Source: Desulfocarbo indianensis (lineage in GTDB: Bacteria; Desulfobacterota; Desulfarculia; Desulfarculales; Desulfarculaceae). From it: 64,000 bases of DNA. Where the stretch lies: NCBI GenBank assembly GCA_001184205.1, contig LBMP01000007.1, forward strand, positions 62,001-126,000, in the 5' to 3' direction. Within the stretch, counting starts at the first letter, position 1; the number at the start of each line of letters is the position of its first letter. The notes beneath the pieces were generated by a model that saw only the letters and a list, made by a program, of their open reading frames with translations, was not told where the DNA came from and did not search any database. This document shows positions 1-64,000 of this stretch, piece by piece. Position numbers and translations under genes: made by a program.

Positions 1-636
1 AAGCCCCAGGGAGTGGTCTGCACGGTCAAGGACCCCCAGGGCCGCAGGCGGGTGGTGGATTTGCTGCCGCCCGAGGCGGGCAGGGTGTATCCGGTGGGGC
101 GGCTGGACCGGGATTCGGAGGGCCTGGTGCTTCTGACCAACGACGGTCAACTGGCCCACCATCTGATGCACCCCCGCTACGAGGTGACCAAGACCTATAA
201 AGTATGGGTGGAAGGACAGCCATCCGCGCAAGCCCTTGAACAGCTCCGCAAGGGCGTCGATATCGGCGACGAGCGCCCCACCTCGCCGGCCAGGGTGCAT
301 ACGAAAGCCGCCAATCCATACCGCTCCAAACTGAGCTTGGTGCTCAACGAAGGCCGCAAGCGGGAAATCCGCCGCATGTGCGAGGCGGTGGGGCACCCGG
401 TGACCCGGCTTTTGCGGGTGGCCCTGGGCCCGCTCAAACTGGGCGACCTGCCGCCCGGCGCGGCGCGGCGCTTGAGCATGGCCGAGGTGCGCGAACTCAG
501 GCAAGCCGCCGGCTTAATTGACGGTTGCAAACCCGGCGGCGTTGGTGTAAAAAACAGCACGTTGCGCGCGCAAGGCCGACGGGCCGGCGGCAAGGCCGGA
601 ACCGGCAAAACGAGCGGCCGGCGGCGCGTAAGATAG
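1..636 (+). CDS. 23S/16S rRNA pseudouridine synthase, RsuA/RluB family, 5'-truncated by the window edge
   Basis: The frame is open from base 1, where KPQG precedes the first in-frame GTG at 13, so the true start and the N-terminal S4 RNA-binding domain lie outside the window. The catalytic block GRLDRDSEGLVLLTNDG is present, with the family's nucleophilic Asp in GRLD, and is followed by the NEGRKREIRRMCEAVGHPV block typical of RsuA/RluB/RluE enzymes. These isomerise specific uridines of ribosomal RNA to pseudouridine in the cytoplasm. The C-terminal tail is Lys/Arg/Gly-rich (GRRAGGKAGTGKTSGRRRVR) and probably contacts RNA. The stop lies 8 bases before tRNA-Val. The family is clear; RluB rather than RsuA is a guess. 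Confidence 0.9.
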   Translation, partial: KPQGVVCTVKDPQGRRRVVDLLPPEAGRVYPVGRLDRDSEGLVLLTNDGQLAHHLMHPRYEVTKTYKVWVEGQPSAQALEQLRKGVDIGDERPTSPARVHTKAANPYRSKLSLVLNEGRKREIRRMCEAVGHPVTRLLRVALGPLKLGDLPPGAARRLSMAEVRELRQAAGLIDGCKPGGVGVKNSTLRAQGRRAGGKAGTGKTSGRRRVR

Positions 637-644
637 CGAAAAAT

Positions 645-719
645 AGGGCCGTAACTCAGCGGGAGAGTGCCATCCTCACACGGTGGAAGTCACGGGTTCA
701 AATCCCGTCGGCCCTACCA
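645..719 (+). tRNA. tRNA-Val (anticodon CAC)
   Basis: The cloverleaf folds fully by hand. A perfect 7-bp acceptor stem (AGGGCCG with CGGCCCT) is followed by D arm ACTC/GAGT, anticodon stem CCATC/GGTGG with loop CTCACAC, and T arm ACGGG/CCCGT with loop TTCAAAT. The discriminator A and an encoded CCA end the gene at 719. Anticodon CAC reads valine GUG codons. Confidence 0.95.
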
Positions 720-730
720 GATAAGAAAAT

Positions 731-1086
<356 letters not shown>

Positions 1087-1370
1087 AAACAGCCATATCT
1101 TATCCCGTCGAGAATTATTAGTATTTATCAAACGTCAAATAGACGGCTTCGGCTTATTCGGTATCCGCTTGGTTTTATCGATAATGGGATGGTCCAAATT
1201 GAGGCCCCACAGAAGCCGCGGACGCGTAACACTAACCCACTAGTGACAATGTCTTATCCTTCCCTGTATTGGTTTTTCTGCCAGCTTGCATAGGCCTAAG
1301 TACGGGCCAACAACCCAGCCACGGCCAGGATTCACTGAAAGCCTCCCCGCGTGGAATTGAAGACGAACCT

Positions 1371-4187
1371 TCAGGTCTTGGCCAGGGGCTCGTACTCTTC
1401 GGAGGATTCCGGTGGGGCGTGGCGGGCTGAGTCCGGGCCGCACGAGTTCAGGGGCAGGACCAGCCGGAAGGTGGAGCCCAGGTCGGGCGCGCTTTCCGCC
1501 GTCAGGTCGCCGCCATGCTCATTGGCGATGCGTTTGGCGATGGCCAGGTTCATGCCCACCGCGTCGGCCTTGGTGCTGAACAGGGGATCGAATAGGAAGG
1601 GCAGGTCCTTGGCCAGGATGCCCACCCCGGTGTCGCACACGCTTATGATGGCCTGGTCGCCGCCGCAAGCCAGGCCCAGGGTGAGCCGCCCGCCCTGGGG
1701 CATGGCCTCCAGGGCGTTGTCCATGAGCACCCGCAGCAGCTTTTCGATCTGCCCGCGGTCAAGCCAGGCCTGCACTTGAGCTTCCTGGCCGGCCTGACCC
1801 TCCAGGGCCAACTCCACGCCCCCGGCCTGGGCCTGGCTCTTGTATTCTTCGCAGAGGCTTTTCAAGAGCGCCCCCAGGTCTTCCGGGGCCAGCATGGGCG
1901 CGGGCATGTCGGCATAGGCCCGCACCTCGCTGACGATTCTTTCCAGGCGGCGCACCCCGGAGAGAATCCTGTTCAGGTACTCGGGGTCGTCAGCGGAGCT
2001 GTCGCCGCGGCGCAGCAGGCGCTGGGTCAGTCCGCCGATGGTGGTCACGGGGTTGCGTATCTCGTGGGCCAGAGAGCGGGCCAGGCGGTCCATGCCCTCC
2101 AGCTTCTCCTCCAACAGCCGCTTGCTGTGGAGCAATAACTCGCTCTCGCGGCGCAGCAGCTCCTCTTTCTCCTGGTAGTAGTCTATCTTCCGCTTCAGCT
2201 CCTGGGGGGAAACCCTGAGCGAGGTGAGAACCCGGGCATAGACCGAGGCCATGGCCCTGGCCTCCTGGGGGGTGAAAAGGGGAAAGCGCCTCAGGGCCGT
2301 GGCCGCGGACGCCGCGCCGATGGAGCCGGCCAGTTGGTTTTCCAAGACCTGGTGCAACTCGGCCAGTTGGGTGAGGGTGATGCGATCCAGGCCGCGCAGC
2401 TTCAGCTGGCGCAGGGAGGATTCTATCATGTTGCGGGCGTGGGCCGGGTTCAGATAGTCCAGAAGAACGCGCTCGAACCCCGCCAGCTTTTGGCCCAGGT
2501 CTATGAGGGGCTCGCCTTGCTCCATCTGGGCCAGGCTCAACCCCGGCCCGGCGGCGCTCACGAATTCCTGGGCCAGGCGCTGCTCCTGTTCGTCTTGCCG
2601 AAAGACCAGGGAGCCCAGCAGATAGCAGCACAGGTTGAAAAAGAGCGACCAGAAAACGGCGTTGCTCAAGGGGTCCAGGGCGCTCACCCCGAAGAGACGC
2701 TCCGGGGCCAACAGGGCCAGCCCCCATGGCCCCCGCTCCAGCAAGGACTCCGCCAGCCAGCCGGCCTTGACCGCCGTGGGAACCAGCATGGTGTAGGCCC
2801 AAACCAGAAAGCCCGCGGTCAGGCCCAGGAGGGCGCCGGCGCGGTTGCCCTGGCGCCAGAACAGGCCGCCCAGGATGGCCGGCGCCAATTGCAGAATGGC
2901 GGCAAAGGAAAGGATGCCCATGTCCACCAGAAACTCGCTCCAGCCCACCTCCCACTGGAACCAATAGGCCAGCAGGATAATCAGGGCCACGGCCGCCCAG
3001 CGGCACTGCAGCAGATGCCGCCGTAAAAAGTTGAGAGGCTTGAAAAACTGGAGCAGGGGGGTGAGAAGATGGTTGGTGAGCATGGTGGCCATGGTCATGG
3101 TGCTCACCATTACCATGGCCGTAGCCGCCGAGAAGCCGCCCATGAAGGCCAGGAGGGACAGCCAGGGGAAGCCCTGGTCCAGGGGAAGCCGCAAGACAAA
3201 GGTGTCGGCTTCCTGTAAGGGATAGCCCAAGAGCAGGCCGGCCATGGCCAGGGGAGCCACGAAAAGATTTATGAGCAATAGATATATGGGGAACAGCCAG
3301 CTTGCCGTGGCGATGTGCTTTTCATCGAAGTTTTCCACCACGGCCACGTGGAACTGCCTGGGCAGAAACACCACCGCGCTCATGGAAAGCGCCAGATAGC
3401 TCAGCCAGACCAGGTAAGAGGAGGAGGCCTGGCCCGTGAGCGGGGGGGAGGGCTGGCTGGGCGAAGGGGTCAGGCGGGCGAAGGCTGCCAGGATTTCTCC
3501 GAAGCCGTCGTGCAGGTAGTATGTCACGAACACGCCCACGGTGAGGAAGGCCAACAGCTTCACCATTGATTCCACGGCCACGGCCATGACTATGCCCTGG
3601 TGCCGCTCGGTGGGGTCCAGGCGTCTCACTCCGAAGACGATGGTGAAGACAATCATCAGCAGCGCGATCAAATCGCCCGTGTGCGAATAGAGCCAGGAGC
3701 CCTGACCATAGTCCCAGTAGAACAGGGAGTCGACCTGGCGGTGGGTCAGTATCTTCAGGGTGAGCGCCATGGCCTTGAGTTGCAGGGCCAGGTAGGGCGT
3801 GACGCCCACCAGAATCATGATGGTGACCAGGGCCCCCACCGCTTGGGATTTGCCGTAACGCAGGGAGATCAGGTCGGCGACGCTGGTCAGGTGGTGCACG
3901 TTCTTCACCCTCACCAGGCGGCGCAACACCACCCACCAGAACAGCATGCCCAGGGTGGGGCCCAGGTAGATGGCCAGGAAGATCATGCCCGAGTTGGCCG
4001 CCTTGCCCACGCTGCCGTAATAGGTCCAGGCGGTGCAATACACGGCCAGGGACAGGGTGTAGATGATGGGATTGTCGCTGCTGTTGACGCCGGCCCTGGC
4101 CCGGCGCTCGGCCCAGAGGGCCACCAGGAACAGGAAGCCCATGTAGGCCAGAATCGCGGTCAGGACCACCCAGGGAGGGAAGGGCAT
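1371..4187 (-). CDS. CbrA-like sodium:solute symporter/sensor histidine kinase fusion
   Basis: A 938-residue inner-membrane protein. Residues 1 to about 530 form a multi-helix SLC5-type sodium:solute symporter domain (many hydrophobic segments; LTSVADLISLRYGKS is family-like). A linker of about 150 residues follows, ending in a coiled-coil-like stretch rich in E, L and K. The histidine kinase core carries the phosphoacceptor in LAHEIRNP (His708), an N box (DNALEA), a G1 box (CDTGVGI) and a C-terminal GSTFRLVLPL. This architecture resembles CbrA, which couples nutrient sensing or transport to a response regulator controlling carbon use. No regulator gene is adjacent; the nearest stand-alone receiver is at 13550-13969. 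The ATG is preceded by GAGGAGG. Confidence 0.9.
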   Translation of the reverse strand: MPFPPWVVLTAILAYMGFLFLVALWAERRARAGVNSSDNPIIYTLSLAVYCTAWTYYGSVGKAANSGMIFLAIYLGPTLGMLFWWVVLRRLVRVKNVHHLTSVADLISLRYGKSQAVGALVTIMILVGVTPYLALQLKAMALTLKILTHRQVDSLFYWDYGQGSWLYSHTGDLIALLMIVFTIVFGVRRLDPTERHQGIVMAVAVESMVKLLAFLTVGVFVTYYLHDGFGEILAAFARLTPSPSQPSPPLTGQASSSYLVWLSYLALSMSAVVFLPRQFHVAVVENFDEKHIATASWLFPIYLLLINLFVAPLAMAGLLLGYPLQEADTFVLRLPLDQGFPWLSLLAFMGGFSAATAMVMVSTMTMATMLTNHLLTPLLQFFKPLNFLRRHLLQCRWAAVALIILLAYWFQWEVGWSEFLVDMGILSFAAILQLAPAILGGLFWRQGNRAGALLGLTAGFLVWAYTMLVPTAVKAGWLAESLLERGPWGLALLAPERLFGVSALDPLSNAVFWSLFFNLCCYLLGSLVFRQDEQEQRLAQEFVSAAGPGLSLAQMEQGEPLIDLGQKLAGFERVLLDYLNPAHARNMIESSLRQLKLRGLDRITLTQLAELHQVLENQLAGSIGAASAATALRRFPLFTPQEARAMASVYARVLTSLRVSPQELKRKIDYYQEKEELLRRESELLLHSKRLLEEKLEGMDRLARSLAHEIRNPVTTIGGLTQRLLRRGDSSADDPEYLNRILSGVRRLERIVSEVRAYADMPAPMLAPEDLGALLKSLCEEYKSQAQAGGVELALEGQAGQEAQVQAWLDRGQIEKLLRVLMDNALEAMPQGGRLTLGLACGGDQAIISVCDTGVGILAKDLPFLFDPLFSTKADAVGMNLAIAKRIANEHGGDLTAESAPDLGSTFRLVLPLNSCGPDSARHAPPESSEEYEPLAKT

Positions 4188-4188
4188 G

Positions 4189-4413
4189 TCAGTCCTCCTC
4201 GCCGGGTGGCGGGGAAGACCGGCTGGCGGACCTGGCCAGCAGCCACAAAACCACGATGAGGCCTAGCCAGACCACAATGAGATAGACCAGCAGGAAGCCG
4301 GGGGCGCGGCGGGCCGGCCCGCTCCAAAAGGGCCAACTGAGCAGCAACAGCCCCACCAGGAACGCCAACACCCTGGGAGCCACCCCTTGCCAAACGCGGT
4401 TCGGTCGCTGCAA
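4189..4413 (-). CDS. Small two-helix membrane protein, partner of the CbrA-like kinase
   Basis: A 74-residue protein with two hydrophobic segments (about residues 14-30 and 40-60) joined by a short basic loop, and a charged C-terminus (PPPGEED). Its stop codon is one base from the start codon of the CbrA-like kinase (TGACATG), so the two genes are translationally coupled. Small helical proteins are often encoded next to SLC5-type transporters and kinases. A structural or accessory role is inferred only from this coupling, and I do not recognise a named family. Confidence 0.65.
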   Translation of the reverse strand: MQRPNRVWQGVAPRVLAFLVGLLLLSWPFWSGPARRAPGFLLVYLIVVWLGLIVVLWLLARSASRSSPPPGEED

Positions 4414-4751
4414 TTATCGCCCTCCCCAGCGTTCATGCCGCTTCAGAACCATCCCCCCTTCTTTCAGATTGCCCCTTTTGCCCCGCGTGGGGCAATGCCT
4501 TGTTTTGCAATGGAGGCAAAGCGGCGATCATTCGCGCGGCCAAAAAGCGGGCGCGGCGTTGAAACGAGGGCCTGGCGACAACCCCCTGGCCACGGCTCCC
4601 GGAGCATCCCCAGGGACATGGCGAACAGGGCCGGTTGGGGTGCTCGGGCGGTGAGCGTCCCGGCGTGGATGCAAGCTTTAAGGATTAAGGCCAATGGGCG
4701 GCGCGGGGAGTTATATCCCGCCGGCGCTGCCGGATGTTAGAACGGCGCGAA
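4414..4751. other. Intergenic stretch, no gene seen
   Basis: Short open frames occur on both strands but none has a ribosome-binding site or a recognisable sequence. The stretch must hold the promoter of the minus-strand kinase operon, but I cannot place a convincing -35/-10 pair. Confidence 0.5.
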
Positions 4752-5036
4752 TCAAGGCTTCCAGGTGCGCACGCCGGTGATTTGCCCGGCGTCGTTGTAC
4801 CAGGGCCGCACGGGCAGGTTTTGCGCCATGGCCTGCGTGGCCAGGTAGGCGTATACGCCGGTATCGTATCCCCGGTAGGTTATGGACTCGCCGCCCTGGA
4901 ATTCCACGGTCAGCACGCCCTCCACCAGGCTCACCCGGTCCACATAATAAACCGTATCGCCCCAGCCGGCCGCGCCGGCGCTGGCGGCGAGCAAAAGGGT
5001 CATGCTCAGGATGATCGCGGTCAGGGATATTTTCAT
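4752..5036 (-). CDS. Small secreted protein of unknown function
   Basis: A 94-residue protein with a clear Sec signal peptide: the basic start MKISLT, a hydrophobic core about residues 5-20, and an Ala-rich cleavage region ending near AGAAG. The mature part of about 70 residues is predicted mostly beta, with evenly spaced Tyr residues and a Trp-containing C-terminus (VRTWKP). The start is preceded by a GGGGGGAGCC stretch. I do not recognise the family. A periplasmic location is inferred from the signal peptide. Confidence 0.65.
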   Translation of the reverse strand: MKISLTAIILSMTLLLAASAGAAGWGDTVYYVDRVSLVEGVLTVEFQGGESITYRGYDTGVYAYLATQAMAQNLPVRPWYNDAGQITGVRTWKP

Positions 5037-5068
5037 GGCTCCCCCCTTTCTGAAAAGACTCTATGGGG

Positions 5069-5117
5069 CAACAAGCGGACGGCGCGCGGCCAAGCCAAGC
5101 CCGCCGTCCGTTTGTTG
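5069..5117 (-). terminator. Hairpin between the cache-domain gene and the small secreted gene
   Basis: A near-perfect inverted repeat (CAACAAGCGGACGGC with GCCGTCCGTTTGTTG) lies 24 bases beyond the stop of the minus-strand cache gene. One internal pair is mismatched and there is no long T run, so it could also act as an attenuator or RNA-stability hairpin. Confidence 0.55.
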
Positions 5118-5140
5118 AATTTCGCTAACTCACGGTTGGC

Positions 5141-5632
5141 TTATTCCGGATAATAAGCCGCTCCCACCAGATAACGCTTACCCTTGTGAGTAGCCATCTT
5201 GAGGAAGGACCGGCAGAACACGGCTTTGTCGGTGCCGGGCTTGACCCACTGGCAATCCATCCAACCCTCGCCCTTGGCCTTGACCAGCTTCCATTGCTCC
5301 TGCACCACCAGCTTGCCGTTGGCGTCCTTGTAATCCCAGAGGTTTTTGCCCACCATCTTGGGCTGGGCCGCGTTGACCAGTTCAACGCCTTGTTCGTCGC
5401 TCACGAAGATGGCCGTGGCTCCCTTGTGCCAGGGGCCGTTTTGGACGTTTAGCTCGGTAAAGGCGGCCTCGCCCTTGGCCTCGATGAGCTTGACCGCGGA
5501 TTTGACCATGGTTATGATCTCCAAGCGCTGGTCCTCCACGATGGGAACCGCGGCGGCCGGCAAGCTGAAGAACAGGCAGGACAAAAGCGCGGTCAGGGCG
5601 AGCAGGCAAAGCAAGCGTGATTTTGCGAGCAT
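5141..5632 (-). CDS. Secreted single-cache-domain protein
   Basis: A 163-residue protein with an N-terminal signal peptide (hydrophobic core about residues 8-24, ending in PAAA). The rest resembles a stand-alone small-ligand cache domain: an initial helix (IITMVKSAVKLIEAKGEAAF), then a sheet with GATAIFVSDEQG, MVGKNLWDYKDANGK and a C-terminal KGKRYLVGAAYY strand. Such domains bind small ligands in the periplasm and usually sit at the front of chemoreceptors and kinases. Here no signalling domain follows, so it may act as a soluble sensor partner or binding protein. The start is supported by a GGAGAGATC stretch just upstream. Confidence 0.75.
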   Translation of the reverse strand: MLAKSRLLCLLALTALLSCLFFSLPAAAVPIVEDQRLEIITMVKSAVKLIEAKGEAAFTELNVQNGPWHKGATAIFVSDEQGVELVNAAQPKMVGKNLWDYKDANGKLVVQEQWKLVKAKGEGWMDCQWVKPGTDKAVFCRSFLKMATHKGKRYLVGAAYYPE

Positions 5633-6032
5633 GATCTCTCCTTGCCGAGGTGAAAGCTTTGGTACAGGTGAAATGCCCAGTTTTTCCGGTAATTGATTGT
5701 ATAGCGCCGGCCATGTCGGCGCACAAGAAGATAATTTTAGAGAAATTGAATATATGACTCCCCGCGCAGGTCTTTTCGGGGCTGCGCTATAAAGTTGGTG
5801 GAAAGGTCAGATCATTTCGCCAGTTTTTCGCCAAGGATTTGTGGCCAGAATGGAGCAAGGTAGGCTACAAGCCGATCTCCAGGCGATCACCACATCTCAA
5901 CATGCGATGCGCATGAAAAGGTTTGGGCTTTGTCTCCACCTTCTTCATAATTTCAAGAGAGCTCTTTGCTGAGCTTGCGATGACAGGCATTAAGGTATTT
6001 CTGACTCACAACACAAGAAGGGGAAGGTAAAA
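5633..6032. other. Intergenic stretch with lower GC, no gene seen
   Basis: GC content drops visibly from about 5700 onward. A small hairpin (GCGCCG/CGGCGC, 5704-5722) and a TACAAT -10-like element on the minus strand (5696-5701) lie upstream of the cache gene, but no matching -35 was found. No coding sequence is supported. Confidence 0.4.
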
Positions 6033-6545
6033 ATGCAAACACGTGAAAGTGAATATCTACATTCTTCGCTCCGTGAAAAAATACTAGAACATCTTTTTGT
6101 CGGAGAGATTTTAAAATCTCTATGGCTAAAAAAGATATTCGATGTTGAGTTGCTAAGATCTGAAGTAGACAACGTTGGGTATGATATTGTCATATCATGT
6201 AAAAGAATTGTTAGGTATATTCAGCTTAAAGCATCTACGAAAGAAGCACGTACTAGTCGCCAGAAAATTAATATTTCACTTTGTGAGAAGCCAGGTGGTT
6301 GCGTAATATGGATGCAATTTGATGCAGGTAATCTTCAGCTTGGACCTTTTCTTTGGTTAGGTGGGAAGCCAGGGGAACAGCTTGACATACAAAAAAAACC
6401 GGTTGCAAAACATACCAAAGGCAATGCAAACGGGACGAAACTCGAACGACATAATGTTAGAGTATTAAACAAAGGCGATTTTAAATCCCTGGCTACTATC
6501 GATGACGTCATATTCAATCTTTTTCCTGATCTGTTTGAAATTTAG
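6033..6545 (+). CDS. Orphan PD-(D/E)XK nuclease-like protein, AT-rich
   Basis: A 170-residue protein with AAGG about 6 bases before the ATG. The central segment EVDNVGYDIVIS followed by VRYIQLKAS fits the PD-(D/E)XK nuclease core: an upstream Glu (about 44), Asp51 on a strand, then Gln64-x-Lys66 on the next strand. Similar small proteins are annotated as restriction-endonuclease-like or DUF4365-like. No methylase or other defence gene is adjacent. Base composition and codon use are much more AT-rich than in neighbouring genes, which with tRNA-Leu 290 bases downstream suggests horizontal acquisition. The nuclease call is a motif-level inference. Confidence 0.6.
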   Translation: MQTRESEYLHSSLREKILEHLFVGEILKSLWLKKIFDVELLRSEVDNVGYDIVISCKRIVRYIQLKASTKEARTSRQKINISLCEKPGGCVIWMQFDAGNLQLGPFLWLGGKPGEQLDIQKKPVAKHTKGNANGTKLERHNVRVLNKGDFKSLATIDDVIFNLFPDLFEI

Positions 6546-6786
6546 GAGGTTGGTAGGCGGTCCTGATAAATCGGACACACAAGCAAGATGGTAGGCACGA
6601 CGGGACGATGTTGGAGCACCCAAAATGCCATATTAGGATATGGGTACTACTATACCCACCAGATTTCGAGGCTAGGACGATTTATATCCCAAGGATGGGG
6701 TGGGTGAAATCATTGATAAATTTATAACGAGGAAGGAACAATTTCGGGGCGACTTCCGCCAAATCTCCGCCAAAATCCATTAGATG

Positions 6787-6824
6787 AAAAATCAAAGGGG
6801 CCGGCCATCTCTGGCCAGCCCCTT
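6787..6824 (-). terminator. Rho-independent terminator of tRNA-Leu
   Basis: On the minus strand, AAGGGGCTGGCC pairs with GGCCGGCCCCTT across the loop AGAGAT (one G-T pair), followed by TGATTTTTC. It begins 11 bases after the tRNA-Leu CCA end. Confidence 0.85.
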
Positions 6825-6835
6825 GATTCCATTTA

Positions 6836-6922
6836 TGGTGCCGAAGGGGAGACTCGAACTCCCACGCCCATTCGGGCACTAGACCCTGAACCTAGCGCGT
6901 CTACCAATTCCGCCACTTCGGC
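6836..6922 (-). tRNA. tRNA-Leu (anticodon CAG)
   Basis: An 87-base class II tRNA. The acceptor GCCGAAG pairs with CTTCGGC, the D arm contains GGTAGACGC, and the anticodon loop TTCAGGG gives CAG. A long variable arm (TGCCCGAATGGGCG) precedes the T arm with TTCGAGT. The discriminator A and encoded CCA are present. It reads leucine CUG codons. Confidence 0.95.
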
Positions 6923-7035
6923 AGGCGCCCTTGCGGTGCGTCGGCGCGAAGTCTATAATCGGGCCTCATGATTGTCAAGGCATTTGTGAAACATCAGCCG
7001 CGGCGGCATTGCCCGGTGATATCAGGGATTAAAGC

Positions 7036-7998
7036 ATGCAGGTAATCAACGGGTTGGAGGAGCTTCGGGAGCGCTACCCGCGGCCGGTGGTGACCATAGG
7101 CAACTTCGACGGGGTCCACAAGGGCCACCAGGATTTGTTCAAGACGTGCGTGAGCCTGGCCCGCGAGCTTACGGGCACGGCCATGGCCATGACCTTCGAG
7201 CCCCACCCCATGCGGGTACTCCGGCCGGCGGTTAACCTGCCCCTCATAACCCCCCTGGATCAGAAACTGGAGCTGATGGCGGGCCATGGCTTGGACGTGG
7301 CCCTGATCGTGCGCTTCGACGAAAACTTCGCCAGCCTCTCGGCCGACGCCTTTGTGGATAAGCTCCTGGCGGGCCGCCTGCACGCCGCCGGGGTGGTGGT
7401 GGGCTATGACTTCTCCTTTGGTAAAAAAGGGCAGGGCGACGCCGCGCTCCTGAAAAGCAAGGCCGAGACCCATGGCTACGCGTTCCGGGAGCTGGGCCAG
7501 GTGATCGTGGAAGGCCGGCCGGTGTCTTCCACCAGGGTGCGCCAGGTGGTGCACGCCTGCGACTTGGCCGCCGCCCGCCGGCTCCTGGGCCGGCACTACC
7601 GCATCGCCGGCCGGGTGATGAGCGGCCACGGCCGGGGTGGGCGGCTCTTGGGCTTTCCCACCGCCAACTTGCGGGTGGTGGACGAGCTGCTGCCCGGACC
7701 GGGGGTCTACGCGGTGCTGGTGGAGTTGGAGGAGGGCCGCCTGATCATGGGGGCCAACAATATCGGCAACAATCCCACCTTTGACGACGGGGCCTTGAGC
7801 GTGGAGACCCATTTGCTGGATTTCCAGGGCGATCTCTACGGGCGGGACATCAAGGTGCATTTCGTGGAGCATCTGCGGCCCGAGATGCGCTTCAACTCGC
7901 CCGAGGAACTGGCCGCCCAGATCGGCAAGGACGTGGCCAGCGCCCGCCAGGTTTTGGCCCCCTGGCAGAGCGGCGAAAAAACCCCGGACAAGGACTGA
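7036..7998 (+). CDS. ribF: Bifunctional riboflavin kinase/FAD synthetase
   Basis: A 320-residue cytoplasmic enzyme that phosphorylates riboflavin to FMN and adenylylates FMN to FAD. The N-terminal nucleotidyl-transferase domain shows TIGNFDGVHKGHQ (about residues 20-33) and a later SSTRVRQ motif. The C-terminal flavokinase domain starts near residue 185 with GRVMSGHGRGGRLLGFPTAN, the Thr-Ala-Asn binding motif, followed by NNIGNNPTF. Length and order match typical RibF. It converges with the downstream gene, whose stop lies 8 bases away on the other strand. Confidence 0.95.
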   Translation: MQVINGLEELRERYPRPVVTIGNFDGVHKGHQDLFKTCVSLARELTGTAMAMTFEPHPMRVLRPAVNLPLITPLDQKLELMAGHGLDVALIVRFDENFASLSADAFVDKLLAGRLHAAGVVVGYDFSFGKKGQGDAALLKSKAETHGYAFRELGQVIVEGRPVSSTRVRQVVHACDLAAARRLLGRHYRIAGRVMSGHGRGGRLLGFPTANLRVVDELLPGPGVYAVLVELEEGRLIMGANNIGNNPTFDDGALSVETHLLDFQGDLYGRDIKVHFVEHLRPEMRFNSPEELAAQIGKDVASARQVLAPWQSGEKTPDKD

Positions 7999-8006
7999 GG
8001 CTGATC

Positions 8007-8669
8007 CTAGGCCTGGGCGGCCGCCTTCCGGCTCAGGGCGCGCCAGGCGTCCATGGCTTCTTGCCCGTAATCGGCGGTGTTGACCTCCACGAACTCATCC
8101 AGGGGCACCCCCAGCCGCCAGCCCCGTGATCGCGTATATTCCACATGGGGATGGCCGGCCAGGTCGGTGGCCGGTAGCAGGGCGTCGGCATCCGGGCTGA
8201 ACTCCACCAGCCGCCAGCCGCGCTCCTCGGTCAATTGGCGGTCGAAGCTGGGCGTGGCCTTCAGCCAGCGCCCGCCCAGAAGCCATTCCACGAAGCAGTG
8301 GTAATGCAGAACCCCGCTGGGCATCAGGTATTCCAAATGCTCGGGCAGCAGGTGGTTTATGATGTCGGCGAAACCCAGGCGGGATGGGATGCCCACCGCC
8401 CTGGCCAGGGCGCAAAGCAGGGCCGCTTTCTGCACGCAGAAGCCCCGGCCCCGCTTCAGGGTGTTGAGGGCCAGGTATTCCTCCAGGGGCTCGAAGGGCA
8501 CGTACACGCTGTAGCGCACGGTGTCGCGCGCGTATTCGAACAGGGCGCGGGCCTTGTCTTCCTGGGTGGCGAGGCCGCTGGTCAGCTCGCGGGCCAGGGC
8601 TATCACCTGGGGATGATCGCTTTGCACGCCGGGGGCGGGGCTGAGGAATTGATCAAGCTCTTGAGGCAT
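8007..8669 (-). CDS. Transglutaminase-like cysteine protease-fold protein
   Basis: A 220-residue cytoplasmic protein with no signal peptide. It carries the transglutaminase-core triad: Cys78 in GRGFCVQKAALLCALARA, His124 in HYHCFVEW and Asp143 in ATPSFD, with the expected spacing. The usual function is amide-bond chemistry (protease, transglutaminase or peptide-N-glycanase-like), but the substrate cannot be read from sequence. The start has GGGAG 7 bases upstream. It is transcribed alone, convergent with ribF. Confidence 0.85.
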   Translation of the reverse strand: MPQELDQFLSPAPGVQSDHPQVIALARELTSGLATQEDKARALFEYARDTVRYSVYVPFEPLEEYLALNTLKRGRGFCVQKAALLCALARAVGIPSRLGFADIINHLLPEHLEYLMPSGVLHYHCFVEWLLGGRWLKATPSFDRQLTEERGWRLVEFSPDADALLPATDLAGHPHVEYTRSRGWRLGVPLDEFVEVNTADYGQEAMDAWRALSRKAAAQA

Positions 8670-8874
8670 GGGGCGCTCCCTGCTTGAGGGCCGGATTATT
8701 GCCGCATTATAGCCCGCGGCCGGCCCGCGGGGGGAGCCAATTCAGCCCCTGGCCCGGCCCCCCACGGGGCGGGGCCGGCCGGCGCCTTGGCCCCCGCGCC
8801 GCGCGGCGCGCGAAGCGGTATTTTAAGTAGCGATGGAGGCACATATTTTTGCTTCGGGGCGGGGGCTCTTGCCG
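8670..8874. other. GC-rich divergent intergenic region
   Basis: Between the transglutaminase-like gene and the fabD promoter. It holds several GC-rich self-complementary runs (for example around 8715-8735 and 8755-8785) but no supported gene. Confidence 0.4.
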
Positions 8875-8903
8875 TTGACACTCCTTCCTATCTTGGGTAG
8901 ATT
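8875..8903 (+). promoter_or_regulatory. Sigma-70 type promoter of the fabD-kor operon
   Basis: TTGACA at 8875-8880, a 17-base spacer, then TAGATT at 8898-8903. The predicted start near 8910 leaves a leader of about 90 bases before fabD. It is one of the best -35/-10 pairs in the window. Confidence 0.7.
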
Positions 8904-9001
8904 AACCAATTGTTCCCGGCACCCGTTTACGGACAAATCGCGGGGCCGGGTTTCAATTTGTTCGCCAACCGTCGCGGGTCACCTTAAGCGGGAGGAAGTC
9001 G

Positions 9002-9925
9002 GTGCCAAAGATCGCCGTGGTGTTTCCCGGTCAGGGCTCCCAATACGTGGGCATGGGCCAGGCCCTGCTGGCGGCCCTGCCGCCGGCGCGGGAGGTCTTT
9101 TCCCTGGCCGAGGAGGCCAGCGGGCTTCCCCTGCTGCGCCTGTGTCAGGAAGGGCCCCTGGAGGATTTGACCCAGACGGTGAACCTGCAACCGGCCATGG
9201 TGGCCGTGGATCTGGCCGTGTGGCGGGCCCTGGCCCAGGCCGGAATCAAGCCCGCGGCCGTGGCCGGCCACAGCCTGGGCGAGTACCCGGCCCTGGTGGC
9301 CGCCGGCGTAATTTCCGAGGCGGACTGTCTCCGGCTGGTGAGCCTGCGGGGCAAGCTCATGGACCGCGACGCGGCCGCCAATCCGGGGGCCATGGCCGCG
9401 GTGATGGGCAAGACGCCCGAGGAAGTGGCCGAGCTTTGCCAAAAGGCGGGCGGGGTGGTGCAGCCGGCCAATTACAACGCGCCCGCCCAGACCGTGATCA
9501 CCGGCAGGAGCGAAGACGTGGCCGCGGCCGGCAAGCTGGCCAAGGAGGCCGGGGCCAAGGTGATACCCTTGAAGGTCTCCGGCGCCTGGCACAGCCCGCT
9601 CATGCAAAAGGCCGGCGAAGACATGCGCGCGGCGCTCCAGGAAATCAGCTTCGGCGCGCCCGTGTGTTTCCATCTGCCCAACACCACCGGCCGCCCCAGC
9701 CAAGACCCCGCCGAGGTCCAGAGCGAGCTCATGCGCCAGCTCACCTCGCCGGTGCGCTGGGTGCAGAGCGTGGAGGCCATGCTGGCCATGGGCGTGGAGG
9801 CCTTCATCGAGGCCGGACCCAAGAACGTGTTGGCCGGGCTGATCAAAAAGACCGCGCCCGAGGCCAAGGTCTACAACGTGGAAGACCCCCCTAGCCTGGA
9901 AAAAGCCCTGGCCGAATTGGCTTAA
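9002..9925 (+). CDS. fabD: Malonyl-CoA:ACP transacylase
   Basis: A 307-residue enzyme that moves malonyl groups from CoA to acyl carrier protein for fatty acid synthesis. It shows the FPGQGSQ oxyanion motif at residues 8-14, nucleophile Ser91 in GHSLGEY, and the partner His in SGAWHSPLM. The start is GTG at 9002 with GGAGG 6 bases upstream. Unusually it is not next to other fab genes but 31 bases upstream of a ferredoxin:2-oxoacid oxidoreductase operon, and is probably co-transcribed with it. It may be a second or dedicated copy, but the family assignment is secure. Confidence 0.93.
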   Translation: MPKIAVVFPGQGSQYVGMGQALLAALPPAREVFSLAEEASGLPLLRLCQEGPLEDLTQTVNLQPAMVAVDLAVWRALAQAGIKPAAVAGHSLGEYPALVAAGVISEADCLRLVSLRGKLMDRDAAANPGAMAAVMGKTPEEVAELCQKAGGVVQPANYNAPAQTVITGRSEDVAAAGKLAKEAGAKVIPLKVSGAWHSPLMQKAGEDMRAALQEISFGAPVCFHLPNTTGRPSQDPAEVQSELMRQLTSPVRWVQSVEAMLAMGVEAFIEAGPKNVLAGLIKKTAPEAKVYNVEDPPSLEKALAELA

Positions 9926-9956
9926 GCTTCACAAAGAGGGGGCTGGAGAGACAGCC

Positions 9957-10184
9957 ATGGGAAAAGTGACCGTAATCAAGGACCGCTGCAAGGGCTGCGG
10001 CCTCTGCGTGGAGGCCTGTCCCCAGCATAATCTGTCCCTGGGCAAGAAATTCAACGCCCAGGGTTACGCTTATGTGCAGTTCGACAACAAGGGCAAGTGC
10101 ACGGGCTGCGCCTTTTGCGCGGAGATTTGCCCGGATTTGGCCTTGAAGGTATACCGCGAGGCCAAACAGAAGAAAAAGGCCTAG
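9957..10184 (+). CDS. korD: 2-oxoacid:ferredoxin oxidoreductase, delta (ferredoxin-like) subunit
   Basis: A 75-residue ferredoxin with two [4Fe-4S] motifs, CKGCGLCVEACP and CTGCAFCAEICP, and a Lys-rich C-terminus. In four-subunit 2-oxoacid oxidoreductases this subunit passes electrons from the thiamine-diphosphate site to soluble ferredoxin. It precedes korA by 90 bases and follows fabD by 31. Confidence 0.92.
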   Translation: MGKVTVIKDRCKGCGLCVEACPQHNLSLGKKFNAQGYAYVQFDNKGKCTGCAFCAEICPDLALKVYREAKQKKKA

Positions 10185-10274
10185 GGCCGCAGTGAAACCT
10201 ACCGGACGCCGAAACGTGTCTCATCGCCGCATGGGCGATGCGCGGCGTTCGCATTCCAGCGAATGGAGTTTGTG

Positions 10275-11336
10275 ATGGCGCAAAGGGTCCTGATAAAGGG
10301 CAACGAGGCCATTGGCAAGGGAGCCCTGGCGGCGGGATGCCGTTTTTATTTCGGCTATCCCATCACGCCCCAGAACGACATACCGGAGTTTATGAGCGCG
10401 GAGCTGCCCAAGGTGGGCGGCACCTTTATCCAAGCCGAGAGCGAGGTGGCCTCCATCAACATGCTCTTGGGCGCGGCGGCCACCGGCGCGCGCGCCATGA
10501 CCTCCTCCTCCAGCCCGGGCATCAGCCTCAAGCAGGAGGGCATCAGCTATCTGTGCGGCTCGGAGATTCCCGGCGTCATCGTGAACATGAGCCGCTCCGG
10601 CCCCGGCCTGGGCGGCATCCATCCCAGCCAGGGCGATTATTTTCAGGCCACCCGCGGCGGCGGCCACGGCGATTACCGCACCCTGGTGCTGGCCCCTTCC
10701 ACGGCCCAGGAAAACTACGACCTGACCATGCTGGCCTTTGACCTGGCCGACAAGTACCGCAATCCGGTCCTGATCCTGGGCGACGCCCTCTTGGGCAACA
10801 TCAAGGAGCCGGTGGAGCTGAAGCCCTACCGCAAAAAGCCGCCCAGGAAGGACTGGGCCCTCACCGGCTGCAAGGGCCGCCAGCAGCAGATATTGAAAAG
10901 CCTCTACCTGGCCGACGGCGAACTGACCGAGCGCAACTGGGTGCTTTGGAAGAAATACCAGAGCATGCAAAAGGAGGCGCGCTGGGAGGAATACCGCCTG
11001 GAGGACGCCAAGCTGGCCGTGGTGGCCTTCGGCTCGGTGGCCCGCATCCTGAAAAGCTCGGTGGACATGCTGCGCGACAAGGGCCATCAAGTGGGCATCT
11101 TGCGGCCCATCACCCTGTATCCCTTCCCCAGCCAGGCGGTCAAGGAGACCGCGCAAAGGGTGGGGCGGCTCATGGTGGTGGAGCTGAACACCGGCCAGAT
11201 GGTGGAGGACGTGAAACTGGCCGCCGAGTGCCAGGCCCAGGTGGATTTCTACGGGCGTCCGCCCGGCTCCATCCCCACCCCGGACGAGCTGGCCAAGGAG
11301 ATACTGAAGGTCATCAAGAAGGGAGGAGCCCGATGA
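10275..11336 (+). CDS. korA: 2-oxoacid:ferredoxin oxidoreductase, alpha subunit
   Basis: A 353-residue alpha subunit starting [22 protein letters not shown] chose ATG 10275 because GGAG lies 6 bases before it; an in-frame ATG four codons earlier has no such site. The family block [15 protein letters not shown] and the [25 protein letters not shown] region are typical of 2-oxoglutarate or related 2-oxoacid oxidoreductases. With B, C and D it decarboxylates a 2-oxoacid to acyl-CoA with ferredoxin reduction, or runs in reverse. The substrate (2-oxoglutarate or branched) cannot be decided. The stop overlaps the korB start (ATGA). Confidence 0.92.
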
Positions 11337-12103
11337 GCGCCGTGGCCAAGGTGAAAATGGAGCAGGTCTTCAGCCCGCCCCGCGCGCTGAAGGGCAAGAT
11401 CAGCCACTTCTGTCCGGGCTGCCAGCACGGGGTGATCCACCGCCTGGTGGCCGAGCAACTGGACGCATCTGGGGTGCGCGAAAACACCATCGGCGTGGCC
11501 TCGGTGGGCTGCTCGGTGTTCCTCTATGATTACTTCGACGTGGACGTGGTGGAGGCGCCCCATGGCCGGGCCGCCGCCGTGGCCACCGGGGTCAAGCGCG
11601 CCCAGCCCGACAAGTTCGTGTTCACCTATCAGGGCGACGGCGACCTGGCCGCCATCGGCACCGCCGAGATCGTGCACGCGGCCAACCGGGGCGAGAAATT
11701 CACCGTGGTTTTCGTGAACAACGCGGTCTTCGGCATGACCGGCGGCCAGATGGCCCCCACCACCCTCCTGGGGCAGGTGACCACCACCAGCCCCTACGGC
11801 CGCCAGATCGAGGCGGCCGGCCCGCCCATCCGCATGGCGGAGATGCTGGCCACCCTGGAGGGCGCGGGCTACGTGGCCCGGGTGGCGGTGAACAACGTCA
11901 AGAATCTCATGAAGGCCAAGGCGGCCTTGAAACGCGCTTTCGAGTACCAGACCAAGGGCCTGGGCTTCGGCTTCGTGGAGGTGCTTTCGGCTTGCCCCAC
12001 CAACTGGAAGATGAACCCGGTGGAGGCCAACGAGCGAGTGGGCAAGGAGATGGTGGCCTATTTCCCCTTGGGCGTCTTCAAGGACGCCGCCAAGGGCGCG
12101 TGA
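11333..12103 (+). CDS. korB: 2-oxoacid:ferredoxin oxidoreductase, beta subunit
   Basis: A 256-residue thiamine-diphosphate-binding subunit starting [11 protein letters not shown] at the ATGA overlap with korA. It shows the iron-sulfur/TPP-associated HFCPGCQHG near residue 30, then the TPP motif GDGDLAAIG and the [16 protein letters not shown] block. It forms the catalytic core with the alpha subunit. The gene is followed by korC after 27 bases. Confidence 0.93.
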
Positions 12104-12130
12104 GCCGCTAAGGCGCGAGGGGATGATCAT

Positions 12131-12676
12131 ATGTATTTCGACACGATAATCGCCGGCTTTGGCGGCCAGGGCGTCATGTTGATGGGCAACGTTTTGGCCG
12201 CGGCGGCCATGCAGGCCGGCCGGCAGGTGACCTATATGCCCGTGTACGGCGTGGAGATGCGCGGCGGCACGGCCAACTGCACGGTGGTGATTTCCGATAA
12301 GCCGGTGGGTTCGCCCATCGTGCACGAGCCCTTGTGCGCGGTGGTCATGAACCGGCCCAGCGCCGAGAAATTCGCGCCCCGGGTGAAAAGAAAGGGCCTG
12401 GTGCTGGTGAATTCCAGCCTGGTGGAGGACCAGTACGTGCAGGCGCGCACCAAGCGCGTCTACAAGGTTCCCACCCTGGAAATGGCCCAGGAGGTGGGCA
12501 ATCCCCGCCTGGCCAACATGGTCATGCTGGGCGCCCTGGCCCAGGTGAGCGGGCTGGTCGACGTGGAGCAGGTTATCGCCTCCCTGCCCAAGGCCCTGGA
12601 CAAGCGCTATCACAAAATGATACCGATCAATAGTGAGGCCTTGCGCCGCGGGGCCGCGCTTATGAGCCAGGGCTAA
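12131..12676 (+). CDS. korC: 2-oxoacid:ferredoxin oxidoreductase, gamma subunit
   Basis: A 181-residue gamma subunit. The N-terminal IIAGFGGQGVMLMGNVLA and YGVEMRGGTANCTVVIS blocks are characteristic of this subunit, which helps bind CoA and completes the alpha-beta-gamma-delta complex. It is the last structural subunit before a regulator gene 37 bases downstream. Confidence 0.93.
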   Translation: MYFDTIIAGFGGQGVMLMGNVLAAAAMQAGRQVTYMPVYGVEMRGGTANCTVVISDKPVGSPIVHEPLCAVVMNRPSAEKFAPRVKRKGLVLVNSSLVEDQYVQARTKRVYKVPTLEMAQEVGNPRLANMVMLGALAQVSGLVDVEQVIASLPKALDKRYHKMIPINSEALRRGAALMSQG

Positions 12677-12713
12677 GCCAGGGGGTCCCTCGGGTCCCAG
12701 GTGGAGGCGAGAC

Positions 12714-13388
12714 ATGGACGAGGGCAAGAAGAACGGATACGTCGGCACCCGCCAGGAAAACGATTTCCTGGCCGGGGTGGACGCGGTGGCGGGCAACAAG
12801 GCGGCGGCCGGCGAAAAGGCCCCTGACCTGAGCGTGGGGCAGAGGGTGGCCCAGGTTCGCCAGGAAAAGGGCTTGAGCCTGGAGGACGTGGCCAAGCGCA
12901 CCGAGATTCCCGTGGAGGCCCTGCGGGAGATCGAATCCGGCGAGGCCAACCCGCCCTTGGGGGTGCTGGTCAAGCTGGGCAAGGCCCTGGACATGAAGCT
13001 GGGCACCCTGATCGCCTCGGGCGAGGACCGGCCCTACACCGTGGTGCGGGTTTCCGAGCGCCAGGACATGAGCCGCTATCCCCACACCAGGGAAACCTCC
13101 TACGGCTACTCCTATCAGGCCCTGGCCCCCCGCAAGCGCAACCGCAACATGGAGCCCTTTCTGGTCACCCTGCGCACCACCGGCAAGCCGGTGGAGCCCT
13201 CCTCCCATGACGGCCAGGAGTTCATTTTCGTGCTGGACGGCGCCCTGGAGGCCATCGTGGGGGATGCGGTGGAGGTATTGGAGCCGGGCGACAGCATTTA
13301 TTATGACTCCAGCATGCCCCATCTGCTGCGGCCCCACGGGCCGGGCACGGCCACCATCGTGGCGGTGATCTACTCGCAGCCGCGTTAG
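12714..13388 (+). CDS. XRE-family transcription regulator with C-terminal cupin domain
   Basis: A 224-residue protein. After a disordered charged N-terminus, a Cro/XRE helix-turn-helix covers about residues 40-95 (VGQRVAQVRQEKGLSLEDVA, then ALREIESGEANPPLGVLVKLG). A cupin fold follows from about 145 (SSHDGQEFIFVLDGALE and PGDSIYYDSSMPHLL, which carries its metal/ligand-type His). Such regulators sense a small molecule in the cupin. As the last gene of the fabD-kor unit it probably controls this operon. No matching palindrome was found at the 8875 promoter. Confidence 0.88.
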   Translation: MDEGKKNGYVGTRQENDFLAGVDAVAGNKAAAGEKAPDLSVGQRVAQVRQEKGLSLEDVAKRTEIPVEALREIESGEANPPLGVLVKLGKALDMKLGTLIASGEDRPYTVVRVSERQDMSRYPHTRETSYGYSYQALAPRKRNRNMEPFLVTLRTTGKPVEPSSHDGQEFIFVLDGALEAIVGDAVEVLEPGDSIYYDSSMPHLLRPHGPGTATIVAVIYSQPR

Positions 13389-13413
13389 CCGGATCAAATC
13401 AGACGCTTCGCAA

Positions 13414-13447
13414 CGCGCCGCCCCAGCCGGGGGCGGCGCGTTTTTTT
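13414..13447 (+). terminator. Rho-independent terminator of the fabD-kor operon
   Basis: An 11-bp GC stem (CGCGCCGCCCC with GGGGCGGCGCG) and a short loop, followed by seven T residues, 26 bases after the regulator stop. A textbook terminator. Confidence 0.92.
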
Positions 13448-13549
13448 CGGCTGGGGCGTAACGCCAAGGAGCCGGCGGACGCGTCCGGCCCAGCACTCAG
13501 GGGATGGATGGGCTCTGCCGCGGGGTCAAGGCGCTTGCGGGAATGAGGC

Positions 13550-13969
13550 TCATTCTCCGCTCGTGGCGCTGCGTGACACCAGGCGGCATTGATCCAGCAG
13601 TTCGCGCAGGCCAAAGGGCTTGGCCAGGAACCGGTCCACCACCTCCGCCGGGAGTTGGCTGGGCTGCCCCCTGACCAGGCTGAAGGTGCCGGAGATCATC
13701 ACCACCTTGATGCGGGGACGCATTTCCTTGACTTGGCGGCCCAGCTCGATGCCGTCGAGATCGGGCATGGTGTAGTCGGTGATCAGGATGTCGGCGTCCT
13801 GGCGGCGGAGATGGTTCAGCGCCTGCAGGGGCTGAATAAAGCCGCGCACCCGGTAATAGGGCCGCAAGGCCTTGGTGAAGAAATCCACCAACACCGGGTC
13901 GTCGTCAACCACCACCACCCTGGGCTGTGAGGATCGCGGCGGGCCCTCGGTTTTATGGTCGCTTGCCAT
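13550..13969 (-). CDS. Stand-alone CheY-like response regulator
   Basis: A 139-residue receiver-only protein. The acidic pair is in VVVVDDDP, the phosphoacceptor is Asp65 in LITDYTMPDLDG, the conserved Ser/Thr is in VMISG, and Lys117 is in FLAKPFG. No output domain follows, so it works through protein contacts or phosphotransfer. No kinase gene is adjacent; the CbrA-like kinase at 1371-4187 and the ZraS-like kinase at 24176-25717 are the only ones in the window. The first 14 residues are charged and probably unstructured. Confidence 0.9.
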   Translation of the reverse strand: MASDHKTEGPPRSSQPRVVVVDDDPVLVDFFTKALRPYYRVRGFIQPLQALNHLRRQDADILITDYTMPDLDGIELGRQVKEMRPRIKVVMISGTFSLVRGQPSQLPAEVVDRFLAKPFGLRELLDQCRLVSRSATSGE

Positions 13970-14265
13970 GAAAGTCCCAAATCTTATGATTGCATGAACA
14001 CATGCCAGCCTAAAGACCAGGGACGGGTGACAGGAGAATCCCCCTCCACGCTATAATCAGACCATAAGCCGCTCGCAGTCAAGCTAAAACCCCAATAATC
14101 ATAATTTACCGTAGGTTATCGTCTGATTTTAAAGACGGGCGGGCGATTGCGGGCGGTTTTCAGGCCGCGGACAAGGTGCTGGCGCCCGGCCGGGCTCACA
14201 CCCCCAAGCGCGCCGCGGTCGGTCACGCGCCGCCGGCCTTTGACGGCAAAAGCCGCCTGGGCCGC

Positions 14266-15420
<1,155 letters not shown>

Positions 15421-15502
15421 CAGCGCCTCCCATGAGAAAAATAATGCCTGCCAGAGCTTATAGAATCGCCGGGCGGGCAGTCAAGGTCGCGGATCGCCGG
15501 TC

Positions 15503-15552
15503 AGGCGCGGGGGAGGGCCCGCGGCCCCGGGCCGCGCGCCCTCCCCACGCCT
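15503..15552 (-). terminator. GC-rich hairpin after the thiolase/DUF35 operon
   Basis: Long inverted repeat (AGGCGCGGGGGAGGGC with GCCCTCCCCACGCCT) starting 20 bases past the DUF35 stop. There is no T run, so it may pause or attenuate rather than fully terminate read-through into the acyl-CoA dehydrogenase gene. Confidence 0.6.
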
Positions 15553-15571
15553 GAGTTAGCTGGGCAAGGCC

Positions 15572-16078
15572 CTATTCGTCCGGGGTCCACCACACGTCCA
15601 GGATGGTGTGGGTGGGGTTTTTAGTGCGGAACACGGCTTTCACCGGCATGCCGATGTAGGGCTTGCCCTCGGCGAGAAAGCCCTTGAAAATCGTGTCCAC
15701 CCCCTTGATCTCCACGTCGATCTGCCAGTAGGGCGTTTTCATCTCTATGCCCACCCCGGCGTAATCCACCAGGGTGTAGGTGTAAATTTTGCCCTTGGCA
15801 GGCACCCGGACCCATTTCATTCTTTCGTAGCAATCCGGGCAATCGGCCCGCGGCGGCAGCCAGGTGCTTTGCTGGGGGCACTTGGGGTTCACGCAGCGGG
15901 TGGCCATCAACCTGCCCTGGGTCAGGCCCTTGAAGAACGGGGTCAGCAAGCCATAGGTGTGATGGTGTTCCAGGGCGCGCGGCCAGCGCACCACCCATGC
16001 CTTTTTTTCATCGTAGAGCTTGAGGGGCTTGCCTGTGTAGCGGGTCTTGATCGCCTTTTCATACGCTTTCTTGGCCAT
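15572..16078 (-). CDS. Zn-ribbon/OB-fold DUF35 protein, thiolase-like partner
   Basis: A 168-residue protein with a rubredoxin-like zinc finger (Cys62-x4-Cys67-x12-Cys80-x2-Cys83) followed by an OB-fold (GKIYTYTLVDYAGVGIEMKT and later strands). DUF35 proteins form complexes with thiolase-fold enzymes, for example the archaeal thiolase/HMG-CoA synthase scaffold, BbsA with BbsB, and ChsH2 with Ltp2. This copy lies 18 bases downstream of a thiolase-like gene in the same operon, so the two almost certainly form one enzyme. It lacks the hydratase domain seen in ChsH2. Confidence 0.9.
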   Translation of the reverse strand: MAKKAYEKAIKTRYTGKPLKLYDEKKAWVVRWPRALEHHHTYGLLTPFFKGLTQGRLMATRCVNPKCPQQSTWLPPRADCPDCYERMKWVRVPAKGKIYTYTLVDYAGVGIEMKTPYWQIDVEIKGVDTIFKGFLAEGKPYIGMPVKAVFRTKNPTHTILDVWWTPDE

Positions 16079-16096
16079 GTCTGTGCCTCCCTTCCC

Positions 16097-17464
16097 CTAC
16101 CAGGCCTTGCGAAGGATGCCGACGGTCACGTGGGAGCCCACGCCGGCGTGGGAAACCCAAAGCGCCTGCCTGGGGTCCTTGACCTGCAGGCTCTTCCAGC
16201 TCCGGGGCTTTTTTTTGCCCGCCCGCTTCCACCATTTGGCGTCGCCGTGGAAGTAGTCGTAGCGGCTTTGCAGCTGCCAGAGGCATTCCACCGCCTGCCA
16301 GATGCCGGTGGCGCCCACCGCGTGCATGGTGCCCAGGAGGCCGCCGGAGAGGTTGGCCGGGCATTTGCCGCCGTGGTAGCAGTCACCGCTTTCCACGTAG
16401 TCGATCTCCTGGCCATAGGGCCTGAGACCGATGTCGCCGTAGGTCTGCACGTCGCTGATGGTGAAGGCGTCGTGCAACTCCACCAGGTCCAGCTCTTCCA
16501 GGGGGTCCTTGACGCCGGCCATGCGGTAGGCCAGATAGGCGGCGAAGCGCGCCGCCAGGAAGGACTCGAAGCCCGGCCAGCGGGGGTTCTCCTTGAGGAA
16601 CGCGTCGTATTGGCCCGGCTTTTCATTGGGCAACAGCGGGATGTCCATGGGCCGCCGGTCGGCCACCCGCAGGGTGTGGCTGCCGCCGGCGATGAACAGC
16701 TCCACGGGGTGGTCGCTGAGCTTGTAGGCCATCTCCTCGTCGCAGAGGAGCACCGCGGCCGAGCCGGCGGTCATGGCGCAGCATTCCAGGAAGCGCAAGG
16801 GGTAGGCGCTCATGCGCGATTCCAGGACTTCCTCGATGGTGTGTTCGCCGGGCTGCTGGGCGTTGGGGTTCATGGTGGCGTAGTGGCGGTTTTTCACCGC
16901 GATCTTGGCGCGCACCTCGTCGGAGAGGTTGTAAATCTGGGCGAAACGGTTGGCCATGGGCGCGTAATAGCTGGAGTAGATGCGCCCCATGCGGGTCTCG
17001 AAGTCCTTGCAGGCCGCGGTGGAGATGTAGAAGTTGCCGGTGCGGGTGTCCACCTCGTCCATGCGCTCCCAGCCGGCCACCAGGCAGCAATTGGCATAGC
17101 CCGAGGCGATGGCCTGGGCGCCCATGAGCACCGCCGAGCCGCCGGTGGCGCCGCCGGTCTTGATGCCCACGTTGAAGAGCGGGTCCAGCCCCAGGTAGTC
17201 GTGTATCTTGGCCTCGCAGAGAAGCTGATCCTGGAAATGGTCGGCGAACTCGCCGTAGACCGCGAACTGGATGCTGTCCTTGATCTCCAGGGGAGAAAGC
17301 TTCAGCTGATTCTCCTCCAGCATCATCTTGTAGGCCATCATGACCAGCTCTTCCAGCTTGTACTCCGGAAAGTACTTGCGGAAAGGCGTGCAGCCGCCGG
17401 CCACCATGAACACGCGCTTGCTCCATTTGGGAACGCGCAGGTTTCCCTTGCCGAATGTGATCAT
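16097..17464 (-). CDS. Thiolase-fold protein of the SCP-x/Ltp2 type lacking the nucleophilic cysteine
   Basis: A 455-residue thiolase-fold protein. The C-terminal half keeps LHDAFTISD, GGLLGTMHAVGATG (active-site His) and SHAGVGSHVTVGIL. In the N-terminal half the block that reads CATGSTA in human SCP-x reads GATGGSA here, placing Gly105 at the nucleophile position. A normal thiolytic mechanism therefore looks impossible. The closest known analogue is the steroid aldolase Ltp2, which also pairs with a DUF35 protein and performs a retro-aldol CoA cleavage. GGAGG supports the start. The operon is regulator, this gene, then DUF35. Confidence 0.85.
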   Translation of the reverse strand: MITFGKGNLRVPKWSKRVFMVAGGCTPFRKYFPEYKLEELVMMAYKMMLEENQLKLSPLEIKDSIQFAVYGEFADHFQDQLLCEAKIHDYLGLDPLFNVGIKTGGATGGSAVLMGAQAIASGYANCCLVAGWERMDEVDTRTGNFYISTAACKDFETRMGRIYSSYYAPMANRFAQIYNLSDEVRAKIAVKNRHYATMNPNAQQPGEHTIEEVLESRMSAYPLRFLECCAMTAGSAAVLLCDEEMAYKLSDHPVELFIAGGSHTLRVADRRPMDIPLLPNEKPGQYDAFLKENPRWPGFESFLAARFAAYLAYRMAGVKDPLEELDLVELHDAFTISDVQTYGDIGLRPYGQEIDYVESGDCYHGGKCPANLSGGLLGTMHAVGATGIWQAVECLWQLQSRYDYFHGDAKWWKRAGKKKPRSWKSLQVKDPRQALWVSHAGVGSHVTVGILRKAW

Positions 17465-17536
17465 AGGCTATCCCTCCTGCCTTGATTGTGAACCACACCA
17501 TCGCACCGGCCCGGCGAATCCGGGCCGGGACGCTTT

Positions 17537-18079
17537 TCACATGGTTCCCACCCACAGCACCACGGCCAGCCCCTCTCCCCGGTTGGTCACCGCCTGGTCG
17601 CGGGGCTCGGTCCAAAGGTGGGCGGCGTCGCCCTCGGCAAGATTCACCACCTGGTCGCCGTGCCTGAGTTCCAGGGAGCCCTGCAACACGCAGAGGATCT
17701 CCTGGCCGTTCTTGATGTTCCTGCGAACGGGGATGGACCTGCCCGGTTCTATGAAAAGCACGGCGCTGTCGATCACCGTGCGGTCTTGGGGCGCGCAGAA
17801 GCGGCGGGTGGCGAAACCGGTGTGAGGCAGATCCACCTCATCCCACTCGGCCCGGCTCACCACGAAGAGCCGCTCCTGTTTTTTAAGCTGGTTCAGCAGC
17901 TCGCCCGCGTCGGCGCCCACCGCTTCGCAGATGTTCATCAAGGTGCCCAAGGACGGCGACTTCACATTGTTTTCAACCTGGCTCATGAACCCTTCGGAAA
18001 TGCCCGCCTTCTCGGCCACGGCCTTCAAGGTGAGCTTGTTTTCCTTGCGGTAGCGTCTGAGGAGCGATCCCAAGTTCAC
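17537..18079 (-). CDS. XRE-family regulator with cupin domain controlling the thiolase-like/DUF35 operon
   Basis: A 180-residue regulator. The helix-turn-helix (LGSLLRRYRKENKLTLKAVA, SEGFMSQVENNVKSPSLGTL) fills the first 60 residues and a cupin domain (RNIKNGQEILCVLQGSLELR, AEGDAAHLWTE) the C-terminal half. I chose GTG 18079 because AAGGA lies 9 bases upstream; an in-frame TTG at 18097 has no such site. It lies 72 bases upstream of the thiolase-like gene and 50 bases downstream of a palindromic operator, which points to autoregulation and control of the whole operon by a ligand, perhaps an acyl-CoA or acid. Confidence 0.88.
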   Translation of the reverse strand: MNLGSLLRRYRKENKLTLKAVAEKAGISEGFMSQVENNVKSPSLGTLMNICEAVGADAGELLNQLKKQERLFVVSRAEWDEVDLPHTGFATRRFCAPQDRTVIDSAVLFIEPGRSIPVRRNIKNGQEILCVLQGSLELRHGDQVVNLAEGDAAHLWTEPRDQAVTNRGEGLAVVLWVGTM

Positions 18080-18132
18080 GATAGGCTTTCCTTGCAAAAG
18101 TTGCTGGCCTCTGGCCCGGAGTTAAGCAAAGG

Positions 18133-18159
18133 CTAATATTTGCCATAGGTAAATATTAG
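18133..18159 (-). promoter_or_regulatory. 27-bp palindromic operator of the XRE-cupin regulator
   Basis: CTAATATTTGCC, a 3-base centre ATA, then GGTAAATATTAG: 11 of 12 positions are symmetric. It lies in the promoter region of the minus-strand regulator gene and stands out as AT-rich in GC-rich DNA. Confidence 0.65.
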
Positions 18160-18297
18160 GCTTTTGTCAAGAAATAAGTGCCGCGCGACCCGGCCCGCGG
18201 CAAAAAACCGGCCGCGCCGGCTGGCGCCTTTGTGGATGCTTTTCGTTAACTATTTGTTGATACTTATAGAAAAGATTGCAGCGCCCGCGCGGGCTTC

Positions 18298-20586
18298 TCA
18301 GGAGTCGGAGTGTATCTGGTCCTTGCCCAGTTCCTTGGCCCGGTAAAGATTCTGATCGGTGCGTTTCACGAAGTCGGCCAGGCTCTCGCTCTGCCGGTAT
18401 TGGGCCACGCCCACGCTCACCGTCTTGGAGACCCGGCTGCCGTCGCCCAGGGTGAAGAGGTGGCCGCCTATGGCCAGGCGCACCCGCTCCGCCAAGAGAT
18501 GGGCCTCCTCGCGCTTGGTTTCGGGCAGGATCAGGGCGAACTCCTCGCCCCCGTAGCGGAAGGCCGCGTCGGTTTCCCGGATGGCCTGCCGCAAAAGCCG
18601 GCCCAACTCGGCCAGGAAGCGGTCTCCCTCCAGATGGCCGTGCCGGTCGTTGAGCTCCTTGAAGTTATCGATGTCCAGGAGGGCCAGGGACACCTCGCGG
18701 CCGTAGCGTTGGGTGCGGGTTATCTCGAGGGTGAGCTGGGTGTAGAAATGGCGGGAGTTGAACAGGGAGGTGAGGTCGTCGCTGATGGAAAGCTCCCGGT
18801 AGCGGCGCTCGCTCTGGGCCATCTCCTCCAGGGCCTTTTGGCGCTCGGTGATGTCGCGGGCCACGATGAGCACCGCCGGCTGCGATTCATAGGGAGTGAT
18901 GCCGGCGCTTATCTCCACCGGCACGCCCTGGCCCGTATCGCCGGCCAGGGTGGTCTGATAGCTGCCGGAGGCGCCTTCCCCCCGCAGCCGGCCGCGGTAC
19001 AGGGCCAGGAGCTGGGAACGCTGGTCCTCCACCACCAGGGATTCCAGGGGCCGGTCCTTGAGGGCCTCCGGATCGGCGTCCAGCATTTCCGCCAGGCGGG
19101 GGTTGGCGTAGACCAGCTTGTAGTCCTGCAGAATGGCGATGCCGTCATTGGCCCGTTCCACGAGATTGCGGTATTTTTCCTCGCTTTCCGCCAGGTTGTG
19201 CTGGGTTTTCTTGTGCTCGGCGATTTCGGCGCTGAGCCGCAGGTTGCTGGCGCCCAGGTCCTTGTTTCGCTGGGTGATGAGCGCCAGCACCGCGCCGATG
19301 AGGGAGAGCAGAAAGGTTATGGTGATGCCCAGGGTGCGGTTCATGGTGACCGCGGCCTGGATGACCTGGGCGCTGACGTCCATGCCCAGCACCCCCAGGA
19401 TGGCGCCGATTTCGTTTTTCACCGGGGCCAGGCCGGAGACCCAGGTGCCCCAGCGGTCGGTGTAGGGCCCCACCAGGGCCGCCTTGCCGGTGGTGAAGAT
19501 GTCCTTCAAGGCCTGGGGGGCCTCTTGGTATTCCAGGCCCGGCGTGGCGTAGTTCTTGGAGGTGGGCGGCTCTATGTCCAGGGCGAAAAGCACCTGGCGG
19601 TCCTTGGTGCGCATTTTGGTGATGTACACGTAACGGAGGTCGGGATTGGCCTGGCGTATTTTACTGAGCTGCCGCAGCAGTTGCCGGTAATAGGGAGCCG
19701 TGATGTCCTCCGGCTCCGCCTTGAGCTGGGCCACCAGACCCGGCTCCAGGGCGTTGGCCACCGCCGTGGAGCGCATGAACAGCTCCTTGCGCATCAACTG
19801 CTCGGCCCGGTCGCCCAGGGTTTCGGTCAGGGTAAAGCCGAAAAACAGGGCGAAGCCCACGCCGGCCAGACCGATGACATAGGCGTGCAAGCCCCGGCGC
19901 TCCCCCTCGCCGGGCGCGGGCTGGCCAAAGGCGGCCGAATGGGCGAAGGTGACCGTGGAGCCGGCCGCGAGTATGGCCAGCGGCACCGCGCAATATTTGG
20001 CGCACTGGTAATCCCAGGCGGCGGGCCAGCCTTGCAGCCAGGCCTGGATCAAGAAATGCAGGCCGGGCGCCAGGCACAGCAGGGCCAGGTAAATGCCCAA
20101 GAGGGGATAGAGGGGGGCGACGAATCCGCAAATCCGGCGGTCGCGGTTGCGCAGCATGGCCAACAGCGCCAAGAGTCCCGCCACCGGCGCCAGGCCCAGC
20201 AAGGTTATGCGGGCCAGTCCCTGCAGGCCCCACAGCAGGGCTCCGGCCGCCGGCGCCACCAGGAGCATGCCCACCAGGATGTAGCCGGCCATGCGGAATT
20301 TTTGCCCGGGTTGCCCGTGCAGGCCGTACAAGGCCAGAAAAAACATGCCCAGGTCGGCCAGGGACCAGGCCAGGCTCTTGGTCAGATGCGGCGCGGTTTC
20401 GGTTTGCCAAAGCAGGCCCAGGGCCGAGGCCAGGGCCATGGCCAGGCCGAAAAAGGTGAACCACAACCAATGCAGCAGCCGATGACGCTTGTATATCCGC
20501 AAGGCGAAGGCCGCCAGGAACAAAAGGCTCAAGCCGTGGATGAATAAAAGGAAATCCAGACGTTGGTTGAAAAGCTCGCCGAACAT
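18298..20586 (-). CDS. Membrane-bound diguanylate cyclase with periplasmic sensor, PAS and GGDEF domains
   Basis: A 762-residue protein from ATG 20586 (an in-frame TTG at 20628 is possible). Residues to about 235 hold seven or eight hydrophobic helices. A periplasmic cache/CHASE-like sensor follows at about 250-410 (YRQLLRQLSKIRQANPDLRY, VGPYTDRWGTWVSG), then a further TM helix, a short coiled coil, a PAS domain (NLVERANDGIAILQDY) and the cyclase domain. The active site GGEEF is intact and the inhibitory site RETD lies five residues before it, so the enzyme should make cyclic di-GMP and be product-inhibited. No effector or PilZ gene is adjacent. Confidence 0.9.
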   Translation of the reverse strand: MFGELFNQRLDFLLFIHGLSLLFLAAFALRIYKRHRLLHWLWFTFFGLAMALASALGLLWQTETAPHLTKSLAWSLADLGMFFLALYGLHGQPGQKFRMAGYILVGMLLVAPAAGALLWGLQGLARITLLGLAPVAGLLALLAMLRNRDRRICGFVAPLYPLLGIYLALLCLAPGLHFLIQAWLQGWPAAWDYQCAKYCAVPLAILAAGSTVTFAHSAAFGQPAPGEGERRGLHAYVIGLAGVGFALFFGFTLTETLGDRAEQLMRKELFMRSTAVANALEPGLVAQLKAEPEDITAPYYRQLLRQLSKIRQANPDLRYVYITKMRTKDRQVLFALDIEPPTSKNYATPGLEYQEAPQALKDIFTTGKAALVGPYTDRWGTWVSGLAPVKNEIGAILGVLGMDVSAQVIQAAVTMNRTLGITITFLLSLIGAVLALITQRNKDLGASNLRLSAEIAEHKKTQHNLAESEEKYRNLVERANDGIAILQDYKLVYANPRLAEMLDADPEALKDRPLESLVVEDQRSQLLALYRGRLRGEGASGSYQTTLAGDTGQGVPVEISAGITPYESQPAVLIVARDITERQKALEEMAQSERRYRELSISDDLTSLFNSRHFYTQLTLEITRTQRYGREVSLALLDIDNFKELNDRHGHLEGDRFLAELGRLLRQAIRETDAAFRYGGEEFALILPETKREEAHLLAERVRLAIGGHLFTLGDGSRVSKTVSVGVAQYRQSESLADFVKRTDQNLYRAKELGKDQIHSDS

Positions 20587-20762
20587 GCCGCGATATTGCC
20601 CCCCCGAGGACGCCAGGCTTTGAGTCAAGAGATGGAACCAGTGTTAACAAAAGGCTCCTCCCAGTACAACATTATTTAATCCGAGCCCCATAATTCGAGA
20701 GGAGGCGGGTTCTGTTATAATTCGATTTGCCCGAGGCGAGACTCAAATGAGGGAGCAATGCG

Positions 20763-22151
20763 ATGAATTCAGCCGCGCTCCAGGCCCTGCGGCAGGCGGC
20801 CGGTCCGGATTATTTCAGCCAGGATGCCGGCGACCGGCTCATCTACGCCGGCGACGGAACCTGCTTCCGCTATCCCCCGGAGGCCGTGGTTCGCGCCAGG
20901 GGCCCCGAGCAGATATCCCGCGTCATGGCCGCCTGCGGCAAATACCACGTGCCGGTGGTGCCCAGGGGCGCGGGCAGCGGGCTCACCGGCGGCGCCCTGC
21001 CCGTGGCCGGGGGGGTGCTCCTGGACATGGCCGGCCTGAACCGCATCAAGGCCATACGCAAGCGGGACCAGGTGGCCGTGGCAGAGCCGGGGGTGGTGAC
21101 CGGCGAGTTGCAGGCTGCGGCGGAGGCCCAGGGGCTCTTTTATCCGCCCGACCCGGCCTCGGCCGCTTTTTGCACCCTGGGCGGCAACGTGGCGGAAAAC
21201 GCCGGCGGCATGCGCGCGGTGAAATACGGCGTCACCCGGGATTACGTGCTGGGCCTCAGGGCGGTGCTGCCGGACGGGCGTTTGCTGAAGACCGGCGGGG
21301 CCAATATCAAGTCGGTGGTGGGCTACGACCTCACCCGTCTCCTGGTGGGCTCGGAAGGCACCCTGGCCGTGATCTACGAGATAATCTTGCGGCTGCTGCC
21401 CCTGCCGGAGGATCGCGCCACCATCAACGCCTTTTACGCGGACCTGGACAAGGCCGCGCGGGCGGTGGAAGGCCTCCTGGCCAGCGGCATCCGGCCGGTG
21501 GCCTGCGAATTCATGGACGGCTATTGCCTCAAGGCGGTGGAATCCTATGCCAAGCTGGGCCTGCCCCCAGCGGCGGCCATGATCCTGGTGGACCTGGACG
21601 GTCCCCCCGAGGTGGTGAGACGCCAGAGCGGCCAGGTGGAGACCATCCTGCAACAAGCCGGCGGCGAGCCCGTGCGGGTGGCCGGCGACCGGGCCGAGGC
21701 CGAGGGCCTGTGGCGGGCGCGGCGGGCCATGGGGCCGGCGGTCTACCAGCACGGCCCCGGCAAGCTGAACGAAGACGTGGCGGTTCCCCTGGGCAGCCTG
21801 GCCGAGATGGTGCGGCGGGCGCACCTGGTGGGCGAGAAGCGGGGCCTGGTCATCCCGGTCTTCGGCCACGCCGGCGACGGCAATCTGCACATCAACGTGA
21901 TGCACGATCCCGCCTATCCCGAGCAGGTCAGCCAGGCGCACCAGGCGGTCAGCGATCTTTTCGCCCATTGCCTGAGCCTGGGCGGCACCCTTTCCGGCGA
22001 GCACGGGGTGGGCACCACCAAGCTGGGCTTCGTGGGCGCGGAGATGGACCCGGTGGGCCTGGAGCTGATGCGGGGCATTAAAAAGGTGTTCGATCCCGCC
22101 GGCATCCTGAACCCCCACAAGAAATTGCCGCCGCCCGAGGTTTTACCGTGA
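20763..22151 (+). CDS. glcD: FAD-linked glycolate/lactate oxidase subunit
   Basis: A 462-residue flavoprotein of the GlcD/D-lactate dehydrogenase type. The N-terminal PCMH FAD-binding domain shows PVVPRGAGSGLTGG, GNVAENAGGMRAVKYG and GSEGTLAVI. The C-terminal FAD-linked oxidase domain ends with FGHAGDGNLHIN and GEHGVG. It oxidises a 2-hydroxyacid (glycolate or D-lactate) and hands electrons to the iron-sulfur partner encoded next, with which it overlaps (GTGA). GGGAG precedes the ATG, and a TATAAT-like -10 lies at 20715-20720 without a clear -35. The exact substrate is not determined. Confidence 0.9.
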   Translation: MNSAALQALRQAAGPDYFSQDAGDRLIYAGDGTCFRYPPEAVVRARGPEQISRVMAACGKYHVPVVPRGAGSGLTGGALPVAGGVLLDMAGLNRIKAIRKRDQVAVAEPGVVTGELQAAAEAQGLFYPPDPASAAFCTLGGNVAENAGGMRAVKYGVTRDYVLGLRAVLPDGRLLKTGGANIKSVVGYDLTRLLVGSEGTLAVIYEIILRLLPLPEDRATINAFYADLDKAARAVEGLLASGIRPVACEFMDGYCLKAVESYAKLGLPPAAAMILVDLDGPPEVVRRQSGQVETILQQAGGEPVRVAGDRAEAEGLWRARRAMGPAVYQHGPGKLNEDVAVPLGSLAEMVRRAHLVGEKRGLVIPVFGHAGDGNLHINVMHDPAYPEQVSQAHQAVSDLFAHCLSLGGTLSGEHGVGTTKLGFVGAEMDPVGLELMRGIKKVFDPAGILNPHKKLPPPEVLP

Positions 22152-23395
22152 CGCAGGACGGCCCCGGCCAGAATCACTGCCCGGCCTTACGCCAGGCGGC
22201 CGAGGCGGCGCGGGCCTGCGCCCAGTGCGGGGCCTGCATGGCCGTGTGCCCGGTCTACCGCGTGGGGCGGCGCGAGGATTCGGTGGCCAGGGGCAAGCTG
22301 CGGCTTTTGCGGGGCCTGGACGAGGGCAGCCTGAAGGCGGACCGCCAGTTGCGCCAGACCCTGGGGCGTTGCCTTTTGTGCGGCCGCTGCACGGCCAACT
22401 GCCCCAATCTGACCCCGGCCCGCGAAGGCCTGCAGGCCGGCCGGGCCGCCCTGGCCCAGATTTCGGGCGTGCCCTTTGCCAAACGGCTGCTTTTGGCCGA
22501 GGCCCTTCCCCGGCCGAGCCGCCTGAACGCGGCGGCGGCGGCTGGCTACTGGGCCGGCAAGGCCCTGCCCGACGACAGCGGATTGCTGCACCGCCTCTCC
22601 GGCCTGGAGGGGGTGGAGCGGCTGCCCCCCCTGGCGGAGCATCCCTTTCTCAGCCAGGCGCCCGCCGAGGTGGCCGGCCCGCTGGGCGCGCCGCGGGTGG
22701 CCTTTTTCGTGGGCTGCGTGGCCAATTACATGCGCCCGGATTTAGCCAGGAAGGCGGTGGCCCTTTTGGCCAGGCGCTTCACCGTGGTGATTCCCCAGGG
22801 CCAGGGCTGCTGCGGCCTGCCCGCCATCGCCGCCGGGCTCGGCGGACCCGCCCGCAGCCTGGCCAAGCGGCATTTGGCATTGATGGGCGCGGCCAGGGTG
22901 GATTTGATCGTGACCGCCTGCGGCTCCTGCGCCCATACCCTGGCCAAGGAGCTGCCGGAGCTTTTGGGACAGGCGGAGGCCGCCTCCCGCTGGGGCCTGC
23001 GGGTGAGGGAGATCAGCCAGGTCCTGGCCGAGGAGGACTCCCTGCTGGCCGGGCTCAGCCCTCGGCCGGATTTCGATGGCGCGGTGGCGGTGCACGACCC
23101 CTGCCACCTGAAAATAGGCCTGGGGGTCAGCGAGGAGCCCCGCCGGGTGCTGCGGGCCGCCGGCCTGGATTTGGCGGACATGGCGGGGCAGGATCAATGC
23201 TGCGGCGGCGGCGGCCTTTTCTCCATCAACGAACCCCGGCTTTCCGACGCCATATTCGCGCCTCGGGCCCAGGCCTTTCTTCAGAGCGGGGCCCAGGCCC
23301 TGGCCACCAGTTGCTCGGGGTGCGCCCTGCAATGGCGGCGGGGCCTGCCCGCCCATCTGCCGGTGGTCCATCCCCTGGAATTGCTCGATGTATAA
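22148..23395 (+). CDS. glcF: Glycolate/lactate oxidase iron-sulfur subunit
   Basis: A 415-residue protein that starts at GTG 22148, overlapping the glcD stop. Two N-terminal [4Fe-4S] motifs (CAQCGACMAVCPVY and CLLCGRCTANCPN) are followed by two CCG-type cysteine-rich domains with GCCGLPA, CGSCAHT, CCGGGGLF and CSGCALQW. This is the GlcF/LutA-like electron-transfer partner that carries electrons from GlcD toward the quinone pool or another acceptor. The glcE subunit found in enterobacteria is absent, as in many anaerobes with two-subunit forms. Confidence 0.9.
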   Translation: MTQDGPGQNHCPALRQAAEAARACAQCGACMAVCPVYRVGRREDSVARGKLRLLRGLDEGSLKADRQLRQTLGRCLLCGRCTANCPNLTPAREGLQAGRAALAQISGVPFAKRLLLAEALPRPSRLNAAAAAGYWAGKALPDDSGLLHRLSGLEGVERLPPLAEHPFLSQAPAEVAGPLGAPRVAFFVGCVANYMRPDLARKAVALLARRFTVVIPQGQGCCGLPAIAAGLGGPARSLAKRHLALMGAARVDLIVTACGSCAHTLAKELPELLGQAEAASRWGLRVREISQVLAEEDSLLAGLSPRPDFDGAVAVHDPCHLKIGLGVSEEPRRVLRAAGLDLADMAGQDQCCGGGGLFSINEPRLSDAIFAPRAQAFLQSGAQALATSCSGCALQWRRGLPAHLPVVHPLELLDV

Positions 23396-23521
23396 AAAGG
23401 CCGCGAGGAGGGCCGGCGGCTGTATAATAATTATGCAGGCGATGATAAGCTTTTGCCGGCTACGTCAGGGTGTGTACGCGTAACAACTCGTCATTATTAG
23501 CAAAAACTCCTATGGCCCAGC

Positions 23522-23538
23522 TTGGCACGTCCCGTGCA
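23522..23538 (+). promoter_or_regulatory. Sigma-54 promoter of the ZraP-like gene
   Basis: TTGGCACGTCCCGTGCAA matches the -24/-12 consensus TGGCAC-N5-TTGCA except for one base in the -12 element. GG and GC are separated by the required 10 bases. It lies 67 bases before the zraP-like start, and a sigma-54 activator is encoded in the same cluster. Confidence 0.8.
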
Positions 23539-23604
23539 ATTTCCCTGGCTAGCAACGAGCAGGTTAAAAACCTTATCGCCTTAAAAGCCAAGGAGGAGTG
23601 AAAA

Positions 23605-24099
23605 ATGAAAAGATTTACGGCGATTGTGGCCAGTCTGGCCATGGCGGTTATGATCTCGGGCGCGGCCTTGGCGGCTGGCCCCGGCGGCGGGCCGGGCAAG
23701 GGCTGGCGGGCCGGCCAGCCTCCGACCCAGGAGCAGATACAGGAGTTTCAGCAGGCGAGGGCCAAGTTCCTGAAGGACACCATGGACCTCCGGCAGAAGA
23801 TGGCGGCCAAGTCCGTGGAACTGAGGACCCTTAACGCCCAACCCCAACCCGACCAGGCCAAGATAAAGGCCCTGGCCCTGGAAATGGTCGATCTGCGTTC
23901 GGCCATCGCCAAGAAGGCCATCGAGGCCTTCGGCGGCCTGCCCATGGGCAGGGGCTTCGGTCGCGGCGGCTTCGGACCGGGTGATTGCCCCGGCTTCGGC
24001 GGCGGCCCCCGCGGCGGCTCCGGTCCGGGCATGGGCGGCGGCTACGGCCCCGGCATGGGCGGCGGCTACGGCCCCGGCCCTGGGCCCTGCTGGGATTAG
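23605..24099 (+). CDS. ZraP/CpxP-like periplasmic metal-responsive protein
   Basis: A 164-residue secreted protein. A signal peptide (residues 1-22, ending ALA) is followed by a helical, Gln/Lys/Glu-rich core with the heptad-like spacing of the Spy/CpxP/ZraP heavy-metal-resistance family (about residues 40-105). The C-terminal tail is Gly/Pro-rich with two copies of GPGMGGGY and ends in PCWD. It has few His or Cys residues, so metal binding is uncertain. ZraP acts as a periplasmic chaperone and feedback regulator of the ZraSR pair, encoded next here. AAGGAGG lies before the ATG. Confidence 0.82.
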   Translation: MKRFTAIVASLAMAVMISGAALAAGPGGGPGKGWRAGQPPTQEQIQEFQQARAKFLKDTMDLRQKMAAKSVELRTLNAQPQPDQAKIKALALEMVDLRSAIAKKAIEAFGGLPMGRGFGRGGFGPGDCPGFGGGPRGGSGPGMGGGYGPGMGGGYGPGPGPCWD

Positions 24100-24118
24100 G
24101 CTTTAAACAGCCGGATAG

Positions 24119-24150
24119 GCCGGGGTCTGGCAAAGCAGCCAGGCCCCGGC
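24119..24150 (+). terminator. Intergenic hairpin between zraP-like and kinase genes
   Basis: GCCGGGGTCTGGC pairs with GCCAGGCCCCGGC across a 6-base loop. No T run follows. It probably stabilises the zraP-like mRNA or reduces read-through, which would allow far more periplasmic protein than kinase. Confidence 0.55.
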
Positions 24151-24175
24151 TGCGGTCCGGGAAGGCAAGACCCAC

Positions 24176-25717
24176 GTGACAACCTCACCCACCCCCCAGC
24201 GCCGCCGCGAACCCGGCAACCTGTGGACCGGCTTTCTTTTGGGCGGGGTCTTGCTTTTGATCATGGCCGTCCTGGCGGTGAGCACCACCCAGCGCGTAAA
24301 ACGCGGCGAAGAGTTGATGCGCCAATCCCTGACCCATCAGGCGCTGCTCCTGGTGGAATACCTGGAAGGCGCCAGCCGGGCGAACATGCGGCGGGGCATG
24401 TGGCGGGTTCAGATTTTACAGGCCTTGGTGGAGGAAACGGCCCAGCATCCTCCGATTCGTCTCTTGGCTATTTTGGGACCGGCGGAAGAGACCTTGGCCG
24501 TGGGGCGCAATCAGGAGATCATTCAAGGCGGCCCTTTGGAAGGCTTGCCGGAAGAAATCAAGCGGGAGGTGGACCGGAGAGCCGAATTCATCCGCTTCGA
24601 GCCGAAGGAACTGGTGGTGGGCCGTCCCTTTGATCCCTTGCGGCGTTTCCGGCTCACGGGGAAAACCCTGCCTTCCTGGGCTTGTCCGGTGGATGAAAAC
24701 CAGCCGGGCTTGGGGCCCCCGCCTCCTCCGGGACCTGGCGAACCGCCGCCGGAGGCCTGGGGAAGGGGACCGGGAAGGGGACCGGGACCGGGACCCAGGC
24801 AGGGACCGAGACGCGGCATGGGCATGCCCATGGAGCACCAACTGGAAAGCCCCGCTTTCAGGGGCTACGCCCTGGTGCGGCTTTCCACCCAGGCCTTCAG
24901 CCAGGCGCGCGCCCAGGCCCTGCACGAGGCCCTGCTCCTGGCGGCGCTGATTTTCCTGGCGGCCGGCCTGGCGGCTGGGGGCCTTTGGGCGGCGGGCCGC
25001 CGCCGCGATAATGAGATAAACCGCCTGCGCCGGGAGGTGGCCGAGACGGAACACCTGGCCGCCCTGGGCCGCCTGGCCGGTTCGGTGGCGCACGAGGTGC
25101 GCAATCCGCTCTCGGCGGTGCGCGGGCTGGTGCAATACCTGGCCAAGGGCGAGGAACCGGGCTCCAAAAAGGCTGAATACGCCGCCGCCGCGGTGGAAGA
25201 AGTGGATCGTCTGGAAAGGGTGGTCTCCGGGCTCCTGGATTATACCCGCCCCCGCGAGCCGCGTCGGGTTCCCCTGGACTTGGAGGAATCCTTGCGCGGG
25301 GTCATGAACCTCATGTCCGACGACCCCCGGGCCTCCGGCGTGGAACTCAAGCTTTCCGTGGAGCCGGGGCTGGCCCAGGTATCGGCCGACCCGGATCAGA
25401 TACGCCAGGTGCTGGTCAATCTCATGCTTAACGCCCTGGAGGCGCTCAACGGGCGCGGCCACCTCTTCATCAGCGCCCGGACGCTGGGCGATGGGGTGGA
25501 GGTGGAGATCGGGGACGACGGCCCCGGCCTGCCGGCAGGCGATCCGGAACAGGTCTTCGATCCCTTTTTCAGCACCCGGGAGAGGGGCACCGGCCTGGGT
25601 TTGGCCATTGCCCGGCGCATCATGCGCGCCCACGGCGGCGACTTGAAGGCGGGCGGCTCGCCGGAAGGCGGCGCGCTCTTTGTCATGACCCTGCCCGGCG
25701 GCGGAGGCCGACCATGA
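24176..25717 (+). CDS. ZraS-like sensor histidine kinase
   Basis: A 513-residue membrane kinase starting at GTG 24176. TM1 covers about residues 20-40 and TM2 about 245-270, flanking a periplasmic sensor of about 200 residues. That sensor contains an unusual Pro/Gly/Arg low-complexity insert (PPPPPGPGEPPPEAWGRG and following residues, about 180-220). The kinase core has His306 in VAHEVRNP, then NLMLNALEAL, GDDGPGLP and TGLGLAIARRIM. It overlaps the regulator gene by four bases (ATGA). By family and context it senses envelope or metal stress and phosphorylates the downstream sigma-54 regulator. Confidence 0.88.
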   Translation: MTTSPTPQRRREPGNLWTGFLLGGVLLLIMAVLAVSTTQRVKRGEELMRQSLTHQALLLVEYLEGASRANMRRGMWRVQILQALVEETAQHPPIRLLAILGPAEETLAVGRNQEIIQGGPLEGLPEEIKREVDRRAEFIRFEPKELVVGRPFDPLRRFRLTGKTLPSWACPVDENQPGLGPPPPPGPGEPPPEAWGRGPGRGPGPGPRQGPRRGMGMPMEHQLESPAFRGYALVRLSTQAFSQARAQALHEALLLAALIFLAAGLAAGGLWAAGRRRDNEINRLRREVAETEHLAALGRLAGSVAHEVRNPLSAVRGLVQYLAKGEEPGSKKAEYAAAAVEEVDRLERVVSGLLDYTRPREPRRVPLDLEESLRGVMNLMSDDPRASGVELKLSVEPGLAQVSADPDQIRQVLVNLMLNALEALNGRGHLFISARTLGDGVEVEIGDDGPGLPAGDPEQVFDPFFSTRERGTGLGLAIARRIMRAHGGDLKAGGSPEGGALFVMTLPGGGGRP

Positions 25718-27078
25718 ATTCGCAGCCCACGGTGCTGGTGGTGGACGACGAAAAGGCCCACCGCCTGATGTTGCGCGCCCATCTGGAGGACGCGGCCTAC
25801 CAGGTGGTGGAGGCCGCCGACGGCGAGGCCGCCATGCAGGTCGCCGGTGCCCAGCCGGTGGATCTGGTTCTCCTGGACGTGGTCATGCCCCGCTTGGACG
25901 GCATGGCCCTTTTGCCCCGCTTGAAGGCCATGATGCCCGACGTGCCGGTCATCATGATGACCGCCTTCGGCAGCATCGAAAGCGCGGTGGCGGCCTTGAA
26001 CGCGGGCGCGGCGGATTATCTGCCCAAGCCCCTGGACATGGCCGAGGTGCTCATAAAGGTGGAGCGCCAGTTGGAGGCGGCGCGCCTGGCCCGCAAGCTG
26101 CGCGAACAGGCCGAGCGTCTGGGCGAGCGCTTTGATTTTTCTGCCTTGAAAGGCGAAAGCCCGCCCATGCGCCGCCTGAAGGAGACCCTGGCCCTGGTGG
26201 CCCCGGCCGAGGCCACCGTGCTCATAACCGGCGAAAGCGGCACCGGCAAGGAGGTGGTGGCGCAGATAATCCACCAGAATTCGCGCCGCGCCCAGGGGCC
26301 CCTGATAAAGATCAATTGCGCGGCCCTGCCCGAGAATCTCTTGGAAAGCGAGCTGTTCGGGCATGAGAAGGGCGCTTTCACCGGGGCCAGCGCCCGGCGC
26401 GAGGGGCGTTTCAGGGCCGCCGACGGCGGCAGCATCTTCCTGGACGAGGTGGGCGAGCTTTCCCCCGGCACCCAGGCCAAGCTCCTGCGGGTGTTGCAGG
26501 AGGGCGAATACTCGCCGGTGGGCTCGGACAAGACTTTTCGGGCGGACGTCAGGGTGATGGCGGCCACCAACCGCGACCTGGCCCAGGCGGTGAGCGAGGG
26601 CGAGTTCCGCGAGGATTTGTATTACCGCCTGAACGTGGTGAACCTGGAAATGCCGCCCCTGCGCCAGCGCGGCGAGGACGTCATCTTTTTGGCCGAGGAT
26701 TTCCTGCGCGAGTTCAACAAGAAGAACCGGCGGGATTTGAAGGGCTTCAGCCCGGAGGCCCGCCGCCTGCTCCTGGCCCATTCCTGGCCCGGCAACGTGC
26801 GCGAGCTGATAAACGCGGTGGAGCGGGCCGTGATCCTGGCCCAGGGCCATCTGGTGGAGCCCTCGGACCTGCCCCTGGCCCTGCACGGCCAGGGCCGGGA
26901 CCAGGAGGATTATTGCCTGCGCGCCGGGCTTACGGTGCGCGAGGCGGAAAAGCTCCTTATCGAGCGCACCCTGCAAGCCACCGGCGGCAACCGCACCCGC
27001 GCCGCCGACATGCTGGGCGTCACCCGCAAGACCTTGCAAAACAAGATCAAGGAATACGGCCTGCCGCCCGCCGAATAG
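25714..27078 (+). CDS. ZraR-like sigma-54-dependent response regulator
   Basis: A 454-residue NtrC-type activator. The receiver domain has DDEKAH and phosphoacceptor Asp55 in LLDVVMP. The AAA+ domain has Walker A GESGTGKE, the sigma-54 contact loop GAFTGA, Walker B-like GGSIFLDEVGEL and LRVLQEGE. The Fis-type helix-turn-helix lies at the end (RAADMLGVTRKTLQNKIKEY). All residues needed for ATP hydrolysis and sigma-54 contact are present. It is expected to act at the promoter at 23522-23538, giving autoregulation of the module. Confidence 0.93.
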   Translation: MNSQPTVLVVDDEKAHRLMLRAHLEDAAYQVVEAADGEAAMQVAGAQPVDLVLLDVVMPRLDGMALLPRLKAMMPDVPVIMMTAFGSIESAVAALNAGAADYLPKPLDMAEVLIKVERQLEAARLARKLREQAERLGERFDFSALKGESPPMRRLKETLALVAPAEATVLITGESGTGKEVVAQIIHQNSRRAQGPLIKINCAALPENLLESELFGHEKGAFTGASARREGRFRAADGGSIFLDEVGELSPGTQAKLLRVLQEGEYSPVGSDKTFRADVRVMAATNRDLAQAVSEGEFREDLYYRLNVVNLEMPPLRQRGEDVIFLAEDFLREFNKKNRRDLKGFSPEARRLLLAHSWPGNVRELINAVERAVILAQGHLVEPSDLPLALHGQGRDQEDYCLRAGLTVREAEKLLIERTLQATGGNRTRAADMLGVTRKTLQNKIKEYGLPPAE

Positions 27079-27444
27079 GCGCGGGCGCTAATGAGAGTCT
27101 TTGTCGGGTGGTCGCGGCTGCCTGCCGGCTTGAGTCCGGGCCGTTTCAGCCCGGGGTTTGCCCCTGGTTCGGGCCTTGCTTGGCAACCTTTTGCGACGCT
27201 CGGCTTCTTTGGTGGCGGGACCGCTAATATCCTCAACATCCTATGACAAACCAGATATTTTTGCAGTTGCCTATACAGGCGATCATGCTCAAATATCAAA
27301 TGATTGGGGCTGCGCTGCCTGACGGAGCCCCCCGTGGCCCGCGACTCTGGCCACCAACGCCAGGTCCGCCCCGCCATGATCGACGCGCAGCGTGGGTGAT
27401 TCACTCAACTACGGCGAGACGGGCCCGCAACATGGAGAACCGCC
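27079..27444. other. Intergenic region before the surface-protein gene
   Basis: No gene seen. GC content falls around 27230-27310. A -24/-12-like sequence at 27180-27196 has a 9-base rather than 10-base spacing and was not accepted. GGAG lies just before the following ATG. Confidence 0.4.
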
Positions 27445-27924
27445 ATGCGCCTGCCCCGCATCCCCGCGCGTCCCTTTAGATGCCTTTTCTTTCTATTATT
27501 GACCGCAACGCTGCTGGCCTTAGCCAGCCCCGCCCTGGCCGACGACCACGTCTGGCGCGGCAGCCATAATGAATATTGGTCCATAGGGGGCAACTGGGAC
27601 CCGGTCGGGCTTTTTCCTGGGATCGGAGACACGGTGGTGTTCGACGGCACAACGGTCGACGATATGTTTATTGACGTTGCCGCGCCCAGTGGCATTAAGT
27701 TCGTGGCCAGTGGTATTAGTCAGTCCTTCATTATTAACGGAAGTGCTTCCTTGAGCCTTTCCGGCATTGATTGCTCCGGCGTCGTCGGCACCTGGAGGCT
27801 CAGGTTCAGCGTTGGAATCAACCTGTCGGCCCCCAGTTCATTGATTGGACCCCCCGGCAATTCGCTCTTGATAGCTGGCGAGTTGAACAACAACGGCAAC
27901 CTACTCACCATCGGGGGGGGGTAA
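27445..27924 (+). CDS. N-terminal part of a beta-strand-repeat surface protein, interrupted at a G9 tract
   Basis: A 159-residue product. A strong Sec signal peptide (basic start, hydrophobic stretch about residues 12-30, cleavage near ALA-DD) is followed by Ser/Gly/Asn-rich beta sequence. The frame stops at TAA 27922-27924, immediately after nine G residues. Removing one G joins it in frame to the downstream part: GGG then NVAFANRLTGAGGLTI, a typical autotransporter-associated beta-strand repeat. As written, only a short secreted fragment is made. Either the tract is a slippage site or the sequence has an error. Confidence 0.8.
   Translation: MRLPRIPARPFRCLFFLLLTATLLALASPALADDHVWRGSHNEYWSIGGNWDPVGLFPGIGDTVVFDGTTVDDMFIDVAAPSGIKFVASGISQSFIINGSASLSLSGIDCSGVVGTWRLRFSVGINLSAPSSLIGPPGNSLLIAGELNNNGNLLTIGGG
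27913..27921 (+). repeat. Homopolymeric G9 tract at the frameshift point
   Basis: Nine consecutive G residues sit where the two halves of the surface-protein gene change frame. Eight Gs would restore one continuous reading frame of about 890 codons. Such tracts are known hot spots for slipped-strand phase variation. Confidence 0.85.
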
Positions 27925-27991
27925 TGTTGCCTTTGCTAATAGATTAACCGGAGCGGGAGGCCTGACCATTAATGACGGCCAGGTAATAATT

Positions 27992-30115
27992 ATGGACTCC
28001 GCCACCTACACCGGGGAGACCACCATAAACGGCGGGACCTTGCGTCTCTCATCGGGCGGCAATCTGCCCGACAACGGCAGCGTCGTCATGATAAATATGT
28101 ATGGGCCACCCGTGCTTGACTTGAATAGCCAGAGCGATACCATAGGCTCTCTTGCGGGAACGGCGGGAACCCAGGTTCAGCTGGGTAGCGGGACTCTGAC
28201 CACCGGCGGCAACAATTCCAGCACCACCTATACCGGGACGATCTCCGGCAGCGGCGGGCTCACCAAGACCGGTGCCGGCATTTTCACCTTGAGCGGCGCC
28301 AACACCTACACCGGAACCACCAACATCAACGACGGCACCTTGCGCCTGGGCGGCAACGAGCGGCTGGCGGATAGCGGAGCCGTGACCGTGGCCGGGGGGG
28401 CAACTTTTGACTTAAGCGGCCATAGTGAAACCATCGCCACCTTGTCCGGCACGGGCGCGGTTAGCATCGCTGGCGGAAATCTCACCATCACCACGGCCTT
28501 GAATCCCGGCTCCAGCCCCGGCGTCATCACCTTCCTGGGCCCACTCAGCCTGGCGGTGGGCGCCCTGAACGTGGAGATCAACGGCACGGCGGCCGGCACG
28601 GGCTATGACCAGGTGGCGGCCACCGGGACCGTCGCCCTGGGCGGCAACCTGAACCTGATTCCCACCATTTCCCCCGCCGCGGGCGCCACCTTCACCATTA
28701 TAGATAATGACGGCGCGGACGCGGTGGCCGGCGCCTTCGCCGGCTTGGCCGAGGGCTCCATCATTACCGCGGGCGGCACAAGATACAGAATCACTTACAC
28801 GGGCGGCACCGGCAACGACGTGGTGTTGACCGCGCTAACCGGCATACCAGCGCCCATCCCGCCCGAGCCCGAGCCAACGCCCGACCCGCCGGCGGCGCCC
28901 CAGGTTTCCCAGGGCTCCGGCCCCAGCCCCACCGGCTCCCTGAACGGTCCGGCCCTCACCTGGCCCCATGTGGCGGGCTCCAATTTCTACCGAATCTACC
29001 GGGCCGCCTGCCCCACCTGCCCCAAGGAACAGGTGGGCCGGGTGGCGGGCTTGAGCTTCACGGACGAGAGCGCCCGGCCGGGCCAAGTCTATTACTACTT
29101 CATCCGCACCGAGAACTCCGGCGGGCTGTCGGACTACTCCCAATGGCTTCCGGCCTGGCGCTATGAGCAGAATCCCGGCCGGGCGAGCGATTTCAACGGC
29201 GACGGGGTCATGGACCTTTTGTGGTGGGACCCGGACACGGGCGGGCTTTCCATCTGGTACCTGAACAGCGGCGCGGTGCGGTCGGTGGGTTCGCCGGGCC
29301 AGGGCCTGGACATCGGCCAATGGCTCCTGGTGAACACCGGCGACTTCAACAATGACGGCGTCTGGGACCTCTTGTGGTGGAACCCGGAGACCGGCGCGGC
29401 GGCCATTTGGTACCTGACCGCCACAGCCAGCGCCTCCGGCGGCATGGGCCTCCAAGCCGCCGACCAGGCGGGGGACATCACGGGCAACGTGACGCTATCC
29501 TATGGCGGCGACTTGAACGGCGACGGCCGGACTGATTTAGTCTGGCGCGACTACGCCGGCGGCGAGGTCACGCTGTGGCTCATGGGCGAGGATGGCAAGC
29601 CGAGCCTCAACGGCCCGCCCAGCCTGGCCGATGGTATGGCCGAGGGCGGCCGGCCCGGCGTGACCGGCTCCCTGGAATGGGTCCTGCGCGGCGCGCACGA
29701 CCTGAACGCCGACGGCAAGGCGGACCTGGTGTGGCAGCACGCCACGGACGGCCGGGTGGTGGTCTGGCTCATGGATGGCAGCCAGGCGCTGAGCTTCCAG
29801 GAATACCAGCGCGGCGAGGCGGCCAACTGGCGGGTGGCCGGCTTGGGCGACCTGAACGGCGACGGCCGGGGCGATCTGCTCTGGCGCAACGATGGGGACG
29901 GGCGCTTGCAGGCCTGGCTCATGACCGGCGGCGATCCCGCCTATGAAGAGCGGGACATGGCCCTGAGCGGCGGCGACGCGGCGGCCTGGCAGGTGAAGGC
30001 GGTGGGTGCCTTCTGCCGCGTGGGTTGCGCGGAGGCGTATTGCAAGCATGCCGAGAGCGGGGCCGCGAGGATAGTGACCTTGGACGGCGGGGAGTTTAAT
30101 CTGGCGGTGGAGTGA
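27992..30115 (+). CDS. Main part of the surface protein: beta-strand repeats and FG-GAP/VCBS-like repeats
   Basis: A 707-residue product from the first ATG, but this frame is open back to 27923 and belongs with the upstream fragment. Residues to about 120 hold autotransporter-associated repeats (TYTGETTINGGTLRL, GGLTKTGAGIFTLSGANTYT). A Pro/Glu hinge (PEPEPTPDPP) follows, then a fibronectin-like domain, then five FG-GAP-type repeats with calcium-loop motifs such as DFNGDGVMDLLWW and DLNADGKADLVW. No C-terminal beta-barrel is present, so it is not a classical self-exporting autotransporter. An extracellular adhesin-like role is inferred. Confidence 0.82.
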   Translation: MDSATYTGETTINGGTLRLSSGGNLPDNGSVVMINMYGPPVLDLNSQSDTIGSLAGTAGTQVQLGSGTLTTGGNNSSTTYTGTISGSGGLTKTGAGIFTLSGANTYTGTTNINDGTLRLGGNERLADSGAVTVAGGATFDLSGHSETIATLSGTGAVSIAGGNLTITTALNPGSSPGVITFLGPLSLAVGALNVEINGTAAGTGYDQVAATGTVALGGNLNLIPTISPAAGATFTIIDNDGADAVAGAFAGLAEGSIITAGGTRYRITYTGGTGNDVVLTALTGIPAPIPPEPEPTPDPPAAPQVSQGSGPSPTGSLNGPALTWPHVAGSNFYRIYRAACPTCPKEQVGRVAGLSFTDESARPGQVYYYFIRTENSGGLSDYSQWLPAWRYEQNPGRASDFNGDGVMDLLWWDPDTGGLSIWYLNSGAVRSVGSPGQGLDIGQWLLVNTGDFNNDGVWDLLWWNPETGAAAIWYLTATASASGGMGLQAADQAGDITGNVTLSYGGDLNGDGRTDLVWRDYAGGEVTLWLMGEDGKPSLNGPPSLADGMAEGGRPGVTGSLEWVLRGAHDLNADGKADLVWQHATDGRVVVWLMDGSQALSFQEYQRGEAANWRVAGLGDLNGDGRGDLLWRNDGDGRLQAWLMTGGDPAYEERDMALSGGDAAAWQVKAVGAFCRVGCAEAYCKHAESGAARIVTLDGGEFNLAVE

Positions 30116-30879
30116 GGGGGAACTGCGTACTTGATAGGGTCCGTCCTCAATTGATGGGGGCGGGCCTTTTGTTTTGGTTGAGCCCGTTACTTTATATTCA
30201 AGAAAAAGAAGAAGGGGCAAAGGCTCCGGGGGGGAACCCTTTTTTTACTGCAAAAGAAAGGGCATCCCCCCAAGAAGAAAACATGAAGGCAGAAATACCG
30301 GGTGGGGACCTTTTTTTCTTCGAATAAGAAAAGCCAAAAGTCATGAGCCCGCGCGGGGGGCGGGGGGGTGTTGGGAGTGGAAGGGAGGTGAAGCCCGGCA
30401 TTCTTTGGGGCGCAAACCAGCTCTGCCACTATCGGCTGAACCGTTAGCGGGTCGCCATCCCAGACCGATGGCATGAAGTTTTTACTCGATGCCGTGATGC
30501 TTGCCGCCCGCACCGGGGTGGCGGGTGGCATGAGGCCGTCGGCCGATTTTCACCAACGGCGGCATAGCCACCTATTATATTAATTGTTGTTTTTCCTGTG
30601 CAATAAAAAATCGCTTTAATTATGAAAATTGCACAGGCGGCTGGCCGATCCGGGAAAAGTACCTGGTCGTAAGCTTTGGCTAATACAGCGAAATTGCGTA
30701 TTTATCAATGGCTAGCTTGCGAATAGTTCTTTCTGCGGTATTTTTAGACTGCACAAGGGACACAGGCGGCTGAACCGGGGCAGCAGCCTTCGAAAAAAAC
30801 AGGCAGACGGGCCGAGACTCTGGCGTATTTCATTTGCGCCATCCTTGCCGTCACTGCCGCTCAGCTTGGGACGCTCCGC
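30116..30879. other. 760-base intergenic region with low-complexity and inverted repeats
   Basis: No gene supported. 30190-30340 contains two imperfect direct copies of a G-run, T-run, A-rich unit (near 30226-30265 and 30298-30335). A 10-bp perfect inverted repeat lies at 30595-30637. The DNA becomes AT-rich from 30560 to 30760. Confidence 0.5.
30595..30637 (+). repeat. 10-bp inverted repeat, possible operator or hairpin
   Basis: CCTGTGCAAT at 30595-30604 and ATTGCACAGG at 30628-30637 are perfect complements separated by 23 AT-rich bases. They lie about 240 bases upstream of the NarI/HdrC-like gene. Confidence 0.5.
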
Positions 30880-32565
30880 ATGTTTTTCACTGTGTCACTC
30901 TACACCGCCCTCGTAATCTGCGGGCTGGGTCTGGCCTACAAGCTCTGGCGCTGGCTGACCGTGAATATCGGTCCGGAATCAGGGCAATACGGCCCCGGCG
31001 CCCGTCTGACCGCGGTGCTCAAGGGATCGCTGGCGGCGATTTTCAGCCGCGATATCCTGACCCTGCTAAAGGTGTTCATCCTGGATGGGCTTTTTCAGCT
31101 AAGGGTGCGCAAAAACAGCACCTTGGCCTGGCTGGCCCACCTGGCGATCTTTTGGGGCTTCATCCTCCTGGTGCTGATGCACGCCCTGGACGACTACACC
31201 CGGGACTGGCTGCCGGGATATGAGCCCACCCTGGACCCCTATCAGTTTCTGCGCAACCTTTTCGGCGCGCTGGTGCTGGCCGGCGCGGCCATCGCCGCCT
31301 GGCGGCGCTTCAAGATTCCCCTGCGCAGGCTCACGGCCAGGCCTTTAGATCACGTGGCCGTGGGGCTCACCGCGCTCATCATTCTCTCGGGATTCGGCTT
31401 CGAGGGGCTCAAGATAATATCCTACCAAGACTACGACCGCATGATCCAGGATTACGCGCCCTCCCAGGAACCGGAAGACCTGCTGGCCCTGCGCACCCTG
31501 TGGGCCCGGGAATACGGCGTGGTGTTCCCGGCGGACCGCGAATTGGGCGGCCCGGAGGTGTTGGAAAAGGGGCGCGAGCTGGACGCCATGAGCTGTCTGG
31601 AATGCCATTCCAACACCAAGAGCGCTTTTTTGTCCTACGGCCTGGGCAAGCTGATGGCCCCGGCCGCGGTGAAGCTGGTGGACGCCGGCGCGGTGGATTG
31701 GCTCTGGTACATCCATTTCCTGGCCACCTTCGCCGGGTTGGCGATGTTGCCCTTCAGCAAATTCCTGCACCTTTTCACCACGCCGCTCATGCTTATGGCC
31801 GGCGCGGTGAGCGACCGCCGGGCCATGCATCCGGCCGCCCGGGCCTTTATGCGCGCCCTGGAGCTGGACGCCTGCATGCATTGCGCCACCTGCTCCCTGC
31901 ATTGCTCGGTGGCGGTGGCCCTGCATGAGGTGCCCAACCTCACCTTGCTGCCCTCGGAGAAATTGAAGGCGCTGGCCTGCCTGAGCGGCGGGGTCCGGGA
32001 CGAAGGCATGCTGCGCGCCATGCGGGAGGGGGCCTATCTCTGCACCTCCTGCTACCGCTGCACCAAGCTCTGCCCGGCGGGCATCGACTTGCAGGACTTG
32101 TGGTTCGCCATGAAGGACGACCTGGCGGCCAAGGGCCTGGGCGAGACTTATAGCGACGTACGCGATGGGGCCCACGCCGCGGCCGAGCCTTCGCGCCGCC
32201 AGACGCAGGTGTCCTTGCAGCCCCAGGCCCAGATCGGCGCCGGCCTGAGTTCCGAGGCGAAAAGCTTCCAGAACTGCTTTACCTGCATGACCTGCACCAA
32301 CGCCTGCCCGGTGGTGATGAACTACGCCAAGCCCAAGGAAGTGCTGGATTTATTGCCCCATCAGATAATGCACGCCTTGGCCGTGGGGCTGCGCGAGGAG
32401 GCCATGGGCGCGGGCATGGTGTGGAATTGCCTCACCTGCTACCGCTGCCAGGAGGCCTGTCCGCAGGGAGTGCTGGTGACCGAGGTTCTCGGAGAGCTGC
32501 GCAACCTGGCCAGCCACTCGGGATTCGCCAGAAAGGATCGCACATGCAATACGCCCTGTTCCTAG
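30880..32565 (+). CDS. NarI-like membrane cytochrome fused to an HdrC-like ferredoxin, with a CxxCH heme motif
   Basis: A 561-residue inner-membrane redox protein. Five hydrophobic helices of the NarI/DsrM type lie at about residues 5-27, 85-105, 125-142, 158-175 and 270-300, with heme-ligand-like His in LAHLAIFWGF. Between helices 4 and 5, on the expected periplasmic side, is CLECH, a c-type heme attachment motif. The cytoplasmic C-terminal half has four cysteine clusters (CMHCATCSLHC, CTSCYRCTKLCPAG, CFTCMTCTNACPVV, CLTCYRCQEACPQG). It overlaps the HdrB-like gene by 22 bases. Together they resemble HmeC/TmcC-plus-HdrD-type complexes moving electrons between periplasm, quinone and cytoplasm. 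Confidence 0.85.
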   Translation: MFFTVSLYTALVICGLGLAYKLWRWLTVNIGPESGQYGPGARLTAVLKGSLAAIFSRDILTLLKVFILDGLFQLRVRKNSTLAWLAHLAIFWGFILLVLMHALDDYTRDWLPGYEPTLDPYQFLRNLFGALVLAGAAIAAWRRFKIPLRRLTARPLDHVAVGLTALIILSGFGFEGLKIISYQDYDRMIQDYAPSQEPEDLLALRTLWAREYGVVFPADRELGGPEVLEKGRELDAMSCLECHSNTKSAFLSYGLGKLMAPAAVKLVDAGAVDWLWYIHFLATFAGLAMLPFSKFLHLFTTPLMLMAGAVSDRRAMHPAARAFMRALELDACMHCATCSLHCSVAVALHEVPNLTLLPSEKLKALACLSGGVRDEGMLRAMREGAYLCTSCYRCTKLCPAGIDLQDLWFAMKDDLAAKGLGETYSDVRDGAHAAAEPSRRQTQVSLQPQAQIGAGLSSEAKSFQNCFTCMTCTNACPVVMNYAKPKEVLDLLPHQIMHALAVGLREEAMGAGMVWNCLTCYRCQEACPQGVLVTEVLGELRNLASHSGFARKDRTCNTPCS

Positions 32566-33434
32566 GCTGTAAGATACCCTATTTCGTGCCCCACTATGAG
32601 ATGGCCGCCCGGCGGGTGCTGGCCGAGCTGGACGTGAAGCTGGTGGAGCCGGAATTCAATTGCTGCGGCTATCCCATGCGGCATCTTTATTTTGATTCAT
32701 ATCTCCTGGCCAACGCCCGCAACATGGCCATAGCCGAGGCCCAGGGCCTGGATATCCTGACCCCCTGCAAATGCTGCTTCGGCTCCTTCATGCGGGTGCG
32801 CCACCTGCTGAGGGAATTCCCGGCCCTGAAGGAAAAGGTGGACGCCGGCTTGGCCAAGGAGGGCCTGAGCTACACGGGCAAGCACGCGGTGAAGCACCTG
32901 CTCACCGTGCTGCACGCCGACGTGGGGCTGGAGGCCCTGGCCGCCAAGGTGCGCCGGCCCTACGAGGGCCTGAAGGTGGCGCCCATGTACGGCTGCCACG
33001 CCATCCGCCCCAGCAAGATGACCAAGTTCGACGACCCGGCCGCGCCGTCTTTGATTGACGAGCTGCTGCGGGTCACCGGCGCGGACACCGTGGATTGGGA
33101 CGGCAAGCTCAGCTGCTGCGGAAGCCCGGTGCGGGGCTGGAACGAAAAGCTTTCCCTGGACATGGCGGGCAAGCTCCTGCGCCAGGCCCGGCGGGGGGGG
33201 GCGGACATACTCTGCATCTCCTGCCCCTATTCCCAGATGCAGGTGGAATGGGCCTCCGAGGTGAGCAATCAGGCCGACATGGCCGAGTTCGTGGGCGGCA
33301 GCATGCTGTATCCCCAGATCCTGGGCTTAAGCATGGGGTTCGCGCCCGAGGAACTGGGCTTGTCCTACAACATGCCCGACGTGAGCTTCATCTTAAGCTT
33401 CTTGAAGCGGGAGCCCCAGCGCGCGGCGGGCTAA
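32544..33434 (+). CDS. HdrB-like (heterodisulfide reductase B family) iron-sulfur protein
   Basis: A 296-residue cytoplasmic protein with two CCG domains: FNCCGYPMR and PCKCCFG in the first half, and YGCHAIRP, SCCGSPVRG and CISCPYS in the second. This cysteine pattern binds the non-cubane [4Fe-4S] clusters of HdrB. AAAGGA lies before the ATG, which is inside the end of the upstream membrane gene, so the two are co-translated. In sulfate reducers such pairs probably reduce a disulfide or cytoplasmic carrier. The natural substrate here is unknown. Confidence 0.9.
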   Translation: MQYALFLGCKIPYFVPHYEMAARRVLAELDVKLVEPEFNCCGYPMRHLYFDSYLLANARNMAIAEAQGLDILTPCKCCFGSFMRVRHLLREFPALKEKVDAGLAKEGLSYTGKHAVKHLLTVLHADVGLEALAAKVRRPYEGLKVAPMYGCHAIRPSKMTKFDDPAAPSLIDELLRVTGADTVDWDGKLSCCGSPVRGWNEKLSLDMAGKLLRQARRGGADILCISCPYSQMQVEWASEVSNQADMAEFVGGSMLYPQILGLSMGFAPEELGLSYNMPDVSFILSFLKREPQRAAG

Positions 33435-33462
33435 CCCAGGCGTAGCCTTTAAGGACGCATCA

Positions 33463-33659
33463 AGAGCCGGCGCGAAGCCGGCTCTAAGCTTGATGACAAA
33501 GCCGAGCTGACCAGGCTGCTCAGAAAGCCCCAGATGCTAGGCGCGAGGAAAAAGCTGGAACGAAGCGTAGTTGGACCTACGTGAGTTTCAGCCTTTTTCG
33601 CAGCAACGACGCAGATGGGGCTTTATCTGCAGCCTGAGAGCCGGCTTCGCGCCGGCTCT
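33463..33659. repeat. Nested palindromic element with identical hairpin ends
   Basis: A 23-bp palindrome (AGAGCCGGC-GCGAA-GCCGGCTCT) at 33463-33485 and its exact reverse complement at 33637-33659 bound the element. Between them, 33512-33636 is a second imperfect palindrome with arms of about 60 bases beginning CAGGCTGC and ending GCAGCCTG, which include AAAGCCCCA and its complement TGGGGCTTT. Similar palindromic intergenic units are common in Desulfobacterota and Geobacter-like genomes from memory. Confidence 0.8.
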
Positions 33660-33663
33660 TTTT
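33637..33663 (+). terminator. Terminator after the HdrB-like gene
   Basis: The right-hand hairpin (AGAGCCGGC-TTCGC-GCCGGCTCT) is followed directly by T residues (TTTTT to 33663), so this arm of the palindromic element acts as a rho-independent terminator on the plus strand. Confidence 0.75.
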
Positions 33664-33679
33664 CATTGCCGCCGTAGCC

Positions 33680-35257
33680 CTACCAGGTCCACATCCAGGC
33701 CGCGAACTCCACCGAAGTAAACACCGAGATGGTCATCAACAGCATGACCAGGAGCAGCATTGCCCTCCAGCGGTGGGCCAGCATCTGGCCCAGGACCAGG
33801 AAAAGGGGGAACAGGGTCAGGGTGAAGCGGGTGAGGGAGCGGGTGGAGCCGCTGGCAAAGGTCAAAGCGAGGGTGCCCAGCACGAACAGCGCCTCGGCCG
33901 CGCCCAACCGCCGCCAAATCAAAGGCGCCAGGGCCAGGGCCAGGATGCCGCAGAGCATGTCCAGCATGAAGGCGAAATCCACTTCATTGGCCAGAAGGTT
34001 GTTGTTCACCATGGAGATGAAGTGATCGTAAAAGACCGACCAAGGCAGGGCGAAGGACCTCCCCCAGGTTTTTTGGACGGCGCTGAAGAACAGGGGGTCG
34101 CCGGTGTGCAAATAGCAATAAAGGCTGTAGCCGCCCACCCCGGCCAGCATCACCAGCAGCCAGAGCAGGCGCCAGGAAAAACGCCGCCGCCGCAGCAGGG
34201 CGCCCAGGAAGAAGGCCGGCAGCAGCGCTAGGCCGGTGGGCCTGGTGGCGCTGAGCAGAGCGCCGCAGAAGCCGCTGGCGGCCAGGCCGCCGCGCCGGAA
34301 AAAATAGAAGGAAACCACCGCCAGCAGCAGATAGAGCGACTCCGTGTAAAAGCTGGAAAAGAATATGCTGGAAGGCCACACCGCCAAAAGGATCACCGCC
34401 ACGGTCAGCGGCTGCCTGCCCAGGTCTTGGCGATAGGTTTTATACAGGAAAAGCAGGGCGGCCATCACCGCCGCATTGGCGATCACGATGCCCGATACAT
34501 AGACCGGCCAGCCGGTAAAGAGGCTCAGCCCCTTGCTCAAAAGGGGATACAAAGGGAAAAAGGCGAATTTGTCAGCCTTGTCCGCGTAGAGCGTGCGGGC
34601 GATGTCATTGTAGTACCAGGCGTCGAAGCGCATGAGAAAGCCCCACACGGGGTCGGCCAGGCGGGGGATTCCCGGCTCCAGCTTCATACGGGCCAGGAAA
34701 AAATCCGCGGCCAGCTTGGTGATGACCAACAGCGCCGCCCTGGGCAATATCCAGAAAAGAGCGATGTCTTGCAGCGCCTCCTTGAGCCAGGCCGGCAGGC
34801 GGGAGCCCAGACGCAGGCAAAGCCATCTGGCCAGATCGAGGCACTTTTCCCAGGCCAGCATGGCGTGCAGATGCTGCCGGAAGGCCCAGCCAAAGGTGAG
34901 GGCCAGATATTGCAGCCAGAGCGAGGCGGCGAAATACAGGGCGGGAAATCCATAGGGCTTGCCGCCCAAATGCCAGCCGCCGCCGAGCTGGATTTGATCC
35001 GGCCACAAGGCCAGGGCGTTGTTGGCCGCGGCCGCGTAGAAGAAAAGATTGAGCAGAACGGTAAGGACCTTGCGGCGCAAGATCCGGTCTTTATAAAAAA
35101 CCAGCGCCAGCCAGCCCGCCGCGCCGCCGATCAAAGGCCCTGCCGCCAGCCGCGCGGGCCAGGTGGCGTCCCACTCATGTTCCCACAGCCATAGCAGCTG
35201 CGAAGCCAGGCCCAGAAGAGCGCCAAGCAAAAGGGTCCCATGCTTTTTTAAAAGCAC
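33680..35257 (-). CDS. PIG-V-like integral membrane mannosyltransferase-family protein
   Basis: A 525-residue polytopic membrane protein with about 11 hydrophobic segments. The block MRFDAWYYNDIA followed by FFPLYPLLSKGLS matches the catalytic loop region of the PIG-V family (GPI mannosyltransferase 2 in eukaryotes), with Asp in RFDAWYY as the likely acid. SSFYTESLYLLLAV and ATRPTGLALLP are also family-like. Bacterial homologues are presumed lipid-linked-sugar glycosyltransferases. It has a long N-terminal extension of about 170 residues with further helices. It is transcribed alone, so the acceptor is unknown. Confidence 0.82.
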   Translation of the reverse strand: MLLKKHGTLLLGALLGLASQLLWLWEHEWDATWPARLAAGPLIGGAAGWLALVFYKDRILRRKVLTVLLNLFFYAAAANNALALWPDQIQLGGGWHLGGKPYGFPALYFAASLWLQYLALTFGWAFRQHLHAMLAWEKCLDLARWLCLRLGSRLPAWLKEALQDIALFWILPRAALLVITKLAADFFLARMKLEPGIPRLADPVWGFLMRFDAWYYNDIARTLYADKADKFAFFPLYPLLSKGLSLFTGWPVYVSGIVIANAAVMAALLFLYKTYRQDLGRQPLTVAVILLAVWPSSIFFSSFYTESLYLLLAVVSFYFFRRGGLAASGFCGALLSATRPTGLALLPAFFLGALLRRRRFSWRLLWLLVMLAGVGGYSLYCYLHTGDPLFFSAVQKTWGRSFALPWSVFYDHFISMVNNNLLANEVDFAFMLDMLCGILALALAPLIWRRLGAAEALFVLGTLALTFASGSTRSLTRFTLTLFPLFLVLGQMLAHRWRAMLLLVMLLMTISVFTSVEFAAWMWTW

Positions 35258-35446
35258 TACGAGGCTACCTCCCCCAAAGGAGTTGCAGGGCAGGCATTTT
35301 GTGCAGCGATGACGGGGTCAGATGGACGGGGCGGGCGATAAAGAACGCCTGAACGCGAAGCAACTATACTACGGCTGCCCATGATTCATGAAGGCATTTT
35401 CAAGAAATTCGCCAGCGGGCTTGGGCGGGGCGGGGGAGGGCCGGGT

Positions 35447-36103
35447 TCAGGCGTCCAGGATGAAGTCGGTGATAAAGGGATTTTCCTCCCGCTCCCGCCC
35501 CAGGGTGGAGGCGGGGGTGTCGCCGTAGTCATGGCCGGGATGGATGATCGTCTTGTCCGGCAGGGGCAAAAGACGCCGCTCGATGGAATCCAGCAGGGTT
35601 TGCAGCGAAGCCCCGCCCAGATCGGTGCGGCCCACCGCGCCCACGAACAGGGTGTCGCCGGTGAACAGGTTGCCCTCCACCAGAAAACAGACCGATCCCG
35701 GCGTGTGCCCCGGCGTGTGGATCACCTCCAGGCGCAGGTCGCCCACCTGCAATGCCTGGCCGTGGCTCAGGCGCACATCGGCCCGCGGCGGCGGCGGCAG
35801 ATGCAGCTCCTGGGTGGAGACCGCCTTTCCCTCTTCCGAGGCGAAAAAGTCGTCGTCATCCTGGTGCATGGCCACCGGCGCTTGGATGAGTTCTTTCAGC
35901 TCCGCGTTGGCCAGGGTGTGATCCGGGTGGCCGTGGGTGTTGAGGATGTACTTGATCTCGTAATCCCGCGCCCATTGGGCCAGACGCCTCGCCTCGCCGG
36001 CCGGGTCGATGATGACCGCCTGGCCGGTGCGGGGGCAGGCCACCAGATAGGTGAGCACCTCGTACTCGCCTATGCGAAGGGATTTGATCACGGGAGTGGG
36101 CAT
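35447..36103 (-). CDS. Metallo-beta-lactamase-fold hydrolase (glyoxalase II-like)
   Basis: A 218-residue cytoplasmic hydrolase. Metal ligands are visible in THGHPDH, HTPGHTPGS, GDTLFVGAVGRTD and HPGHDYG, a complete dinuclear-site pattern of the glyoxalase II/persulfide dioxygenase subgroup. ATG 36103 is chosen because AAGGA lies 4 bases upstream and family similarity begins there; a longer upstream frame has none. Its promoter region is shared divergently with the cobalamin riboswitch leader. The substrate (thioester or other) is not resolvable. Confidence 0.88.
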   Translation of the reverse strand: MPTPVIKSLRIGEYEVLTYLVACPRTGQAVIIDPAGEARRLAQWARDYEIKYILNTHGHPDHTLANAELKELIQAPVAMHQDDDDFFASEEGKAVSTQELHLPPPPRADVRLSHGQALQVGDLRLEVIHTPGHTPGSVCFLVEGNLFTGDTLFVGAVGRTDLGGASLQTLLDSIERRLLPLPDKTIIHPGHDYGDTPASTLGREREENPFITDFILDA

Positions 36104-36270
36104 TTTCCTTACCTCATAACAGAGCGGGCCCGCGTTTTGGCCGCTTACACGTGAAATGGTTGTCACGTGCAAGTATCCGTTGGCCATGCTTTTTAATAAC
36201 ACCTTTCCATTGATCGAGCCGCCGCGCAATCCTAAAAATCATCTCCGCCGCCGGGATGCCGCCGCTTCCA

Positions 36271-36299
36271 TTGACACCGCCTTCCCGGCGTGATAGCTA
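36271..36299 (+). promoter_or_regulatory. Putative promoter of the btuFCD leader
   Basis: TTGACA at 36271-36276, a 17-base spacer, then a poor -10 (TAGCTA) at 36294-36299, just upstream of the riboswitch. The -35 is perfect and the -10 weak. Confidence 0.5.
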
Positions 36300-36309
36300 A
36301 TTTATTGAT

Positions 36310-36532
36310 ATCCGGAAGCGGGCGCTCCCTTTGGGGGGCTTGACAAGGGAAGACGGTGCGAAGCCGTCGCGGTCCCGCCGCTGTAACCGAGGACGAGGGC
36401 CGCAGGCAGGCCACTGCCGGCAGAATCCCTTGGCGCGAAAGGCGCGAGAAGCCTCCAGCGCCGCCGGGGAAAGCGAGGCCGGCGGGAAGGCGCGGCCCTT
36501 CGGACGATCCGGGAGCCAGAAGACCTGTCCGT
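36310..36532 (+). promoter_or_regulatory. Cobalamin riboswitch upstream of btuFCD
   Basis: Diagnostic cobalamin-aptamer blocks are in order: GGGAAGACGGTGCGAA, GGTCCCGCCGCTGTAACCGA, GCCACTG, GGGAAGGCGCGGCC, and the 3' box GAGCCAGAAGACCTGTC. Boundaries are approximate. Binding of adenosylcobalamin should switch off the downstream B12-uptake genes. Confidence 0.93.
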
Positions 36533-36612
36533 TTCCCAAAGCCGCCGCCGCGGGCTTCGGCGCTATGGGCGGCTTTCCGCTTGGGGATCAAGCGAGCTGG
36601 GTGCAGTCCCTG

Positions 36613-36638
36613 AGCCCTTAGGGGCCAGGGCTTTTTTT
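36613..36638 (+). terminator. Terminator of the btuF leader (riboswitch expression platform)
   Basis: AGCCCT pairs with AGGGCT, followed by seven T residues, 17 bases before the btuF start. The 16-base motif AGCTGGGTGCAGTCCC directly upstream (36595-36610) is repeated in the btuB leader, suggesting it is part of the switching structure. Confidence 0.7.
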
Positions 36639-36655
36639 ATGGAAAAGGCGGTTTC

Positions 36656-37567
36656 ATGAAGCGCTTGTTGATCATGGCCTTGCTCATCGCCGTGGCGCTG
36701 CCGGCCGGGGCCGCGGCGGCGGGCCGCCCGGTCACGGATGAAATGGGCCGGGTGGTCAATATCCCGGAAAACCCGCGCCGCATCATCGGCCTCATCGCCT
36801 CGCTCACCGAGACCCTGTACGCTCTGGGCCTGGAAAGCCGGGTGGTGGGCGCCACCACCTGGGCCGATTATCCCGAAGCGGCCAAGAAGCTGCCAAGGGT
36901 GGGCTCCTACACGGCGCCCAACCTGGAGCGCATCGTGGAGTTGGCCCCGGATTTGGTGCTGGCCACCAAGGAGGGCAATCCGCCCTGGGTGGTGGAAAAG
37001 CTGGAACGGGCCGGCATACCGGTCTATGTCACCGCGCCCAGGAAGGTCCGCGAGGTGCCGGAGAGCCTGGCCAGGCTGGGCGAGATTTGCGGGGCCGCCG
37101 GGGCCGGCCGCGGCTTGGCCCAGCGCCTGCGCCGGCAGTTCGACGCCGTTGAAGAGCGCCTGCGAGGCGCGCCCCTGAGGTCCACCCTTCTGGTGATCGG
37201 GACCAATCCCCTGACCAGCGTTTCCCAGGGCACCCTGAATCACGAGCTGTTGCTGATGGCCCATGCCGCCAACGTCGCGGCCCAGGCGCCGGGCCCCTGG
37301 CCCCGCCTGAGCCTGGAGTTCGTGGTGCAGGCCAGGCCCCAGGTGGTGATCGTATCCACCATGGAGCGTAGGCAGGATATACAAGGCGAACTGCGTTACT
37401 GGCGCACCCTGCCCGGCGTGGGAGACCGGCCCGGCGGGCGGGTGGTGGCGGTCAACTCCGATCTCATCGACCGGCCCGGCCCCCGCCTGGGCGAGGGCTT
37501 GCTCGCCCTGGCCAAGGCGGTGCATCCTGAACGTTTCGGCGGGCCGCCGGAAGGCGACAGGCCATGA
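36656..37567 (+). CDS. btuF: Cobalamin ABC transporter substrate-binding protein
   Basis: A 303-residue periplasmic binding protein. The signal peptide (MKRLLIMALLIAVALP to about residue 20) is followed by the class III binding-protein fold: RPVTDEMGRVVNIPENPRRI, SLTETLYALGLESRVVGATTW and a C-terminal VVVAVNSDLIDRPGPRLGEG, typical of BtuF/FecB-like proteins. There is no lipobox cysteine, so it should be soluble in the periplasm. The riboswitch upstream and overlapping btuC (ATGA-type) make corrinoid the likely ligand. It is the first gene of btuFCD. Confidence 0.92.
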   Translation: MKRLLIMALLIAVALPAGAAAAGRPVTDEMGRVVNIPENPRRIIGLIASLTETLYALGLESRVVGATTWADYPEAAKKLPRVGSYTAPNLERIVELAPDLVLATKEGNPPWVVEKLERAGIPVYVTAPRKVREVPESLARLGEICGAAGAGRGLAQRLRRQFDAVEERLRGAPLRSTLLVIGTNPLTSVSQGTLNHELLLMAHAANVAAQAPGPWPRLSLEFVVQARPQVVIVSTMERRQDIQGELRYWRTLPGVGDRPGGRVVAVNSDLIDRPGPRLGEGLLALAKAVHPERFGGPPEGDRP

Positions 37568-38568
37568 GGGCCACTCCGGCCAGGGTGGGCCTGACCTGCG
37601 CCGCGCTGGCGGGTCTCTTGGTGGCCAGCCTGCTCCTGGGGCTCAAGCTGGGCACCGCCAGCGTGGGCCCGGCCCAGGTCTGGGCCTGGCTCACCGGCGG
37701 CGAGGTGCCCTACGCCACCCAGGTGATCCTGGGCGATCTGCGTCTGCCCCGGCTGCTGCTGGCGGCCCTGGTGGGGGCCGGCCTGAGCATGAGCGGCGCG
37801 GTTTTCCAGGGAGTCTTGCGCAATCCCCTGGCCGAGCCTTTCATCCTGGGGGTTTCCGGCGGCGCGGCGGCCGGGGCGGTGAGCGCCTTCTTGCTGGGAC
37901 TCAGCGGGCTCATGCCCCTGGCCTTGATGGCCTTTGGCGGCGCCCTGGGCACCATCAGCCTGGTGCTGGCCATCGCCCGCCGCCGGGGCCGCATGGAGAC
38001 CAGCACCCTGATCCTCACCGGCGTGATGATAAACGCCTTTTTCACCGCCGCCATCATGTTCATCATCTCCACCACCACCGACCAGAAACTGCACGCCATT
38101 CTCTTCTGGCTGTATGGCGACCTCTCCTCCTCGCGCCTGGAGCAGGTGTGGCTGCTCTTGCCGGTGGTGCTGGCGGGCGCGGTCACGGTTTTCTTTTTCG
38201 GCCGTCACTTGAACCTGCTCTCCGCCGGCGGCATGGCGGCCGCCGCCCTGGGCATGGCCGTGGAGCGGGTGAAGCTGATCCTCTTCCTGGTGGTGAGCCT
38301 GGTGGTGGGCGTCACCGTGAGCCTCTCCGGCCTGATCGGCTTCCTGGGGCTCATGGTGCCCCATTTGGTGCGCATCGTCCTGGGCCATGACCATCGCCTC
38401 CTGCTGCCGGCCTCCACGCTGTTGGGCGCCAGCTTCCTGGTGCTGGCCGATACGGCGGCGCGCACCGTGATAAGCCCCTCCACCCTGCCGGTGGGGGTGG
38501 TGACCGCCGCCCTGGGCGCGCCCTTCTTCGTGTTGCTGCTGGCCAGGAGGGGCAGCCAATGGTGGTAG
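37564..38568 (+). CDS. btuC: Cobalamin ABC transporter permease (FecCD family)
   Basis: A 334-residue integral membrane permease with about nine or ten hydrophobic helices. Family blocks include GAGLSMSGAVFQGVLRNPLA, PFILGVSGGAAAGA and SGLIGFLGLMVPHLVRIVLG, the last holding the cytoplasmic loop that contacts the ATPase. It overlaps btuF at its start and btuD at its end, so the three are translationally coupled and form a B12 importer of the BtuCDF type. Confidence 0.93.
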   Translation: MRATPARVGLTCAALAGLLVASLLLGLKLGTASVGPAQVWAWLTGGEVPYATQVILGDLRLPRLLLAALVGAGLSMSGAVFQGVLRNPLAEPFILGVSGGAAAGAVSAFLLGLSGLMPLALMAFGGALGTISLVLAIARRRGRMETSTLILTGVMINAFFTAAIMFIISTTTDQKLHAILFWLYGDLSSSRLEQVWLLLPVVLAGAVTVFFFGRHLNLLSAGGMAAAALGMAVERVKLILFLVVSLVVGVTVSLSGLIGFLGLMVPHLVRIVLGHDHRLLLPASTLLGASFLVLADTAARTVISPSTLPVGVVTAALGAPFFVLLLARRGSQWW

Positions 38569-39383
38569 CGCACGGCCTTGGCGAGAACCAAAGTGAACCG
38601 GCGCTAAAGGCCGAGGGCCTCGGCTTCGCCTACGCCGGCCAGCCGGTGCTGGAGGGGGTGGATTTGCAACTGGGGCCCGGCGACATGCTGGGGGTCATCG
38701 GCCCCAACGGCTCGGGCAAGTCCACGCTTTTGGGCGTGCTCTGCGGCCTGTTGCCGCCGGGGGAGGGCCGGGTGTTCCTGCACGGAAAGCCGCTGGCCGC
38801 CTATAAGCGCGATGAACTGGCCCGCCTCATGGGCATGGTCCCCCAGGGGGCGGAACTGGCGCCGGGATTCAGCGTGCTGGAGACCGCCCTGGCCGGACGT
38901 TTCGCGGTGATGGGCGGGCGGGTCTTCGAAAACGACGCCGACCTGGCGGCCGCGCAACAGGCCCTGGAGCAGACCGGCATATGGGAACTGCGGGAAAGGC
39001 GGGCCGGCGAGCTTTCCGGCGGCGAATGCCAGCGCCTGGCCCTGGCCCGCGCCCTGGCCGCCCAGCCGGGCATTCTGCTCCTGGACGAGCCCACCAGCGC
39101 CCTGGACCTGGATCATCAATTGCGCGTCATGGGCATGCTGGAGCGGGCCCGCCGGCAAAAGGGCCTGAGCGTCTGCCTGGTGAGCCACGATCTGAATCTG
39201 GCGGCCCTGTTCTGCACGCGCCTGCTCCTGCTTTCCCAGGGCCGTCCCTTGGCCCAGGGCGTTCCCGCCCGGGTGCTCACCCCCCATCTTCTGGCCCAGG
39301 CCTACGGCGTGCAGGTGGCGGTGGACGCCGAGCCCAGCCGCGGCCGGCCCAGGGTGACCCTGTTGGCCCCGCGCCAGCCCTGA
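38559..39383 (+). CDS. btuD: Cobalamin ABC transporter ATP-binding protein
   Basis: A 274-residue ATPase with Walker A GPNGSGKST, Q-loop VPQGAEL, signature LSGGECQRLALARAL, Walker B GILLLDEPTSALD and H-loop VSHDLN, all intact. It powers corrinoid import with BtuC and BtuF. The start lies within the last codons of btuC. No terminator with a T run follows directly; a small hairpin lies at 39435-39452. Confidence 0.93.
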   Translation: MVVAHGLGENQSEPALKAEGLGFAYAGQPVLEGVDLQLGPGDMLGVIGPNGSGKSTLLGVLCGLLPPGEGRVFLHGKPLAAYKRDELARLMGMVPQGAELAPGFSVLETALAGRFAVMGGRVFENDADLAAAQQALEQTGIWELRERRAGELSGGECQRLALARALAAQPGILLLDEPTSALDLDHQLRVMGMLERARRQKGLSVCLVSHDLNLAALFCTRLLLLSQGRPLAQGVPARVLTPHLLAQAYGVQVAVDAEPSRGRPRVTLLAPRQP

Positions 39384-39434
39384 TTCAGTCCCGATAAAGC
39401 CGTTAGCGCGATTCAGCGCCCCCAAAACCGCCTT

Positions 39435-39485
39435 ATCACCCAAAAGGGTGATGTCTCGCCGGGCCTCAGGCTCCTTAATGGAGAC
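39435..39485 (+). promoter_or_regulatory. Structured leader before the DUF3786 gene
   Basis: ATCACCC-AAAA-GGGTGAT (39435-39452) is followed immediately by GTCTC, which pairs with GAGAC at 39481-39485 and encloses further GC pairs. No T run follows. It may be the 3' end structure of the btuFCD mRNA or a structured leader of the next gene. Confidence 0.4.
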
Positions 39486-39546
39486 AGCGCCCCGGCTTAA
39501 GGAGCGCGCCCTCTGTTAAAAAGTTTCATGAGCGAGGAGGCGCGAA

Positions 39547-40173
39547 ATGGCGGAAAAGGAACTGTCTCCGGTATTCGCGGAGATCAAGAAGGATTACCTG
39601 CAGCAAATAATCGCCAAGTGGGATGACATAGACCTGGAGGCCCTGGGCCTGACGCGCGAGCAAGACGGCATCTCGGTGCCTTTTTTTCATCTGAAATGCA
39701 CGGTCAGCAAGCAGGGCATAACCGGCGAGGGCGCTCATATCCTGGGCCACATGGTCAACGTTATCGTCAGCAATTACCTGTTGGCCGAGCCCGGCCCGCC
39801 GGCCGGCGGCAAGGGTTGGGTGTCTTACAAGGATTTCGCCGACGCCGCTCCCTATTGGGGCGGCTACAACAACGTGGTGGAGCGCAAGATAGCCACGGAT
39901 TATTCCGGGCGGCTGGAGGAGCTGAAGGCCAAATGCCTGGCCTTGGGCGGCCGGGAGCCCGAGCAGAGCTTTTCCTATGACCTGGCCCTGGAGTTCCAGG
40001 CCCTGCCCAAGATCGCCCTGCTGTTGCTTTTCAACGACGCCGAAGACATGTTTCCGGCGCAATGCTCGGTGCTTTTGCAGGACAACGCCAGCGGTTTCTT
40101 CGACATGGAATGCCTGGCCATGCTGGGGATAAGCTTGTCCACCTTTCTCACCGGCAAGGGAGAGCAGGGCTGA
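39547..40173 (+). CDS. DUF3786 domain protein
   Basis: A 208-residue cytoplasmic protein matching, from memory, DUF3786, a family of anaerobes often found near corrinoid or iron-sulfur genes. Features include VPFFHLKCTVSKQG, EGAHILGHMVNVIVSNYLL, GWVSYKDFADAAPYWGGYN and a C-terminal LLLLFNDAEDMFPAQCSVLL. Several aromatic and acidic residues are conserved-looking, but no catalytic motif is known. GAGGAGG lies before the ATG. Its position between btuFCD and btuB suggests a role in corrinoid metabolism; this is inference only. Confidence 0.75.
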   Translation: MAEKELSPVFAEIKKDYLQQIIAKWDDIDLEALGLTREQDGISVPFFHLKCTVSKQGITGEGAHILGHMVNVIVSNYLLAEPGPPAGGKGWVSYKDFADAAPYWGGYNNVVERKIATDYSGRLEELKAKCLALGGREPEQSFSYDLALEFQALPKIALLLLFNDAEDMFPAQCSVLLQDNASGFFDMECLAMLGISLSTFLTGKGEQG

Positions 40174-40182
40174 TCAGTGATT

Positions 40183-40220
40183 GGCGGCTCCGGGATGCTG
40201 TGGCAGATCCCGGAGCCGCC
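40183..40220 (+). terminator. Strong hairpin after the DUF3786 gene
   Basis: GGCGGCTCCGGGAT and ATCCCGGAGCCGCC form a perfect 14-bp stem with a 10-base loop, 10 bases after the stop. A second inverted repeat (CCTTTCCGGAGG with CCCTCGGAAAGG, 40227-40262) and a T run (CCTTTTTATT) follow within 60 bases. Confidence 0.75.
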
Positions 40221-40447
40221 TGGTTTATCCTTTCCGGAGGCGCCCTAATTCCCTCGGAAAGGAGCGGAGCCTTTTTATTGGGGGAGGCAGGATCGGAAGC
40301 GTCTGCCAGGAGCCAGCCCGCCGATCCCTTTCTCTCCCGCTTTACCATCAGGACCCGGCGGTCGATTCACGTGACTAGTTTTCAATCCGACCCTCCGGTC
40401 CTCACGTCGCCTCGGCCTCCAGCGGCGGAGGCCCTGCGCTGAGCTAA

Positions 40448-42424
40448 CTAGAAGCTCACGCCAACGCCTCCCCAGATCACCTGCTCGGGCTCGGGATAAT
40501 AGGAATAGCCATAGGAGCTGGCATAGGCCCAGGTGGCGTATTTCTCACCGAGGATATTGTTGGCGTTCAGGAAGAGCTTGTAGCGGTCCCAGCGGTAGTC
40601 CAGGTTCAAATCCACGGTGATGAAGGAATCCATCTTTTCAAACTCGTTGTTGCGGTCGTTGCCGAAAGGCCTTTCGCCCAGATAATTGGCGCGCAGCGTG
40701 CCGGTGAAGCCCTGGCCCAGCTTGAGGGTCGCGCCGGCCGAGGCCTTCCATTCCGGCACCAGGGGGATATCCTTGCCGTCGTTGGGTCCGGCAGTGAAGG
40801 TGTTCTCCTGATAGCTCGCCGTGCCGAACAGGCTCAGAATCTTGTGCACGGGGACCACCAGGGAGGCCTCCACGCCCTTGTGTTCGGTGTCGTCCAGGTT
40901 TTCGTTGGTCATGGTGTCGTTGTTGTAGGCGATCTCGTCTTCCATCTGCAAAATGTAGAAGGCCAGGGAGAGCCGGCCGCCGGGCATGAAGCTCCATTCG
41001 CCGCCCACCTCGTAGTTGTGGCCTTTTTCCGGGTCGAGCGGACAGAAGGCGCCGTAGGTGACGTACTCATCCACCGTGGGATAGCGGAAGGTGCGCGAGG
41101 CCCGGGCATAGGCCTTGGAGCCGGGCGCGAAGGTGTAGGTGAGCCCCACGCTCCAGGCGGTCTGGTCGTCGTCGTAGCTTTTGGAGGAATCGGCCGCCCC
41201 CACCGGCTTCAAGTCGATGTCGTAATCAGCGCGCTGATAACGCGCGCCAAAGGACAACAGGAGCGCGGGGGTTATATTGAGCTCGTTCAGGAAATAGGGG
41301 CCCAGGCTCATCACCTTGTATTCGATGCTTTCGCTTTTGGGGCCGGAGAGCAGGAACTGATCGTTGTCCATGGCGATGTGGTAATAATCCACCCCCAAGG
41401 TTACGCGGTTGGCGAGCCCTCCCAGGGAATGGTCCAGCACGTACTTGGGTTGCACGCCATAGGTGTTGATTTGGCTTTCGATCCTGGCGTTGTGATAGCC
41501 GCCCAGTTCCGATTCATTGTCCTGGCGGCGGAAGGAAAGATCGGCGGTGAGCCTCCCGCCCGCGCCCCAGTCCTTGCTCAGTTGGCCGCGGATGTCGCCG
41601 GCTTTTTTCTCGCCCCAGTCGTTGGGGCTGAGGCTTTGCTTGCGGTCGGCGTCGTATTGTGCCTGATCCAGGCCGCCGGGCAGGGAGTAATGGGTCTGGT
41701 TGAGGCCGCCGTCCACCAGGAATCCCCAGCCGTTGGCCCCGTCATAGCGGGTGTTGAAGGTGAAGTTGCGCAGCCTGGTTTCCGAGTTCTGCCGGTAGCC
41801 GTCGGTGTAATCCTGGCGGGCCGAAACGAACCAGCCCAGCTTGTCCAGGCCTCCCTGGGCATAACCGCGCAGGCCCCACAACTCATGGCTGCCGTATTGG
41901 GCCTGCAGATTGGCCGTGGGCTTGCCCTTGCCGCCGCGGGTTATGATGCTGATCACGCCGCCCACCGCCGAATCGCCGTAGAGCACGCTGGCCGGGCCTC
42001 TGAGTATCTCGATGCGCTCGATGTTCTCCACGGGGATGGTGGTGAAGTCGACGCCGGACAGGTCTATTTGGTTCATGCGGCGGCCGTCCACCAGCACCAG
42101 GGTGTGCAGGGCGCCGGTCTCGCCAAAGCCGCGCAGATCCACGCTGGCCAAAGCGCCGGTGCCCGAATAGTCGCGCACCGTGACGCCGGCCACGGTCTTG
42201 AGCACGTCGGTGACGGTGAGCGGGCTCAGGCTTTCGATTTCCTGGCGGGTGATCACCGTGACGTTGCGGGGCAGCTTATCCAGCTCGCGCTCGCTACGGG
42301 TGGCGGTGACGCTCACCTCGGGGAGCTTGTAATCGTCGCCGGCCAGGGCCGGCGCGGCGGCGGGGCCGGCCCAAAGCCAGCCAAGACAGCATGCCATCAG
42401 GCAAAGGCAACCAACTTTCTTCAT
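40448..42424 (-). CDS. btuB: TonB-dependent cobalamin outer-membrane receptor
   Basis: A 658-residue outer-membrane receptor. A signal peptide (MKKVGCLCLMACC to AALA) is followed by a TonB-box-like LPEVSVTATR, then the plug domain (LPRNVTVITRQEIESL, VDLRGFGE, IERIEILRGPASVLYGDSAVGG), then the 22-strand barrel ending in an aromatic residue (GGVGVSF). ATG 42424 is chosen because the signal peptide begins there. The upstream cobalamin riboswitch and terminator on the same strand identify the substrate as a corrinoid. It feeds the periplasmic BtuF encoded on the opposite strand. Confidence 0.92.
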   Translation of the reverse strand: MKKVGCLCLMACCLGWLWAGPAAAPALAGDDYKLPEVSVTATRSERELDKLPRNVTVITRQEIESLSPLTVTDVLKTVAGVTVRDYSGTGALASVDLRGFGETGALHTLVLVDGRRMNQIDLSGVDFTTIPVENIERIEILRGPASVLYGDSAVGGVISIITRGGKGKPTANLQAQYGSHELWGLRGYAQGGLDKLGWFVSARQDYTDGYRQNSETRLRNFTFNTRYDGANGWGFLVDGGLNQTHYSLPGGLDQAQYDADRKQSLSPNDWGEKKAGDIRGQLSKDWGAGGRLTADLSFRRQDNESELGGYHNARIESQINTYGVQPKYVLDHSLGGLANRVTLGVDYYHIAMDNDQFLLSGPKSESIEYKVMSLGPYFLNELNITPALLLSFGARYQRADYDIDLKPVGAADSSKSYDDDQTAWSVGLTYTFAPGSKAYARASRTFRYPTVDEYVTYGAFCPLDPEKGHNYEVGGEWSFMPGGRLSLAFYILQMEDEIAYNNDTMTNENLDDTEHKGVEASLVVPVHKILSLFGTASYQENTFTAGPNDGKDIPLVPEWKASAGATLKLGQGFTGTLRANYLGERPFGNDRNNEFEKMDSFITVDLNLDYRWDRYKLFLNANNILGEKYATWAYASSYGYSYYPEPEQVIWGGVGVSF

Positions 42425-42475
42425 TTTCACAGCCTCTCGCTTACTCAAAAAACCCAGTGGACTTTTTTTAACGTT

Positions 42476-42515
42476 CAAAAAATAAAACCCCCCGGTCTCT
42501 TTAAAGACCGGGGGG
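42476..42515 (-). terminator. Terminator in the btuB leader (riboswitch expression platform)
   Basis: On the minus strand CCCCCCGGTCT pairs with AGACCGGGGGG, followed by TTTTATTTTTT, 52 bases before the btuB start. The motif AGCTGGGTGCAGTCCC (42513-42528) overlaps its 5' arm and is shared with the btuF leader. Confidence 0.9.
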
Positions 42516-42636
42516 ACTGCACCCAGCTTGCTTGATCGCCCCTCGAAACAGAATCCCCTAGCCAAAAACGCTTGTGCAGCGCGTCTGGCCGTTGTCGCCG
42601 GTCCTGGCCGGGCTTAAGCGGATTCCGTATCTGGAG

Positions 42637-42832
42637 TCGGCAGGTCTTCTGGCTCCCGGATCGTCCTACTGGCCGCGCCTTCCCGAATGGCTCTGGCGCT
42701 TTTTCCTGGGCCGGCTGGCCCTGGCGCCTTCCAATCAGTGGCTTATTTAGCGGCTTTCGTCCCCGGTTACAGCGGCGGGACCGCGACGGATTCGCACCGT
42801 CTTCCCTATTGAGCCCTTGGCGGGCACCGTCT
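42637..42832 (-). promoter_or_regulatory. Cobalamin riboswitch upstream of btuB
   Basis: On the minus strand: GGTGCCCGCCAAGGGCTCAA, GGGAAGACGGTGCGAA, GGTCCCGCCGCTGTAACCGG, GCCACTGATTGGAAGG, and the 3' box GAGCCAGAAGACCTGCC. All core blocks of the cobalamin aptamer are present. Ends are approximate. Confidence 0.95.
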
Positions 42833-42851
42833 CCGAGTATGTCCTAAGGTT

Positions 42852-42881
42852 GGTCTACGCCAGGTATGAGGTTATTGTCAA
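42852..42881 (-). promoter_or_regulatory. Putative promoter of the btuB leader
   Basis: On the minus strand TTGACA (42876-42881) and TAGACC (42852-42857) are separated by 18 bases, directly upstream of the riboswitch. The -35 is perfect and the -10 weak, as in the btuF leader. Confidence 0.5.
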
Positions 42882-42902
42882 GCACTTTGCGAAAATAAGA
42901 AC

Positions 42903-42934
42903 ACCCGCTGGCGCATGCATCCGCGCCGGCGGGT
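42903..42934 (-). terminator. Terminator of the yedE-tusA unit
   Basis: On the minus strand ACCCGCCGGCGC pairs with GCGCCAGCGGGT, followed by GTTCTTATTTTC, about 54 bases after the tusA-like stop. Confidence 0.75.
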
Positions 42935-42987
42935 GGTTCCGACACCATTATGGCGGGTTTTTAGCGTTAATCCCCGCCTGGCGGGCA

Positions 42988-43224
42988 TCAGCCCTTTTTC
43001 ACGAAAAAGCTCATGTAGCCGTCGCGCTGCTCTTCGCCCAGGAACTCGTCGCCGGATCTTTCGGCAAAGGCGGGCAGGTCGTTGCGCGTGCCGGGGTCCG
43101 TGCCCTGGATTTCCAGAATCTGGCCGGGCTTGAGATTTTTCAAGGCCTTTTTGGTTTTCAGAACCGGCATGGGGCAGCTGAGGCCGCGGGCGTCCAGCAC
43201 CTCATCAGGAGTCCATTCCGCCAT
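42988..43224 (-). CDS. TusA-family sulfur carrier protein
   Basis: A 78-residue protein with the TusA/SirA signature LDARGLSCPMPVLKTKKAL, where Cys17 carries the persulfide. The fold is the two-layer alpha/beta sandwich, and the length is normal. It is the last gene after a YedE-like transporter 46 bases upstream, the common YedE-TusA pairing in which sulfur (or selenium) taken up is delivered to a cytoplasmic carrier. GGGAGAAG precedes the ATG. Confidence 0.9.
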   Translation of the reverse strand: MAEWTPDEVLDARGLSCPMPVLKTKKALKNLKPGQILEIQGTDPGTRNDLPAFAERSGDEFLGEEQRDGYMSFFVKKG

Positions 43225-43270
43225 GTTGCTTCTCCCTTTATTGGGTTAGGGGTCTTGCCGTACGAAGCGG

Positions 43271-44446
43271 CTATACCATAGTTAGCTTGTCGGTTTCCTC
43301 GTTCCAGGCCATGACGGCCCACCAGACGGTCATCACCAGGCAAACCAGGATAATGGCCCAGAAATAGCCCATGGCGTGGGGCAGGAAATAGGGCTGGCCC
43401 CAGGCTTGCGCCGCCTGATTGGTGAAGATGTAGTGCTTGAACAGGCTGTTGCTCAGAGCAAACATGATCACCGCGATAATTAATTTTATCTGACCCTCGC
43501 CGGCGCGCCACACGGAGCCGGAGCCGCAACCGCCGGAAAGCAGCATGCCCACCCCGAACACCGCGCCGCCAACCAGCCCGCCGATCCAGTGGTGATAGAC
43601 ATAGGTCATCTCGGGCTGCAAGCCGGCCCATTTGATCATCATGAAGCCCACGAAGGAGATCATCACCGAAAGCGCCACCGCCCTGGTGGCCACGGCCTCG
43701 CCGGTCATGAAGGGATCGCGGAAGGCGCGCACGAAGCAAAAGCGCACCCGCTGGATGACCAGGCCGATGGCCGCGCCCAAAAGCAGCAACACGCCCACCT
43801 CGGTATAGGCCTGGAAGCTCAAGCCATAGGCCCACAGGATGAGCGCCAGAAAGCATAAGGCCCCCAGCCAGGGCTGGATTTTCTTCCAATCCACGCCGCC
43901 GGACGAGGCCGGTTTTTCCTTCAGCGGCTTGACGGTTACGTTTTCCATCTCCCACATCAGGTACTTGAGGCCGATGAGCGCGCCCAGCAAGAGGCCCACC
44001 ATCATGGCGAAGCCGGAAATCGAGCCGGCGGCCAAGGCGGTGTAGAAGCCGCCCACGTTGCAGCCGCCGCTCATCACCGAGCCCACCCCCATGAGGATGC
44101 CGCCCGCGAAGCCTTTCAAAAGCTCCCAATTGGGGGCCATTTGGATGGAGAACTGGCGGGAAAGGAGGGCCGAGGCAAAGGCTCCGAAAAGGAGGCCCCA
44201 GGTCAGCACCGCCGGCTCGGAAAGGAAAAGGCTGAAGCCGGGAGCTTGCTCGTACAGACCTATCGCATAAAAAAACCAATCGCCCCAAACCCGCAAGCCG
44301 CCGGCCACGCCCCAGGGCCTTCCCCAGGCCAAGGCCAGAGTCCCCAAAAAGGCGAGAAGCACGCCTCCCACCCAGAAGGGCCAGTTACGTTCGAACACGG
44401 CTTGATAACCTTGCTTGAACCTATCCACTAAAACGCTTTCGGCCAT
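43271..44446 (-). CDS. YeeE/YedE-family sulfur (thiosulfate/selenium) membrane transporter
   Basis: A 391-residue membrane protein with about nine to eleven hydrophobic helices and two internal repeats. Each repeat carries the family motif with a conserved cysteine: SGGCNVGGF in the first and SGGCGSGSVW in the second, which line the thiosulfate path in known YeeE structures. ATG 44446 is preceded by GGAGG at 5 bases; an in-frame upstream GTG lacks such a site. With the TusA-like carrier downstream it likely imports a reduced sulfur or selenium species. Confidence 0.88.
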   Translation of the reverse strand: MAESVLVDRFKQGYQAVFERNWPFWVGGVLLAFLGTLALAWGRPWGVAGGLRVWGDWFFYAIGLYEQAPGFSLFLSEPAVLTWGLLFGAFASALLSRQFSIQMAPNWELLKGFAGGILMGVGSVMSGGCNVGGFYTALAAGSISGFAMMVGLLLGALIGLKYLMWEMENVTVKPLKEKPASSGGVDWKKIQPWLGALCFLALILWAYGLSFQAYTEVGVLLLLGAAIGLVIQRVRFCFVRAFRDPFMTGEAVATRAVALSVMISFVGFMMIKWAGLQPEMTYVYHHWIGGLVGGAVFGVGMLLSGGCGSGSVWRAGEGQIKLIIAVIMFALSNSLFKHYIFTNQAAQAWGQPYFLPHAMGYFWAIILVCLVMTVWWAVMAWNEETDKLTMV

Positions 44447-44697
44447 GTTTCCTCCGGTTGACAAGCCTCCGGGGCGTACCATTGGCGACTTGGAAGTCAG
44501 GTTACTGATAGCTGGCGCCGGGCGAGGCCGCTTGGATTACTATAACCTAAGACCCAATAATAACAAATGCTTGTCCGCCAGTATAGGGGTTGGCTGAGGA
44601 AAATTGGATATTGTCACGTCCAAAGGGCTTTGCGCCATGTCTGGCGTTAAATTGGCTAATTATGGGTCACGCTTGTAAGTGCAGCCGAGGCGCCCGC

Positions 44698-45465
44698 CTA
44701 ATTGATGGCTTTGGCCAGGGTTAGCTGCAAGACATCGCTTTTCCGTTCCCAGGATACCAACCGGTCAAAATGTTTCAAGGCCAATGATAATACTTCCTCA
44801 TAGGAATTCCAGGCCACTGCTTCAAATGGTCCGCGGTTATCATCGCCTTCGCCGAGCAGGTCGTAGAGGGCGTAGCCTCCTGGCTTGAGCACGCGGGCGT
44901 GCTCCGCCAGGGCCGCCTCGAGATCATAGGCGTGGTCCAGGCAATTGGAATAGATCATGTCCAGGGAAGAATCCGGCTCGGACAACCGCATGAAATCGCC
45001 TTCGGTCACGAAAGGGTTTTCAGGTCCCGGATTTACGTCTATGCCCCGGGCCTGGTGAAACCCCATATCCCGCAGCACCTCCACTTCGGTGCCCTGCCGA
45101 GCGCCCAGGCACAGCACGCGCGCGTGGGGGGGCAGCAGGCCGAGCAGATGGCGGAAGCGGCGCACGAATTTCAAGCGGTACTTGACAATGGTGCGGTTGT
45201 CGAAGCGCGCGCAAGTCAACATCTCGTTGAGCTTTTGCTTCTGGTGCTCCAGATACTCCTGGTAATTGTGATAATCCCGGTATTGCAGTTGCCCTTCAAC
45301 CTGGGAGCCCCAGCCTTTGTCTCCAAAGTGTTTATGGCGGACGGGATGGCGATCCCTTTCCCAATCGAAATTTGGATCGCAATAACGCCTGAGCTTGCGG
45401 GGGTAGCCATAACCTCCTGGAGTAAAACGATAAAGAGCGGTTTTAAACCAGTATTTGATCGTCAT
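44698..45465 (-). CDS. Class I SAM-dependent methyltransferase
   Basis: A 255-residue protein. The Rossmann methyltransferase core starts near residue 115 with motif I VLCLGARQGTEV, then GIDVNPG (acidic residue binding the ribose), GDFMRLSEPDSSLDMIYSN (motif II) and HARVLKPGGYALYDL. The N-terminal 100 residues are basic and aromatic-rich with no known domain. The ATG has only a weak ribosome site. It is a lone gene next to an AT-rich stretch and the IS remnant, so acquisition is possible. The substrate is unknown. Confidence 0.8.
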   Translation of the reverse strand: MTIKYWFKTALYRFTPGGYGYPRKLRRYCDPNFDWERDRHPVRHKHFGDKGWGSQVEGQLQYRDYHNYQEYLEHQKQKLNEMLTCARFDNRTIVKYRLKFVRRFRHLLGLLPPHARVLCLGARQGTEVEVLRDMGFHQARGIDVNPGPENPFVTEGDFMRLSEPDSSLDMIYSNCLDHAYDLEAALAEHARVLKPGGYALYDLLGEGDDNRGPFEAVAWNSYEEVLSLALKHFDRLVSWERKSDVLQLTLAKAIN

Positions 45466-45820
45466 GCCGGTTTTCCGTTCGAGCTTCTTAACGATTTATT
45501 ATGACAAGATGTTCAGTGCTCAACGCAGCATGGCAAAATGGCGACCATGTGGCATGAAGCTGACAAAAGATTTGATGGGTTCTATTAAATTTTATTCCCC
45601 CTTTTGCAAGATCGTCAGCAAACAAAATCAGTATTTCAATCGGTTAGCTTGCATTGCTTATGAATAGTACTGTATTAAGTCTGTCTGGTCAAACATAGCA
45701 TATTTCCAGGGCATTAGAACCCAAAAACGTGTTGGGACCAGTTGGCGTCCAGGTTGCCGGCGCAGCCAAGCCCCGATGCTGAGGCCGCCGTGAGACTAGT
45801 TAAATATTTTAGGATGTAGG
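45466..45820. other. AT-rich intergenic region beside the IS remnant
   Basis: No supported gene. A 70-codon open frame at 45455-45667 overlaps the start of the methyltransferase gene and has no recognisable features. Confidence 0.4.
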
Positions 45821-46686
45821 TTCAAATGAGAAGTGCAACATGCAGTGATTGAAAAGGGCATCGCTTTAGTGTTCGGTGGTAGTAGCGACACCAACCAGCC
45901 GGACACAGGAGACAAGCGGTGCCCTATAAACATCCTAGTAAGGTTTTTGGAAAAGATCAGGAAGGGTATTGAAGCTGGCTGGTCCCCGGAGCAGATCGCG
46001 GGCAGGCTGCGGCTGGAGCATCCCGGCGATGATGACAGGCGGATTTCCCCTCAGACAATCTATGCCCTGGCCAATTGCGATCCAGCGCTTAAAGAAAAGA
46101 TGAGAAGATCGGGAAAGAAAAAAAGAAAGCGCTATGGAGGGGCTGATGGGCGGGGGCGTTTCGCGGTTTACAGGCCGATTTCAGAGCGCCCCAAGGCGGT
46201 TGCGGCCAGGTCCAGAGTGGGCGATTGTTAAGGCGACGTGATGCGGGGCGGCGGGGGCAAGGCGGTGGTGGTGGGATTTTTGGAGCGCAAGACCGGCTTG
46301 TTTTTGGCCAGCAAGCGGCCTGACCGCACGGCCAATGCCATGCTGGGAGCAGCGGAGGATGCTTTTTCTTCCTTTCCAAATGATCTTTGCCAGACTTTGA
46401 CTTTGGATCATGGCAAGGAGAATGCTTGTCACGCCGAGTTGGAAAAGCTTCTAGGTTTTAAAGTTTACTTTGCCGATCCCGGCTGCGCCTGGCAGAAAGG
46501 CTGCATTGAAAACACCTTTGGCCTGCTGCGCCAGTACATGCCCAAGAAAGTCAACATAGCGCGCTACAGCGGGAAGCACTTGGAGCAATTTGTAGACGCC
46601 CTGAACAACAGGCCCCGAAAAAGGTTGGGCTACCGGACACCAAACGAAACCTTTAAAAACTACATTAATTGCACTTGATGTTTGAA
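45821..46686 (+). mobile_element. Degenerate IS30-family insertion sequence
   Basis: Related ends TTCAAATGAGAAGTGCAA (45821-45838) and TTGCACTTGATGTTTGAA (46669-46686) form imperfect terminal inverted repeats. Between them lies a broken IS30 transposase. At 866 bases it is shorter than the usual 1.0-1.2 kb, which fits loss of the 5' part of the transposase gene. Confidence 0.75.
45833..46678 (+). pseudogene. IS30 transposase, N-terminally deleted and with an in-frame stop
   Basis: One reading frame carries recognisable IS30 sequence: SPEQIAGRL, ISPQTIYAL, RPKAVAARSRVGD, then a TAA at 46229-46231 where functional relatives read W-E-G-D. The frame then continues with GDVM, FLERKTG, LTLDHGKEN, YFADPGCAWQKGCIENTFGLLRQYMPKK and NNRPRKRLGYRTPNE. 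DDE catalytic residues are still present (Asp in GDVM, Asp in LDHG, Glu in ENTFG). The N-terminal helix-turn-helix region of about 100 residues is missing. It is dead unless the stop is read through. Confidence 0.82.
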
Positions 46687-47102
46687 TTCACAGGATAATA
46701 AGCCTGCACCAAATACCAATAGTTATTTTAACATTATTGGGGCATGATTGGTCGGGCGGCATGAATAAAAATCAACCAATTGCCGCAAGGTTAAACAAGA
46801 GATCGGGCGGAGAAAACCCCAGGCGGCCGTTTAGTTGGCTATGCGGAGGCAAAGTGGCTTGAGGCCAAGTTTTACCTGGCCGGCGGGCTGCCTTGCCAGC
46901 GCAAAGGGAAACCATGCCCTCCCCAGCGGGTTAATGCCAGCCAAGCCTTTGCCGGCGCTGGCAATGGGATTTGTCCGGGGCTTGACAGTCGGTGCGCGGA
47001 CCGGTTTACTATTCTGCGGCGATAACCTTACTAAACAAGCCATCCACCGCGGCGCCGCCCCAGGGCCGGCGCTGGATGAGAAACCCAAGGAGCACCTCCA
47101 CC
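46687..47102. other. Intergenic region between IS remnant and parvulin-TPR gene
   Basis: No gene supported; GC rises from AT-rich to typical along it. It must contain the promoter for the next gene, which I could not place. Confidence 0.4.
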
Positions 47103-48467
47103 ATGAGCCGGCACGGGCTGAGTTGGTTGACGGGTTTGGCGTTGGTCGTATTGTTTCTGGCCATGCCCCATGGCGTTTTGGCGCAGGACGATCAGGAAGA
47201 AGTGGATTTGGGCGTGATCACCGTCAAAGACAAAGCCCTGGCCCAAAACCTGCGGAACCAATTGCTCAAAGGCGGCAGTTTCGAGGCCCTGGCCAAGCAG
47301 TATTCGGTGGCCCCCACCGCTTCCCGCGGCGGCCGCCTGGGCCGGGTTCCCCTAAAGCGCCTGCGCTCGGAGTTTCGCCAGGCGCTGCAAGGCCTGGCGC
47401 CCAACCGGCCCAGCGCGGTGGTGCCCACCGAAGGCGGTTACAACGTCTTGATGCGGTTCGGCATACAGGAGGAGCCGTCGCCGGCGGCGGGGGCCGCACC
47501 GGCGGCAATGCCCACCGATCCAGAGCAGAGATTCCTGCAGGCCCGCCAGCAGACCATGGCCGGCATGGAGGCCCTGGTGGCCGGCAACTTCGCCAAGGCG
47601 CAAAGCTCCTTCTCCCAGGCCAGGGGTCTCAACCCCCAGGAAGAGGCCGTAACCTTTTTCCAGGAAATGACCACGGAAAGTTCCAGCGGCAAGCTGGCCC
47701 AAAAGGCGGTTTCCACCTTTGCCGAGGGCTTCCTGGCCATGACCGAGGGCGACACCAAGAAGGCGGCCGATCTTTTCGGCAAGGCGGCCCAGATGGACGC
47801 CAAGCTTTGGCAGGCCAAGCTTTTTCAGGCCAACATGCTGGCGGGTTTGGGCCAGAGGGACCAGGCCCGCGCCCTGTGGCGGGCGGTGTTGACCCAGCGG
47901 CCCAATACCGCGCTGGCCTATGTCTCCCTGGGCATGCTGGCCCGCGACGAGAACAAGGTCCCGGAGGCGCGGCAGCTGTTTCAGAAGGCGCTGCAGATCA
48001 ACCCCGATTTGGCCGAGGCCCACTACAGCCTGGGCGGCCTGGCCTTGTACGAAGGCAATTTCACCGAGGCGGAGCGGCAATATCGCGCCACCATCGCGGC
48101 CAATCCCTTCAACGACGAGGCCCACAACGACCTGGGGCTGGCCCTTTTTTACCAGGGCAAGGTGAAGGAAGCCGAGAAGCAATACGTCAGGGCCCTGGAG
48201 ATCAACCCCAATTACGCCTCGGCCCACCTGAACCTGGGAACCCTTTACGCCCAGACCAGGCGCTATAACCAGGCCATCGACGAGTTCAACAAGGCCTTGA
48301 CCGTGGACCCCACCTTGATTGACGCCCACAGCAATCTGGCCGCGGCCTATATCCTCAAGGAGGATTGGCCCAGGGCCATCGAGCATGCCGACATGGCCTT
48401 GAAAGCCAACTATCCGGTGCCCGAGGCCATTCTCAAGAAACTGGAGCCTCACCGCAAGAAACAGTAA
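47103..48467 (+). CDS. Secreted parvulin-like/TPR repeat protein
   Basis: A 454-residue protein from ATG 47103, where AAGGAG lies about 10 bases upstream and a signal peptide begins (hydrophobic core, cleavage near VLAQ). Residues about 30-120 resemble a parvulin rotamase (FEALAKQYSVAPTASRGGRL, GLAPNRPSAVVPTEGGYNVL), though shortened. From residue 135 to the end run TPR-like units (NPDLAEAHYSLGGLALYEGN, NPFNDEAHNDLGLALFYQGK, NPNYASAHLNLGTLYAQT). The combination suggests a periplasmic assembly or export factor. The partner is unknown, and it is transcribed alone with its own terminator. Confidence 0.82.
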   Translation: MSRHGLSWLTGLALVVLFLAMPHGVLAQDDQEEVDLGVITVKDKALAQNLRNQLLKGGSFEALAKQYSVAPTASRGGRLGRVPLKRLRSEFRQALQGLAPNRPSAVVPTEGGYNVLMRFGIQEEPSPAAGAAPAAMPTDPEQRFLQARQQTMAGMEALVAGNFAKAQSSFSQARGLNPQEEAVTFFQEMTTESSSGKLAQKAVSTFAEGFLAMTEGDTKKAADLFGKAAQMDAKLWQAKLFQANMLAGLGQRDQARALWRAVLTQRPNTALAYVSLGMLARDENKVPEARQLFQKALQINPDLAEAHYSLGGLALYEGNFTEAERQYRATIAANPFNDEAHNDLGLALFYQGKVKEAEKQYVRALEINPNYASAHLNLGTLYAQTRRYNQAIDEFNKALTVDPTLIDAHSNLAAAYILKEDWPRAIEHADMALKANYPVPEAILKKLEPHRKKQ

Positions 48468-48493
48468 AGAGCCGCTGCGCCGCTTCCACCTTG

Positions 48494-48526
48494 ACGCCCG
48501 GCCGACATGGCCGGGCGTTGCTTTTT
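48494..48526 (+). terminator. Terminator of the parvulin-TPR gene
   Basis: ACGCCCGGCC-GACAT-GGCCGGGCGT is a perfect 10-bp hairpin followed by TGCTTTTT, 27 bases after the stop. Confidence 0.88.
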
Positions 48527-48576
48527 CCTCGGCGGGGGAACGGGGCTTAACGTGGCCGCCGGAGGGGAAAAGGGAA

Positions 48577-48611
48577 GCCGGAGCGGGGGCGGCCCGCGCC
48601 CCCACCCCGGC
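48577..48611 (-). terminator. Terminator of the molybdenum hydroxylase operon
   Basis: On the minus strand GCCGGGGTGGGGGCG pairs with CGCCCCCGCTCCGGC, followed by TTCCCTTTTCCC, 18 bases beyond the large-subunit stop. Confidence 0.7.
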
Positions 48612-48628
48612 CAGGCATGGCCGCTGGC

Positions 48629-50917
48629 TTATCGCTTTTGGTTTTTAATGGCCGCCAGCACCCTTTCGGGAGTCATGGGCACTTCCCTTAAGCGCATGCC
48701 CACCGCGTCGTAAATGGCATTGGAGATGGCCGGGGCTTGCAGAAAGAGGCCCGCCTCGCCCACGCTTTTGGCGCCATAGGGGCCGCTGGGGTCTCCCAGC
48801 TCCACCAGAATCGCCTCGTGCCTGGGGATGTCCAGAGCGGTGGCTATCTTGTATTTGTCAAAGCCGTCCGAGAGCATCGCGCCGTTCTCCTGGCTGATTA
48901 TGGGGTCCTCGAACAGCGCGAAGCCCACGCCTTGGGCGGTGCCGCCTTCCAGTTGGCCTTCCACCACGGTGGGATTGATGGCCCTGCCGATGTCATGGAC
49001 CGTTATCCAGTTCAGCAGCGTCACCACGCCGGTTTCGCTGTCCACCTCCACCTCGGCGAAGCCGGCCTGCCAGGGCGGAGCGAATTCCGTGGGCTCCAGG
49101 GTGGCGTGGATGACCAGTTGTTCGCAGTTTCTCTCGTAGTTGTAGATCAGATCGTGGGCGATCTCCCGATAGTCCACGCTGCGGGAAGGATCGTCCTTGA
49201 GATAGATTTTCTTGTCCCGCATCTCGAGGGCATAGGCCGGGGCCTCCAGCTTGGTCGCCGCCCTCTGCATGAATTTTTCCCGGGCCATGCCGCAGGCTTT
49301 CATGACCGCCCGGCCGATGCAGTAGCATCCCCGCGACGCGTGGGTTCCGATGTCGAATCCGGTCACGTCGGTGTCGCCCAGCACTACGTGCACGTCATCG
49401 TAGTCGATGCCCAGCGCCTCGGCCGCTATTTGTGAGAGGCTGCCGATGATGCCCTGGCCCAGGTTGCCGGGAGAGACGATCAGGGAGCAACCGCCGTCGT
49501 TGTTGAATTTCAAGGTGGCGTTGGTGTGCTCCAAAAGCATGGGTTGGGCCCCGCTCAGCCAGCCCATGGCCGCCACGCCCACGCCCCTTCTCAGGGGGCC
49601 GTCCTTTTGCCCCTTGCGCCATTTGTCCTTCCAGCCGATTTTTTTGGCCCCGATCTCCAGGCATTCGTCCAGGCCGCAACTGGTGATCTCGGTCATGGGG
49701 AACCATCCCAAGCCGCCCACCCCGCGATGGTGTTTCTTGCGGAACTCGATGGGGTCCATGCCGATCTTTTCGCAGGCCTCGTCGATCAGGGTCTCGCGGA
49801 CGAAGCTCGATTGCATGCCGCCGAAGCCGCGCATGGCCCCGCAGCTCAGGTGGTTGGTGTAGATGGCCTCGATTTCCTGGTGCATGTTTTCGAACTCGTA
49901 CTCGGTGATGTTGGAGGCCAGGGCCACGCCGCAGCCGGAGCCGATTTTGCAGGCATAGGCTCCGGCGTCGCCCACGTACTTGGCTTGCAGCGCCTTGGGG
50001 GTGCCGTCCTTCTGGAGCCCCACCTTCATGTCGACGCGGACGATGTGCTCCCGGGTTATGCGGTTGGAGAAATCTTCGTTGCGGTAATATTTCACCTTGA
50101 CCGGAGCCCCCGCCTTTATGGCCAGGCCCGCGGCGTAATGCTCGTTGCACAAATCGGTGCCGGCCCCGAACCCGCAGCCGGCATAGGGCTGGATGATGCG
50201 CACCCTGGTTTCCGGCAGGTCGAACAAATGGGCGATCATCCGCCGCGCCATGTGGGGCAGCTGGGTCTGGCTCCACACCGTGAGGCGTCCGCTGCGGAAA
50301 TCCGCCACGCTGCAGGCGTTCTCCAGACCGGCCTGGATCTGCTTGCTGGTCTGGTAGGTGCCCTCCACCACCACGTCGGATTCGGCGAATCCCTTTTCAA
50401 CCTCCCCATAGCAGAAAACCGGCGTGGCGGGGATGAGCACGTTTCCCGGCACCGGTTCGTGCACCGCGGGAGCCCCCTCGCGCACCGCGTCCTCGATGTT
50501 ATAGATGGCGGGAAGCACCTCGTATTGAACCTCGATGGCCTCCAGCGCCTTTCTGGCGATTTCCTCGTTGATGGCGGCCACCGCGGCCACGGGATCACCC
50601 ACGTAACGGACCACGTCGTCGAACATGATCATGTCCTGGGGTTCGCCGTCGGGGAGCTGATAGGTCATGACGTTAAGCGTGTATATCCTTTTTTGAACGT
50701 CCCGGGCGCTGAGCACGGCTTTAACGCCGGGCATGGACTCGGCCTTGGAAATGTCCAGGTTTAGTATCCTGGCGTGCGCGTGAGGGCTGCGCAGGATTTT
50801 GCCCACCAGCATGCCGGGCAGGGCAACCGTGGTGCAGTATTCGGCCTTGCCGGTGACCTTTTCATAGCTTTCCTTAAGAGGCAGCCTCTTTCCCACTACT
50901 CGCATATCCATCTGCAT
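48629..50917 (-). CDS. Molybdenum hydroxylase large (molybdopterin-binding) subunit, xanthine dehydrogenase family
   Basis: A 762-residue catalytic subunit from ATG 50917 (AGGGGG 8 bases upstream; one base after the small-subunit stop). The N-terminal domain shows VVGKRLPLKESYEKVTGKAEY and LRSPHAHARI. The molybdopterin-binding half has GCGFGAGTDLCNEHYAAGLA, GAMRGFGGMQSSFVRE and ASRGCYCIGRA, and the catalytic Glu (about 721) is in KSVGEAGLF. It hydroxylates carbon next to nitrogen in heterocycles or acts on aromatic acyl-CoA or CO. The substrate is unassigned. Gene order is FAD, Fe-S, Mo subunits. Confidence 0.9.
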   Translation of the reverse strand: MQMDMRVVGKRLPLKESYEKVTGKAEYCTTVALPGMLVGKILRSPHAHARILNLDISKAESMPGVKAVLSARDVQKRIYTLNVMTYQLPDGEPQDMIMFDDVVRYVGDPVAAVAAINEEIARKALEAIEVQYEVLPAIYNIEDAVREGAPAVHEPVPGNVLIPATPVFCYGEVEKGFAESDVVVEGTYQTSKQIQAGLENACSVADFRSGRLTVWSQTQLPHMARRMIAHLFDLPETRVRIIQPYAGCGFGAGTDLCNEHYAAGLAIKAGAPVKVKYYRNEDFSNRITREHIVRVDMKVGLQKDGTPKALQAKYVGDAGAYACKIGSGCGVALASNITEYEFENMHQEIEAIYTNHLSCGAMRGFGGMQSSFVRETLIDEACEKIGMDPIEFRKKHHRGVGGLGWFPMTEITSCGLDECLEIGAKKIGWKDKWRKGQKDGPLRRGVGVAAMGWLSGAQPMLLEHTNATLKFNNDGGCSLIVSPGNLGQGIIGSLSQIAAEALGIDYDDVHVVLGDTDVTGFDIGTHASRGCYCIGRAVMKACGMAREKFMQRAATKLEAPAYALEMRDKKIYLKDDPSRSVDYREIAHDLIYNYERNCEQLVIHATLEPTEFAPPWQAGFAEVEVDSETGVVTLLNWITVHDIGRAINPTVVEGQLEGGTAQGVGFALFEDPIISQENGAMLSDGFDKYKIATALDIPRHEAILVELGDPSGPYGAKSVGEAGLFLQAPAISNAIYDAVGMRLREVPMTPERVLAAIKNQKR

Positions 50918-50918
50918 G

Positions 50919-51395
50919 TTACTCACCCCCTTTGGCGGCTGCGAGGACGGCCTGAATTATCTTGTTGTAACCGGTGCACCTGCAAAGGTTGCCCGCCAGG
51001 GCCTCCCTGATTTCGCCCTCGGAGGGGCTTGGGTTCTCCTGCAGCAGGCCCTTGGCGCTCAGGATCATGCCCGGCGTGCAGTAGCCGCATTGCAAGGCGC
51101 CATGCTCGACAAAGGATTTTTGCAGCGGGTCCAGTTGGTTTCCCTTGGCCAGGCCCTCGATGGTGGTTATCTCCTTGTCCCGCGCCGATACGGCCAGGGC
51201 CACGCAGGAAAGCACGGGCTCGCCATCCACCAGAACGGTGCAGGCTCCGCAATCGCCTGATCCGCAGCTTTCATGGACGCCCTTGAATCCGTAGCCCAAT
51301 TCGTCCCGCAGGACTTCCACCAGCAAGGCGTGGGTATCCACCATGACCTCGTAGGCATCACCGTTTACCTTGAAAACAGCCGTCATCTTTTTCAT
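50919..51395 (-). CDS. Molybdenum hydroxylase small [2Fe-2S] subunit
   Basis: A 158-residue protein with two [2Fe-2S] domains. The plant-type N-terminal cluster has [15 protein letters not shown] and a later SCVALA. The C-terminal helical cluster has CGYCTPGM and CRCTGY. This is the CoxS/HcrC-type electron-transfer subunit linking the molybdenum site to FAD. Its stop is one base from the large-subunit start, and its start lies 19 bases after the FAD-subunit stop. Confidence 0.93.
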
Positions 51396-51414
51396 TGGCT
51401 ATACTCTCCAGCTT

Positions 51415-52296
51415 CTAATTGAGGTCGGCGCCCAAAGCGCTGACGAGGGCCCGCCTGGTCAACACCTCAACCATTTCCTTGCGGTATTCCGCGGTGGAGC
51501 GGATGTCCGTGATGGGAGTCACTTCCTTGGCGTCCGCGGCGGCGCGGGCGGCGGCTCGCACCAGTTGCATGGTGGGTTTTTCGCCTTTGAGCATGGCTTC
51601 GGCTTCGGCCGCCCTGACGATGATTGGCGCTACCGCGCCCAAGACGATGCGAGCGTCTTTTATTTGCGCTCCATCTCGCACCACCTTCACCGAAACCACC
51701 ACCTTGGCGATGTCTTCCTTGGTCCTGGCCAGGTTCATAAAACAGGCGCTGGCGTCTTCCTCCTGAAAAGGCACCACGATCTCCGCCACGATCTCGTCCT
51801 TTTTGAGCTGGTTTTTGCGCACGCCCACGGCGAATTTCTCCAGGGGGAACTGGCGCTGGCCGTTTTTACCGACCACCTTGATCTCCGCGCCCAGCGCGAT
51901 GAGCGCCGTGGCCACGTCCGAGGCCGGGTTGCAGGCCGCCAGGTTGCCCACCATGGTGCCCATGGTTTTGACTTGAACCGATCCGATCTGCTTGATGGCA
52001 TCCCAAAGGGAGGGGAACTTGCTGCTTACCAGGGATGATTTTTCCGCGTCGCGCAAGGTGGCCAAGGCCCCGATCTTCAGGGAGCCCTTTGTCTCCTTCA
52101 CGAACCGCAGGCTCTTGATGCGTTGCAGGCTGACCACGGCCTGAGGCTGTTGCATGCGGCGCTTCATCTGGTCGATCAAGCTTATGCCGCCGGCCATGAT
52201 CGCGGCTTTCTGTTTGCGTCCTCCCAAGATTTCGACCGCGTCTGACAGGCTTTCCGCCTCCAGGTAGTCAAAAGGCAACAATTTCCTGAACAGCAT
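51415..52296 (-). CDS. Molybdenum hydroxylase FAD-binding subunit
   Basis: A 293-residue flavoprotein of the CoxM type. The PCMH domain starts with MLFRKLLPFDYLEAESLSDA and includes KAAIMAGGISLIDQMK. The CO-dehydrogenase flavoprotein C-terminal region has VVSVKVVRDGAQIKDARIVL. No extra [4Fe-4S] insertion of the 4-hydroxybenzoyl-CoA reductase type is seen. ATG 52296 has AAGGAGG 6 bases upstream. It is the first gene of a compact three-gene operon that follows a 1.4-kb non-coding stretch. Confidence 0.9.
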   Translation of the reverse strand: MLFRKLLPFDYLEAESLSDAVEILGGRKQKAAIMAGGISLIDQMKRRMQQPQAVVSLQRIKSLRFVKETKGSLKIGALATLRDAEKSSLVSSKFPSLWDAIKQIGSVQVKTMGTMVGNLAACNPASDVATALIALGAEIKVVGKNGQRQFPLEKFAVGVRKNQLKKDEIVAEIVVPFQEEDASACFMNLARTKEDIAKVVVSVKVVRDGAQIKDARIVLGAVAPIIVRAAEAEAMLKGEKPTMQLVRAAARAAADAKEVTPITDIRSTAEYRKEMVEVLTRRALVSALGADLN

Positions 52297-53562
52297 TCTT
52301 ACCTCCTTGCATGGTTTGGCTACGATCAAAAGGCTGTGGCCGCCCTTGGCGTATTACTCGCGCCGGGGACCCTTGTTTGCGTTTTTAAATTGCCGTTTGC
52401 GGCGCGCGGCTGGTTTAAAGCGGGAGACGTGATTCTTGACCGGCGCTTGGCTTGCGGCGGGGCCTTTGTATCTCCGGTTTTCTTGGTCAGGAACGCGCGG
52501 GGACCCGGAATCGGGGCGCGTGCGCTTAATGAGAAGAAGCGCTCGTTTAAAAGCGTGGAATTGTTGCTGGGTTGCTGATTCCTGGGATTGCGTGATCCGG
52601 AGGCTGTGGCTTCGGTGGGCCGTTGCGGTTTTGCATGGGCTACGAAGCTGGCTCGCGCCGGGCCGGCCTTTAATTCAAGCCGGCGTCCGCGCGTTTGGCC
52701 GGATTCCCATGGCCGGCCCACGGGCAAACCGGTTCGCGTTGCCAAGGGTGGTGGCATCAAAAGCAATGGCGGCCGGCCATGACGATGCGGCCCGCGCGCT
52801 GGAGTGCGCAGAGGCCAAGTGGCGCTCGGCGGCGCTCGCAAAACAAGTCTTTGCTCACGCCAGCGCGTCAGCTGGTTGCCGCATCTCATAATTCCGCCCG
52901 CCGCACAATCCATCGCCTGGATCAATTCGAGCCGGATAATTACAGAATCAATTCAAATAAAAATCAATAAACGACAATTTATTATGCATTTGGCTTAAAG
53001 ATAGTCGTACGCGATTGCCTGATTAATAATTAATAATCTCAGTTTGATTAAATTATGCTCTAACGCGATAACGCCAATAAATCCTGGGCATCATCGAGCA
53101 TGCCAAGCTAAGGAAGCCTGGCAAATGTTTTCGAATCGCCGGGTGATCTCTATGAAGATTTCCCACAAGATGTGAACACTGATGCGAGCAAAATATCTTT
53201 CAATAAACGTGCCATAATGCCTAAAGACGGATGGCGCAAACAACTCGTTGATATGTTGATTAATTGGGGGCGCGGGTCCGCGTGCGGGGAGATTCCAGCT
53301 GCTGAATGGTGTGACACGCTGCCATTATGTCAGGCAGTTAACGATTGGCGCTTGCGCATTCAAGGGCGTCAATGCCTTTATTTAATTTTAAGCATTAGGG
53401 GTAATACAGGGCAGCCATGGCCGAAAAAATGGACTGACCGCAAGATCTTTTGGCTATCGGAGAATTGCCGCCGCCTGCCGGGGCAGCCGGCCAAAGCATA
53501 ATAAGCGCCAGCGGGAGATGGTTAGTATATTGGTCCATGCGGGTCGTTAATGCGGGGCAAAA
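52297..53562. other. 1.3-kb gene-poor region upstream of the molybdenum hydroxylase operon
   Basis: Several open frames exist in the GC-rich half (52326-52925) but none has a recognisable sequence or ribosome site. 52930-53100 is strongly AT-rich and may hold the operon's promoter region or mark a junction. A plus-strand frame at 53172-53501 contains MPKDGWRKQLVDML, faintly like the C-terminus of MazE/AbrB antitoxins, and is probably a decayed fragment if it was ever a gene. Confidence 0.4.
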
Positions 53563-53688
53563 TGCGCCAAGGGGACGCTTACGGGTTTGAGTCATGGCCT
53601 TCCGCTGAGAGGCTTCTGATCGCGCAATCATTTCACCTTTCAGGAAAGGCCATGACTCGAGGGTGGCATGGTCTCGCCCCTTGGCGCA
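53563..53688. repeat. 126-bp imperfect palindrome between racemase and molybdenum hydroxylase genes
   Basis: Outer arms TGCGCCAAGGGG (53563-53574) and CCCCTTGGCGCA (to 53688) match perfectly. Inner arms GAGTCATGGCCT (53589-53600) and AGGCCATGACTC (53647-53658) also match. The whole can fold into one long stem. It lies 22 bases past the end of the racemase-like gene and may serve as its terminator. Confidence 0.75.
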
Positions 53689-53710
53689 AAACGCAGGCAA
53701 CTGGGCTGTT

Positions 53711-54505
53711 TCAGCCCAGCAATTCTTCACGTCCCTTGGCCAACAACTCCGCGCCGGGCGCGTTGTAGAGGCCGATTTTGGTCTTCACCGCGGCGCCCTT
53801 GCTCTGGTATTCAGTCATGAGCTCGGCCATCTTCAGAGAGGCCACCATGGGATCGATAACCGGCGCTCCGTCCACCTCCGCCAGTCCGGTGGTGCTGAAC
53901 ATGGGAGACATTAGACCGCAGCCCGCGATGATTACGTCCGCGCCGTCCCGTAAGCAGCCGCGGGCTACGGCTAAAAATGAATCTATCACCGGGGAGTAAT
54001 TCCCCTTCATCAAGGCCTCGATGAAAAGATCGAAGGGCAGGGTCAGGGGCCTCACCGGGTCTCTATCTATGGCGGCGGAGCCGAAACCCAGGGCGGGTAT
54101 GTGGTGGGTCATCTCCTCCACGAACCCCGGCTCCGAGGTGACCACGGCGAACTTGTTCCCCATCATGCCGGCCAAATGCATGGAGGCCTCGGCCGGGGCC
54201 GTCACGGGGATGGAAAGCAGGCTGGAGGCAATCTTGACCCCGGAATCGAAATAGCAGGCGCCGGCGATGGCGTCGAATCCCTGCTGCTCGGCTTGCAGCA
54301 TGCATTTCACTATCTCGATCTCGTTGATTCCCCGGAAGCCGTAGCAGCAAATCAACTGGGGATCGCGAATGCCCGCGGGCACGTCCTTGATAACCACCTG
54401 GGTGTCGCTTCTCTTGAAAAGATCATAGGCCCGCATCAACAAGTCGTAGTATCCGCCATAAACTTCCCTGGGCATGCTTATGGGCAACTGAGACCAGATT
54501 TTCAT
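53711..54505 (-). CDS. Asp/Glu/hydantoin racemase-family protein
   Basis: A 264-residue cytoplasmic enzyme of the Asp/Glu racemase superfamily, closest in pattern to hydantoin racemases (HyuE). The two catalytic cysteines are placed as in that group: Cys84 in AGACYFDSG, followed by IPVTAPAEASMHLA, and Cys196 in IIAGCGLMSP. It would racemise an alpha-carbon between two acidifying groups, such as a 5-substituted hydantoin. It lies 166 bases after the acyl-CoA dehydrogenase and shares its strand with hyuA and hyuB, which supports that reading. Other superfamily reactions (maleate isomerase, arylmalonate decarboxylase) cannot be excluded. Confidence 0.85.
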   Translation of the reverse strand: MKIWSQLPISMPREVYGGYYDLLMRAYDLFKRSDTQVVIKDVPAGIRDPQLICCYGFRGINEIEIVKCMLQAEQQGFDAIAGACYFDSGVKIASSLLSIPVTAPAEASMHLAGMMGNKFAVVTSEPGFVEEMTHHIPALGFGSAAIDRDPVRPLTLPFDLFIEALMKGNYSPVIDSFLAVARGCLRDGADVIIAGCGLMSPMFSTTGLAEVDGAPVIDPMVASLKMAELMTEYQSKGAAVKTKIGLYNAPGAELLAKGREELLG

Positions 54506-54671
54506 GCGACTCCCCTTTCCGGTTATTGATTCGCCGGGACGTTGATGTCCCGCCTCATGTGCGCCCGATCTTGCCGCGCCGGGCGCGGCCGCTGGCCCGC
54601 GTCCAGCCTTACTCCTCTTTCCCCACCCTTTTTCAAAGGCGGCTCCGGCGATCAGCCGCGCCGCGCCTTGC

Positions 54672-55817
54672 TCAAATTCCGAGCGATTTGGAAATGATCA
54701 CCTTCATGATGTCGGTGGTGCCGCCGGCGACCAGCGGGAAAAAGGAATCCCGCAGGAAGCGCTGCACCGGAAATTCCATCATCAAGCCGTAGCCGCCATG
54801 TACCTGGGTGGCCATGCGGCAGATGTAGTTGGCCGCTTCCGAGGCCATCAGTTTGGCCATGGCCGCTTCCTTGGTGATGTCCTTGCCCTGATCGGCCAAG
54901 GAGGCCGCGTAATAGGTGTAGAGCCGGGCCGACTCCAGCCTGGTCAGCATGTCCACCAGGCGGAAACGCACCGCCTGGAATTTGCATATGGGCCGCCCGA
55001 ACTGCTCCCTTTCCTGGGAATAGCGCAGGGAGGCGTCAAAGGCCGCCCTGGAAAGGCCCAGGGAGAGCGCCGCGGTCATCATGCGGTCGTCGTTGAGGGA
55101 CTGGGCCAGGTTGATCAGGCCCATGTTCTCCTCGCCCAAGAGGTTGGCCGCCGGCACCCGCACGTCCTCCAGGGCCAGTTCGGCGGTGTCCGAGCAGTGG
55201 TTGGAAAACTTCTCCAGCCGGCGACCCACGGAGAATCCCGGCGTGGAGGTATCCACCAGCAGCAGGGAAATGCCGTCGAAGCCCTTGCCCGGAGCGGTGC
55301 GGGCCGCGATGGTGACGAAGTTGGCCTGGGTGCCGTTGGAGATGAATATCTTGGTGCCGTTTATCACGTAGTCGTCGCCGTCGCGCACCGCCTTGGTGCG
55401 GATGGAGGCGGCGTCCGAGCCGGCGTTGGGCTCGGTGAGGCCGAAGGCGGCCACCATTTTGCCTTGCAGGGCCGGGATCAGATAGCGCTGCTTGAGCTCC
55501 TCGCTGCCCCACTTGTACAAGCCGAAGGTGGCGGTGGAGGTGTGCATGGCAAGCGCCGAGCCCACCCCCAGGGAACCGCGGGCCAGCTCCTCGCAGAAAA
55601 TGGCGTGATAAATATGGGGTTCGTCCAGGCCGGCGCCGCCGTACTCCTCGGGATACTTGATGCCCAAGTAGCCCAGCTCGCCCAGTTCCTCCATTATCTG
55701 CCGGGGAAAATCGCCGCTTTCGTCCAGGGCCTCGGCCTGGGGCGCCACCCGCTCGTCGACGAAGCGGGATAAATGGTTGCGGAATTCCTTTTGATCGTCA
55801 TTGAACTCGAAGTGCAT
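54672..55817 (-). CDS. Acyl-CoA dehydrogenase with Gly at the usual catalytic Glu position
   Basis: A 381-residue flavoprotein from ATG 55817 (GGGAG upstream). Both signatures are present: AFGLTEPNAGSDAASIRTKA and QVHGGYGLMMEFPVQRFLRD. The C-terminal loop reads PLVAGGTTDIMK, so the usual GEGTSEI glutamate is replaced by Gly. In isovaleryl-CoA and long-chain enzymes the base comes from another helix, so the enzyme may still be active with branched substrates. It lies between an acyl-CoA ligase and a racemase in the Hyu cluster. Confidence 0.9.
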   Translation of the reverse strand: MHFEFNDDQKEFRNHLSRFVDERVAPQAEALDESGDFPRQIMEELGELGYLGIKYPEEYGGAGLDEPHIYHAIFCEELARGSLGVGSALAMHTSTATFGLYKWGSEELKQRYLIPALQGKMVAAFGLTEPNAGSDAASIRTKAVRDGDDYVINGTKIFISNGTQANFVTIAARTAPGKGFDGISLLLVDTSTPGFSVGRRLEKFSNHCSDTAELALEDVRVPAANLLGEENMGLINLAQSLNDDRMMTAALSLGLSRAAFDASLRYSQEREQFGRPICKFQAVRFRLVDMLTRLESARLYTYYAASLADQGKDITKEAAMAKLMASEAANYICRMATQVHGGYGLMMEFPVQRFLRDSFFPLVAGGTTDIMKVIISKSLGI

Positions 55818-55916
55818 TGCGTAGCTCCCATGATGCAAAGCCGACCGCGGGTTTTGGCCGTCGGCCCCGCAAGCGCTGGGGGGCTCGGGCTCCGCGTTAT
55901 GCCGGCCATGAAATAA

Positions 55917-57512
55917 TCAGACAGCTCCCCAGGCCCTTTCGCCGGTTTCCCTGGCGTAGGCCTCGCGGTAGCGGTCCCGCAGGATTCGCCGCAGTATCTT
56001 GTAGCCGCCGGCGGAGGTCGGCATCTCGGAGGCCGTGATGAAATCCACGCTCTTGGGCTTCTTGTAGGAGGCCAGGTGCTTCTTGCAGTAGGCGATAATG
56101 TCTTCCTCCTCCACCTGGACGCCGTCCTTGCGCACCACCACCGCCTTCACCGCCTCGCCCCATTTCTCGTCGGGCACGCCGATGACGCAAACCAGATGCA
56201 CGCCGGGATGGGCGGCGATGGCGTCCTCCACCTCGCGGGGATAGACGTTCATGCCGCCGGTGACCACCATGTCCTTCTTGCGGTCCACCACGTAGTAGAA
56301 GCCTTCCTCGTCGATGCGCACCACGTCGCCCGAATACCACCAGCCGTCGCGGAAATCCTCCGCCTCGGGCTTGTTCCAGTAGCCGCCGCCCACGGCGTCG
56401 CCGGCGATGGCCAGCTCGCCCTCCTGGCCGGGGCCCACCTCGTTGCCGTCGTCGTCCACCACTTTGGTGCGGTAGCCCAGGCAGGCCCTCCCGATGGAGG
56501 TCATGCGCTTGGCCTTGGGGCCCTCCAGCTCCACCTCCTGGGGCCGCAGGACCGTGCCCAAAAGGGCCGTCTCCGTGGTGCCGTAAAGCTGGATGAAGTT
56601 GTCACCCAGGAAGCCGGCCCCTTCCTTGAGCAGGCTTTCCGAAATGGGCGCGGCCGAGGTGAACCAATGCTCGATGCTGGAGAAATCGGTCTCTTTGGCG
56701 GCGGGATGGTGAATCACGTTGGCCAGCAGGGTGGGGCTGAACTGGGTGAAGCTGATTTTCTCCCGCTGGATCAAGCCCAGAATCTTTTCCGGGACGGGAG
56801 GAGAAACGAAAAGGGAGCATCCCCTCAGCGTGGAGGTGAGGGTCAAGCCGGTGCCGCCCGAGGTGTGCATGGGCATCAGCAGCAGCCACCTGGTGTAGGG
56901 ATGGATGCCCAACTCGGCCGCCCAGATGGAAGCGCTGAAGGTCCAATTGCGGTGGGTGAGGGGCACCCCCTTGGGACGGCCCGTGGTTCCGCTGGTGTAG
57001 ATCAGGGTGGCCACGTCGTCTTCCCGCACGGCCACCGCGGGCTCCTGGTCCGAGCCCCGGCTCAGCAGATCTTCGAACCGGTGATCGCAGTCATCCGCTT
57101 GGCCTATGCCTATGAAGGCCTGGACCTGGGTCATCTCTGGCCTGATGTCGCCGTACTTGTCCTGGTATAGGTCGGCGTCCACAATGACCCCACGAGCGCC
57201 GCTATCCTGGACTTGATAGAGTATCTCCTCCGGCACGAAGGTGCGGTCGATGGGTACTATAGCCATGCCGGCCTTGGTCAGGGCCAGCAAGGACAAGACA
57301 TGCCCCAGACCGGTTCCGGTTTGGACCGCCACCTTGTCGCCCCGGGCCAAGCCCAGGTCCAGAAGGCCGTTGGCCAAGCGGTTGACTGCTTTGTTGAGTT
57401 CTTCGTAGGTGTAGCTGGAGTTTCCGGAAAAATACTTGCCGTACTTGTCGCTCACGGCAAGTTTTTGAGGATAGTTCGTCGCGCACCTTCTCAAGGCGTC
57501 GCCTATGATCAT
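55917..57512 (-). CDS. AMP-forming acyl-CoA ligase
   Basis: A 531-residue member of the ANL superfamily that activates a carboxylic acid as acyl-AMP and transfers it to CoA. The phosphate-binding A3 motif ATLIYTSGTTGRPKGVPLTH, the A5 motif QLYGTTE, the A8 region WWYSGDVVRIDEEGFYYVVDR and the C-terminal Lys-containing MPTSAGGYKILRR are all present. ATG 57512 is chosen over a longer upstream frame because TAGGAG lies 7 bases before it. The neighbours suggest it activates the ring-opened product of the Hyu enzymes before oxidation. Substrate unknown. Confidence 0.9.
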   Translation of the reverse strand: MIIGDALRRCATNYPQKLAVSDKYGKYFSGNSSYTYEELNKAVNRLANGLLDLGLARGDKVAVQTGTGLGHVLSLLALTKAGMAIVPIDRTFVPEEILYQVQDSGARGVIVDADLYQDKYGDIRPEMTQVQAFIGIGQADDCDHRFEDLLSRGSDQEPAVAVREDDVATLIYTSGTTGRPKGVPLTHRNWTFSASIWAAELGIHPYTRWLLLMPMHTSGGTGLTLTSTLRGCSLFVSPPVPEKILGLIQREKISFTQFSPTLLANVIHHPAAKETDFSSIEHWFTSAAPISESLLKEGAGFLGDNFIQLYGTTETALLGTVLRPQEVELEGPKAKRMTSIGRACLGYRTKVVDDDGNEVGPGQEGELAIAGDAVGGGYWNKPEAEDFRDGWWYSGDVVRIDEEGFYYVVDRKKDMVVTGGMNVYPREVEDAIAAHPGVHLVCVIGVPDEKWGEAVKAVVVRKDGVQVEEEDIIAYCKKHLASYKKPKSVDFITASEMPTSAGGYKILRRILRDRYREAYARETGERAWGAV

Positions 57513-57627
57513 TTTAAATCTCCTAATCCACGGCCCCGCAACTCGCCCGGCTCGGCGATGGCGGCGGCTCCCCTGAGAACCCGTCCCCGGAGGCATGCCA
57601 GGGGCGGGTTCCCCAGGGGCGATAGCC

Positions 57628-59376
57628 CTATTTGCCGTCGCGCAATTGCAGAGTGGCCTCCATGTCGACCATCAAGGTTTGGGGGTCGATCACGACTCCG
57701 TATTGTTCCTGGGCGGCCTGCATGGTGACCAAACCGTTGAGCACGTCGTCCAATACCTTGCTCACCGAGCGCTCAAAGGGATTTCCATAGCCGCCGCCGC
57801 CCGCCTCCATGATTTCGTAGAGGTCGCCTTTGTTCAGGACCACGAACTTGTGGACGTCGGGGTCTTCCACCGCGCCGTCGGCCCGCACTATGCGCAGTTG
57901 GCTATGCTTGGGGCCCTTGCCCCCCATGATGCCGAAGGGCGCGGTTTCGTCCCGCAGGCCGTCGCCGAAGTTGTCGGAAAGTATCCCGTCGGCCTCCACC
58001 CGCCAGCGGTAGGCCGTGCCCATGCCGCCGCGCCATTTGCCGGGCCCGGCGCTGTCCTCCAGGTATTCGTACTGGAGCACCGTGTAGGGGCAGACCATCT
58101 CGTGAAGCTCGGGGTCGGGCGAGCGCAGGCCGCCGGCGCAGGAGATGACGCCCAGATGATTCCAGCCGTCGAAACCCATGGTGGCTCCGGCTCCGCCCTT
58201 GCACATGAAATGGATGTCGCCGAAGAGGCTGTTGTTGCGGGGGTTGAAGCCCATGGTCGCCGGGGCCGACCAGCGGGCCCAGGCGGCTTGGGAGCGTTCC
58301 GGAACCGCCTGGGAAAGCGCCAGCCACACCGCCTCCACGATGGTGGCGGTGGTGCAGATGGTGGAAGCCGTGCAGGGGGCCGGCTCCAGGCAATTGACCA
58401 CGCTGCCCGGTTCGGCTATGAGGGTTATGGGCCGCAAGGCGCCTGCGTTTTTGCGGATGTTCGGGTTCACCGTCATGAAGAGGGCCAGGCAGACCGAGGA
58501 GAAGGTATTGGCCTCGGTGCTGTTGATGGAGCCCTTGACCTGGGGATCGGACCCGGTGAAGTCAAAGGTGATTTGATCGCCCTGCACCCGGATGGTCACT
58601 TTGACCTTGACCATGCGGTCGCGGTCGAAGCCGTCATGATCCATGAAGCGTTCCGCGGTGTACGCGCCGTCGGGAATCTTGCTGATCTCTTCCCGCATGT
58701 GGTTTTCCGTGGCCTCGATCAGTTCGTCCACGGCTTGCTTGATGGTGTCCAGATCGTACATGGACACGGCTTGCAGCAGCTTGCGCTCTCCCACCTTGGT
58801 GGCGCCCACCAGGCAGTTCAGGTCGCCGTCCAGCATGAATTCCATGCGCACGTTTTTCAGCACCAGATCCCACACGCTGCGGTTGAAGCGGCCGGCCTTG
58901 TAGAGCTTGACCGGCGGGATGCGGATGCCCTCCTCCCAGGTGCTGGTGGCTTCCGGGTTGTAACCGCAGCAGCCGCCGGCGCCGGTGTCCGCCTGATGGC
59001 CCTTGGCCAGGGCCCAGAAAGCCACCTCGTCGCCCACGAAGATGGGGCGGGCCACGGTGAAATCGGGCATATGGTTGTTCTTGCCCAGATAGGGGTCGTT
59101 GGTGAGAATGACGTCGCCGTCCACCAGATCGTCGCCGTAGCGCTCCATGATGCCCTGCAGGCAATAGGGCAGGGCGCCGGCCAGCACCGCGATATAGGGG
59201 CGCTGGGCGATCATCCTGCCTTTGGCGTCGAAGATGCCGGTGACGAAGTCCCTGGCCTCGCTGAAGATGGGGGAGCGGGAGGTCCGCAACATGGTCTCCC
59301 CCATCTCGCTGCAGATGGACTCGAAACGGTTGGTGAGAACCGAGCGGAGTATGGGATCAAGTTTTTTATCGCCCAT
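57628..59376 (-). CDS. hyuB: Hydantoinase B/oxoprolinase-family subunit
   Basis: A 582-residue protein of the HyuB family. Blocks include DPILRSVLTNRFESICSEMG, SRSPIFSEARDFVTGIFDAK, DGDVILTNDPYLGKNNHMPD, TFDFTGSDPQVKGSINSTEA and a C-terminal GGYGNPFERS. With HyuA it forms ATP-dependent cyclic-amide hydrolases (5-oxoprolinase, N-methylhydantoinase) or, in acetone and acetophenone carboxylases, ATP-dependent carboxylases. The third carboxylase subunit is not encoded here. GAGGAG precedes the ATG, and the hyuA stop is 15 bases upstream. Confidence 0.9.
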   Translation of the reverse strand: MGDKKLDPILRSVLTNRFESICSEMGETMLRTSRSPIFSEARDFVTGIFDAKGRMIAQRPYIAVLAGALPYCLQGIMERYGDDLVDGDVILTNDPYLGKNNHMPDFTVARPIFVGDEVAFWALAKGHQADTGAGGCCGYNPEATSTWEEGIRIPPVKLYKAGRFNRSVWDLVLKNVRMEFMLDGDLNCLVGATKVGERKLLQAVSMYDLDTIKQAVDELIEATENHMREEISKIPDGAYTAERFMDHDGFDRDRMVKVKVTIRVQGDQITFDFTGSDPQVKGSINSTEANTFSSVCLALFMTVNPNIRKNAGALRPITLIAEPGSVVNCLEPAPCTASTICTTATIVEAVWLALSQAVPERSQAAWARWSAPATMGFNPRNNSLFGDIHFMCKGGAGATMGFDGWNHLGVISCAGGLRSPDPELHEMVCPYTVLQYEYLEDSAGPGKWRGGMGTAYRWRVEADGILSDNFGDGLRDETAPFGIMGGKGPKHSQLRIVRADGAVEDPDVHKFVVLNKGDLYEIMEAGGGGYGNPFERSVSKVLDDVLNGLVTMQAAQEQYGVVIDPQTLMVDMEATLQLRDGK

Positions 59377-59391
59377 GAAAATTCTCCTCGA

Positions 59392-61503
59392 TCACATTTT
59401 TTCTTTTAATTCCGCGATTATTTCGTCCGGGCGCTGCTCGCGCTGGTAGAGCATGTAGTTGTCGTAGGAATCGCAGCTCAGGTTGAAATCCGGAGGGACC
59501 ACGATGGTGGTGGTGGGCTCCTCCACGATGGCCGGACCGAAGATCATGTTGCCGTGCTTCATCTTGAGGCCGTCGTACACGGGGGTGCTGCGGAACTTGT
59601 CCTCGAAGAAGACCTGCCGGTGGGTCTTGAGGGCCTTGGAAGCGTCCTTGCCTGCGTGCTTGGAGGGTTTGTGGGTCGGCTTGTCGGTTTCGCCCACGGT
59701 CTGCAACCTTATGTTGATCAGCTCCAGGGAAGCGCCGGGCATGGCGTAGCCGTAGAGCTTGTCATGGGTGTTGTGGAAAAGCTCCTTGAGGTATTTCAGG
59801 TCCTCGTCCCGGATTTCCTGGCTGGAGGACATAGGCAGCGGCACGTTCACCTCGTTGAACTGGCCCACGTACCTGATGTCGGCGGAGAAGTGGGCCTGAA
59901 TCCGCTCCTGGGGTATCCCTTCCTGCAAAAGGGTGCTGTTGGCTTCCGCCAGCATCTCGCGGCAGATTTCGCCGGCCCTTTCCCGGTCCATGGCGTTCAG
60001 ATCGGCGGTGTAGGTTCTGACGTAGTCGTGTTTCAGGTCGCTCATCAGCATGCCGGAAGCGCAGAACACGGAAGACCCGCGGGGAACGATGACCAGGGGG
60101 ATGTTCTGGTCCCTGGCGATATCCGCCGCGTGGATGGGGCCGGCCCCTCCGGCCACCACCATGGCGAAGTTGCGGGGGTTGTGTCCCTTGGCCACCGAGA
60201 CCAGGTTCACGCCGAGGGCCATGTTGAGGTTGATCATTTTGTAGATGCCGGCGGCCGCCTCGTTGATGGTGAGCCCCAAAGGCTTGGCCACCTTTTCCTC
60301 CACGGCTTTGGTGGCGGCCGAGAGATCGAGTTTCAGCGCCCCGCCGTGGAAATATTCCGGGTCCAGGTAACCCAGGATCAGGTCGGCGTCGGTCACGGTG
60401 GGCTCTTCGCCGCCCTTGCCGTAACAGACCGGCCCGGGATCGGCTCCGGCGCTTTGGGGCCCCACCTGGAGCATGCCCTCGGCGTCCACCGAGGCGATGC
60501 TGCCGCCGCCGGCCCCGATGGTTTCTATGTAGAGGGTGGGCAGGGCCACGCGGTAACCGCCGATCTCTCCCTCGGTGGTCACCGCCGGCTGGCCTTCGTT
60601 GATAAGACAGACGTCAAAGCTGGTGCCGCCCATGTCCACGGTTATGATGTTGTGCAGGCCGTGGATGCCGCCGATGAACTGGCCGTTGACCGGCCCGCCG
60701 GCCGGCCCGGACAGAAGCGTGTTCACCGCGAAACGGCTGCTCATCTCCGGGGACATCACGCCGCCGTTGGACTGCATGATGAGCAGGTTCCCCTTGAACC
60801 CGGATTTTTGCAGGCTTCCCTCGGATTTTCGCAGGTAGCTGGAAAGAATGGGGCCCACGTATGAATTCAGGGCCACGGTGCTGTTGCGCTCATAGACCCG
60901 CACCTGGGGAAGAATCTCGCTGGACAGGGAGATATAAATGTCCGGGAAGGCCTCGCGCAGCATCTCCCCTATGCGGCGCTCGTTGACCGGGTTGAGGAAG
61001 GAGAAGAGGGTGCTGACGGCGATGGCCTCCACGCCGTTGCCCTTCATCTTGTCGATCACCGCGAGCATCTCATCCTCGTTCAGGGGAATCAGCACCTTGC
61101 CCTGGGAGTCGATGCGTTCTTCCACGGTGTGAATATTGCGGCGCCGTATGAACGCCTCCGGAGGGGAGTAGCGCGAATCGTACTGGCGGTCGCGCAGGCC
61201 GCGGCGCATGTTCAGGAGATCGCGGAACCCCTTGGTGGTGATGAAAGCGGTCTTGGCTCCGTTTCTGGTCAGGGCGGCGTTGGTGGTTATGGTGGTGCCG
61301 TGCACGATGATCTCAACGCTTCCCAGGAACTGGTTCAGATCGAGAGTGGTGAACTCGGCTATCTCGGCCAGCCCAGCCTGCACTCCCACCGAAGGGTCCT
61401 TGGGGGTGGTGGGCGTCTTGAAGATGTGGCTTTCGCCGTTTTCCTCCACCAAGAGAAAGTCGGTGAAGGTCCCTCCCACGTCTATTCCAAGTTTGTATTT
61501 CAT
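59392..61503 (-). CDS. hyuA: Hydantoinase A/oxoprolinase-family subunit
   Basis: A 703-residue ATPase subunit with the ASKHA (actin-like) fold. The first phosphate loop is KLGIDVGGTFTDFLLVEENG near the N-terminus, and a second is NIITVDMGGTSFDVCLI. FAMVVAGGAGPIHAADIA and SADIRYVGQFNEVNV are also typical of the HyuA family. ATG 61503 follows AAGGA at 8 bases; an in-frame GTG two codons earlier is less likely. It would phosphorylate a cyclic amide or ketone to drive ring opening or carboxylation with HyuB. It follows the radical SAM gene by 74 bases. Confidence 0.9.
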   Translation of the reverse strand: MKYKLGIDVGGTFTDFLLVEENGESHIFKTPTTPKDPSVGVQAGLAEIAEFTTLDLNQFLGSVEIIVHGTTITTNAALTRNGAKTAFITTKGFRDLLNMRRGLRDRQYDSRYSPPEAFIRRRNIHTVEERIDSQGKVLIPLNEDEMLAVIDKMKGNGVEAIAVSTLFSFLNPVNERRIGEMLREAFPDIYISLSSEILPQVRVYERNSTVALNSYVGPILSSYLRKSEGSLQKSGFKGNLLIMQSNGGVMSPEMSSRFAVNTLLSGPAGGPVNGQFIGGIHGLHNIITVDMGGTSFDVCLINEGQPAVTTEGEIGGYRVALPTLYIETIGAGGGSIASVDAEGMLQVGPQSAGADPGPVCYGKGGEEPTVTDADLILGYLDPEYFHGGALKLDLSAATKAVEEKVAKPLGLTINEAAAGIYKMINLNMALGVNLVSVAKGHNPRNFAMVVAGGAGPIHAADIARDQNIPLVIVPRGSSVFCASGMLMSDLKHDYVRTYTADLNAMDRERAGEICREMLAEANSTLLQEGIPQERIQAHFSADIRYVGQFNEVNVPLPMSSSQEIRDEDLKYLKELFHNTHDKLYGYAMPGASLELINIRLQTVGETDKPTHKPSKHAGKDASKALKTHRQVFFEDKFRSTPVYDGLKMKHGNMIFGPAIVEEPTTTIVVPPDFNLSCDSYDNYMLYQREQRPDEIIAELKEKM

Positions 61504-61577
61504 GAACACTTTCCTTGGATAATCGGTTTGCCGTTTATGGAAAATGGCCGGGCCTTGGCGGACGGGGCTCCCCCCTC

Positions 61578-62894
61578 CTAGGAGCCCATGTCCAAATGAC
61601 CGCTGTTGATGCTCAAGCTTCGTCCCAGCCCCATGGGGGTGAAGTTGTAGATGGGCGGCAGATTGTATTTCTTCCAGGTTTCGTACCAGGCGATGTCCAC
61701 CTCGATGTAGTACTCCAGCGGCACGGGCGGCTGTTCATATTGGCCCAGCGCGGAGTTGGGCTCGATCACCCAACTGGAGCTGCGGGGAGTGACGCCGTGG
61801 GACATCAGGTATTCCCAGGCTTCCTTCATGGATTTAACGCCATCCTCCCACTTTTCGAATCCCCAAGGCTTGGCCAGTTCGCAGCCGGAAACGAAGGTGG
61901 GGACCACGCATCCCTCGCCGAAGACGTCCACCGAGTCGCAGACCCTCTTTATCCATTCGTCGCGCCCCACCTTGGCGGCCTTGCCCGGGCAATAGATGTT
62001 GAACTTGTCTTTGTCCCATATCTCGATGTTGGAGTGATGGCAATTGACGCCCGCGTCCTTGAGGTATTTGCAATCTTCCTTGGTCAGCGCGGTGGTTTGC
62101 AGGTGAATGGCCCAGCGGCTGCCTATCTTCTCCCTGACCGCGCGGATATATTCCGCGTAGAATTCGATGTTGCCCTTGCCCTGCAATTGCTGGGCTTCCC
62201 GATAGATGGCGCCGCCGGTGAACAGGATGCTGTGATTGATGGGCTCGCGTTCCTTGTTGAAAATGGTGTCCAGCACGGTGACGACTTCGTCTATCTTTTT
62301 ATGGATCAAAAAGGGGCGCCCGGTTTTGGCTTGCTTGCGGGCGTTTTTATTGATGTCGCAGAAAACGCATTCCTCCTTGGCGCCCCAGTATTGGCAGCTC
62401 CGGAGGATGGTGCAAAAGGTCAGGTATCCCCAGAAAACCGAGGCGGCCACGTCAGAATAGGGCGTGCCGTCGGGCAGGGTGTGCCGGTAATAGGGCGGCT
62501 TGCTGCGTAGCTCCACATCGGCCAGGTAGTTGTTTTCCCAAAAGAGCTGGAGCTTGCCGTCGACGAAGTCGACCTTGTAGGGGGTTTTATCCGAGCTTTC
62601 CAGGCAGGTCTTGTTGTTGGTGGATTTGAGGTCGTAGGGACCGCTGCTGAACTTGAAGCATTCGGGAGCCTTGATGAACTCCTTCTTCTTCATGTCGTCG
62701 ACGTCCATGGCGTCATAGGAGAAAAGATAATATGATTTAGTGGCGAACTTGGAAGATTCCTCCAGAGCGGCATCGGTGAAACAGACTCCGAGTCTAAGCA
62801 GATCTTCCTTTATTATCACCTCTTTATATACATCCGAATATTTTTCGAAATAATGATCTAAATCGTATTTAGTGTATGGCAGCTTGCCTTTCAT
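61578..62894 (-). CDS. Radical SAM protein with atypical C-x8-C-x2-C cluster motif
   Basis: A 438-residue protein from ATG 62894, chosen because GGAGG lies 8 bases upstream; a first in-frame ATG at 62942 has none. The cysteines RSCQYWGAKEECVFCDIN (Cys167, Cys176, Cys179) resemble a radical SAM [4Fe-4S] site but with C-x8-C-x2-C spacing in place of C-x3-C-x2-C. An additional Cys161 precedes them. The following ILFTGGAIY resembles the GGE motif for SAM binding, and later blocks (TFVSGCELAKPWGF, WVIEPNSALG) look like a TIM-barrel lyase or synthase. It is the first gene of the Hyu operon. No named subfamily is recognised, and the reaction is unknown. Confidence 0.78.
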   Translation of the reverse strand: MKGKLPYTKYDLDHYFEKYSDVYKEVIIKEDLLRLGVCFTDAALEESSKFATKSYYLFSYDAMDVDDMKKKEFIKAPECFKFSSGPYDLKSTNNKTCLESSDKTPYKVDFVDGKLQLFWENNYLADVELRSKPPYYRHTLPDGTPYSDVAASVFWGYLTFCTILRSCQYWGAKEECVFCDINKNARKQAKTGRPFLIHKKIDEVVTVLDTIFNKEREPINHSILFTGGAIYREAQQLQGKGNIEFYAEYIRAVREKIGSRWAIHLQTTALTKEDCKYLKDAGVNCHHSNIEIWDKDKFNIYCPGKAAKVGRDEWIKRVCDSVDVFGEGCVVPTFVSGCELAKPWGFEKWEDGVKSMKEAWEYLMSHGVTPRSSSWVIEPNSALGQYEQPPVPLEYYIEVDIAWYETWKKYNLPPIYNFTPMGLGRSLSINSGHLDMGS

Positions 62895-62962
62895 GAAGTA
62901 GGCCTCCGTTCCCCTAAGAAGAGTTAATAGCGTCTTAAGCATTACGCTGCGGACAGCAGACT

Positions 62963-62980
62963 AAGCAATTCCCTTGCCAA
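62963..62980 (-). promoter_or_regulatory. Sigma-54 type promoter of the radical SAM-hyu operon
   Basis: On the minus strand TTGGCAAGGGAATTGCTT fits TGGCAC-N5-TTGCW with one -24 mismatch. The GG and GC doublets are exactly 10 bases apart. The start would fall near 62953, leaving a leader of about 58 bases that contains the GGAGG site. Confidence 0.72.
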
Positions 62981-64000
62981 CCTACTTCAATGCTAATATC
63001 TTATTGTTATTGCGCACTGTTTCAGAATTAGCCGCTGTTTGAGGCCGCTTCGAATAAGCTTTAAATTTGTGCCACCTTGCCAAATTTGGCATGGTTTCCG
63101 TGCACAATATGTGATTAAAGTCTGCCAATTTGTCAAAAAGGCTTTACACTAAGGCAAGTGAATAGAATAACAATCGCGATTGTGCCAATGTTTTATTAAT
63201 GTTGCTACGAAATATCAATCTGGCATGTTATTTGTAAAGTTATATTGAATTGAAAGCGCGCAAAAACACGACCGCTATGCAGGTCTAACCCAGCGGTTTT
63301 AAATCCCATTATGCTGAAAAGATTAGTCTGGCTGAAATTGCAAGGCACTTATTAGGTCAAGAGGTGTCTTTTGTCAAAAGCAGGCAGCGTTAAGGGCGCT
63401 GAAACGAGGCTTTACCTGTGATCATCTGAAAAGCCAGGCGCGCAGCCAGGCAAAGGCAAATCAGAATCGAAGAGGTGAAAAACCGTAGGTCTTTGGTAGG
63501 CGATGGGGTGGCGGGTCTTCGCGTGAGAGCTTACCTCCTTGCCGGCGGCGGGCGCTCTGCTTATTAAGCTAGCCACGTGATTACTCGACGCTTTTTGTTA
63601 TGTGACTCCGCAAACTCCGCAGCTTATAAATAGCTATTGCCAATGGTAGTTGCTTGCTACTATATTATTTGGGTCAATTAAATATAGCGCTTACGCTTTA
63701 CAGCCAGGATTAAGCCTGATTTTGACATTCGCCGCATCTTCATCCCAAAGCTTGCCCGGGCAGTCTTTTGTCGTGGTAGTGAGCACTGAATAGATTACTT
63801 GTTTGAAGAAGTTTTATAATTATCACGGGAATTTTTCAGTGCGATAGACGCCCATGCGGTCAAGGCATATCAAGTGTGCTTTATGCCTTCCTGGCTTGGA
63901 TAAATTATGCTGCTTACGGTTTGAAGCGCGCTTGAGTATGCTGCTTTTCATGCCACCTATTAAATATTATCAAGACATTATTTACTCGGCTGTAAATAGT
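62981..64000. other. AT-rich region of 1 kb without genes at the window end
   Basis: Apart from the candidate activator sites, no open frame or RNA gene is supported on either strand. Base composition is clearly more AT-rich than in the operon it precedes. An enhancer-binding regulator for the operon would be expected beyond the window edge. Confidence 0.5.
63078..63135 (-). promoter_or_regulatory. Candidate upstream activator sites for the sigma-54 promoter
   Basis: TGCCAAATTTGGCA (63078-63091) is a perfect 14-bp palindrome, and TGCCAATTTGTCA (63123-63135) is a near copy 45 bases away. A further half-site TGCCAATG lies at 63184-63191. They sit about 100-155 bases upstream of the -24 element, a usual range for enhancer-binding proteins. 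Confidence 0.5.

Follow-up and report, generated by a model that had tools for sequence, protein, structure and literature searches.

A sequence-conserved P13-L13 hairpin, predicted to act as an antiterminator, behind cobalamin aptamers of Desulfocarbo indianensis and related bacteria

The expression platform is usually called the variable half of a riboswitch. In the window (the whole analyzed stretch of 64,000 nucleotides of Desulfocarbo indianensis DNA), two leaders of B12 uptake genes carry almost the same sequence directly after the aptamer, which raises the question of what this sequence does and whether it is particular to this locus. Both leaders, originally predicted to be cobalamin riboswitches on opposite strands, were identified as RF00174 by cmscan with scores above the gathering cutoff of 31.5 bits, and a B12 box and the C-rich loop L5 were found in the aptamers. 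The window aptamers belong to the cobalamin riboswitch (RF00174) class, 16 aptamers of which were found in the D. indianensis genome, and are predicted to bind a corrinoid. The features of the locus were as follows:

36303..36546, + strand: RF00174 cobalamin aptamer of the btuFCD leader (cmscan 90 bits, E 6.1e-21)
36369..36381, + strand: P5-L5 of the btuFCD aptamer, C-rich loop UCCCG, sequence GCGGTCCCGCCGC; putative kissing partner of L13
36656..37567, + strand: btuF-like periplasmic binding protein (Pfam PF01497, Peripla_BP_2)
37564..38568, + strand: btuC-like permease (Pfam PF01032, FecCD)
38559..39383, + strand: btuD-like ATPase (Pfam PF00005, ABC_tran)
40448..42424, - strand: btuB-like TonB-dependent receptor, plug and barrel (Pfam PF07715, PF00593)
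42622..42846, - strand: RF00174 cobalamin aptamer of the btuB leader (cmscan 108.5 bits, E 3.1e-26)
42772..42784, - strand: P5-L5 of the btuB aptamer, C-rich loop UCCCG, sequence GCGGTCCCGCCGC

Pfam agreed with the gene calls previously made for the locus (Peripla_BP_2, FecCD, ABC_tran, DUF3786, and TonB receptor plug/barrel); position aside, no tie of the DUF3786 gene to the switch was found.

The motif reported to be common to both leaders was recovered as the 16-mer AGCTGGGTGCAGTCCC, present in two exact copies in the window (36595-36610, + strand, and 42513-42528, - strand), each directly after an aptamer. It is preceded by GATCAAGC, and together they form a 25-nt block that is the same in the btuF and btuB leaders at 24 of 25 positions, with a single G/A difference, while the flanks of the block differ:

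36586..36610, + strand: 25-nt block of the btuFCD leader, GATCAAGCGAGCTGGGTGCAGTCCC
42513..42537, - strand: 25-nt block of the btuB leader, GATCAAGCAAGCTGGGTGCAGTCCC

With up to three mismatches allowed, the 16-mer had three matches in the window versus 1.13 expected; thus, the evidence lies in the two exact post-aptamer copies and not in this loose count. In transcriptional cobalamin riboswitches, the hairpin of the expression platform is P13-L13, and the block very probably corresponds to its loop and 3' strand; the hairpin has a predicted antiterminator role:

36579..36615, + strand: predicted antiterminator P13-L13 of btuFCD, 9-bp stem GCUUGGGGA/UCCCUGAGC, loop U-CAAG-CGAGCU-GGGUGC-AG, fold -15.5 kcal/mol
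36608..36630, + strand: intrinsic terminator of btuFCD, fold -17.2 kcal/mol, followed by a T run
42513..42542, - strand: predicted antiterminator P13-L13 of btuB, stem GGGGC/GUCCC, loop GAU-CAAG-CAAGCU-GGGUGC-A
42488..42515, - strand: intrinsic terminator of btuB, fold -25.5 kcal/mol, z -4.95

The block had been described as touching the 5' arm of the terminator in btuB, which held true, and as directly preceding it in btuF, which did not, as its last three bases (CCC) overlap this arm in both leaders (36608-36610 and 42513-42515, respectively). P13 and the 5' arm of the terminator have 8 nt in common in btuFCD (36608-36615, on the P13 3' strand) and only 3 nt in btuB, so the mutual exclusion of P13 and the terminator is weaker for btuB. 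P13 of the btuF leader is close to the terminator in stability, and the minimum free energy structure of the joined region there contains the terminator plus other small hairpins; these findings count against the explanation preferred below.

The motif was also found behind cobalamin aptamers in many related leaders. The 25-nt pattern, with up to two mismatches, gave four matches in the D. indianensis genome and 24 matches in 12 of the 21 genomes of the order, whereas the reversed control gave none. In the order, the element followed no fewer than 72 of the 120 aptamers. This number was obtained from 84 scan matches by keeping those with GGG followed by TGC, AAC, AGC, ATG, or TTT and by removing seven named loci, and it is a lower bound, since one locus carrying the motif (G006:C27) escaped the scan and five others (L137, L147, L114, L133, and L142) look like variants. 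Folding did not leave the motif unpaired: the conserved loop, (C/G)AAG-N4..8-GGGUGC, is enclosed by a P13 stem that is made by its flanks and covaries. Because the register of this stem varies in the order set, the covariation and four-pair tests relied on anchored scripts and on a gap-free set drawn from named genomes, comprising 69 distinct rows whose flanks were long enough. In the 69 gapless leaders, 83.5% of the stem cells were paired versus 75.8% after shuffling (0/500), two-sided changes numbered 79 versus 33.8 (0/500), and covariation was 0.321 versus 0.182 and dropped on sliding, whereas no excess over the shuffles was seen for two of the five measures (pairs with a two-sided change and pair types). 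The four pairs lying outside the search pattern were paired in 204 of 276 cases (161.7 ± 5.5 expected), and the mean stem in the leaders of the order was 6.23 versus 5.26 ± 0.13. The 3' strand of P13 was the 5' arm of the terminator in 61 of 66 leaders of the order (of 69 in all, three yielded no terminator, and the script picked visibly wrong hairpins in seven, namely, L001, L002, L009, L051, L100, L101, and L139) and in 74 of 77 leaders from named genomes; consequently, the two hairpins exclude each other. This overlap supports the earlier suggestion that the motif probably takes part in switching. The median stability was -6.1 kcal/mol for P13 and -18.9 kcal/mol for the terminator, which was the more stable of the two in 81 of 81 cases.

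The conserved loop most likely corresponds to L13 of the L5-L13 kissing loop already known, its sequence being conserved to an unusual degree, and docking through pairing of its GGG with the CCC of the C-rich aptamer loop is probable. In the 72 leaders with the motif, L5, taken as the C-rich loop following PMC2258182, was UCCC in 67 and ACCC in 3 (2 unread), and in the 48 leaders without the motif it was UCCC in 14 (9 unread). In 70 of 72 leaders, L13 had GGG and L5 had CCC, although both sides are nearly invariant, so that the pairing receives no support from covariation. A GGG run in a loop is also common in GC-rich DNA. At most three to four base pairs are possible between L5 and L13, fewer than the five to seven that are usual in kissing loops (PMC10907184), which counts against docking. 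The T-loop L4 (GGU-NNNAAN-CC) was considered as L5 and rejected, as L5 is the C-rich loop according to PMC2258182; L4 had 33 types in 71 and showed covariation with neither the P13 loop nor the linker, a result not informative on L5.

These observations can be combined into a mechanism in which P13 is built as an antiterminator, since its 3' strand also serves the intrinsic terminator as 5' arm. The GGG of L13 would kiss the CCC of L5, with a short bulge and possibly a further C-G pair, and P13, weak alone, would resist the far stronger terminator only if docked on the aptamer. Since docking of P13 on L5 depends on the ligand in those cobalamin riboswitches that have been studied, this wiring predicts read-through with corrinoid: corrinoid binding would lead to P13 docking and read-through (an ON switch), as in cobT of A. 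halodurans. A corrinoid-docked P13-L13 antiterminator is the best explanation as a whole, with a likelihood that we place just under even; the ON sign, suggested by analogy, is likewise tentative, at a little below an even chance. Both the part assigned to P13 and the shared topology have a precedent in the activating corrinoid riboswitch before A. halodurans cobT (PMC10653944; also PMC10907184), in which P13 and the terminator are also exclusive, the 3' side of P13 is the 5' side of the terminator, and L13 kisses L5, as proposed here. As in cobT, the 3' strand of P13 in our leaders is the terminator 5' arm, and, as in kissing-loop platforms, a P13 hairpin with a paired stem lies downstream of the aptamer. 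The A. halodurans case is one reporter-tested switch before cobT with the strongest response to cobinamide (PMC10653944), whereas the present case is a family predicted from sequence, with conserved L13 and located before uptake and synthesis genes of Desulfobacterota and Nitrospirae. The repressing metE riboswitch of P. megaterium is also transcriptional, with a three-bp L5-L13 kissing loop and P13 before the terminator; however, its P13 promotes the terminator, and the antiterminator is a separate structure made from the 3' side of P13 and the 5' side of the terminator (PMC10653944), whereas here P13 itself would be the antiterminator. The metE-type layout, in which P13 and the terminator coexist beside a separate antiterminator, was not found in our leaders, as P13 and the terminator have common bases. 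In the translational btuB and env8 riboswitches, P13 likewise docks in a ligand-dependent manner via L5-L13 (proposed here) but governs the ribosome-binding site and not a terminator (PMC10907184, PMC10653944).

The sign of regulation is where the main alternative arises. The genes served belong to B12 uptake and synthesis (btuB, btuF, cbiK, cobU, cbiM, and cbiA); the domains found downstream were TonB plug (12), CbiM (8), CobU (7), CbiA (7), and Peripla_BP_2 (5) in the set of 74 and Plug (22), CbiK (11), and Peripla_BP_2 (11) in the set of 72. Known riboswitches repress such genes; for the end product to activate them would be physiologically odd, which counts against the ON sign. The same P13-L13 antiterminator might instead protect without ligand, with the ligand displacing L13 from P13 or blocking P13 and thereby permitting the terminator (an OFF switch). 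This is a serious possibility, although somewhat short of even: the downstream genes (TonB plug, CbiM, CobU, CbiA, CbiK, and Peripla_BP_2) are of the kind that cobalamin riboswitches have historically been found to repress, and activation was first reported for the A. halodurans switch (PMC10653944), but a hairpin of 5-6 bp and about -6 kcal/mol would hardly withstand a terminator of -19 kcal/mol unaided, and no partner specific to the apo state was found, the aptamer complementing GGGUGC no better than hexamers of the same composition, among which it ranked mid-field. A fixed pairing partner for GGGUGC at another place in the aptamer or linker received no support: 59 of 72 leaders contained a complement, but this figure was surpassed by 539 of 4096 hexamers; many of the GGGUGC matches fall in P2, which varies without a change in the motif. 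The wiring is that of the sole published activating corrinoid riboswitch, yet the genes downstream of it are known targets of B12 repression. Either the leaders activate uptake and synthesis genes, or the rule that links wiring to sign, taken from the A. halodurans precedent, does not hold.

A 30-nt hairpin with a conserved loop and a terminator overlap is the usual layout of protein-bound antiterminators, and conservation of the loop goes well past the three G needed by L5. The loop might accordingly be the site of a protein or of a second small ligand stabilizing the antiterminator, as in RAT-type antiterminators; this is improbable, however, since the element occurs almost solely behind cobalamin aptamers. 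A B12 box was located 64-115 nt upstream of all 24 pattern matches in the order, an aptamer lay just upstream at 19 of 19 loci checked by cmscan, and an aptamer signature accompanied 45 of 52 matches, with two more recognized by eye (L165 and L173, scored as misses but apparently genuine); the remaining five, in which the tested stretch contained no T run, appear to be chance matches. That the window copies represent a recent duplication, gene conversion, or dispersed repeat devoid of regulatory meaning, as 24 of 25 identical bases within 6 kb might suggest, is hardly credible in view of the third exact copy of the 14-nt core on a different contig, the dissimilar sequence around the block, and the diverged copies with compensated stems in many genera and Nitrospirae.

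The identical sequence of the two leaders reflects conserved function and not a peculiarity of this locus. To return to the corrinoid-docked antiterminator, it is possible, though rather doubtful, that the leaders form a large undescribed family of Desulfobacterota and Nitrospirota in which a sequence-conserved L13 turns on genes of B12 uptake, salvage, and synthesis with corrinoid, perhaps an incomplete one. The Rfam RF00174 consensus, as printed with the cmscan matches, stops just past the B12 box region and includes neither P13 nor L13; with an expression platform whose sequence is conserved in both Desulfobacterota and Nitrospirae, aptamer models could be extended to find platforms. Among cultured bacteria, Dethiosulfatarculus sandiegensis and Desulfogranum mediterraneum possess the element. 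The P13-L13 element, as recognized by its sequence pattern, is common to many sulfate-reducing bacteria, Nitrospirae, and other groups: it was detected in 42 of 395 genomes of the phylum sample, and in the named genome collection, which gave 87 matches, five of them set aside as chance (L213, L221, L225, L246, and L252), it was present in 39 records of the Desulfobacterota type and 29 of Nitrospirae.

Two leaders in the window each carry an RF00174 cobalamin aptamer, followed on the same strand by a 25-nt block common to both, which forms the loop and 3' strand of a hairpin (P13-L13).

36303–36546, plus strand: RF00174 cobalamin aptamer, btuFCD leader (gathering level)
36586–36610, plus strand: block GATCAAGC-R-AGCTGGGTGCAGTCCC, btuFCD leader
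39547–40173: DUF3786 gene (Pfam E = 2.8e-37), flanked by one B12 transport operon on either side
42513–42537, minus strand: block GATCAAGC-R-AGCTGGGTGCAGTCCC, TonB receptor gene leader
42622–42846, minus strand: RF00174 cobalamin aptamer, TonB receptor gene leader (gathering level)

The two operons are convergent, with the leaders at their outer ends; proteins downstream of the btuFCD-side leader matched Peripla_BP_2, FecCD and ABC_tran, and that downstream of the minus-strand leader matched TonB plug and barrel.

The element, a P13 stem around the conserved loop (C/G)AAG-N4..8-GGGUGC, is not local to the window. The genome itself contains 16 RF00174 aptamers, and the 25-nt pattern, with two mismatches allowed, was matched 24 times in 12 of the 21 genomes of the order Desulfarculales (reversed control, 0), with a B12 box 64–115 nt upstream in all 24 cases. 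When flanks were taken for all 120 aptamers from a family search of the order, an anchored scan, which gives a lower bound, found at no fewer than 72 of them a hairpin with four or more base pairs enclosing XAAG-N4..8-GGG and then UGC or one of its variants. Within the class, 13 of 63 genomes contained the relaxed pattern AAGNAANNNGGGTGCNNTCC (control, one match), and within the phylum sample 42 of 395 did (control, 13 matches); both aptamer signatures were present at 45 of the 52 loci from these two scans, while by eye two more looked genuine and five chance-like. In named GTDB contigs, AAGNAANCWGGGTGCAATCC was found in 85 stretches, and among the 80 listed, 39 belonged to Deltaproteobacteria, Desulfobacterota or their orders, 29 were Nitrospirae or Nitrospira-related, seven came from other groups, including Omnitrophota, Planctomycetota, Elusimicrobia and Nitrospinae, and the remaining five were discounted as chance matches. 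By cmscan, all 19 loci picked for spread have an RF00174 aptamer immediately upstream in the same orientation. Errors in MAG binning could explain single odd phyla but are unlikely to be the cause of the 29 Nitrospirae records. No description of a sequence-conserved L13 in these phyla was found in the running text of open full-text papers, a weak negative result; PMC10653944 remarks on platform diversity and expects further mechanisms.

The stem flanking the loop covaries among 69 distinct gapless leaders of named genomes: paired cells amounted to 83.5% (shuffled, 75.8%), two-sided changes to 79 (33.8) and the covariation score to 0.321 (0.182), each with 0 of 500 shuffles reaching the observed value, although kinship among the leaders inflates these measures, and two further counts, four pairs changed on both sides and 14 pair types, showed no excess over shuffles in this set. 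Sliding the partner by one column caused the covariation measures to drop sharply. For the four pairs outside the search pattern, 204 of 276 cells were paired, compared with 161.7 ± 5.5 (maximum 180) with partners shuffled; stems of the order set averaged 6.23 bp versus 5.26 ± 0.13 (maximum 5.68), and the btuF stem of the window has 9 bp (GCUUGGGGA/UCCCUGAGC). A second conserved hairpin, with the loop CGNGG(A), was seen in the linker between the B12 box and P13 (e.g., leaders L273, L262 and L105), CG[ACT]GGA being present in 40 of the 77 linkers from named genomes (7.9 after shuffling) and in 26 of the 72 from the order (5.9 after shuffling).

The C-rich aptamer loop L5 is the proposed kissing partner of L13. 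In the 72 motif leaders it read UCCC in 67 and ACCC in 3 (2 not read), and the 48 order leaders lacking the motif had ACCC in 15, UCCC in 14 and GCCC in 10 (9 not read; Fisher p about 1e-11 on the rows read, kinship ignored). The loop GGG is complementary to the CCC of L5 and probably pairs with it; both sides are nearly invariant. After GGG the usual bases are U, G and C. In the variants GGGAAC, GGGAGC, GGGAUGC and GGGUUUAC, a C remains 2–4 bases after GGG and could pair, across a bulge, with the G preceding UCCC.

The 5' arm of the terminator begins with the 3' strand of P13. At least one base was common to both structures in 61 of the 66 order leaders with a terminator found, and at least three in 52 of them; in named genomes, at least 4 of 6 bases were common in 74 of 77 leaders. 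By itself P13 is weak, with a median of −6.1 kcal/mol versus −18.9 for the terminator, and the terminator had the greater stability in all 81 leaders compared. In the window, the values were −7.1 versus −25.5 kcal/mol for btuB and −15.5 versus −17.2 kcal/mol for btuF. Another type of platform within the order, GGA-GAUGGYAAA-UCC (L005, L097, L099, L115, L116, L111, L130 and L135), perhaps has the same antiterminator wiring, because its 3' strand likewise runs into the terminator arm; by eye, the gene after L005 resembles a ThiC-type protein (possibly bzaF). Downstream of the L004 aptamer, GGG lies within the terminator's own loop (ACCUGCCUCGUUGGGUUCAACGAGGCAGGU), and therefore docking would favour termination; this would be the opposite wiring within the same genome.

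In P. megaterium metE and A. halodurans cobT, as described in PMC10653944, the corrinoid-bound state has a kissing loop that stabilises P13, and mutual exclusion of P13 and terminator makes the switch an activating one. The element studied here resembles that activating kind in its mutually exclusive P13/terminator topology, and by this analogy the chance that it activates may be put at a little under even. B12 elements were found in delta-proteobacteria and taken as repressing, according to Rodionov et al. 2004 (PMC545781). The 74 named-genome proteins following the element included TonB plug (12), CbiM (8), CobU (7), CbiA (7), Peripla_BP_2 (5), ThiC-like (4) and methylmalonyl-CoA mutase (1), and the 72 in the order Plug (22), CbiK (11), Peripla_BP_2 (11), CbiA (5) and CbiZ (4), the downstream genes having been chosen by a longest-ORF rule that is wrong in some cases. 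For genes of these types, repression is the norm, and repression through some other coupling is only slightly less likely than activation. By first-ORF reading, the element also precedes genes for methylmalonyl-CoA mutase and an AMP-binding enzyme (L236 of Desulfogranum mediterraneum and L010 of the D. indianensis genome), families with one member each in the Pfam counts.

Tandem cobalamin aptamers were observed at L050, L051, L052, L054, L055, L064 and L149 (genus g3) and at L232, the motif and terminator platform coming first and the second aptamer after it; in g3 the latter lies near a gene start, where the platform appears to be of the ribosome-site type (CCUCGAGGGAGG).
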